A program made the position numbers and the translations under genes. Under the pieces are notes generated by a model. That model made no database searches and was not told the origin of the DNA. It saw only the letters and a program-made list of their open reading frames with translations. From IMG/VR virus record IMGVR_UViG_3300009684_000118, positions 1 to 30,401 of that record: a DNA stretch of 30,401 bases. One strand, written 5' to 3'. Shown piece by piece: positions 1 to 30,401 of this stretch; positions within the stretch are counted from its first letter, which is position 1; the number at the start of each line of letters is the position of its first letter. Source of the DNA: a virus.

Positions 1-66
1 CTTTACTTTCCTTTACTTTGTTATGTTTTGTTATAACACTGTTATCGTTTGTTATAACAGTGTTAT
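1..66. repeat. Iteron-like direct and inverted repeats inside the replication gene
   Basis: CTTTACTTT occurs at 1-9 and 11-19. TTTGTTATAACA occurs at 27-38 and again at 48-59, a spacing of 21 bases (two helical turns), and a shortened TTTGTTAT is at 17-24. Bases 33-45 are the exact reverse complement of 54-66, with an 8-base loop. The cluster is AT-rich and lies in the linker region of the replication-protein gene, where related phages often keep their origin. It may be a binding array for that protein, or only a by-product of a repetitive linker. Confidence 0.5.
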
Positions 67-433
67 TAGATGCCCACCTGCTTTGCATTCCATACTTTCC
101 TGCAAGTGATTTTTTTTGCCTTTTTTCATCAAATTCTTGCTTATTTCGCAGCACTCTTTCGCTCCAATATTTTTCATTATCAGCAACAAATAATCCAATT
201 TCTATGCATTCTTTGTAAAAATCATGCAGTATTTTTTTATCCACATTGAAACGAATTGATAGCCCATTGAGCAATTTGATTGTCAATTTGCCATCTCCAG
301 ACTCATGCATTGCTTCAATAAATGCCCAATATAATCCATAACCTTGCATACCAAAATTTGATATAATGTGAAGGATTTTCTCATCGTTATGAGCATTGGA
401 ATCATGCGGAAAATAGTAAGAATCTTTTTTCAT
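1..433 (-). CDS. DUF4373/Lin1244-type phage replication protein, cut by window edge
   Basis: Read from the ATG at 433, the frame stays open for 144 codons to the left edge, so the C-terminus is missing. The start, MKKDSYYFPHDSNAHNDEKI, followed by a GMQGYGLYWAFIEAM segment, matches the N-terminal domain family called Lin1244/Lin1753 or DUF4373, found in phage replication and DnaD-like proteins of Bacteroidota and Firmicutes. After about residue 95 the protein turns basic and low in complexity (NNTVITNDNSVITKHNKVKESK), the usual linker before a second domain. It follows the PAPS-reductase-like gene by 11 bases in the same direction. Likely role (inference): loading of the phage primase-helicase at an origin. 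The linker DNA holds inverted repeats and the gene body holds a consensus DnaA box, so the origin may lie inside it. The family call is fairly sure; the origin is speculative. Confidence 0.75.
   Translation of the reverse strand, partial: MKKDSYYFPHDSNAHNDEKILHIISNFGMQGYGLYWAFIEAMHESGDGKLTIKLLNGLSIRFNVDKKILHDFYKECIEIGLFVADNEKYWSERVLRNKQEFDEKRQKKSLAGKYGMQSRWASNNTVITNDNSVITKHNKVKESK
237..245 (+). promoter_or_regulatory. Consensus DnaA box
   Basis: TTATCCACA matches the bacterial DnaA box exactly and follows a T-rich stretch. One such exact match is not surprising by chance in 30 kb of this base composition (hand estimate about 0.4 expected). Its position inside the replication gene, 170 bases from the iteron-like repeats, and the presence of a phage DnaA domain IV protein raise its interest. 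Confidence 0.35.
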
Positions 434-444
434 ATTTATGTATT

Positions 445-1185
445 TTATGTGGTGCAAGCGCAATCAAAAGCAGGTGTTATTTTTGATAAATCTTGCTCTT
501 TAAATAAATTATTTTGAGCTATTTGCAATAAAGTTCTATATGTTATATCAGGAAAATAAGTATGACCACCAAATTTGCCATCTTTTTGTGCCTCATCTTC
601 ATCTTCAATCCATTCTTTTGCAAGTTCTGGATATGAAGATAAAATATTTATAATGGCATTTTTACCCTTCATAAAGCAAAGCGTGCAATTTCCAAGTATA
701 GATGCTATTTCAAGTGTATATGGTTTTTGACTCCAATAGTTATTTATCATATCTTTTGTTATTCCTTGTTCGTATAAAGGAAATTTATCAAATACCTTTT
801 TATAATTTTGTTTCCTTCTATTAACTCGCAATGGCTCATCCGCTCTGAATCCTATGAAATTTTCAAATGTTTGAATGCCAATGCTTCGCAAATATCTTTT
901 ACAAGTTTTAATTTTTAACTCATCTGTGCAAATCCTTTTTACTCTGTTAGGTATTACTTTATGATTTTTCTTTTTTAGCAATGCACTAAATGGATTCTCT
1001 TCATTATTCCACTTCAATCTTATGATGGGTATATTTTCAAATGCTTCAAAGTCATTAATAAACTTGTATGTTTTTTCATGTTCTCTTCCTGTGTCGCAAA
1101 ATATAACAAGGTCACCTTCACGATATTCATGAATGGTCATGTATGCAGATGTTTTTCCTCCGCTAAAATTTATTACTCTTTTCAT
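445..1185 (-). CDS. PAPS reductase-like ATP pyrophosphatase family protein
   Basis: The 246-residue protein opens with the PP-loop SGGKTS (residues 8-13), the ATP pyrophosphatase signature of the PAPS reductase / DndC-like group. RICTDELKIK at 85-92 resembles the CysH pattern after the substrate site. GNCTLCFMKGK (C167, C170), C86, and a terminal CAC (C242, C244) could supply ligands for an iron-sulfur cluster. Homologues with this GNC-x2-C-FLKG pattern are widespread in phages and usually annotated as phosphoadenosine phosphosulfate reductase; their real substrate is unknown. The ATG overlaps the stop of the primase-helicase gene by 4 bases, so they are co-translated. Because it sits with replication genes and a methyltransferase, a role in nucleic-acid modification is possible but unproven. 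Confidence 0.75.
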   Translation of the reverse strand: MKRVINFSGGKTSAYMTIHEYREGDLVIFCDTGREHEKTYKFINDFEAFENIPIIRLKWNNEENPFSALLKKKNHKVIPNRVKRICTDELKIKTCKRYLRSIGIQTFENFIGFRADEPLRVNRRKQNYKKVFDKFPLYEQGITKDMINNYWSQKPYTLEIASILGNCTLCFMKGKNAIINILSSYPELAKEWIEDEDEAQKDGKFGGHTYFPDITYRTLLQIAQNNLFKEQDLSKITPAFDCACTT

Positions 1186-2930
1186 ATTTGAACGTATTGA
1201 CGTGTTAATGTGTTGTAATTATAAGATGCAAATCCAATCTTTCCTTGCCATGAGAATCTAACTTTTTGAACATAAATGTTGACACTATTATCGGAAAAAT
1301 TTCGATGAACACTGATGCCGTTGTCAGTTTTATTAAAGAAATGAGCGCTACCTGCTATGTCGTACATAGTTGCAACTGGATATTGACCGGTGTTGTCTTT
1401 CATTAATTTTCTCGGATGCGCAACAATAAAAACATGAGTGTCAGTTTTAACTGCAAATTCCTTTACCATTGTAAGTACTTCGCTTATGTATTGTGTCTCT
1501 GAATAGTTTGCAGGCACTTTATGTTCGATGTAATTCCAAGGATCAATTACTACACCTTTAATACCTTTGCGCCTTACAAGTTCTTGCATCTTGTTAAGGA
1601 TGGATTCCATTGTCACTTCTATCTTATTGATGTTTACAAAGAAATAATTGTCATCAACAAAAACAATTGACTCTTTGAATTGGTCATCATCCATTCTATT
1701 TGTGTAATCTTTGCGGAAATCGAATGCAAGTCCTGAATGCTTTTCCATTAATTTAGTAACGTGAATTGACGCAGGATTCTCAAATGAACATAATCCCCAT
1801 TTCCAACAATGCTTTTTGCTTAACGATGTTGTGATGTAATCAATAAATTCTGATTTGCCGGAATTAGGACTACCAGTTACAATTGTCATTTGACCACCGC
1901 TAAAGGTAAGGTATTCATCAAATTCGCCAATGCCTGCTTCGCATCCTTTAGGATAACCATTCAATCTAAAATCAAGCACTTGCTCATAAACATCTTCAAC
2001 CGATATAATACCTTCAATCGGGTATTGTTTTGCATGACTTATCATTCGCTCAATGGTTTCTTTGCCTTCATTGATTAATATCTCATTCGCATCTTTGCGT
2101 ATCGTATCGTATACAACATAACTGCATCTATCAATTCCCAATCGCCTTGCAAGTTCATCACGTAGTTTTATACCCGGTTCATCATTATCGGTAAATATTA
2201 TGATGTGTTTTTTATCTTCGAAATGCTCATAACAATTATCCAAGTACTTCAATTGTTGATTACCTATTGATGCACCATTTGGGACGCTTACAACATTATA
2301 AATGCCTGCCTCATGTAATGATAAGCAATCCATTTCTCCTTCGCATATTATGCAGGTTGACTCATCTTTGATGCCATTAAGATTATAGAAAATTAGTTTT
2401 GAATCTTTATGCAATTTAAAATCCTTATCCTTTGCCCTAAACTTTATATTGATTAAATCATCGTTGATGTAATAATTAAAATTGATAGCCCGTACTTCAT
2501 CCTTTGCTTTAGGCATCCATTCAATTGATTCAGTAACTCCCATTCGCAACAAAGTATTATTTGATATGCCTCTCGTTTCAAAATACTTTATCGTGTCAGG
2601 TGAAAGTTTCTCCAATCTTGGCACTGGCTTTATGTATTCCTTTCCTTCATTTTGCACTTCAATTCCATACTTTGCAGCAATTGTTTTAATGCTATCAATA
2701 TAATTTAAGTTTTGATAGTCCATTAAAAATTGAATTGCATCGCCAGACTTACCACATCCAAAACATTTATAGATTTGTTTATCCTTTGAAACTTTGAAAG
2801 AAGGTGTCTTTTCATTATGGAATGGGCAATTGGCAACCATTTCGCTGCCTTCCTTTTTAAGTTTGATATGCTCTGAAATTATATCAATGATTTCAGCTGC
2901 TTGCTTTATTTCTTCAATGTTTGTTATCAT
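1182..2930 (-). CDS. Bifunctional DNA primase-helicase (T7 gp4-like)
   Basis: A 582-residue protein with three recognisable parts. A DnaG-type zinc finger has C35, H38, C56 and C59 (CPFHNEKTPSF and YKCFGCGKSGDAI). A Toprim domain has the catalytic Glu in CEGEMD (E197) and the metal-binding DND (D248, D250). A RecA-fold helicase domain has Walker A GSPNSGKS (353-360) and a Walker B ending at VVIDPW (D463). This is the architecture of T7 gp4 and Twinkle, which lay down primers and unwind DNA at the fork. The start codon lies 6 bases beyond the T-tract of a terminator-like hairpin, part of a 104-base structured leader, so expression is probably controlled. The stop overlaps the next ATG (ATGA). 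Confidence 0.93.
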   Translation of the reverse strand: MITNIEEIKQAAEIIDIISEHIKLKKEGSEMVANCPFHNEKTPSFKVSKDKQIYKCFGCGKSGDAIQFLMDYQNLNYIDSIKTIAAKYGIEVQNEGKEYIKPVPRLEKLSPDTIKYFETRGISNNTLLRMGVTESIEWMPKAKDEVRAINFNYYINDDLINIKFRAKDKDFKLHKDSKLIFYNLNGIKDESTCIICEGEMDCLSLHEAGIYNVVSVPNGASIGNQQLKYLDNCYEHFEDKKHIIIFTDNDEPGIKLRDELARRLGIDRCSYVVYDTIRKDANEILINEGKETIERMISHAKQYPIEGIISVEDVYEQVLDFRLNGYPKGCEAGIGEFDEYLTFSGGQMTIVTGSPNSGKSEFIDYITTSLSKKHCWKWGLCSFENPASIHVTKLMEKHSGLAFDFRKDYTNRMDDDQFKESIVFVDDNYFFVNINKIEVTMESILNKMQELVRRKGIKGVVIDPWNYIEHKVPANYSETQYISEVLTMVKEFAVKTDTHVFIVAHPRKLMKDNTGQYPVATMYDIAGSAHFFNKTDNGISVHRNFSDNSVNIYVQKVRFSWQGKIGFASYNYNTLTRQYVQI

Positions 2931-2935
2931 GAGAT

Positions 2936-3028
2936 AAAAAAGCAGGTCATCATGTAGTGATAATGATGCCTGCTATTTACTGAAACCTGAAAAACGATTT
3001 GCACAATCACTACTTCGTGTAAATCGTT
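2936..3028 (-). promoter_or_regulatory. Two tandem terminator-like hairpins with complementary loops, in the primase leader
   Basis: In transcript order, hairpin B pairs AACGATTT (2993-3000) with AAATCGTT (3021-3028), plus an inner CAC/GTG after one mismatch, and is followed on the transcribed strand by five T. Hairpin A pairs AGCAGG-CATCAT (2941-2953, with one bulged base) with ATGATGCCTGCT (2963-2974), 12 pairs, and is followed by six T. The loop of A contains GTAGTGAT (2954-2961) and the loop of B contains its exact reverse complement ATCACTAC (3006-3013), so the loops can kiss. This may act as an attenuator between the nuclease and primase genes. Confidence 0.7.
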
Positions 3029-3034
3029 AGAGTG

Positions 3035-3508
3035 CTAAGATAGGATAATTTCCAATGCCGTTACAAAAGCATCTGCATCACTTACAATCATGTAATTACC
3101 GCCTGCATTTTGAACTCGTTCACGCTCTTCGTTTTGCCAATCACTCATCTTGTCTTTTCCTACCTTTATTTCAATTGACCAGTGCTGACCTTTGATGATG
3201 GCATGAATATCTGCAGTACCTTTCTTTGTTGTTGATGGGATGTACTTACCACCAAGCACACGACCTGCGGAAGATATCCTATTTGCATAACCACCATTCC
3301 AATTAATCATATCAATGACAAATCGAGTAAGTCCGTTAGCAGTTTCCACTTTAGGAAACTTTACCACTGGAGTCAGTTTGTTAAGCCAAACATTCGGGAA
3401 ATCTTTTTGGTAGTGCATGTCGTATGCGATGGCATAAGCTACCTGCCAATTAAAATGGTAGGTCTTCAATGAATGGTGCTTTAGTAGTTGATGAATTAGA
3501 TGCATCAT
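3035..3508 (-). CDS. VRR-NUC (PD-(D/E)XK) nuclease
   Basis: The core GTADIHAII-x7-IEIKVGKDKMSDWQ gives the nuclease residues D100, E113 and K115 and a following Gln (Q125), the pattern of the VRR-NUC branch of PD-(D/E)XK enzymes. A GGNYMIVSD strand follows near the C-terminus. In phages such enzymes are replication or recombination nucleases, often suspected to cut branched DNA. The start is uncertain: the ATG at 3508 gives 157 residues but overlaps the SSB-like gene by 59 bases. A TTG at 3469 (LKTYHFNW) or the ATG at 3418 would give shorter proteins that keep the catalytic core. Its stop is followed by the structured primase leader. Confidence 0.8.
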   Translation of the reverse strand: MMHLIHQLLKHHSLKTYHFNWQVAYAIAYDMHYQKDFPNVWLNKLTPVVKFPKVETANGLTRFVIDMINWNGGYANRISSAGRVLGGKYIPSTTKKGTADIHAIIKGQHWSIEIKVGKDKMSDWQNEERERVQNAGGNYMIVSDADAFVTALEIILS

Positions 3509-3740
3509 TGCTCACTTGCTTTGCGCCAAGTAGCTTTACATTGCCCAAGATGTTGCCCTTTGTACCTGCGGCTCTTTCCTCCGATGTTACCGATTGCACA
3601 ATCATACCACTGTTGCCATATTGGTCAACATCATCTTTAAGAAAGATAACTGCATCCAGGTAAGTACCTTTTGCGCCTGTGTACAACTTTGCTTTGTCGA
3701 TTTGGTTGAGATTTAATCTCACTGAAATTGTCTTTGCCAT
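3450..3740 (-). CDS. ssb-like: Small SSB-like DNA-binding protein
   Basis: A 96-residue protein with a beta-rich N-terminal part (MAKTISVRLNLNQIDKAKLY...) and a disordered Ser/Asn/Thr-rich stretch ending in FIEDLPF. That acidic tip with a final Pro-Phe mimics the C-terminal tail of bacterial SSB (DDDIPF) that recruits replication partners. The size is about that of one OB-fold. It lies between a methyltransferase and nuclease/primase genes, which fits a single-strand binding role. I recognise similar short proteins next to primase or recombinase genes in Bacteroidota phages. The function is inferred from the tail and context, not from a confirmed fold. Confidence 0.65.
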   Translation of the reverse strand: MAKTISVRLNLNQIDKAKLYTGAKGTYLDAVIFLKDDVDQYGNSGMIVQSVTSEERAAGTKGNILGNVKLLGAKQVSNDASNSSTTKAPFIEDLPF

Positions 3741-3777
3741 AATAATTATTGCTTAAGTTAACCGGATAAGCAGCCGT

Positions 3778-5190
3778 TTAAAGTTTAATATATTTAAAAA
3801 TGTGTGCTATCACATCAACTGTCCAACCATTACCAAGCATCTTATATCGTTGGGAATCGCTTACATGATTTGTATAATTGTCTGCAACAGTTTGCAATCT
3901 TTCGCATTCTATTGGTGTAAGTCTGCGAATGCGTGATGTATTTATCATTGTACTTCCATTCGGTAGTTGTGCTTGAAGAGCTGGACTAATTCCATTTATA
4001 TCATAAATCCTGTCTTGTTGGAATGGTTGAGTTTCTATTATTTGGACATTATTTTTTTGTTTATTTGTTTCCAAAGTTTTAGATTTTTGGTCATTTGAAA
4101 CCTCATATTCTCTTTTGTAAGTTCCATCTTCTTGTGCTTTTCTACCTACTACTTGTTCTTTTGCTCCGTTTGCTACTATTTCAATTGCATTAGTATTACC
4201 TGTATCAAGACTATAAGTTTTTCCATCATTTCTGCTTAAATGACCACTACCACCTGCGTTTTTATTCTTTTGTATTGATGGGCGATTTGGGTCTCTACGT
4301 TGGGTGTTGTGAACAATTAAATCCCAATTATGCTTATCAGTTGCTGTGCTACTACCACCAGTGCGAACAGTTCTTGCCTTTGCATTTAAATCTAATCCAG
4401 TAAACTCTTTATCTTTTATTACTATTTGATTGTATGGAATCCCACTTTGATAACGAGCAACAACACATCCACTTTTGTCATCATCTTCATTCATTTGAAA
4501 TGCCAAATTTCTTTGATTCCTATTTATGTATGCTATTGATTTCTCACTCAAGAAATATTTTTCATCAACTTCTGTTTCTAAAACATCACGAAGCAAAATT
4601 CCTTTATCCTTTGGTTGTTCAATAATGCTTTCCAAATCACCAAATAATCCAGCAGGTTTCATTCCTATGTTTGTCCAATAAATGCGTTTGCGATTTTGTG
4701 CTGATACCAATGCTGAATTGATATGGATGCCATTAACACCAATTGCTTTGCTCAATACCTTTTCCCATTTTTCACCCATCTCAACATTCTCTAATAAAAA
4801 ATACTTTGGCTTTACTTCATTAAGTAATCGCATATACTCCCAAAATAAATACGATTGTCCTTCAAATTCGTATCCTTCTGATTTTAGTTGTAGATAATGG
4901 TCAAGTGTCAATATTTCTTGTTCATCTTTTGTACTCATTCCTTTTCTTTTGCCTGCAAATGAAAACGACTGACAAGGTGATCCACCAATAAGCAAATCTA
5001 TTTTGGGCAATGAATATCCATTTACATTAACTACACTGCCTAATTGAATTGTATAAGGATAATTTGCCATTGTAACTTTAATTGCATACTTATCAATTTC
5101 AGATGCATAATAATTAGTTACTTTAATACCTGCTCTTTCAAGGGCTTGTTGCCCACAGGACATTCCATCGAATAATGATAGTACAATCAT
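3778..5190 (-). CDS. DNA (cytosine-5) methyltransferase
   Basis: This 470-residue protein shows the C5-methyltransferase motifs in order: SLFDGMSCG (I, SAM binding), GGSPCQSFS with the catalytic C73 (IV), ENVE at 134-137 (VI), QNRKR at 165-169 (VIII), and a C-terminal RRLTPIECERLQ followed by MLGNGWTVDVI (IX-X). The stretch from about 215 to 400 is the target recognition region and is unusually long and polar. There is no partner restriction enzyme in the window, so this is an orphan phage enzyme, likely protecting phage DNA from host restriction or marking it. The ATG overlaps the stop of the 48-residue upstream gene by 3 bases. Confidence 0.93.
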   Translation of the reverse strand: MIVLSLFDGMSCGQQALERAGIKVTNYYASEIDKYAIKVTMANYPYTIQLGSVVNVNGYSLPKIDLLIGGSPCQSFSFAGKRKGMSTKDEQEILTLDHYLQLKSEGYEFEGQSYLFWEYMRLLNEVKPKYFLLENVEMGEKWEKVLSKAIGVNGIHINSALVSAQNRKRIYWTNIGMKPAGLFGDLESIIEQPKDKGILLRDVLETEVDEKYFLSEKSIAYINRNQRNLAFQMNEDDDKSGCVVARYQSGIPYNQIVIKDKEFTGLDLNAKARTVRTGGSSTATDKHNWDLIVHNTQRRDPNRPSIQKNKNAGGSGHLSRNDGKTYSLDTGNTNAIEIVANGAKEQVVGRKAQEDGTYKREYEVSNDQKSKTLETNKQKNNVQIIETQPFQQDRIYDINGISPALQAQLPNGSTMINTSRIRRLTPIECERLQTVADNYTNHVSDSQRYKMLGNGWTVDVIAHIFKYIKL

Positions 5191-5333
5191 AGTTTACATT
5201 TTTTTATCCATTCAATAAGTTCTTGCTTAGTCAATTCTACATCATCAATATCATCATTGCCAAAGAATAATGCATGTAGAATAATTGATAAAAAAATGCT
5301 GCAAGTTGTAATTAGTGCGACTGCTATTATCAT
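5187..5333 (-). CDS. Small single-span membrane protein (48 aa)
   Basis: From the ATG at 5333 the reading gives a hydrophobic stretch at residues 2-24 (MIIAVALITTCSIFLSIILH, then ALFF) and an acidic then amphipathic tail (GNDDIDDVELTKQELIEWIKK). The stop overlaps the methyltransferase start in a TATGA arrangement, which supports translational coupling. The gene sits in an 81-base gap after the DnaA-like gene. I do not recognise a family. A long plus-strand frame covers the same DNA but would be the only plus-strand gene in this operon, so I prefer this one. Confidence 0.5.
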   Translation of the reverse strand: MIIAVALITTCSIFLSIILHALFFGNDDIDDVELTKQELIEWIKKCKL

Positions 5334-5414
5334 GATTTTTGGTTTTAAAAATGCGCCCGATGTCTCTCTTTCAGAATTAATAGCGATTAATAATGAACAC
5401 CAGGCGCATATGGT

Positions 5415-5765
5415 TTATGAATGTAATAAGAAATTTTGGTATAGTTCAAAAGTTTTTTTGAAGATGTCATCATATTTCAAAAGTGCCTCCATCGTTGAAA
5501 AGCCATTTAAAACTGTTGTATGATGTCGCTTTCCGGTGTGCTCACCCATGAACGCAACACTATAATGACCTGTATGGTATGCGTGCCTCCATAGCATGAA
5601 ACGTGCTTCGCTGACTTCTTTCTTCCTTGACTTGCTCACCATCTCGGTTGCATTAAGATTAAAGAATTCGGCAGTCTTGAAAAGCATATCATAATAACGT
5701 TGCTTATTATTATATCCGTATGCCATCGGATTATGTACGTTTATTTCTGATTCCATTGTGTTCAT
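5415..5765 (-). CDS. Orphan DnaA domain IV-like protein
   Basis: A 116-residue protein without any ATPase domain. Residues 44-55 (SKSRKKEVSEAR) and 81-88 (HHTTVLNG) reproduce the two signatures of DnaA domain IV: the basic helix (SKSRKREIVEAR in host DnaA) and the DHTTVLHA box-recognition motif. Residues 1-40 are unlike DnaA. It can be expected to bind DnaA-box-like DNA but cannot itself bind ATP or oligomerise through AAA+. It could place the phage helicase at an origin, act as a repressor, or compete with host DnaA. The gene is in the early operon, 4 bases overlapping the 59-residue gene upstream. The motif match is strong; the role is inference. Confidence 0.82.
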   Translation of the reverse strand: MNTMESEINVHNPMAYGYNNKQRYYDMLFKTAEFFNLNATEMVSKSRKKEVSEARFMLWRHAYHTGHYSVAFMGEHTGKRHHTTVLNGFSTMEALLKYDDIFKKTFELYQNFLLHS

Positions 5766-5941
5766 AGTCCTTGTTGTTTAAGTTTTAATGATTCTGATTC
5801 AATCCAATTAACCATCTTTACCATTTGGTCGCAGATTCGTTTTTCAAGTTCGTGCGCTTCATATCCACCTGGATGTGGTATTCTTACCTCTGATATTCTG
5901 CGTGCGTAGTCCTCAAAGTAATCACTTGCTTTGTACTCCAT
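5762..5941 (-). CDS. Small hypothetical protein (59 aa)
   Basis: Starting at ATG 5941 the product begins MEYKASDYFEDYARRISEVR and is charged and helical, with no membrane segment or known motif. The stop (TGA) overlaps the ATG of the DnaA-like gene by 4 bases, and the start overlaps the end of the ERF gene by 20 bases, a typical tight phage operon arrangement that supports it being real. I do not recognise a family. Its place between a recombinase and an origin-binding-like protein hints at a replication accessory role, no more. Confidence 0.6.
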   Translation of the reverse strand: MEYKASDYFEDYARRISEVRIPHPGGYEAHELEKRICDQMVKMVNWIESESLKLKQQGL

Positions 5942-6479
5942 TGGTTAGTTTTTTATAGGTTTGTGTTGCTATTTGTTTCCATTGATCATTTGATTGGATA
6001 AAAATTGGTGTTCTTGCTTTCACTTCTTTAAGATCCTCAACTGATTCACATTGTTGAATAGCTTTAATATGAATTGTTAATAATTCCTTATCAACTGCTT
6101 TATTTCCGTCATCATCATCCGCTCCCAAAAGTAAAAATGATTGCAAACTATACCTACGAGCGTAACTCATTCCGCTTCCATGTGACTGTGCATCGGTTAC
6201 CTTGCTTGCGATTATCTCGGTTAGTGATGCCATCCATTCGCCTGATTCGTGCAGTAGGATTGTTTCTACATAATTCTTGCCATCAATGACTGTGGTAGGT
6301 TGTAGCACTGATATCCCATTGTCATTGAGTGATGGTAGGCATGCTTCACGCACTGCGTTAAGATCTGCATACTTTGACTTAAAAAATGGATTTGACGCAC
6401 CCTTTTTTGGGTTACTCATGTGCGCTTGTGCTTTAAGCAAAGCAGGTGCAATCTTGCTAATTGATTCAGATGATTTCAT
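5922..6479 (-). CDS. erf: ERF-family single-strand annealing protein
   Basis: A 185-residue protein matching the ERF superfamily: NPFFKSKYADLNAV at 31-44, GISVLQP near 55-61, LLHESGEW near 75, and the hallmark QSHGSGMSYARRYSLQSFL followed by DDDDGN at 117-125. ERF proteins anneal complementary single strands and drive phage recombination, genome circularisation and recombination-dependent replication. After the core, residues 130-185 form a charged helical tail typical of the family. It is part of the early operon: its start overlaps the stop of the 83-residue gene by 14 bases. No exonuclease partner was recognised beside it; the VRR-NUC protein could serve. Confidence 0.92.
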   Translation of the reverse strand: MKSSESISKIAPALLKAQAHMSNPKKGASNPFFKSKYADLNAVREACLPSLNDNGISVLQPTTVIDGKNYVETILLHESGEWMASLTEIIASKVTDAQSHGSGMSYARRYSLQSFLLLGADDDDGNKAVDKELLTIHIKAIQQCESVEDLKEVKARTPIFIQSNDQWKQIATQTYKKLTNGVQSK

Positions 6480-6717
6480 TGATGTTGATTTTATGGTTAA
6501 AAGTTTGATTGTTACGTTTCCAGTCTTTTATGTATGGAATTACTTCGGATGGTATACCTTGAGCATTAAGCATGGTATTGATTCGCTCTGCGGTTGCTAT
6601 GTCATAGGTAATTGCATACCTTTTATTGTCCATGTTCCTTAAACGAAGGTATTTGTTACCTGTATGAATTACACTGATGTAATGCAGACCATCGAAAATT
6701 TGGTATTGTGGTTTCAT
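6466..6717 (-). CDS. Hypothetical early protein (83 aa)
   Basis: MKPQYQIFDGLHYISVIHTG starts a small, mixed alpha/beta, slightly basic protein with no motif I recognise. The start codon directly follows the stop of the 158-residue gene with no gap, and its stop overlaps the ERF start by 14 bases, so it is translated from the same message. The repeated aromatic and beta-prone N-terminal half with a helical C-terminal half could be a small nucleic-acid binding fold, but nothing proves it. Confidence 0.6.
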   Translation of the reverse strand: MKPQYQIFDGLHYISVIHTGNKYLRLRNMDNKRYAITYDIATAERINTMLNAQGIPSEVIPYIKDWKRNNQTFNHKININEII

Positions 6718-7194
6718 TTATTTTAAAGTTACGGTGACTGATGTAGTTGATAATTTACTCGGTGGGAATACTTTAAGTACTTCGCCATTGAAATCAATAA
6801 TGTCAAGTCCTTGAATAGGTACTGTCTTTAAAAACGCTTGACGCTCTTTGATTTCATTGTCAAGCAATTCTTGCTTATCCATTAGTTCAAGCAATATGGA
6901 ATCGTTGCACTGTGAGTAATCATACTTCACTCCAGTTTCCTTGATGCTGAATTTAGCATTGTACTTGTCAAATGACTTACCGTACTTTTCAGATTCATCA
7001 AGCAATATGCGCTTGTATACTTCATTACCTTGAATTGTCTTGATAATTTCCTCCATTGCTTTAAGTTGCAAATGGATGTTGATGGAATCTACTTCGCCAA
7101 TGATAACGCGATTAACGATGTCGTTTGCAAATTCAAAGCGTTGCGCTTTGTCGGTGGCAAATAAGCCAAGTGTTTCTTTTGATAGTTGATTCAT
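6718..7194 (-). CDS. Hypothetical early protein (158 aa)
   Basis: This charged, mostly helical protein (MNQLSKETLGLFATDKAQRF...) has a probable coiled coil in residues 100-125 (LLELMDKQELLDNEIKERQAFL) and a beta-prone end rich in Ser/Thr/Val (STTSVTVTLK). Similar proteins upstream of recombinase genes occur in Bacteroidota phages, but I know no function. It overlaps the 68-residue gene by 4 bases and abuts the 83-residue gene. It could be a partner of the ERF protein; this rests on neighbourhood alone. Confidence 0.6.
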   Translation of the reverse strand: MNQLSKETLGLFATDKAQRFEFANDIVNRVIIGEVDSINIHLQLKAMEEIIKTIQGNEVYKRILLDESEKYGKSFDKYNAKFSIKETGVKYDYSQCNDSILLELMDKQELLDNEIKERQAFLKTVPIQGLDIIDFNGEVLKVFPPSKLSTTSVTVTLK

Positions 7195-7397
7195 GATTGT
7201 TGATTTTTAATATTTAAAGATTGATGTAATCCGTATTTTGCACCTGCATAAAATAATGCAGAAAATTCATGAGCGTATCTTATTTCAATTTCAAGCCATG
7301 TAAATGATTCGTTTTTATCTACAATGATGGCTTTTGGATATTGTTCTAAAACATATTTTAAATGCTCTTCAGTAAATGGTAATCTAAAAGTTGACAT
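7191..7397 (-). CDS. Hypothetical early protein (68 aa)
   Basis: A small protein beginning MSTFRLPFTEEHLKYVLEQY, with no membrane segment and no recognised motif. The N-terminal part looks like a short amphipathic helix after a beta strand. The stop overlaps the ATG of the 158-residue gene by 4 bases (ATGA). It is second in the leftward early operon. Early-operon proteins of this size in phages are often host-takeover factors, but nothing in this sequence says which. Confidence 0.55.
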   Translation of the reverse strand: MSTFRLPFTEEHLKYVLEQYPKAIIVDKNESFTWLEIEIRYAHEFSALFYAGAKYGLHQSLNIKNQQS

Positions 7398-7399
7398 GA

Positions 7400-7483
7400 T
7401 TAAAAGTTTATAAGGTTATCGGCACATAAGGCCAAAATGATGATGATTGTAATTAATAGGTAATCTTTGGTTTGTTTTTTCAT
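7400..7483 (-). CDS. Possible membrane peptide, first in early operon (27 aa)
   Basis: The ATG at 7483 opens a 27-residue frame, MKKQTKDYLLITIIIILALC then ADNLINF, with a basic start and one hydrophobic span (residues 8-21). It ends 2 bases before the next ATG. It lies about 25-30 bases downstream of the predicted transcription start, where a first gene would be expected. Very short, so it may be chance, but the charge-then-hydrophobic layout and spacing fit a real small membrane peptide. Confidence 0.4.
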   Translation of the reverse strand: MKKQTKDYLLITIIIILALCADNLINF

Positions 7484-7516
7484 GATTTTTTTTTTGATTT
7501 GTTAACTAATGAGACA

Positions 7517-7549
7517 CAAATATAGAACAACTATTAAATAAATAATCAA
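7517..7549 (-). promoter_or_regulatory. Bacteroidota-type promoter for the leftward early operon
   Basis: On the minus strand TATATTTG (7524-7517) matches the Bacteroidota -7 element TAnnTTTG, and TTG (7549-7547), 22 bases upstream, matches the -33 element; the known spacer range is about 17-23. It lies in the 120-base divergent gap (7484-7603), directly before the leftward genes. Transcription would start near 7510, giving a short leader before 7483. The primary sigma factor of the host should read it. Confidence 0.7.
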
Positions 7550-7581
7550 AAAATATATTTTTTTGTTTCAAAACTTTTATG

Positions 7582-7604
7582 TAATGTTGCAAAAAATGAC
7601 ATTA
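7582..7604. promoter_or_regulatory. Possible operator (inverted repeat) at the start of the rightward operon
   Basis: TAATGT (7582-7587) and ACATTA (7599-7604) form an inverted repeat whose second arm touches the start codon of the ribbon-helix-helix gene. Half-sites 17 bases apart could let the small DNA-binding protein repress its own gene. TAATGTTG at 7582-7589 is also one mismatch from a TAnnTTTG promoter element, though the nearest upstream TTG is a little close. Short arms, so this is tentative. Confidence 0.25.
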
Positions 7605-7741
7605 TGCACAACTTTTTACTCAAACTACCAAGCAAAGAAATGTACTTGAAACTCAAGGAAATCGCAAAGAAACAAAGTCCTGCCACAACTGTTGGAGGAT
7701 TAATCAATCACATCATTAAAAACTATCTAAATGAAAATTGA
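7604..7741 (+). CDS. Ribbon-helix-helix-like DNA-binding protein (45 aa)
   Basis: The product starts MHNFLLKLPSKEMYLKLKEI and continues with AKKQSPATTVGGLINHIIKN and YLNEN. The order beta strand (FLLKLP), helix (KEMYLKLKEIAKKQ), then TVGGLINHIIKNYL is that of a minimal Arc/MetJ/CopG ribbon-helix-helix domain of about 45 residues. It is the first gene of the only plus-strand operon, divergent from the early promoter, the classic place for a phage regulator. Too short for firm family assignment; the fold guess comes from pattern alone. Its stop overlaps the next start by 11 bases. Confidence 0.55.
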   Translation: MHNFLLKLPSKEMYLKLKEIAKKQSPATTVGGLINHIIKNYLNEN

Positions 7742-7910
7742 AGCAACCAACTACGACATTAAGGTATCAATAGAAAGACCTGATGACCTTACAATATCTG
7801 AATTGTTTGAGATGTACAAAGTAATTACACTCGGAATAACATTTTCAGAATCGCAATGGAATGATGTCATATGCGATTTGGCAGATGAAATCAAAAATAA
7901 TAAATCATGA
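7731..7910 (+). CDS. Small hypothetical protein (59 aa)
   Basis: The frame from ATG 7731 to TGA 7910 encodes an acidic protein with a beta-prone N-terminus (MKIEATNYDIKVSIERPDDL) followed by helices (TISELFEMYKVITLGITFSE...). The start overlaps the upstream gene by 11 bases and the stop overlaps the next ATG by 4 bases, so it belongs to the same operon. No known family. Acidic small proteins next to DNA-binding proteins can be antagonists of regulators, which is only a guess here. Confidence 0.55.
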   Translation: MKIEATNYDIKVSIERPDDLTISELFEMYKVITLGITFSESQWNDVICDLADEIKNNKS

Positions 7911-8026
7911 TACCATTAATAATATCAGCAGTAATACTTTATTGCCTATACTACATTTTTGTAGTTCAATACGTTGACCGAGAATTTAAAGAATGGAAAA
8001 AACGCATGGGACTTGACAACGAATGA
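7907..8026 (+). CDS. Small membrane protein (39 aa)
   Basis: MIPLIISAVILYCLYYIFVV forms a single hydrophobic span (residues 2-21), followed by a charged tail QYVDREFKEWKKRMGLDNE. It starts in an ATGA overlap with the upstream gene and ends just inside or beside the start of the sigma-factor gene. Co-location with a sigma factor makes it a candidate anti-sigma or membrane tether, but single-span peptides are common in phage early operons. No family recognised. Confidence 0.5.
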   Translation: MIPLIISAVILYCLYYIFVVQYVDREFKEWKKRMGLDNE

Positions 8027-8495
8027 ATGGGTGCAATACATCAAAAAGTCGCTCAAATACAAAACTAAAAACGATAAGTATTTGATTGATGAATTGACGC
8101 AAGAAGTATGCATCCGGGTTTTAACATATAAATACCATGAAATTAATGATGAATTATATTTTAAAAAATTGCTTAATCGCACAATAACATCGGTGTGGTT
8201 TGATTATTTAAGACTCCCGAAAAGAAAACAATCAATTATTGATTTTATTGAAATAGATGGGACATCTGATATATTAAGCGATTTAAATATTCTGAATAAT
8301 GAAACTATAAAGCAAGTTGAAACTTTAATAAATCCACTTACAGAAAATCAAAAGACAGTTGTATTGCTTAAATATTACAAAGGAATGACTTTTCAGCAGA
8401 TTGCATCTGCAATCAATTCACCCATAAATACCTGTTTAAGTCACATGAATCAAGCAAAAATCAAAATGAAAAAACAATATGATAGCAGAAATTAA
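8013..8495 (+). CDS. Small sigma-70 family (ECF-like) sigma factor
   Basis: The protein has a region 2-like part (KYLIDELTQEVCIRVL... with a following FDYLRLPKRKQ basic stretch) and a clear region 4 helix-turn-helix (PLTENQKTVVLLKYYKGMTF, QQIASAINSPINTCLSHMNQ). Length near 160 residues and no region 1 or 3 fit an ECF-type factor. No ATG is suitable; I chose the TTG at 8013 (TTNEWVQYIKKS), which gives a 13-base overlap with the membrane peptide; a TTG at 7974 and a GTG at 8031 are alternatives. A phage-encoded sigma would redirect host polymerase, probably to late or middle phage promoters. Confidence 0.75.
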   Translation: MTTNEWVQYIKKSLKYKTKNDKYLIDELTQEVCIRVLTYKYHEINDELYFKKLLNRTITSVWFDYLRLPKRKQSIIDFIEIDGTSDILSDLNILNNETIKQVETLINPLTENQKTVVLLKYYKGMTFQQIASAINSPINTCLSHMNQAKIKMKKQYDSRN

Positions 8496-8700
8496 AAACC
8501 CAAAAAATGTAACGGAAACTGTGCAAGTTGTCCTTCACTATATGACAAGCAAACGACCTGGTCGTTCACACATGAGCAATGGTGATATAGGTTATCCGGA
8601 TGAATATATTGAGCATCTTGTTGGATGGGATTGCATCGGTGACCAACCCGAATGGCTTAAAGATTGGGTAGTTAGGTTGCAAGTAGATACATGGCTCTAA
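8479..8700 (+). CDS. Hypothetical protein (73 aa)
   Basis: An uncharacterised protein with many Trp and Gly residues (VLHYMTSKRPGRSHMSNGDI ... HLVGWDCIGDQPEWLKDWVV). It starts 17 bases inside the sigma-factor gene and ends the plus-strand operon. Its TAA stop overlaps the TAG stop of the leftward endolysin gene, leaving no space for a terminator between the two converging operons. I recognise no family or catalytic motif. Confidence 0.6.
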   Translation: MIAEIKNPKNVTETVQVVLHYMTSKRPGRSHMSNGDIGYPDEYIEHLVGWDCIGDQPEWLKDWVVRLQVDTWL

Positions 8701-9197
8701 TCCCACTTCTTCCAATCAAACTGCAATTGCCCTGTAAAGTATAGATGTGATTCCGCTCTACGCCTGCGACCAAGTCCCCATAGCAAGTTGCCCATTCGAT
8801 CTTTAAGTCCAGTGCGCAGGAATTCATCTTCTATTTTAAAGTCGTTAGGATTGGCATTAATCAATTCGTCAAGTTTTGTGCGCATAAAACTACCAATACC
8901 TCTATTGTAAACATAATCACAAAGTGCAGCCATTTGGTCAGGATTCAATTGGACTTTGATGTATTGATTGATTTGCTTGATAATATTCTCGGTATCCTTT
9001 GCCATCCATTTGATAGCGGTTGCTTCGTTGATTACATCGCCTTTAGCAACCTTACGCATGTGGTTATGATTGTAAGTACTACCAAATCCAAGCGTCCATA
9101 CATTGCCACTATCGGCATAAGCAACTGATGAATATCCTTCAAAGTGTTTTTTGATTGCAGCAAGTTTGTCAAAGTCAGGTATATTATTCACTATCAT
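8697..9197 (-). CDS. Endolysin, GH24 T4-type lysozyme
   Basis: The start of the catalytic core HFEGYSSVAYADSGNVWTLG gives Glu, Asp and Thr in the exact GH24 spacing E-x8-D-x5-T, followed by GFGST. Later parts (LNPDQMAALCDYVYNRGIGSF and GLGRRRRAES) are also typical of phage muramidases that cleave the MurNAc-GlcNAc bond. No signal peptide is seen, so it needs a holin to reach the wall. I chose ATG 9197 (MIVNNIPDF), overlapping the upstream gene by 14 bases; an ATG at 9233 would add 12 residues but overlap by 50. It is the last gene of the late block, behind holin-like and spanin-like genes. Confidence 0.92.
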   Translation of the reverse strand: MIVNNIPDFDKLAAIKKHFEGYSSVAYADSGNVWTLGFGSTYNHNHMRKVAKGDVINEATAIKWMAKDTENIIKQINQYIKVQLNPDQMAALCDYVYNRGIGSFMRTKLDELINANPNDFKIEDEFLRTGLKDRMGNLLWGLGRRRRAESHLYFTGQLQFDWKKWD

Positions 9198-9447
9198 CGG
9201 TTTCTTGATTAAATAGTTCATCATACATTTCATCCACTAATCTATCCAATATAATTAGGCATTTCTTTCTAATGCTTTTGATTCGATTGCCATCCGTTTT
9301 GGACATCATGCCTGTGTCGTATTCACCGATTGAATTGAGCGCATAAAAACAACTGGTGATATATTCCTCACGAGTCGTAAACTCAATGATGCCATCATCA
9401 TCAACTTCATCAATCGGATCAATAGTTTCGTCAATTGGTTTTTCCAT
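9184..9447 (-). CDS. Acidic hypothetical protein (87 aa)
   Basis: From ATG 9447 the protein begins MEKPIDETIDPIDEVDDDGI, a strongly acidic stretch, followed by helices (EEYITSCFYALNSIGEYDTG...). No known family. An ATG at 9474 exists but would overlap the coiled-coil gene by 44 bases; the chosen start overlaps by 17. It sits between the metallophosphatase cluster and the endolysin in the lysis region, so it may be a lysis accessory or antiholin partner; nothing in the sequence proves that. Confidence 0.55.
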   Translation of the reverse strand: MEKPIDETIDPIDEVDDDGIIEFTTREEYITSCFYALNSIGEYDTGMMSKTDGNRIKSIRKKCLIILDRLVDEMYDELFNQETDDSE

Positions 9448-9559
9448 TTTGCAATTGCTTTTGAATTTGTGCAATCTCTTTTTTTAAATACTTTAATTTG
9501 CGATGCCCATCGTCATATTTCTTTAAAAGTTCCTGATATTTCTTTTCTAATTCAATCAT
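9431..9559 (-). CDS. Small coiled-coil protein (42 aa)
   Basis: The frame from ATG 9559 gives MIELEKKYQELLKKYDDGHR and then KLKYLKKEIAQIQKQLQNGKTN, nearly all helix with heptad-like Leu/Ile spacing, so a coiled coil. Its ATG overlaps the stop of the metallophosphatase gene by 4 bases and its stop overlaps the acidic protein start by 17 bases, which supports translation. Function unknown. Confidence 0.5.
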   Translation of the reverse strand: MIELEKKYQELLKKYDDGHRKLKYLKKEIAQIQKQLQNGKTN

Positions 9560-10548
9560 AGTACTTTGCCTTTATAAATGCGTTTATTGATAAAATCATA
9601 TTGCTCTCCATCTTCATGAAGATAAACTATGGCGCATCCGTTATTCCATTTGTTCAATGGCATATAAGCAGGATGTAATTCAGATAGGCAACCAATACTC
9701 CAGGTAGTAACAATCTTGCCATTCATATCTGATTCGGTATGTTCTGATGTTGCGTGATTATGACCTTGAAATGCACTTACTTTACCTCGCAGATAAAGTC
9801 CTCTTGCAATGTTTACAGGTGCAGCAATGCCTCCAATATATTCATGACCATGTATGCCATTAAGACCATTTAATCTCATGTATTGATTGGATGCAATAAT
9901 ATCAATTCCTTCGGCTCTTGCCTTGATAATATTCTCAAAAGTAAACTCTTCAACACCGATTAATTCGTGTGCTTTTTGCATCAAAAAATGCTCATATCTT
10001 ACCTCGTGATTGCCAATCTTAAAAAATATCTTGCACTTTAATTCGCGCTTTAGCACCTCAATAAAATCTTTAAACTGATTCAACTCATAGGCAAAATCAC
10101 GCAATTTAGGATTCTTATTAAAGCGGCTCAATTGATAAAAATCTAATGTGTCACCATTAAGCAAAACGGCATCAACTTTCTCATTTTTCATGAAAGTGAT
10201 GGCGGCAGTCAATGCGTCCATTGAATGATAAGGAAGATGTATATCAGATAAGATGCCTACCTTTTTATATCCTTTAATGATGAATGGATGATATTCGGTC
10301 TCTTCGGATTTCGGTAAGTTGTAAGGATTGCGTGGTCTTGCTTCCGTCATAAAAAATGTTTTATCTTTTGTGTATTTTTTATCTGCTTCTCCTTGCTTTC
10401 CTTCGATGCGCCTCAATATTCCTCTTGCATTTTCCAAATCTTTAAACAATAATTTATTCTCATTGTACATGATTCTCGCAAGTTTCAAAGTTGGCATTTC
10501 CATTCCATACTTTTTACGATATTCAATAGCAACACTATTTTTGGTCAT
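9556..10548 (-). CDS. Calcineurin-like metallophosphatase
   Basis: A 330-residue protein with all metallophosphoesterase motifs: DIH (D102, H104), GD at 132-133, GNHE at 179-182, HGHE at 233-236 and GHNH at 262-265, which bind two metal ions. The first 60 residues are helical and basic and lie outside the catalytic domain; they may bind nucleic acid. Such enzymes in phages are variously phosphodiesterases, nucleotide or DNA-end phosphatases; the substrate cannot be told here. It is placed among lysis genes, with 4-base overlaps on both sides, so it is expressed late. Confidence 0.88.
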   Translation of the reverse strand: MTKNSVAIEYRKKYGMEMPTLKLARIMYNENKLLFKDLENARGILRRIEGKQGEADKKYTKDKTFFMTEARPRNPYNLPKSEETEYHPFIIKGYKKVGILSDIHLPYHSMDALTAAITFMKNEKVDAVLLNGDTLDFYQLSRFNKNPKLRDFAYELNQFKDFIEVLKRELKCKIFFKIGNHEVRYEHFLMQKAHELIGVEEFTFENIIKARAEGIDIIASNQYMRLNGLNGIHGHEYIGGIAAPVNIARGLYLRGKVSAFQGHNHATSEHTESDMNGKIVTTWSIGCLSELHPAYMPLNKWNNGCAIVYLHEDGEQYDFINKRIYKGKVL

Positions 10549-11042
10549 TTCAATAACCTAATTAGATTAAGTGCCAAACTCATAAGAAATGCGGCAATAA
10601 GCCACCATATCAACTTATTTCTGCGCTCAATTTTATTCTCTAATTTCTCAATGCGCTTATCTTTATCAAGTAAAACTTGTTTATATTGATTCAATTGCAA
10701 TCCTAATTCCTTTAATTTGCTTGAATCCTCAATATATTTAGTAATCACTTTGCCTGGTAATTGCACCCTAACAGGTACCTTTACGACCTTTGTTTGCACT
10801 ATTATACCCTTTATGGTATCAATCTTTGATTCATGCACCACTTCCGTTGGACAAGGAATTTCAATGATTGTATCATGTACTTGATAAATAGTATCGGCTC
10901 CCGTTACTATGCATGGGAATTGATTGCGAAAGATTGGTAGCACATGAGCAGGATGTTTGTCCAATGCTTTTCGTGCATCTTTGATTGCTTTATTCGGTGT
11001 GTAACAAGATGCAAAAAGCATCAATAAAAATAAGTATTTCAT
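10545..11042 (-). CDS. Probable unimolecular spanin (lipoprotein with C-terminal anchor)
   Basis: From ATG 11042 the protein (165 residues) starts MKYLFLLMLFASCYTPNKAI, a lipoprotein signal with a lipobox-like FASC (Cys13). The middle is beta-prone (DTIYQVHDTIIEIPCPTEVV), followed by a coiled coil (about 105-142) and a single transmembrane helix near the end (LIWWLIAAFLMSLALNLIRL, 144-163). An outer-membrane lipoyl anchor plus an inner-membrane C-terminal anchor is the u-spanin layout known from phage T1 gp11, which fuses the two membranes at lysis. The upstream start at 11087 would bury the signal peptide; the chosen one overlaps the previous gene by only 4 bases. Position in the lysis cassette supports the call. 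Confidence 0.65.
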   Translation of the reverse strand: MKYLFLLMLFASCYTPNKAIKDARKALDKHPAHVLPIFRNQFPCIVTGADTIYQVHDTIIEIPCPTEVVHESKIDTIKGIIVQTKVVKVPVRVQLPGKVITKYIEDSSKLKELGLQLNQYKQVLLDKDKRIEKLENKIERRNKLIWWLIAAFLMSLALNLIRLLK

Positions 11043-11263
11043 GACTTTGTTGGTTGATGTGTTTGTTTGTTCATTGTGAATAGCCAACCGATAACACCTG
11101 TTAATGATGAACCGATAACGATGCCTCCAAGTATATCAATTAACTTTTCATTTTGCGCAGGCACTGGCTTGAATGCCAATGCAAATAAAAATAAATAAGA
11201 TGCCACAACGACAATGATTGATACTATTACTTGAACACTAACTTTGTTTAACTTGTCCCACAT
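11039..11263 (-). CDS. Holin-like protein with two membrane spans (74 aa)
   Basis: From ATG 11263 the protein starts MWDKLNKVSVQVIVSIIVVV. Two hydrophobic helices (about 9-30 and 42-62) are joined by a short loop FKPVPAQNEK, and the tail is hydrophilic (NKQTHQPTKS). Small two-span proteins with this FKPxPxxN loop are common beside spanin and endolysin genes in phages. It starts 4 bases after the stop of the 52-residue gene. An ATG at 11317 would extend into that gene by 50 bases, so I rejected it. Confidence 0.6.
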   Translation of the reverse strand: MWDKLNKVSVQVIVSIIVVVASYLFLFALAFKPVPAQNEKLIDILGGIVIGSSLTGVIGWLFTMNKQTHQPTKS

Positions 11264-11267
11264 AAAT

Positions 11268-11426
11268 TTATTTTTTTGTGTTTTTAATGATGCTGACAAT
11301 ACCCGATACAATCGCAATCAATGACGCGATAAAAGATAAAGCAGGTTGCCAAGATGTAATGCTAATAAATGCAAATGTGCCTGACACAATACTTAATGTT
11401 CCACTTGTACTATTTTCTTGTATCAT
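11268..11426 (-). CDS. Small holin-like membrane protein (52 aa)
   Basis: From ATG 11426 the protein starts MIQENSTSGTLSIVSGTFAF and continues ISITSWQPALSFIASLIAIVSGIVSIIKNTKK as two hydrophobic stretches ending in a basic tail, a class II holin-like layout. It overlaps the upstream gene by 17 bases. The longer start at 11459 would overlap by 50. With the 74-residue protein it may form a holin/antiholin pair that releases the endolysin. Confidence 0.5.
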   Translation of the reverse strand: MIQENSTSGTLSIVSGTFAFISITSWQPALSFIASLIAIVSGIVSIIKNTKK

Positions 11427-11760
11427 CTTCGATGCTTTTAACGCTATGATTTTTATCAATTAAATTTAAGAAAAAATCCAATGCTTTACCTACAAAAGTT
11501 AATTCATTGGACAACTTTGCCCTTCCAATTGCGCTGCTTATCGTTTCATCAGGATTTCCGAAATAATCGCCTTTCACCAATGTTGCATTAAATAATCTGC
11601 TACAAACAATGTTTCCAAGTTGGTCAAGTCCAATGCATACATCATGCAGATATTTAACCCAATCAGAATATAAAATAGCAATTATAAATCCAATAGGAAA
11701 TAATGTCATGCAAAGCATGATGGCAACAATCAGTAATAATATATTTGTTACTTGTCCCAT
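11410..11760 (-). CDS. Membrane-anchored lysis-region protein (116 aa)
   Basis: An N-terminal hydrophobic segment (about 6-31, NILLLIVAIMLCMTLFPIGF onward) anchors a soluble domain containing GNPDETISSAIGRAKLSNEL and a C-terminal DKNHSVKSIEDD. A G-x-PDET-(I/L)S core followed by an H...C/S...S end recalls a small protein family found next to spanin genes in proteobacterial phages, whose function is unknown. It overlaps its neighbours on both sides (13 and 17 bases) and belongs to the lysis cassette. Confidence 0.55.
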   Translation of the reverse strand: MGQVTNILLLIVAIMLCMTLFPIGFIIAILYSDWVKYLHDVCIGLDQLGNIVCSRLFNATLVKGDYFGNPDETISSAIGRAKLSNELTFVGKALDFFLNLIDKNHSVKSIEDDTRK

Positions 11761-12131
11761 TTTGAATATGCGTTTCCGTATTGACGGATAAGATTGTGAA
11801 CATTGATTTGCACATTTTCACCAAGATTATTAAACCAATCAAACTGACCGATGGCATCAGATGGATAGTTCCCATCAGCATCTGGATAAACGAAAGTACC
11901 ACTTGCATTAACCAATGTTGTGTTGTCTGCGACATTTTCCTTTGAGTAGTTAGGGATGAATGTCAATGGCTCACCATACGCACCATTATCGTTGGCATAG
12001 TGCGACACATCCCAAGACAATGCAAGTGTCTTGTATGTAAGATTGTAGGTCATGGTAAAACACTTGGCTTTTCTTTTAATAGTTGTTCCTGCGATTGTTA
12101 CATCAGGGATTTCTAATTCAATGTTGTACAT
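11748..12131 (-). CDS. Hypothetical protein downstream of the fibre gene (127 aa)
   Basis: A beta-rich protein with many Asn, Tyr and Thr residues (MYNIELEIPDVTIAGTTIKR ... FTMTYNLTYKTLALSWDVSH). It has no signal peptide or transmembrane helix. It follows the fibre-like gene by 9 bases and precedes the membrane proteins. The composition and place fit a fibre chaperone or minor virion protein, but I recognise no family. Confidence 0.6.
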   Translation of the reverse strand: MYNIELEIPDVTIAGTTIKRKAKCFTMTYNLTYKTLALSWDVSHYANDNGAYGEPLTFIPNYSKENVADNTTLVNASGTFVYPDADGNYPSDAIGQFDWFNNLGENVQINVHNLIRQYGNAYSKWDK

Positions 12132-12140
12132 AGTTATATT

Positions 12141-14777
12141 TTATAAAGATGATATTAAAAGCCAGTTAGTACCATTGCTTTGCACTACTCTTGTTCCTAC
12201 TGTTGCCATTGTTAATGTAGTAGGTGTTGTTGCTACGTTTACAAATGTTTGACTTGATGTTGTGCCTATTGTTATTGTACCTGCACCGCTATTAACGATA
12301 GTGTATATCCTTCCTGTGCATCCTACCGCAGTTGGCAATGTAGCAGTAAAAGTATTAGCAGTACAATTTATTGTGTAGTCATTATTTTTAATTGCATAGG
12401 TTGCTGATTGTGCAGTATAAGGAAATGCAACACTTCCATTAGTAATTTCCAAACCTCTAAAATCAGCAGCAGCAGTTAATGTAGGATTAATCCATATTCC
12501 TCTTGTTATACCATTTGCTCCACCTGTTTGATTTATTGTACCATTTTCTTCATAACCACTATAAATGGCAGTACCACTTGTAGGAGCAAATGTAGAATTT
12601 TGATAATATACTCTTTTTGTTCCTGTAGTAATATTCCCTACCGAACCAAACGCATTAAACATACTTGAAAAACTTGCCAATACAGGTGTTCCTTGAAATA
12701 AACCCAAAGTAGCATATGATGTACTACTATTACCTAAATATTGGTTAGCAGTTATATTTCCTATAGAAGTTATACTTCCTGCTTTAGATATTTTAACTTG
12801 AGATGTCCCACCAACTTGCAAATCCATTAAGTTAGATGTTGCACCACTTGCAGTATTAGTTACATTCATTAATAATGCAGTAGGATTACCTGTTGTGTTC
12901 CATGTTTGAGACAATGATAATACACCATTTGCACTACTTCCTCCTTGCGATGTTCCTGTAATTGTTTGTAATCCGTTTGCTGATAATTGTCTATTCCATC
13001 TTGTGCCATCATAAGTGTAATTACTTGAATCAGTCAAATCATATAATTGTAATCCTGTTGCAGGACTTCCGATTCCTGTACGATTTGTTGTTGTCATTCT
13101 TGGGATAAGTAAACCAAGCGATGTACTTGACATATCAACAAGTGAAGATGCTGCTGCTGATGATGCACCTATTGATGTTGCACCTGTGGATGAGACATTA
13201 AATACAGGAGCAGATGTTCCTACGTTGGCAGAAAATATACTACCTGGTCCACAAGCTGCACATCTATTTGCTACCACATTATAAATTCCGCTTTGGCTTG
13301 GTTTCAGCCATAGTGTTGCGTTTGTTCTTGGTTGAATCAATCCACTATCATTAATAATCATTGAATCTGCTACCGCATCATTATTTGCTTTCAAAGATAT
13401 TTGTGAAATACTCGAATTAGTGTTTAAGTTAAAAAATGCTCTATTGTTTGTATTTGTCAAAGAAAAAGCATTATTGTATGTTCCATTATTTGCAAATCTA
13501 TTTAGTTGCAATTTTCCAACAGAATCAATTACCATTGCTTCGCTATTATTTGTACGAAATCTCAATGATGCATTGTTGTTGCTACCAATAAATTGTGATG
13601 CAGTTACATTAAAATTACCTCCTGTTTTCCATGATGTGGCAGTGTCTTGTTTGCCTACAATTGATGTATAAACATTTGAACGCATTGTATCTGAGCGAAA
13701 CTTACTAAAATATATTGTACTATCTAAAGTTGTCCAAGTTGGAGTGCTTGTACCTGCTGATGTTAATAGTTGACCACTTGTGCCTGCTGATGTTGTTGCA
13801 AGTGCTGATGTTGATGAAGCATATGCAACTCCACCTTGATTTAATGCAGATGATTGACCTGTACCTCCTTGATTTACTGCTAATGTTCCTGTAATTGTTG
13901 CAGCAGATATTGCAAGTGGTGTAGTTTGTTTTGTATAAATGATTCCATTTGGTGTGTTAGCATGAGCAACAATTCCAACTTGTACTGCATAACCTGTTGG
14001 CGGAATTGTATTCATTAATTGACCTGAAGCATATGGACTTAAATACAAAATAGTTCCTTCACTATAAGCACCTGTATTTACTCCTGTTATTGCACCTGTT
14101 GATGTTACATAACCAAAACTTCCTGTTGGAGTAGAACCATTCATAAGTCCAATTACAGATGCAGTACTTACACTATCTGCTCGTGCAAGTGCAACATTTG
14201 GATAGGTGAATGTTCCTCCTGATTTAATATAGACTGCTGCACCTTTTGCAATAGTAGAACCTGTATTATTGTATACTTTTAAAACTATATTTTGACCAAC
14301 AAAAACAGGAGAATAACTTGCATCATTCCAAAATGCCAATGACTTTTGTGTAGAATCATACCAAAGCAATCCTTGAGAAAAAGATGGTTGTTCAGATAAA
14401 GTTAGTTGTGTTGCACTTGTAGATATTTTATTATTACCCAAATCTACATTTGTTGTTGCACCTGTATATGGTACTCTATTATTTATACGATTGCTTAAAG
14501 ATGTAGTATCAATAGTACTGCCACTACCGCTTGACTTTACCCATTGACTGCCTGTATAAACATAAATGCTGCTATCTGATTTGTTATATCTTATCTGCGC
14601 AGTATCTCTGCCACCATTGATATTTCGCAATCGAACAATTCCCATCGGCAATGTAACCACCGAATCAAATAACATCCTTTGCACTGGACCATAACCTGCT
14701 TGTGGCATTGATTGATATGTTTGTCCATAAGAAATCGAACAAATAAAAACAAGTAGAATAAATATTAATCGTTTCAT
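12141..14777 (-). CDS. Secreted tail-fibre-like protein (878 aa)
   Basis: Residues 1-19 (MKRLIFILLVFICSISYGQ) are a Sec signal peptide of Bacteroidota type. Afterwards comes a long Thr/Ser/Asn/Gly-rich beta protein: a YTGSQWVKSSG entry, an AVNQGGTGQSS motif (300-310), seen in many phage fibres, then repeated TSTGA-like segments, and a C-terminal domain with YTIVNSGAGTITIGTTSSQT and VVQSNGTNWLLIS. No catalytic motif was recognised. The composition fits a receptor-binding fibre; the signal peptide is unusual, since virion proteins assemble in the cytoplasm. It could be exported to the surface after all, or the N-terminus could serve only as a hydrophobic docking segment. It is the longest gene in the window. 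Confidence 0.7.
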   Translation of the reverse strand: MKRLIFILLVFICSISYGQTYQSMPQAGYGPVQRMLFDSVVTLPMGIVRLRNINGGRDTAQIRYNKSDSSIYVYTGSQWVKSSGSGSTIDTTSLSNRINNRVPYTGATTNVDLGNNKISTSATQLTLSEQPSFSQGLLWYDSTQKSLAFWNDASYSPVFVGQNIVLKVYNNTGSTIAKGAAVYIKSGGTFTYPNVALARADSVSTASVIGLMNGSTPTGSFGYVTSTGAITGVNTGAYSEGTILYLSPYASGQLMNTIPPTGYAVQVGIVAHANTPNGIIYTKQTTPLAISAATITGTLAVNQGGTGQSSALNQGGVAYASSTSALATTSAGTSGQLLTSAGTSTPTWTTLDSTIYFSKFRSDTMRSNVYTSIVGKQDTATSWKTGGNFNVTASQFIGSNNNASLRFRTNNSEAMVIDSVGKLQLNRFANNGTYNNAFSLTNTNNRAFFNLNTNSSISQISLKANNDAVADSMIINDSGLIQPRTNATLWLKPSQSGIYNVVANRCAACGPGSIFSANVGTSAPVFNVSSTGATSIGASSAAASSLVDMSSTSLGLLIPRMTTTNRTGIGSPATGLQLYDLTDSSNYTYDGTRWNRQLSANGLQTITGTSQGGSSANGVLSLSQTWNTTGNPTALLMNVTNTASGATSNLMDLQVGGTSQVKISKAGSITSIGNITANQYLGNSSTSYATLGLFQGTPVLASFSSMFNAFGSVGNITTGTKRVYYQNSTFAPTSGTAIYSGYEENGTINQTGGANGITRGIWINPTLTAAADFRGLEITNGSVAFPYTAQSATYAIKNNDYTINCTANTFTATLPTAVGCTGRIYTIVNSGAGTITIGTTSSQTFVNVATTPTTLTMATVGTRVVQSNGTNWLLISSL

Positions 14778-14780
14778 AAG

Positions 14781-15215
14781 TTATATTATAGGTGCATCAC
14801 AGGCATCAAAATCACGTTGATTATAAATATTAGCAGTAAACTCAACTCCTGCTAAATAGTCCTCGTATTTGTCGCTAATTGCGTTAATAGTGATATTGTC
14901 ATCAATATAATAATCACGCTTTGTGCTTCTAATCATTTGAATAATATCTTCAGCTATCTGCCATTGGTCAGATATTACATCAGGCTCGAATTCCATCTCT
15001 GCTCCTGACTTATCAAGGAAGAAAAATTGAACATTGTAAATTTGCTCCTTTCCTACATTCAAACTTCCACTATTAATTGAGAAACAACATACCGGAAATT
15101 CCGGATTGCTATCTCTGAATAACCACTCTCTCGGTGTCACATTTTTTACCTCCTTTATCATTGCGTGACTTGAGAGCAAATTTGTGATTGTTGTTAGTAG
15201 TTGGTTGTAGGTCAT
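14781..15215 (-). CDS. Probable head-tail joining or tail-terminator protein (144 aa)
   Basis: A small protein with a helical start (MTYNQLLTTITNLLSSHAMI) and a beta-rich rest, of the size and position of the tail-completion proteins that follow connector genes. It lies 46 bases downstream of the connector-like gene and 3 bases before the fibre gene. No diagnostic motif is visible; the assignment rests on size, composition and neighbours. Confidence 0.45.
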   Translation of the reverse strand: MTYNQLLTTITNLLSSHAMIKEVKNVTPREWLFRDSNPEFPVCCFSINSGSLNVGKEQIYNVQFFFLDKSGAEMEFEPDVISDQWQIAEDIIQMIRSTKRDYYIDDNITINAISDKYEDYLAGVEFTANIYNQRDFDACDAPII

Positions 15216-15261
15216 GCTTTAATACTTTTTCGATTAGTTTCAACTTGTACTTAATCATATT

Positions 15262-16053
15262 TTATTTATAGGTGAAGGTAAACAATTCTCCTGCTTGCGT
15301 TACATCTCCAGTTGGTAATGTAACAGTCAATGAATTGATTTGCAAGTAAAGCGAATTAGTAGTTGGTAATGTAGTCACACCCTTAACCGCTCCAGACCTT
15401 GTAGCAATCAAAACTGTTCTTCCTGCAAGTTGTGAAACATTGAATGAAGCAACACCTGCAATCGGTGTAAATTCAATTGTTGCCAATGTGCCTCCATAGC
15501 TATTATTGTTGTAACTTCTAATTTCAGGAATCGCGCTATTTGTACCTAACCACATTGGCGATGTGTACGCTCTCGTTTCGGGAAAGATTACATCAAGTCC
15601 GCTACCTGTCTGCATATATTCAAGATATAGCGTGTAATTTTCACGCAGATATTGTATCAATCTTTGTTTGTACCATTCAGCATTCTGCTTGTAATGATTT
15701 GAAAGCAATTCCAAATCAGGTCTCGATGGTGTATTTGATTCCTCTGCGGTCTTTTGTAAAACACCTTTTGAAAAAAACTGATAACCCAAAGCCATTGGTA
15801 ATTGAGCAACAGTAAACCAAATTAGCGCATCAGTCACATAACTATTCAGTAAAGTAGTTTCTGCGGCGGTCAAGTTGTTTGCGTCAATTCCTTCCTGTAA
15901 TCTGATATAAAGTGTGCTGCCTAAAGCAGGTTGAATATAAATGTCTTGCGCAACTTTTATTTGCGGTTTGATTTGCTTATCATCAATGGCATCTGATATG
16001 CCAGTGCGAGACTTAATCAATGCAGGTGAAATAAATAAAATATTTGCGCTCAT
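15262..16053 (-). CDS. Head-tail connector-like protein (263 aa)
   Basis: The protein begins MSANILFISPALIKSRTGIS and has a helical N-terminal 150 residues (ISDAIDDKQIKPQIKVAQDI, YIQPALGSTLYIRLQEGI) followed by a Ser/Thr-rich beta part. The first half follows the pattern of gp6/DUF6712-type adaptor proteins of Bacteroidota phages, which bind under the portal. It starts 3 bases after the portal stop, which is the usual place for the first connector. The beta-rich tail (about 165-263) is extra relative to simple connectors. Confidence 0.6.
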   Translation of the reverse strand: MSANILFISPALIKSRTGISDAIDDKQIKPQIKVAQDIYIQPALGSTLYIRLQEGIDANNLTAAETTLLNSYVTDALIWFTVAQLPMALGYQFFSKGVLQKTAEESNTPSRPDLELLSNHYKQNAEWYKQRLIQYLRENYTLYLEYMQTGSGLDVIFPETRAYTSPMWLGTNSAIPEIRSYNNNSYGGTLATIEFTPIAGVASFNVSQLAGRTVLIATRSGAVKGVTTLPTTNSLYLQINSLTVTLPTGDVTQAGELFTFTYK

Positions 16054-16056
16054 AAC

Positions 16057-18072
16057 TTATAATGTCTTTTTGATGATAACTGTTTTCCATTCGTGCCTGC
16101 ATGACTCCTCAATCACTCCATCATTATTCCAAAAACCACCTAATCTATCCCAAACCGAGTACCCTAATTTCATTGAAAGATTCTCGATATTAGCTCGGCT
16201 CCATACTCTCGTTTCTGCAAGTCGCATCATTTCTTTGCAAAATGGTCTTGATGTTTTTAAGTCAGACTTTCCAAAACCGAAACCTTCTCGCCATGCATAA
16301 GTGTAACGTAACTGAAATGATGTTGTGCCTGGCTTTGGTGCTTCAATCTTTACATCTTTTACAGGTATTCTTTCAGTAATTGAATCAGTGCCAATCACAA
16401 CTTTATTTATCTTAATAATCTTTCTATCATAAAACGATTTAAAGACATCTTCAATTAGTGGCACTTCAACACCTAATGTATCTGCAATAACCTGTGCAGT
16501 AACCTTGTTGTCTTTTTTAACCAAGTTCAAAACATCCGATTCCAATTGATCAAGTTGTTTCACTTCTGCGAAATATTGTGACATTCTCGCTGGCTTTACA
16601 CTCATAATCTCGAACCCTTCAAGTGTCTCATATTCGCTTGCAAATGCCTCAATCAATTCGGCATCAAATTCCGCTTGAGATTTGAATTGTTGACCTTCAG
16701 AATCCATTAATAAGATTTCAACATCGGCATCACTCAATCCGAAACTACTTTTAAGCATCATGATTGCTTGCGCTTTGGTCATTTTTCCTGACTGATATTT
16801 GCGTTTGATTCTTTCAAGATGTTGGAATTGTCTGCCAGTCATGTTGGCTATGTTGCTATTGACTGACATACCACCGCTTGCATCAGCAACAACAGGTGCA
16901 GGTGTTGGTGCATTGCCTGTCACCGTTGCCATTGGATAATATTTCTCATCAATTCCTAACTTGTCCAAAAAGTATTCTCTCGGTAATATATCAAGCAATT
17001 GACTATTATCCAATTGGAATCCTAATGGCTCAACAGGAATGATTGTATATTCACCTTTTGCGCCTGCATATTCTAATATTTTATTGAATACTTGCTCATG
17101 CGCTTGTTGTCTTTCATGCACATATGTATTATTGAAAATCTCATATGCATCCTTCAATTCGTTGCGTTGTCCTAATGCTCCAGGTGTAGCAATACCAAAC
17201 AAAGCAGGAGATGTGATTTGCGCACCGCTGAATATCTCGGTTTGAATTAAATTATTGATGTTGGTGAAATCCTCCTTTGTAAGCATCGTTTGATTCAATG
17301 ATTGAATCTCTGCGGCATTGTCCTTGCTTGAATTAAACATGATGACAACTCGGTCACCTTCACTTCCTGTAAACTTCTTTTTGATGCCTCTTTCAACTGC
17401 GTTCTTTGCTTCCTCTGATGGTTCGCCTCCATTCAAATTAATCAATGTACCTGGCACAAATCCATCAACCGCATTACCTAAAATATGTCTGCTTACTTGC
17501 ACATCTGCATCAATATAATTTAATGATGAAAAGTATGAAGGCAAAGGATATGCACTACCTTTTGGATTATATTGCTTTACAAATAAAACCTGCGAAGGTT
17601 GTGTGTTGTATTGCGTTGGATTAAAAGCAGGATATTGTCTCGGTTGCTCACGATTATCTTGCCAATTATCCTTTACGAAAAACTCGCTGCCATCTTTATT
17701 TGTTCTTACCTTATGATATTCAAGATGGTATACATCTTTTATTTGACCTGTAAGATTGTAAATGATTTGCAGATAATAACCGCCGAAAATTTCATCATCA
17801 AGGATGGCTTTTTTAAGAATCTGATTGTAAGATTCACCGACAATATTTGCTTTGATTGATACACCATCCAAACCTTTACCAAAAATGTAGTTCGATTTTC
17901 CTTTTACAATACTACCATGCTTAGCAGACTCATTAAACAATCCAAGCAAATACAAAGGATAGTCATTTTCTTCACCAAATTCAATCCATCCCTTACCTTT
18001 TTTTTCTTCAAACTTTGGTTGTAATGCTCTCGCAAACTTAATGCCTACAATATTATTATAATTATTCTCCAT
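16057..18072 (-). CDS. Portal protein with C-terminal extra domains
   Basis: Residues 1-400 look like a siphovirus portal: WIEFGEENDYPLYLLGLFNE, SNYIFGKGLDG, DEIFGGYYLQIIYN, the ITSPALFGIATPGALGQRNE turn and the helix rich in Gln/Glu that follows. The ring it forms is the DNA entry point and terminase dock. After a helical linker, residues about 510-560 (LVKKDNKVTAQVIADTLGVE...) look like a small winged helix. Residues 581-671 contain TSRPFC (608-612) and end with SCRHEW (657-662), resembling the Cys/His end of MuF-type head morphogenesis proteins. At 671 residues it is longer than typical portals, so a portal-MuF-like fusion is likely. Confidence 0.82.
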   Translation of the reverse strand: MENNYNNIVGIKFARALQPKFEEKKGKGWIEFGEENDYPLYLLGLFNESAKHGSIVKGKSNYIFGKGLDGVSIKANIVGESYNQILKKAILDDEIFGGYYLQIIYNLTGQIKDVYHLEYHKVRTNKDGSEFFVKDNWQDNREQPRQYPAFNPTQYNTQPSQVLFVKQYNPKGSAYPLPSYFSSLNYIDADVQVSRHILGNAVDGFVPGTLINLNGGEPSEEAKNAVERGIKKKFTGSEGDRVVIMFNSSKDNAAEIQSLNQTMLTKEDFTNINNLIQTEIFSGAQITSPALFGIATPGALGQRNELKDAYEIFNNTYVHERQQAHEQVFNKILEYAGAKGEYTIIPVEPLGFQLDNSQLLDILPREYFLDKLGIDEKYYPMATVTGNAPTPAPVVADASGGMSVNSNIANMTGRQFQHLERIKRKYQSGKMTKAQAIMMLKSSFGLSDADVEILLMDSEGQQFKSQAEFDAELIEAFASEYETLEGFEIMSVKPARMSQYFAEVKQLDQLESDVLNLVKKDNKVTAQVIADTLGVEVPLIEDVFKSFYDRKIIKINKVVIGTDSITERIPVKDVKIEAPKPGTTSFQLRYTYAWREGFGFGKSDLKTSRPFCKEMMRLAETRVWSRANIENLSMKLGYSVWDRLGGFWNNDGVIEESCRHEWKTVIIKKTL

Positions 18073-18427
18073 TGTAAATAGTAAATGTGTTTAATTGTTC
18101 GTCATATATTGTTGGCTCAAATTCAGTAGATGGATGCAACATCATGTATCCAGTCTCTACAATCGTTCCTATCTCCGTTATTGATGTATCCGCCTTTTGT
18201 CTTATCGTATACTTCCAAAGTCCTTCAATCGCATTTGCAAAATATGTGTTTACAACAATAGTATTGTAATCATATCTGCTATAATATTCAGGTCTTAAAT
18301 TTATCAATACTTTTCCATCTGATGCGCGATGTTCAAAAATAAATAGGAAACGTGGTGTAGAAATGGTTGCATTCTCACTTGCGGTGTAATAGATTGAATC
18401 AGTATTTCCTTTTGTAAGATGTAGCAT
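18062..18427 (-). CDS. Hypothetical structural-region protein (121 aa)
   Basis: The product (starting MLHLTKGNTDSIYYTASENA) is beta-rich, with strands FLFIFEHRAS, VLINLRPEYY and YTIRQKADTS. It is short and has no signal peptide. The ATG at 18427 lies directly after the T-tract of a terminator; a longer frame would start at 18454 inside the hairpin stem, so I rejected it. Overlap of 11 bases with the portal start. The place, between tail-tube-like and portal genes, fits a minor tail or head protein; no family recognised. Confidence 0.55.
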   Translation of the reverse strand: MLHLTKGNTDSIYYTASENATISTPRFLFIFEHRASDGKVLINLRPEYYSRYDYNTIVVNTYFANAIEGLWKYTIRQKADTSITEIGTIVETGYMMLHPSTEFEPTIYDEQLNTFTIYNGE

Positions 18428-18435
18428 ATTTAACG

Positions 18436-18466
18436 AAAAAACCACCGACTTCATATCGGTCGGTGG
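18436..18466 (-). terminator. Intrinsic terminator after the tail-tube-like gene
   Basis: CCACCGAC (18442-18449) pairs with GTCGGTGG (18459-18466) around a 9-base loop. On the transcribed minus strand the hairpin is followed by six T (18441-18436). GC-rich stem in an AT-rich region, so it stands out clearly. It follows the tail-tube-like gene and precedes the gene before the portal. Confidence 0.85.
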
Positions 18467-18489
18467 CTTCCTATTTAGTTTTTCAATTA

Positions 18490-19014
18490 TTAAGTACCCG
18501 GTGTCTCCAATGCTGCTGCAACTGTTGAAGATATAACAAAGAAATCTTCCTGCTCCATTGCCTCAAATTTCAACACATATCCATTGGCATCTCCATTGGC
18601 GGCTCCTGTTGTACCTGTTGATGAACCCATGTACATGCCTGCTGCTTTACCGTACAAACGATATGTGCCATCCTTATCTTTGGTCACTGCTATCAATTTA
18701 TTTTTAGCAAGTGTAGTGATGATATTGCGAGTGGTTGCGTCACGCTTGTTGATTGGAATATCTATTGACTGCTCAAAAAACAAAGTACCATTTTCGGTGC
18801 TACCTACTGGATTGCTTGATGCAGTCGCAGATGATTTGGTTGGCACTTCATATTTGTAAAATCTTTTTCCTGATGCTTTGGTCAATCCTGTGATTGTACC
18901 ACTTACATCAACCATTGAAGAGACATCGCCAAAAGCGATAAAATAAACGGCATCAATACCACCGACTCCATCTCTACAGTCAATTGTATATCCGCTTGTA
19001 ATTGCACATGGCAT
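18490..19014 (-). CDS. Probable major tail (tube) protein
   Basis: From ATG 19014 the protein (174 residues) begins MPCAITSGYTIDCRDGVGGI, then shows alternating beta strands and ends with AALETPGT. Short beta-rich proteins with this SGYTxDCRxGxGG start, lying directly after the capsid gene, are tail-tube candidates in Bacteroidota phages. The gene is bracketed by two intrinsic terminators, as expected for a highly expressed structural gene. The start at 19047 would lie inside the upstream hairpin. Family assignment is from memory of similar proteins, not proven. Confidence 0.6.
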   Translation of the reverse strand: MPCAITSGYTIDCRDGVGGIDAVYFIAFGDVSSMVDVSGTITGLTKASGKRFYKYEVPTKSSATASSNPVGSTENGTLFFEQSIDIPINKRDATTRNIITTLAKNKLIAVTKDKDGTYRLYGKAAGMYMGSSTGTTGAANGDANGYVLKFEAMEQEDFFVISSTVAAALETPGT

Positions 19015-19027
19015 ATTGTTAAGTTTT

Positions 19028-19053
19028 AAAAGGAGCGGATATTTCACCGCTCC
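19028..19053 (-). terminator. Terminator-like hairpin after the major capsid gene
   Basis: GGAGCGG (19032-19038) pairs with CCGCTCC (19047-19053) around an 8-base loop, followed on the minus strand by four T. It starts 12 bases beyond the capsid stop codon. The T-tract is short, so it may only partly terminate and so tune capsid versus tail-tube output. Confidence 0.7.
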
Positions 19054-19064
19054 ATGTTATTTAA

Positions 19065-20030
19065 TTAGATTGCTGCAAGGAAAGAAACGCACTCTGTAAC
19101 AAAAGCCACATTCACGCCCAGCTTAAATTCGATGCGCAGCCTTACGTCATTGTTATCACGTGAGAACCACATATCATAATTTTCTTGCTCCGTTTGAAGG
19201 TCAACGGCAAGTGCCAAATTTGAAAGAGAGATTGCGTAAGCATCACCAGTTGTATTCAAACCATTCACACTTACGATTTCTACGTTTGTACCTGGCAAAA
19301 CAAATGAAGAAGCATTTACATCCTGCGGATTGTAGCTAAATAAGTTCAATGCTCTGTAAGCAAGTATCAACAAACGATACCAATCGTTACCTACAAATAT
19401 TTTCACATCACCTTTAGAAAGAACAGCAACAGGAATTGCTTTGTAAATACCTTCTGTTGCAGCCACTACATTAGAAGCAGTAATGGTTGTGATTGGACTA
19501 CCTGATACACCTGTAAAACCTGATACGTTTGCATTCACTGGACTACCTGCGGCAATCAACTTTTGCAAGCCATCAAATTTATTTGTGTTAGCAGTTGCAC
19601 CTGTAGCGTCACCTTGCCAAATTGCAGTTTCTAATTGAGCAGCAATACGAGCATTTTTCTTTGCAAGATAAGCGGCTTGAAAGTCTGCATTTGAAAAATC
19701 TTCATAAGTGCTACCTGCACGCAATGCTTCTTGAGTAAAATACGCTTCTAAATCCTTAGGACAAATTTTCTCTTCCACTTTAATTTTGCCTACTGTAATT
19801 GTTCTTTGCGAGAAGGTAGTCGTGCCTGAAGCGTCGAACGAACATGATTGAGTGCCAAATACTGCATCTGTGTCCATTAAAGGAATTGCTACAGATGATT
19901 TAACTCCAGACAATACAATACCGCCATCCATAATCATTTGTTGCGTTTTCGCATCAAATACTGCGCTTGTTAGTAATGGTTTTACTAATTGTTTGGTATA
20001 TGCGCTTAAACCACTAAATGCTAATGCCAT
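19065..20030 (-). CDS. Major capsid protein (HK97-fold candidate)
   Basis: A 321-residue protein starting MALAFSGLSAYTKQLVKPLL. It has a helical N-terminal region, a middle with VGKIKVEEKICPKDLEAYFT and AYLAKKNARIAAQLETAIWQ (spine-helix-like) and a beta-rich C-terminal part ending RIEFKLGVNVAFVTECVSFL. The layout and length fit an HK97-type capsid subunit, directly downstream of scaffold and protease genes. A terminator follows it. The call rests on position, length and pattern. Confidence 0.85.
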   Translation of the reverse strand: MALAFSGLSAYTKQLVKPLLTSAVFDAKTQQMIMDGGIVLSGVKSSVAIPLMDTDAVFGTQSCSFDASGTTTFSQRTITVGKIKVEEKICPKDLEAYFTQEALRAGSTYEDFSNADFQAAYLAKKNARIAAQLETAIWQGDATGATANTNKFDGLQKLIAAGSPVNANVSGFTGVSGSPITTITASNVVAATEGIYKAIPVAVLSKGDVKIFVGNDWYRLLILAYRALNLFSYNPQDVNASSFVLPGTNVEIVSVNGLNTTGDAYAISLSNLALAVDLQTEQENYDMWFSRDNNDVRLRIEFKLGVNVAFVTECVSFLAAI

Positions 20031-20045
20031 TGTTTTTTGTTTGTT

Positions 20046-20621
20046 TTAATTATTAAATAAAATATCTAAACTTCTTTTTTGTTTTTCTTCTTTGAAAGTG
20101 TTTGCAGTCTTAACTGTTACATCAGGTTGAGCAGCAGGTGCATCAACAATCAACTGACTCAACTTCAATAACTCCTCAATCACTTTGTTTGCCTTACCTA
20201 ACTTTGCTTCATATTCAGCAAACTTGCTTTCGTACGATGCAAATTTCTCATTGGTAGCGGTTGTGAATGCAGCAAACTTTGCGCTCATATCCTCACTTGC
20301 TCCCGGCATTGGTGGTACAGTTTCAATTTCTGCTGGCTCTTGTAATGTAGTTATCACTCCATTATCGCCAATAGTAAGCGTAGTGCCATCTTTCAACTGA
20401 ACATCTCCAGGTAGTGCAGGATTGCCATCAATCAATACGATACCTCCAACTTGCAAATTATCAATGGATACCATTCCGCCATCCATCAATTCATAATCGG
20501 TCATCATTGGCATTGCAGGTGCAGTTGGAGCAGGTGCTGCTGCTTGGTCTACTGATGCAGGTGTGGTAAGTTCGTTAAAGAATTCTTTCACCTTGTTTAA
20601 AATTTGTTTTGCGTCTTGCAT
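20046..20621 (-). CDS. Scaffold-like protein
   Basis: The 191-residue protein starts MQDAKQILNKVKEFFNELTT, has an Ala/Pro-rich linker, a beta-prone middle (MVSIDNLQVGGIVLIDGNPA) and a coiled coil from about 112 to 157 (AKFAAFTTATNEKFASYESK onward). It lies between the prohead protease and capsid genes. This is where phages encode scaffold, which is removed by the protease during head maturation. No sequence motif proves the role. Confidence 0.7.
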   Translation of the reverse strand: MQDAKQILNKVKEFFNELTTPASVDQAAAPAPTAPAMPMMTDYELMDGGMVSIDNLQVGGIVLIDGNPALPGDVQLKDGTTLTIGDNGVITTLQEPAEIETVPPMPGASEDMSAKFAAFTTATNEKFASYESKFAEYEAKLGKANKVIEELLKLSQLIVDAPAAQPDVTVKTANTFKEEKQKRSLDILFNN

Positions 20622-20640
20622 AATCTATAATGTTTATTTT

Positions 20641-21648
20641 TTAAAAAGTGTTTAAAATTTCTTTTAATTCAAGCAATTTTTTCATGTCATTGCTCATTGG
20701 TGCTTCATAATCAAATAATCCTTCTACTGAAAATCCTTTCACTTGCCCTTGCTTAATCAACTCCCATACCTTTGGATTATCAACATAGAAACTGCCAAAC
20801 CATGTACCATTAGGTAAGTCATTGAATGCCTCAATTGGTTTGATGCCTCTTTGAGAATCGCTAATAAATGACTCAAACATGGTAACCCCTTCGACCTGCA
20901 TATTGGCATCATGCATTAAGTTGACATTTTTTTGATATCCTTTTTTAGAAAACTTAATAGCTATGTCCTTAATTGTTTGCGCAGAAAACTTGACATAATG
21001 CTCGCCGAAACGCTCATTTTGTCTATAGATTAATTGTTCTGGAATCATGATTGCTCCAGTGATAATATGCTCATCTTCGTTCTGAATTGCAAATGCATAC
21101 TGCATGAATTTTTCCCCAATATTCCCCAATTCTTTAATGACATCGGAATTGTTATCATAGTGCTTATTGATTCCTAATTGCTTGATTTTTTCAACCTTTG
21201 CTTTATTACTTCCTGTAGCATAAACTCTTGAATGCGGAATGCTAAGTGCATCAGCAGTAGCATACATACCACCTACATCATGCCTTGCAGATATGATGTA
21301 AATTGTATTGCCTGCATCTATTTGTTTCTTTGCTAACTCTTTACCTCGTGATGTTGATAAGGTATCATCGTAATCGAAAGAAACTTTGTTAGCAGCAAAA
21401 TGTTGCTCCCATATTGAATTGCAAATGGCAACCGCTTGTCCTGAATCTTTACCTTCATTAACTACATAACTTATACATCTTTGCAAAAACTCATCTTTAT
21501 GCTCACCTTTCGATGGCTCAACGAATTGCTCTGAAAATACAAGGTAATCTTGCTTTATTGCAGGCGCATCTACCAATGCTATAAAGTTTACTTCTGCATC
21601 GTTTTGTATATCCTCGCTTATCTTAAGTTCGTAAATTGGTAGTTTCAT
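20641..21648 (-). CDS. Prohead protease (XkdF-like) with inserted HAD-like phosphatase domain
   Basis: Residues about 1-48 and 180-315 form an XkdF-like prohead protease: FAIQNEDEHIITGAIMIPEQ, NLMHDANMQVEG with the probable catalytic His246, and KGFSVEGLFD with Ser307. Between them, residues 88-170 contain a compact HAD hydrolase: FDYDDTL (D92 nucleophile, D94), IISAR (S120), a Lys in NKAKVEKIKQ (K149 or K151) and HYDNNSD (D165, D169). All four HAD motifs are present. Before it, residues 53-83 (FLQRCISYVVNEGKDSGQAV) are a Cys-containing segment often seen in phage head genes. The enzyme matures capsids; the HAD part may be an active phosphatase or only structural. Confidence 0.85.
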   Translation of the reverse strand: MKLPIYELKISEDIQNDAEVNFIALVDAPAIKQDYLVFSEQFVEPSKGEHKDEFLQRCISYVVNEGKDSGQAVAICNSIWEQHFAANKVSFDYDDTLSTSRGKELAKKQIDAGNTIYIISARHDVGGMYATADALSIPHSRVYATGSNKAKVEKIKQLGINKHYDNNSDVIKELGNIGEKFMQYAFAIQNEDEHIITGAIMIPEQLIYRQNERFGEHYVKFSAQTIKDIAIKFSKKGYQKNVNLMHDANMQVEGVTMFESFISDSQRGIKPIEAFNDLPNGTWFGSFYVDNPKVWELIKQGQVKGFSVEGLFDYEAPMSNDMKKLLELKEILNTF

Positions 21649-21679
21649 TACAATATTATGTTCGAAAAAGTGTAGTTGT

Positions 21680-23671
21680 TTAATTAATTTGAGCGGCTCT
21701 ATTCAATCTATTTATTCTTTCCTGCCCATTTGTAATATCAGATTCAACCACATAGGCTCTTGCCGCAGCATTACCGATTTGATTCACTTGCGTTTGGTCA
21801 AGTCTTGTGGTTTGTGCTTGTGGTATCAATGGTGCATTAACTCCACCTCCTCCACCACCCACATTTGTTGGTCCTGGCGCACTACCTCCACCACCTATTG
21901 CCTGTATTGCTTTTGCAGTTGCTGCAATTGTTGATGCAATACCAAATGCCGCCCCTATTTTATTTGCAGTTATTACAGGAATAGCAGCTGCTCCACTTGT
22001 TGCAACTGCTTGTGGTGTAGCAAGTGCCAAAGCATTTGCTGCATTTGTTGCAGTTACAATCTTTGCAATACCAAGCGCACCCTCTGCAATTGCAGCCGCT
22101 TTTTGTAATCCTTTATTTTTTCCTGCAATGGCTTGTAAAAAATTTACTCCTGCGCCAAGTGCGTTAAATGTTGCATCCTGAACTGCTTTCTTTTGGTCAG
22201 CAATGTCTTTTTCAAGTTGAATTGCTTTATCTGCTGCTTCTTTTTCTACTTTTGCTTTTTCATCAGCAACCCTTTTTGCCTCTGCTATCTCTTTATCACT
22301 TTTTTCTTTTTTTCTGATTTCTTTATCAGCATCATTTTTAGCTTTATCTTCTGCAATCTTTTCATTAATACCTTTAATAGTTAAAGCATTTGCTTCCTCC
22401 GCTAATCTGATTAATTCTTTTTTTCTTTCATTTGTAATATTCAAACGATTAATCTCATCCGTTTTATTTTGCAAATCATAATCAGCAGCAATCTTTGCTC
22501 TATCATTTTCATCTGCAATCATTGCAAGTGTATTCTGCTGCTTTGCATTCAATATTTGTTTATCCGCATCTTCATTTGCCTTTGCTATTTCCTCTGCTTT
22601 TTTCTTTGCATTGTCAACATCTTCCTGTCTTTTTTCTGCTGCTTTTTTATTTGCATCAGTTTGCTCTTGAGTTATTTGTACATTCTGCTTTGCAATCAAA
22701 TCAAGTTCTGCTTGCTTTGCAGTTGTAAATCTTTTTGCTTGCTCATTTAGATTTTCAGTGTATTTATTAAGATTCTCCATTTGCGCTTTAATATTTTCAT
22801 CCGTTGCGCCATTTGCTTTCATTTGTGCAAGTCGCTGACTTTCAATTTCTCTGGTATGCGCAGCAACTTGAAATGTAGTCCTTGCCTCAACAACTGCCTT
22901 TGCTGCTAACGCACGTTCTGCATTTCTTATCTCTGCCGTTGTTGCACCTGATGCCTTTAGCATTTCAAGTGTGTAATCGGTATTTCGTTTGAGCGCATCC
23001 GCTGCTCTATCTGCCGATTTCTTTTGCTCTTCAAGTGCCTTTGCTGATTCCTTTATTTGAGCAGCATTCTGCTTTGCTGCATCGCTTGATTTAATAAGCC
23101 ATGCAGTAAGTGCTACAATACCTGCAACAAGTGCAGCAACAACTGCTACAATTGCTCCAATAGGATTTGCAGCCATTGCTGCATTCCATAAGTATTGCGC
23201 TCCAGTTACAATTTTTTGCACAATTGTAAACTGCATTACCTCCGCTCTCAATAACTTGAATGAATCAATTGCACCAAATACACCGCTTATGCCTTGTTGC
23301 AATGCCATTGCAGATTGCACTTTTAAAAGTGTTTTATTCAATTCCTCCGAGTCACTACCAAATAAACCCATTGCACCTTGCAATGCGCTGAATCCTGCGG
23401 TGGCTCCTTGCAATGCACCGCCAAGTGCAACAAACTTTTTATCTGGATTAAATGTATCTGCAAGTGCTTTTGCATCACCAATGGCATCTTTTAACCCTGC
23501 TACTTTTTTTGCTGCGTTTTGTGCTTCTGCAGATGTTTCTCCAAACTTCATTGACATATTGACAAGTTCAGCCGTTGCCTCTTTCAACTGCTTTTTAAAA
23601 CTACCTACCGCCGCTTGACCTTTATTACTATCTACATCAATCTCTACTGCTACTGTTGTTTTTGTTGCCAT
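21680..23671 (-). CDS. Tape-measure-like tail protein
   Basis: A 663-residue, Ala- and Lys-rich protein. A helical start (residues 20-75) leads to a hydrophobic segment at about 170-193 (IGAIVAVVAALVAGIVALTA), a long charged coiled coil (about 200-490, rich in EEIAKANEDADKQ-like repeats), and a second hydrophobic/Gly-Ala-rich part near the C-terminus (IAEGALGIAKIVTATNAANA). This is the standard layout of tape measure proteins that set tail length and enter the host membrane. The rule of about 0.15 nm per residue would predict a tail near 100 nm. It sits between a baseplate-like gene and the protease, which is not the usual order. Confidence 0.85.
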   Translation of the reverse strand: MATKTTVAVEIDVDSNKGQAAVGSFKKQLKEATAELVNMSMKFGETSAEAQNAAKKVAGLKDAIGDAKALADTFNPDKKFVALGGALQGATAGFSALQGAMGLFGSDSEELNKTLLKVQSAMALQQGISGVFGAIDSFKLLRAEVMQFTIVQKIVTGAQYLWNAAMAANPIGAIVAVVAALVAGIVALTAWLIKSSDAAKQNAAQIKESAKALEEQKKSADRAADALKRNTDYTLEMLKASGATTAEIRNAERALAAKAVVEARTTFQVAAHTREIESQRLAQMKANGATDENIKAQMENLNKYTENLNEQAKRFTTAKQAELDLIAKQNVQITQEQTDANKKAAEKRQEDVDNAKKKAEEIAKANEDADKQILNAKQQNTLAMIADENDRAKIAADYDLQNKTDEINRLNITNERKKELIRLAEEANALTIKGINEKIAEDKAKNDADKEIRKKEKSDKEIAEAKRVADEKAKVEKEAADKAIQLEKDIADQKKAVQDATFNALGAGVNFLQAIAGKNKGLQKAAAIAEGALGIAKIVTATNAANALALATPQAVATSGAAAIPVITANKIGAAFGIASTIAATAKAIQAIGGGGSAPGPTNVGGGGGGVNAPLIPQAQTTRLDQTQVNQIGNAAARAYVVESDITNGQERINRLNRAAQIN

Positions 23672-23677
23672 AATATT

Positions 23678-25714
23678 TTAATAAAATTTATTTATCACTC
23701 TTAAAAATTCTGCTTGCGTTGCGTTGTTTTCTTGCGGTGTGTAGTCAATTAATTTCATCAATCTATACAATCCACCATCAATATAATAGTACTTTGCAAA
23801 GTCAAGATTGTATACATCAACATCATTTAACTTAACATAGCAAGTAAGCAATCTTGAGTCTTTATCCGTAATCTCTGCCATGTATGATGAATAGTAAACA
23901 TTGAATTGATTGACATCAAAGCCTCCTGTAGTAAATGTGAAAAACTCCTCATTGTTTGCGCCAAAGTTCAAAGTATTACCAATATTGACTGGATTGTCAA
24001 CATTACCTGCATATCCATATTTTGTTCCTGTCCATAAAATGCTTGTAGCATTATTGAAAGTATCAACATCATAAATCGACCATGTTGTTGCTGACATGCT
24101 TTTTGCCTGCAATATTCTTATTACACTGTCTTGACTCTCTTCAACATTGTTATTCATTTTAAATATGGTTGAATAAACTTTGTTGTTTGTTGAATATTTT
24201 ACCAATGGTGTTGCTGCAAATACTAATTCAAGTGACTTCGTGTCTGATGCAAACTCATAAGCAGAATCAAATATTCTATCTCCGTAACCGACATTGTAAC
24301 GCTTCCTGTATAAATCATTATAATAGTCATTGTCACTTCTATATTTAAACTCGTACAACCTTGAATTCAATTCACTCATTGGTTTAATCTTAATAGGCTT
24401 TGACCTATCAATCTTATCTGACCAATCCTCAATCGTATTAGTGTAATAATCAACATAAGGTTTTATGATTAAATGCTTTTCATCAAAGCGATTTTCATCA
24501 ATGTATAAATTGAATAGTTTTAATATTGATGCAAAGAAATCCTTTTGTAATATGTTTGATGGGATTGTGTCATTCATTCTTACAGTATCAGCTCCAGTTG
24601 GATATAATGGTGTAGGAAATGCAATCAACGACTCCGCTTTTACATAGGCAGAAAATTGAACAGTCTCACCAAGTATTATTGATGTAATCCTTATATTGAA
24701 AGTATCACCTACATTAAAGTTGTAATTTGCATAACTCAAATCATATTCACCATTTGCAGAAACAAAAAACTCTTTAATCACATTGCTATTTTTTCTTACT
24801 TGAATAATGATTGTATCAGGATATGCAGTGTATGATTCTATATTTACAAGTATTGTAAGTTTTGTTTGTGCGCTCCTTGTGCCTGCGTATGTAAATGTCT
24901 GATTATCTGCGCTTGTAAAACTACCATAAGTAATTGTTCCACCTGTAAAATCAATCAAAGCATTGGTTGCATCATCAACAGTATTTGTGAGTGATTGTAA
25001 CTCAAGCAATTTAGTATTGTTTGCCGTTAATGCTTTTTTATTATATGGTACAATTAAACTTTTAAATCTTGATGTATTTGATAAAGGAAAGTCCATTGTA
25101 TAACCCGCATTTGCTACTATTTTTTCAAGATATTGTTTGACAAATAAAGCAGGTCTAAATGTTGTTGCTTTCCAATTTGTTTTGCTATTAAGTCCATAAG
25201 TTCCATAATCAATCAATGGATAATAATAACCACTACCACCTGATGCGTTATCCCAACTATTCACAATCCCACTCACATCATAAATATGGTCATATGCACT
25301 AAAATCCAAATCGCTCAATTTGAGTGCGCCTAACTTGGAAACAAAGCCACCTAATTCACCAAATACTGCTACCTCATATTCTACATTTGCTCCATCAATA
25401 ATGATTTCAAGCAGTCTAAAAGTGCCTTTAATAATCGTTAAACCATTGACCTCTATTCTAAATTGAGCAGACTTTGCAGCATTAAAGTTGTAACCAACAT
25501 TTGGTGCATTATTATCAGTAAAATTGGCTTGGTTAAACTCAAAAATATTGCCGAGCAAGTTATTGTTGTTAGTGCTACCTGGTAGTACAATAGTCTTACT
25601 GAATGCAGTTGCTTTGCTATCAATGTTTATAAGGTCATCAATCGCATAGGTTATTTGATTACTCAAACCTTTGTTGATATCTAACTCGTTATTTTCAATC
25701 CAAATTCGTGTCAT
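23678..25714 (-). CDS. Large tail (baseplate/hub-like) protein
   Basis: A 678-residue, beta-rich, Asn/Thr-rich protein starting MTRIWIENNELDINKGLSNQ, with DSKATAFSKTIVLPGSTNNN near residues 32-51. This opening (fSKTI-lPG-T-NN) is shared by tail proteins of many Bacteroidota phages and prophages, where it follows or precedes the tape-measure gene. A central domain and a C-terminal part (YYIDGGLYRLMKLIDYTPQE) resemble tail-hub proteins. No enzymatic motif seen. It lies 6 bases upstream of the tape-measure start, so both are co-transcribed. Confidence 0.65.
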   Translation of the reverse strand: MTRIWIENNELDINKGLSNQITYAIDDLINIDSKATAFSKTIVLPGSTNNNNLLGNIFEFNQANFTDNNAPNVGYNFNAAKSAQFRIEVNGLTIIKGTFRLLEIIIDGANVEYEVAVFGELGGFVSKLGALKLSDLDFSAYDHIYDVSGIVNSWDNASGGSGYYYPLIDYGTYGLNSKTNWKATTFRPALFVKQYLEKIVANAGYTMDFPLSNTSRFKSLIVPYNKKALTANNTKLLELQSLTNTVDDATNALIDFTGGTITYGSFTSADNQTFTYAGTRSAQTKLTILVNIESYTAYPDTIIIQVRKNSNVIKEFFVSANGEYDLSYANYNFNVGDTFNIRITSIILGETVQFSAYVKAESLIAFPTPLYPTGADTVRMNDTIPSNILQKDFFASILKLFNLYIDENRFDEKHLIIKPYVDYYTNTIEDWSDKIDRSKPIKIKPMSELNSRLYEFKYRSDNDYYNDLYRKRYNVGYGDRIFDSAYEFASDTKSLELVFAATPLVKYSTNNKVYSTIFKMNNNVEESQDSVIRILQAKSMSATTWSIYDVDTFNNATSILWTGTKYGYAGNVDNPVNIGNTLNFGANNEEFFTFTTGGFDVNQFNVYYSSYMAEITDKDSRLLTCYVKLNDVDVYNLDFAKYYYIDGGLYRLMKLIDYTPQENNATQAEFLRVINKFY

Positions 25715-25752
25715 AGTTATTATATTTGTCCCAATTTTTCATGATTTTTGGT

Positions 25753-25782
25753 AAATGCCCGGTGTTTCCACATTGGGCATTT
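25753..25782. terminator. Hairpin after the 371-residue tail gene
   Basis: AAATGCCC (25753-25760) pairs with GGGCATTT (25775-25782). On the minus strand the inside contains GTG-GAAA-CAC, a GNRA tetraloop. The T-tract in the minus (coding) direction is only TTT, while on the plus strand six T follow, so as a terminator it suits plus-strand transcripts better. It starts 2 bases after the tail gene stop. It could be a bidirectional terminator or a processing or stability element. Confidence 0.45.
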
Positions 25783-25783
25783 T

Positions 25784-26899
25784 TTATCTCAAGTGTGAGT
25801 ATCTTGTTTGATTCATTTCGAAATCAATCTCTAATGCTCTTTGCCTGTTGTTGACATACTTACTATACTCGTAGTTAGAATTCTTAATTGTAACAGGATA
25901 AAAATAACTATCAATCTCCATAAGTATTTGACCTGAATTAATCAACTGCGACGACCATTGGTAGTCAGTATCATTCATCGCATCAGCAGTCAAACGATAT
26001 GACCAGTTCATTTTGTTGGAGTAGTTGATTTTGCTTTCTACATACTTATTATTGCCATCGTCATATTGAACATTAGTGCCATTAAAAATGAAATCTCTTT
26101 TCTCAAATCCTTTGCGTTCTACGTCCATTGTAAGTCTTGATACCAAGTCAAAATGAATCGTATCCCACATTCCAAAACGATTCAAGAAATGCACAGGCAC
26201 GGTATCATATTTTGGATTGCATTTGTTGTATATCCTTAATTTATCTACTGCGCTATCAGTAAAAACTTCAACATATTTTGCATTGACTGATAAAGCGTAA
26301 TTTAAAATTGGTTTAAGATTTACTTGAGTAAACATATATGGCATAGTTTCAACAGTATTAAAAATCAGTGCATTGCTATTATTATAAACATAATAGTAAA
26401 TGCTTGATGAACCACCTCCATAATTGCTACCAATAAACAAAGACTCATTAAAATCAGCATATAAAGTGCGATTTCTTTCCGTAAAAAATTTTGATTGATA
26501 GTCTGCAATTGGTCCTTCATTAAATCTTTTAAACAAATCAGGTCTCCAATTATAGACTCTTGTTGTTCCGCTTGCAAGATTAAGTGTGGTTGTTCCGCTA
26601 TATTCCTCACCATATCTAACTTGGTATTCTTTTTGCAATGGTGCTTCTTGATATTGAGCAGTTGCATCAAACCAACCATAGTCAATGCTATTGCGAATAA
26701 TCGGTCCTGCATCAAAGTATCCATAGGTTGTACCTGGCTCAGGATATTGTTTTACTCGTATCTTTTGCACCCCACCAATATAAACATCAAACACATATTT
26801 AAAATCAGGTATTGCACTATGATTGCTGCTTACAATATGCCATAACCCATCCTGTATTGATTCACTATTTGATGGTGTATTTTCAATTCCTATTGCCAT
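25784..26899 (-). CDS. Tail protein (distal-tail or minor tail candidate)
   Basis: The protein (371 residues) starts MAIGIENTPSNSESIQDGLW and is rich in aromatic residues and Asn, with many beta strands (FKYVFDVYIGGVQKIRVKQY, YFDAGPIIRNSIDYGWFD). Its position before the hub-like protein and tape-measure gene fits a distal-tail or adaptor role. Its start overlaps the stop of the 207-residue gene by one base. No known motif was recognised. Confidence 0.55.
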   Translation of the reverse strand: MAIGIENTPSNSESIQDGLWHIVSSNHSAIPDFKYVFDVYIGGVQKIRVKQYPEPGTTYGYFDAGPIIRNSIDYGWFDATAQYQEAPLQKEYQVRYGEEYSGTTTLNLASGTTRVYNWRPDLFKRFNEGPIADYQSKFFTERNRTLYADFNESLFIGSNYGGGSSSIYYYVYNNSNALIFNTVETMPYMFTQVNLKPILNYALSVNAKYVEVFTDSAVDKLRIYNKCNPKYDTVPVHFLNRFGMWDTIHFDLVSRLTMDVERKGFEKRDFIFNGTNVQYDDGNNKYVESKINYSNKMNWSYRLTADAMNDTDYQWSSQLINSGQILMEIDSYFYPVTIKNSNYEYSKYVNNRQRALEIDFEMNQTRYSHLR

Positions 26900-27522
26900 T
26901 ATTTTTTATTTAAAGTATTTATTGTGTAGGTTATATCTTTTGCCATTGCCTCACCTAACTTTTCGCCCAAATCTTTGAATGTCATTGCAATAATTTTATC
27001 AAGGTAATGCGTTGCTTTGATACCATATCGTTTAATCATGTATATCAATGTTTGTGTTTTTAACTCAATCAATGATAATTGCTTTTTCTCTCTATTTGTC
27101 GCTCTTAATCCTTGTCTTTGCACTGTTGTTATCTTTGCCTTACCTGACTCAATATAAGAGCGAATGCTTCGCCTTCCTTCTTGGCTCATGCCATAGTTCT
27201 TGTATTGATACGGACTTGATGGTGCATTGCTTGATGACCTAACACCCTTTACACCAACATTGGTGTAGTCAAAATAATCAGCTAAATATAAAAGCAAAGT
27301 GTTACCATCATTTGTGACTTGAAACTCAAATGAATCAAGCAACTTGCCTGATGCCACATTGTTTACTTCATTTGAAACGATGCGCAAATTCTCTTCAAAT
27401 AATACCGCATATTGTTCCAATACATTTGTCACTGTACCAAATGCCACACCGCCTTGCGTCTCTTTATCCAATATCCCCGATTGGATTGCTTTATTTTGTG
27501 CTGCGCTTATAGATATAGGCAT
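26899..27522 (-). CDS. Tail-completion/neck-like protein (207 aa)
   Basis: MPISISAAQNKAIQSGILDK opens a mixed protein with a helix-rich C-terminus (TFKDLGEKLGEAMAKDITYT). The middle (VGVKGVRSSSNAPSSPYQYK) looks like a beta-hairpin-rich loop. Proteins of this size and place resemble HK97 gp10-type or tail-completion factors. Its start is overlapped by 32 bases by the -1 frame of the upstream gene, which is expected if that frame is read through by a frameshift. Function is by context. Confidence 0.5.
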   Translation of the reverse strand: MPISISAAQNKAIQSGILDKETQGGVAFGTVTNVLEQYAVLFEENLRIVSNEVNNVASGKLLDSFEFQVTNDGNTLLLYLADYFDYTNVGVKGVRSSSNAPSSPYQYKNYGMSQEGRRSIRSYIESGKAKITTVQRQGLRATNREKKQLSLIELKTQTLIYMIKRYGIKATHYLDKIIAMTFKDLGEKLGEAMAKDITYTINTLNKK

Positions 27523-27766
27523 CGTATTCCGATTTCATTTTTAGATATAACAAATCATTTAAAAAATGCACCACTCCTAAATTCCAAACCGATTCAAGAG
27601 ATATTCCTTCGAAATCTGCGACCATTTTGGCATTGGCAACCCATCCAAAATGCTGATTGAATCGTTCAGCAATTGGCGAGTCGTATCCTCCGACACTCCC
27701 TTCTTCTTCGCTTCCTTCACCAAATAAGGCAGGGAAATCTGCATTGATACCCGATAGAGAAGATAA
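27491..27766 (-). CDS. -1 frameshift extension of the chaperone-like protein (91 codons)
   Basis: If ribosomes slip back one base on T TTT TTT (27772-27766) inside the nine-T run, they read on from 27766 for 91 codons to a TAA at 27491-27493. The product runs LSSLSGINADFPALFGEGSE ... IAERFNQHFGWVANAKMVAD ... VWNLGVVHFLNDLLYLK ... YDAYIYKRSTK. It is globular-looking, and only 34% of its third positions are G/C across the shared region, the normal bias here. The full fusion would be 252 residues. It lacks a start codon at the right place. An assembly error in the homopolymer would give the same picture. Confidence 0.6.
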   Translation of the reverse strand, partial: LSSLSGINADFPALFGEGSEEEGSVGGYDSPIAERFNQHFGWVANAKMVADFEGISLESVWNLGVVHFLNDLLYLKMKSEYDAYIYKRSTK

Positions 27767-28248
27767 AAAAAAACCGCAGCATGATATGCCACCTCAAAAT
27801 CCACATCCTCCATATCCGTTGCAATATCCACATGGTCTCTTTCGTACGGAACATACTTCATTCTGCGCCAATTAAACTTCACTGGTGTAGCCATTGTCGC
27901 TAATATCTTATGTAGATTATCAATGACATCTTTGCCAAACGTAATCGCTTCAACATACTTGCCGGCATTCATTGGCTCCTTATCTATCTTGTAATTCAAT
28001 TGATAAGTTATGCCATTCACACTTACATACTTTACAGGCTTGCCCTTCATCATCTTGGCAGTCAATAGTTCAAACTTTGTTTGAATGTCAGCGCATAACT
28101 TGTTAAACTTCACCATTTTCATTTGCTCAACTTTTTCAGGTATTAATCCTGTCACCACACCCACCATCTTGATGGACTTATCAATGTCTTCCTCCTCTGA
28201 TTTAGCAATGAAATACAACTCCTGAAACTGTCTAATTGATAACTTCAT
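27577..28248 (-). CDS. Tail-assembly-chaperone-like protein, unshifted form (223 aa)
   Basis: Starts MKLSIRQFQELYFIAKSEEE, continues with a helical N-terminal domain (KSIKMVGVVTGLIPEKVEQM) and VKFNWRRMKYVPYERDHVDI near residue 130. It comes right after the large terminase gene. Residues 159-161 are encoded by the nine-T run GTT TTT TTT T (27773-27765), a -1 slippery site. After the run, this frame has 60% G/C in third codon positions over 47 codons (hand count), much above its neighbours, so its last 60 residues may not be the main product. Chaperone role is inferred from the G/GT-like layout. Confidence 0.6.
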   Translation of the reverse strand: MKLSIRQFQELYFIAKSEEEDIDKSIKMVGVVTGLIPEKVEQMKMVKFNKLCADIQTKFELLTAKMMKGKPVKYVSVNGITYQLNYKIDKEPMNAGKYVEAITFGKDVIDNLHKILATMATPVKFNWRRMKYVPYERDHVDIATDMEDVDFEVAYHAAVFFYLLYRVSMQISLPYLVKEAKKKGVSEDTTRQLLNDSISILDGLPMPKWSQISKEYLLNRFGI

Positions 28249-28281
28249 AATATACTATGTTTGTTTTTAAGTGTTTGTTTC

Positions 28282-29451
28282 TCAAATAAAATGATATTCG
28301 CCATAACCTTTGTGTTGGATTCGGCATCTATTTGCAAGCGCAAGCGCATTCACACAGTCATCATGAAATCCAGATGGCGCAGAATACTTAACACCGGTTG
28401 GAGTAAAAATATACTCGAATATTGCAAGTTCCTGTGGGATATGTCCGTCAGGATAGGCAATCTCACCTTTGTGAATTGCAGATGCAAGACCTTCCATCAA
28501 TTGTTGTTTGCTTGTTGATGTGTATTTAAATCCCACCATTCGATTGAAATGCCTTTGCAAGTCCTCAACTATCGCATCTCCCACACCTGTTGAATCAATG
28601 ACTACAGGTTTGTTTCTGTCTATCTTCATGATTGTTTCCTTTGTTTGACTCCAATCCTTTTGGAATCTCTCAAAGTGAGCAACACCTCCATGCTTATCGA
28701 ATCCGATTACTACAGTCCAATCCACTGATTTAGCAAGGTCAATTCCATAATATTCCGCAGGTAACTGGCTTAATGGTCGGATGCAATTGTTTATGTGTTG
28801 ACTCCCGAATGGATTCGCTGCATTCTCGGCAGGATTCGCCATGTATTCCTGTTCGAATACCACCGATGGCAATTGAGCGCGTGCAGAGTCTATTTCGGTT
28901 GCATCAATGTGTGGATTGTCATATGTTGAATACTTGAATGATTGCCATTCAGGCTCTCCATTACGCATGAATAATGAATAGAAAAAGTTCTTCCCTTTTG
29001 GTGTTGATAGGAAGATTGCCTTCCCTTTATAATCGGTCAAAGTTGGTCGTATTGAATTAAGCCATCCATCCTCCAGGTTTGGAATATATGATGCCTCATC
29101 CACTATGACCATGTGGAATTTCAAACCTCGCATTGAGTCAAGTCTTTCGCCTGTAAAGAATCGAATGCTTCCGCCTGTAATCATGTTGATAACCAAATCG
29201 CTTTGGTTGTACTTACATAACTTTTCGGGTATCAACTTCAATATCTCCAAAAAGAATATCTTGCCCAACTGATAGGTTGGTGTGATATATGCCACCGACT
29301 TATTGCCTATTGCATTAATGATTGCTTCGTTCTGACTAATTACCGATTTACCCCATCTTCGACCACACATCAAGACTCTGAATCTTGACTGCGATTCAAT
29401 TACCTCTGATTGCTTTGGATGTGGCTTTGGTAACTTAATCTCAACTACCAT
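28282..29451 (-). CDS. terL: Large terminase subunit
   Basis: A 389-residue protein with the ATPase motifs CGRRWGKS (Walker A, 29-36), MVIVDEAS (Walker B, D118-E119), and LSTPKG (coupling, 148-153), and RNase H-like nuclease residues at YGIDLAKS (D238), VVIDSTGVG (D286) and FHDDCVNAL (D364/D365). It packages the genome into proheads and cuts it. It overlaps the small-subunit gene by 11 bases. Length is near the short end of the family, without a large insertion. Confidence 0.95.
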   Translation of the reverse strand: MVVEIKLPKPHPKQSEVIESQSRFRVLMCGRRWGKSVISQNEAIINAIGNKSVAYITPTYQLGKIFFLEILKLIPEKLCKYNQSDLVINMITGGSIRFFTGERLDSMRGLKFHMVIVDEASYIPNLEDGWLNSIRPTLTDYKGKAIFLSTPKGKNFFYSLFMRNGEPEWQSFKYSTYDNPHIDATEIDSARAQLPSVVFEQEYMANPAENAANPFGSQHINNCIRPLSQLPAEYYGIDLAKSVDWTVVIGFDKHGGVAHFERFQKDWSQTKETIMKIDRNKPVVIDSTGVGDAIVEDLQRHFNRMVGFKYTSTSKQQLMEGLASAIHKGEIAYPDGHIPQELAIFEYIFTPTGVKYSAPSGFHDDCVNALALANRCRIQHKGYGEYHFI

Positions 29452-29845
29452 ACGTTATTTTAATCTCTGAAATTGTGTGCGTGTTGGTTGTATCCAACCT
29501 ATCAGTCATGCCCAAGAAGTTTTTAGCATAGAATATACCCTTTCCTTCATTTGCAACCACATCACGCGCCAATGCTCTGAAGATGGCATCAGTTTCAACC
29601 ACAACTTCATGATAGTCATGTTGTGGATTCTTTAGTGCATCATACCACTTTGTGCGCTTATAGAAATCAAATTGCTTCATCCGTAACCAGTGCAATAGAA
29701 AATATTCTATAGTTGGCAGATGTCTATCCTTAATCTGCACAACACCTTTAACCGATGGCACTTCCTTTGTGTCATTGATGCAATGGTCGCAATATTCATC
29801 TCGTAGTTGAATGAATTTCTCAACATCTATTATTTTTTTACTCAT
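29441..29845 (-). CDS. terS: Small terminase subunit
   Basis: The 134-residue protein starts MSKKIIDVEKFIQLRDEYCD. It contains LPTIEYFLLHWLRMKQFDFY, a helical DNA-recognition part, and RALARDVVANEGKGIFYAKN, LGMTDRLD near the C-terminus, the pattern of phage DNA-packaging small subunits (e.g. Terminase_3-like partners). It stands directly before terL and overlaps it by 11 bases, which is the usual arrangement. It chooses and binds the packaging site. Confidence 0.82.
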   Translation of the reverse strand: MSKKIIDVEKFIQLRDEYCDHCINDTKEVPSVKGVVQIKDRHLPTIEYFLLHWLRMKQFDFYKRTKWYDALKNPQHDYHEVVVETDAIFRALARDVVANEGKGIFYAKNFLGMTDRLDTTNTHTISEIKITYGS

Positions 29846-29852
29846 AGTTTTA

Positions 29853-30401
29853 TTATTGATTTACTATTGTTTCACGTTCAACAAATAAGGTTGAGCAAGT
29901 ATGACCTGGTGCCTGCACTAATCGGTATGGCTTGCCAAGTCCTTGTGCTATAGTGGTAAGTCCTGTGTACCCACCTGTGTACATCTCTGATGCCATTATC
30001 ATTTCGGCAGCACATAAGAAATCACAATCCCAATAAACTGCTTTTGTATTCCATTGCGCTTGCATTCTATTATATTCATCTTGATAACCCAAAAAATATA
30101 CAACCTCTGAAAATGTCAATAGGTAATCAACCTCTTTATTCCAATCAAATGTGGCATCAAGATAGTTGTTACCTGTGGCAATTAGTGAAAATGAATGGTC
30201 AATGATTGCATTATTTTCTACTTTTAACCAAGCATCCTTGCTCACTTGTATTCCAAATGGTATTGCATGACAATCAATCAAGTTATTGAAATGACCTGCG
30301 TAATTGCGAAATAAGTCCAAGTCATGACAGTCATAAGTGATTTGTGTAATGGTAACCGATTCAATATAATCCTGCAACCTTATCAACTTGGCAATACTTT
30401 C
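29853..30401 (-). CDS. Hypothetical protein, open at the right edge
   Basis: The last readable start is a TTG at 30386, but the frame remains open to the edge (ESIAKLIRLQDYIESV), so the true start may be outside. The protein is Trp/Tyr/Asn-rich and contains a DHSFSLIATGNNYLDATFDW segment, CDFLCAAEMIMASEMYTGGY, and ends with GHTCSTLFVERETIVNQ. I recognise no family. It is 7 bases upstream of the small terminase gene. If the window ends join, a TAA at 15-13 would lie 10 codons upstream in this frame. Confidence 0.55.
   Translation of the reverse strand, partial: ESIAKLIRLQDYIESVTITQITYDCHDLDLFRNYAGHFNNLIDCHAIPFGIQVSKDAWLKVENNAIIDHSFSLIATGNNYLDATFDWNKEVDYLLTFSEVVYFLGYQDEYNRMQAQWNTKAVYWDCDFLCAAEMIMASEMYTGGYTGLTTIAQGLGKPYRLVQAPGHTCSTLFVERETIVNQ

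Follow-up and report, generated by a model that had tools for sequence, protein, structure and literature searches.

The window analyzed here is the whole 30.4-kb virus record IMGVR_UViG_3300009684_000118 (positions 1 to 30,401), with a G+C content of 36%. We consider it a phage of Bacteroidota-type hosts because its proteins are related to those of Flavobacterium, Cellulophaga, and Tenacibaculum phages, and because the nearest copies among bacterial assemblies are found in Saprospiraceae and Chitinophagaceae MAGs. The region of interest lies in a run of minus-strand genes that encode, in order of transcription, a cytosine methylase (3778-5190), a nuclease/resolvase-like protein (3035..3508) and, after a gap of 104 nt (3034-2931), a primase-helicase (1182..2930), a PAPS-reductase-like protein (445-1185), and a Lin1244-type replication initiator (2-463). 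The primase-helicase matches phrog_239 (E 6e-93) as well as PF01807, PF13155, and PF03796 of Pfam (DnaG-type zinc ribbon, Toprim, and DnaB-like helicase). The product of the gene at 3035..3508 matches the phrog_93 endonuclease (E 2e-7) and the phrog_5702 Holliday junction resolvase (E 2e-5); no match was obtained for it in a Pfam search, and it was judged VRR-NUC-like by eye. A sequence-only reading of the window had placed a pair of hairpins at a boundary between recombination and replication genes, and this location held, with the nuclease/resolvase-like gene upstream and the primase-helicase gene downstream.

Two hairpins with complementary loops

The two stem-loops described in that reading do fill the 104-nt gap; the fold, the coordinates, and the gap length all agree. 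On the minus strand, the 5'-terminal hairpin P1 (2993..3028, from the MFE fold and its stems) has the loop GUAGUGAU and is followed by five Ts. The fold then gives an 18-nt linker (2975..2992) and P3 (2941..2974), a terminator-like hairpin of 12 pairs with the loop AUCACUAC and an abutting T-run (2936..2941). P3 ends 10 nt before the primase-helicase ATG at 2930, rather than the 12 bases first given. The P1 loop carries the kissing word K1, GTAGTGAT (3006..3013, minus strand), and the P3 loop carries K2, ATCACTAC (2954..2961, minus strand). The loops had been called perfectly complementary, and K1 and K2 are indeed 8-mers that are exact reverse complements of one another. The last U of K1 sits in the P1 stem in the MFE fold (unpaired probability 0.05), which leaves 7 to 8 pairs for the loop-loop contact. 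Only 1 of 200 shuffles folds as well as or better than the leader region (z -3.25), and the kissing words are rare elsewhere in the window, with two plus-strand occurrences of GTAGTGAT and one of ATCACTAC. In this one genome taken alone, the loop match might be luck, but the comparative evidence given below shows otherwise. At 18455-18489, the window also has a lone terminator-like hairpin of the ordinary kind, with a T-run and the next ATG near; it has neither a promoter box nor a partner hairpin.

Conservation of the loop pairing

An alignment-based search for relatives of the primase gave 80 loci. In most of them, the primase start overlaps the preceding gene by 4 nt and there is no leader; the leader is kept in a subset that has a nuclease gene upstream. 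In relatives found via the upstream nuclease alone (L008-L012), different genes follow the nuclease directly, and the junction holds no leader. The loops of leader-keeping relatives are complementary with letters unlike those of the window: GAGGGA/TCCCTC in L016, ATTGCGC/GCGCAAT in L018, and GTAAGGAG/CTCCTTAC in L015/L017. In the close pair L073 (GTAGGAG/CTCCTAC) and L118 (ATAGGAG/CTCCTAT), the loop pair is altered on both sides. Pairing with other letters was also seen in L188 and in dozens of leaders of initiator genes. Relatives without conserved pairing, which the sequence-only reading had named as evidence that would speak against it, were found in one group (L022-L029/L062/L082) retaining only one short terminator hairpin; against this stand the leader-keeping relatives that pair with other letters. 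The loops of L020/L021 (GTCACAG/CTGTGAC) are complementary by eye, but this pair was not picked up by the scan and was left out of the counts. In L002, another phage, whose primase is related at its N-terminus, a single terminator-like hairpin directly precedes the primase start (2936-2992).

The loop pairing was found well above chance in several sets. Among 71 unique regions 5' of a replication-initiator gene, retrieved by protein similarity, two hairpins with complementary loops were detected in 37 (score of at least 24), with 1.1 expected from shuffling. A scan anchored on a -7-like promoter box and blind to both the T-run and the ATG (score of at least 26) returned 62 matches, about 24 of them non-redundant, vs 1.6 in shuffles. 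When whole contigs were scanned with neither a promoter nor an ATG requirement, a clear excess was seen only at strict settings, with one or two elements per genome. Two further tests were blind to the pairing itself. The first took 75 intergenic terminator-like hairpins located shortly 5' of an ATG, 38 of which have an upstream hairpin; at least 6 complementary loop nucleotides were found in 16 of these 38 leaders, a set that includes some near-duplicates, vs about 1.1 with permuted partners (maximum of 6 in 200 permutations). The second used only the first and last MFE hairpin loops of a separate initiator set of 26 de-duplicated leaders, and 11 of the 26 reached at least 6, vs 0.7 with permuted partners and a maximum of 4.3 in 2000 permutations. 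Across elements, the loop words pair over 6-10 nt, and 23 distinct K1 words occur among 41 elements.

The sequence-only reading had also proposed looking for covariation in related phages, and this check bore it out. In one alignable subfamily of 17 leaders with 7 kissing pairs, the pairs are formed in 119/119 cells and 5/7 of them have changed on both sides. The covariation score of the kissing helix is 0.651, compared with 0.166 for shuffled alignments and at most 0.126 for slid controls; for the whole structure, it is 0.506 vs 0.156. The loops are thus kept complementary by compensatory changes, as in a kissing-loop RNA structure, and the loop pairing is under selection. A chance loop match was ruled out by the permutation, shuffle, and covariation tests. 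These results also bear on whether the element might be two ordinary terminators placed back to back, with loops that match by chance. Tandem terminators are common, and the window has another intergenic terminator-like hairpin. However, the complementarity is conserved while the letters change, a promoter lies directly 5' of the first hairpin (see below), and P1 has no consistent T-run; with the covariation and permutation tests against it as well, we rejected this explanation and give it almost no credence.

It should be noted that the selected, functional molecule is the sense RNA, given an excess of G.U over A.C (99 vs 45, p 8e-6) under a strand-symmetric scoring that treats G.T and A.C alike. 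This result weighs against a function at the DNA level, such as a replication origin, a cruciform, or inverted repeats bound by a protein, which the inverted repeats and their location beside replication genes might have suggested. The promoter and the T-run both point in the gene direction, which gives the element a fixed polarity, copies also precede homing endonuclease genes, and the elements share no sequence that a protein could read. A DNA-level element was discarded on the G.U excess and the polarity, and we regard it as highly improbable.

No ligand-like conserved nucleotides are common to all subfamilies. One subfamily (the L309-L352 group, about 60-100 nt 5' of the initiator ATG) has a conserved linker word, ACTTATTG, and its P3 is split by conserved internal loops beneath the kissing hairpin. 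Another has the arrangement GGGGATGG-[K2]-CCTGAACC. The conserved bases of these two subfamilies could be a binding or kink motif. In addition, the P1-P3 linker holds a third small hairpin in L016, L034, L057, L060, L066, and L188, which, where it folds, would work against a kissing contact in cis.

Putative promoter and terminator, and a proposed attenuation mechanism

The sigma-A promoters of Bacteroidota have a -7 box, TAnnTTTG, and a -33 element, TTTG (PMC7366714, PMC6847099); the -7 box lies at -12 to -5 relative to the start (PMC9723704, PMC6847099). We searched for these boxes in a set of 41 elements that had been picked without regard to the promoter. A strict TAnnTTTG is present directly 5' of P1 in 30 of the 41 elements vs a background of 1.1%, and a relaxed box in 36/41 vs 2.1%. 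The distance from the box to P1 is mostly 0-6 nt, and the transcript start should therefore fall within a few bases of P1. At the other end, a T-run of at least 4 lies between P3 and the ATG in 39/41 elements; one element (G014) has no proper T-run after the P3 stem. At the sequence level, the features of terminator-based transcription attenuators are thus found in most of the set: the -7 box, the T-run, and an ATG about 10 nt on. The description of both hairpins as followed by T-runs fits P1 and P3 of the window, whereas across elements it generally fits only P3.

The window itself has a variant of the -7 box, TATCTTAG (3035..3042, minus strand), which overlaps the stop codon of the upstream gene, and a -33-like TTTG 21 nt away (3064..3067, minus strand), a single match that is weak taken alone. 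Because TATCTTAG is non-consensus and weaker than TAnnTTTG, a promoter with a predicted +1 near 3030 is likely rather than certain here; a similar variant, TAACTTAG, is found in G048. On this basis, we expect a 5' leader some 95 nt long, with the order promoter, P1, linker, putative P3 terminator, and start codon. In most elements, the end of P3 and its T-run lies about 8-17 nt from the ATG. No separate promoter fits in this space, and the gene must therefore be read through P3.

We propose, with moderate confidence, that the gap is a 5' leader through which transcription of the primase-helicase gene is attenuated, with loops that kiss in cis. The polymerase would start at the base of P1, with the -7 box directly upstream, and would go on through P1 and the short linker into P3, which would be an intrinsic terminator with its T-run close to the start codon. 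P1 and P3 would be joined by a loop-loop (kissing) helix of 7-8 bp. As K2 would emerge before the 3' arm of P3, P1 could capture it first, and this capture would affect terminator formation by P3, either in whether P3 closes at all or in how well it does so. The gene would be expressed only from read-through transcripts. When folding of the growing RNA was modeled, the alternative with K1 and K2 paired was briefly the MFE structure at 78 nt, a length at which the 3' arm of P3 has yet to be synthesized. Sequence statistics back the stems, the loop pairing, the promoter position, the T-run, RNA rather than DNA as the active form, and the recurrence before replication genes. We infer that P3 terminates and that kissing tunes termination, and we lean toward an antitermination role for the kissing, like the one proposed for guanidine-IV. 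The leader would probably limit the amount of replication protein through an early transcription stop. A linker too short for cis kissing was ruled out: pulled taut, it is long enough in 49/55 elements to bridge the two full stems and the kissing helix together. Kissing therefore need not strain the terminator; the geometry allows such strain but does not force it.

A rival possibility is a structured 5' mRNA cap, in which the kissing pair protects the 5' end from nucleases or positions a U-rich start for ribosomes, and P3 does not function in termination. In its favor, the predicted transcript start coincides with the beginning of P1, P3 is close to the ATG in most elements, and structure and bases near the start are known to tune initiation in Bacteroidota (PMC6847099). 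Nevertheless, a hairpin abutting a T-run, as in 39/41 elements, is the mark of an intrinsic terminator, and many elements have U rather than the favorable A at -3, which is poor for Bacteroidota initiation. We find this alternative fairly unlikely.

The sequence-only reading had likened the design to both attenuators and copy-control RNAs. The attenuator-like layout is supported, with a tandem-hairpin leader, complementary loops, and a terminator-like second hairpin; copy control by a separate antisense RNA is not. ColE1 RNAI/RNAII, pT181, and pIP501 control replication genes, in part by attenuation, with an antisense transcript from an opposing promoter, and the kissing RNAs of plasmid copy control have loops of about 7 nt that are wholly engaged in the loop-loop helix. 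The kissing loops of about 7 nt and the link to replication genes are alike here, but opposing promoters of the -7 box type are not enriched: strict antisense -7 boxes occur in 2/41 elements vs a background of about 10%. A conventional cis-antisense RNA was therefore dropped.

A further alternative is self-control in trans, in the manner of P4 CI RNA or plasmid copy control. The terminated leader of about 95 nt carries both kissing loops and might pair with leaders of the same phage as they are transcribed; as it accumulates with rising copy number, expression of the replication genes would be repressed or derepressed. The element precedes initiator and primase genes, its words of 7-8 nt and loops of 7-10 nt are well sized for kissing between molecules, and the loop words are phage-specific; genomes or loci with two clear elements (G002, G048, L030, and L039) carry different words in their copies. 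RNA-driven premature termination is also how P4 blocks its replication genes (PMC4825925). On the other hand, the partner loops are about 40-60 nt apart in one molecule, which strongly favors cis pairing, antisense promoter boxes are not enriched, and the element also serves homing endonuclease genes, which need no copy control. We judge self-control in trans rather unlikely. In its boldest form, one short leader would be both regulator and target: through private loop words, the terminated leader of each phage would bind newly made leaders in trans, and phages sharing those words could gauge their own copy number or shut one another out with no separate antisense gene. This form seems to us quite improbable. 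Attenuation in cis remains our preferred reading.

Relation to known RNAs and genes served

By architecture, the closest analogue of the leader is the guanidine-IV riboswitch, whose conserved pocket is absent here. Guanidine-IV (GGAM-1 or mepA motif) consists of two hairpins, the second being an intrinsic terminator directly before the start codon, and loop kissing is proposed to stretch the linker and to open the terminator base or stop its closing (PMC7736828). Both are two-hairpin leaders in which the terminator loop kisses an upstream loop, as indicated here by the covariation of the kissing helix. Guanidine-IV, however, has highly conserved guanidine-binding loop nucleotides, whereas the loop words vary freely in our elements, and it precedes sugE and transporter genes instead of phage replication or homing endonuclease genes. 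No match of the element to the guanidine-IV family model was found in Rfam. Guanidine-II (mini-ykkC) also has tandem hairpins with kissing loops, but its conserved ACGR tetraloops and ligand pocket are absent here. T4-type PeSLs (promoter-early stem-loop cassettes) are units of a promoter and a stem-loop between phage genes, also beside mobile endonuclease genes; the unit is alike, while its promoter and hosts differ from those of the leader, and we know of no description of kissing loops or of a terminator-ATG leader layout in PeSLs. In P4 immunity (CI RNA, seqA/seqC), complementary leader RNA segments control premature termination before replication genes (PMC4825925). The P4 CI or C4-type RNAs resemble our leader in that complementary stretches of untranslated RNA precede phage replication genes. 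In P4, a processed RNA acts in trans on two targets; here, the two partners are adjacent hairpin loops within a single leader, and we found no separate RNA.

No Rfam family, including P4 CI and C4 antisense RNA, matched at the gathering score, and the matches in the window at permissive E-values were weak and mostly eukaryotic snoRNA/miRNA noise. No description of a kissing-hairpin leader was found in the open-access literature searched. The element would be a previously unlisted, recurrent class of structured leader, located at genes that set the start of replication, in phages of Bacteroidota-type hosts, a group in which little is known of RNA regulation. With the pairing kept and the letters free, it offers a clean natural series on a question raised by guanidine-IV, namely how termination responds when the loop of a terminator hairpin is engaged by another loop. 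If replication proteins are indeed limited by the leader, this would account for the way in which early replication is metered in these phages, and its orthogonal loop words could serve as ready-made attenuators in Bacteroidota.

Judging from these sequences, the predicted element is spread across many uncultured phages of Bacteroidota-type bacteria, the pairing being the same and the sequences different. All carriers are uncultured virus records or MAG contigs. At the cut-off used, no element was found in the named-phage stretches searched (Porphyromonas phages, Flavobacterium phage 1/32, vB_RanS_PJN03, EF62phi, LBR48, and L004-L007), and 400 kb of a Chitinophaga chromosome gave no element, only four chance-like matches without a promoter box. 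Initiator loci were present in 8/395 Bacteroidota genomes, with no element at or above the cut-off.

The primase-helicase gene follows the element in the window, G001, and G048; the other genes served encode Lin1244-type initiators and homing endonucleases (HNH and GIY-YIG, both by eye). Genes resembling homing endonucleases have their own promoter and kissing leader in L030 (490-1301), L039 (4258-4689), G014 (near 26832, minus orientation), and L017 (1831-2503). The leader may travel with homing endonuclease genes. In L015/L017, an HNH gene sits between the leader and the primase gene. Finally, in G027 and G029, the nuclease gene is replaced, and the gene 5' of the leader ends in a sequence that resembles DnaA domain IV by eye (LGRRDHTTIIHS / LGGRDHTTIIHN).
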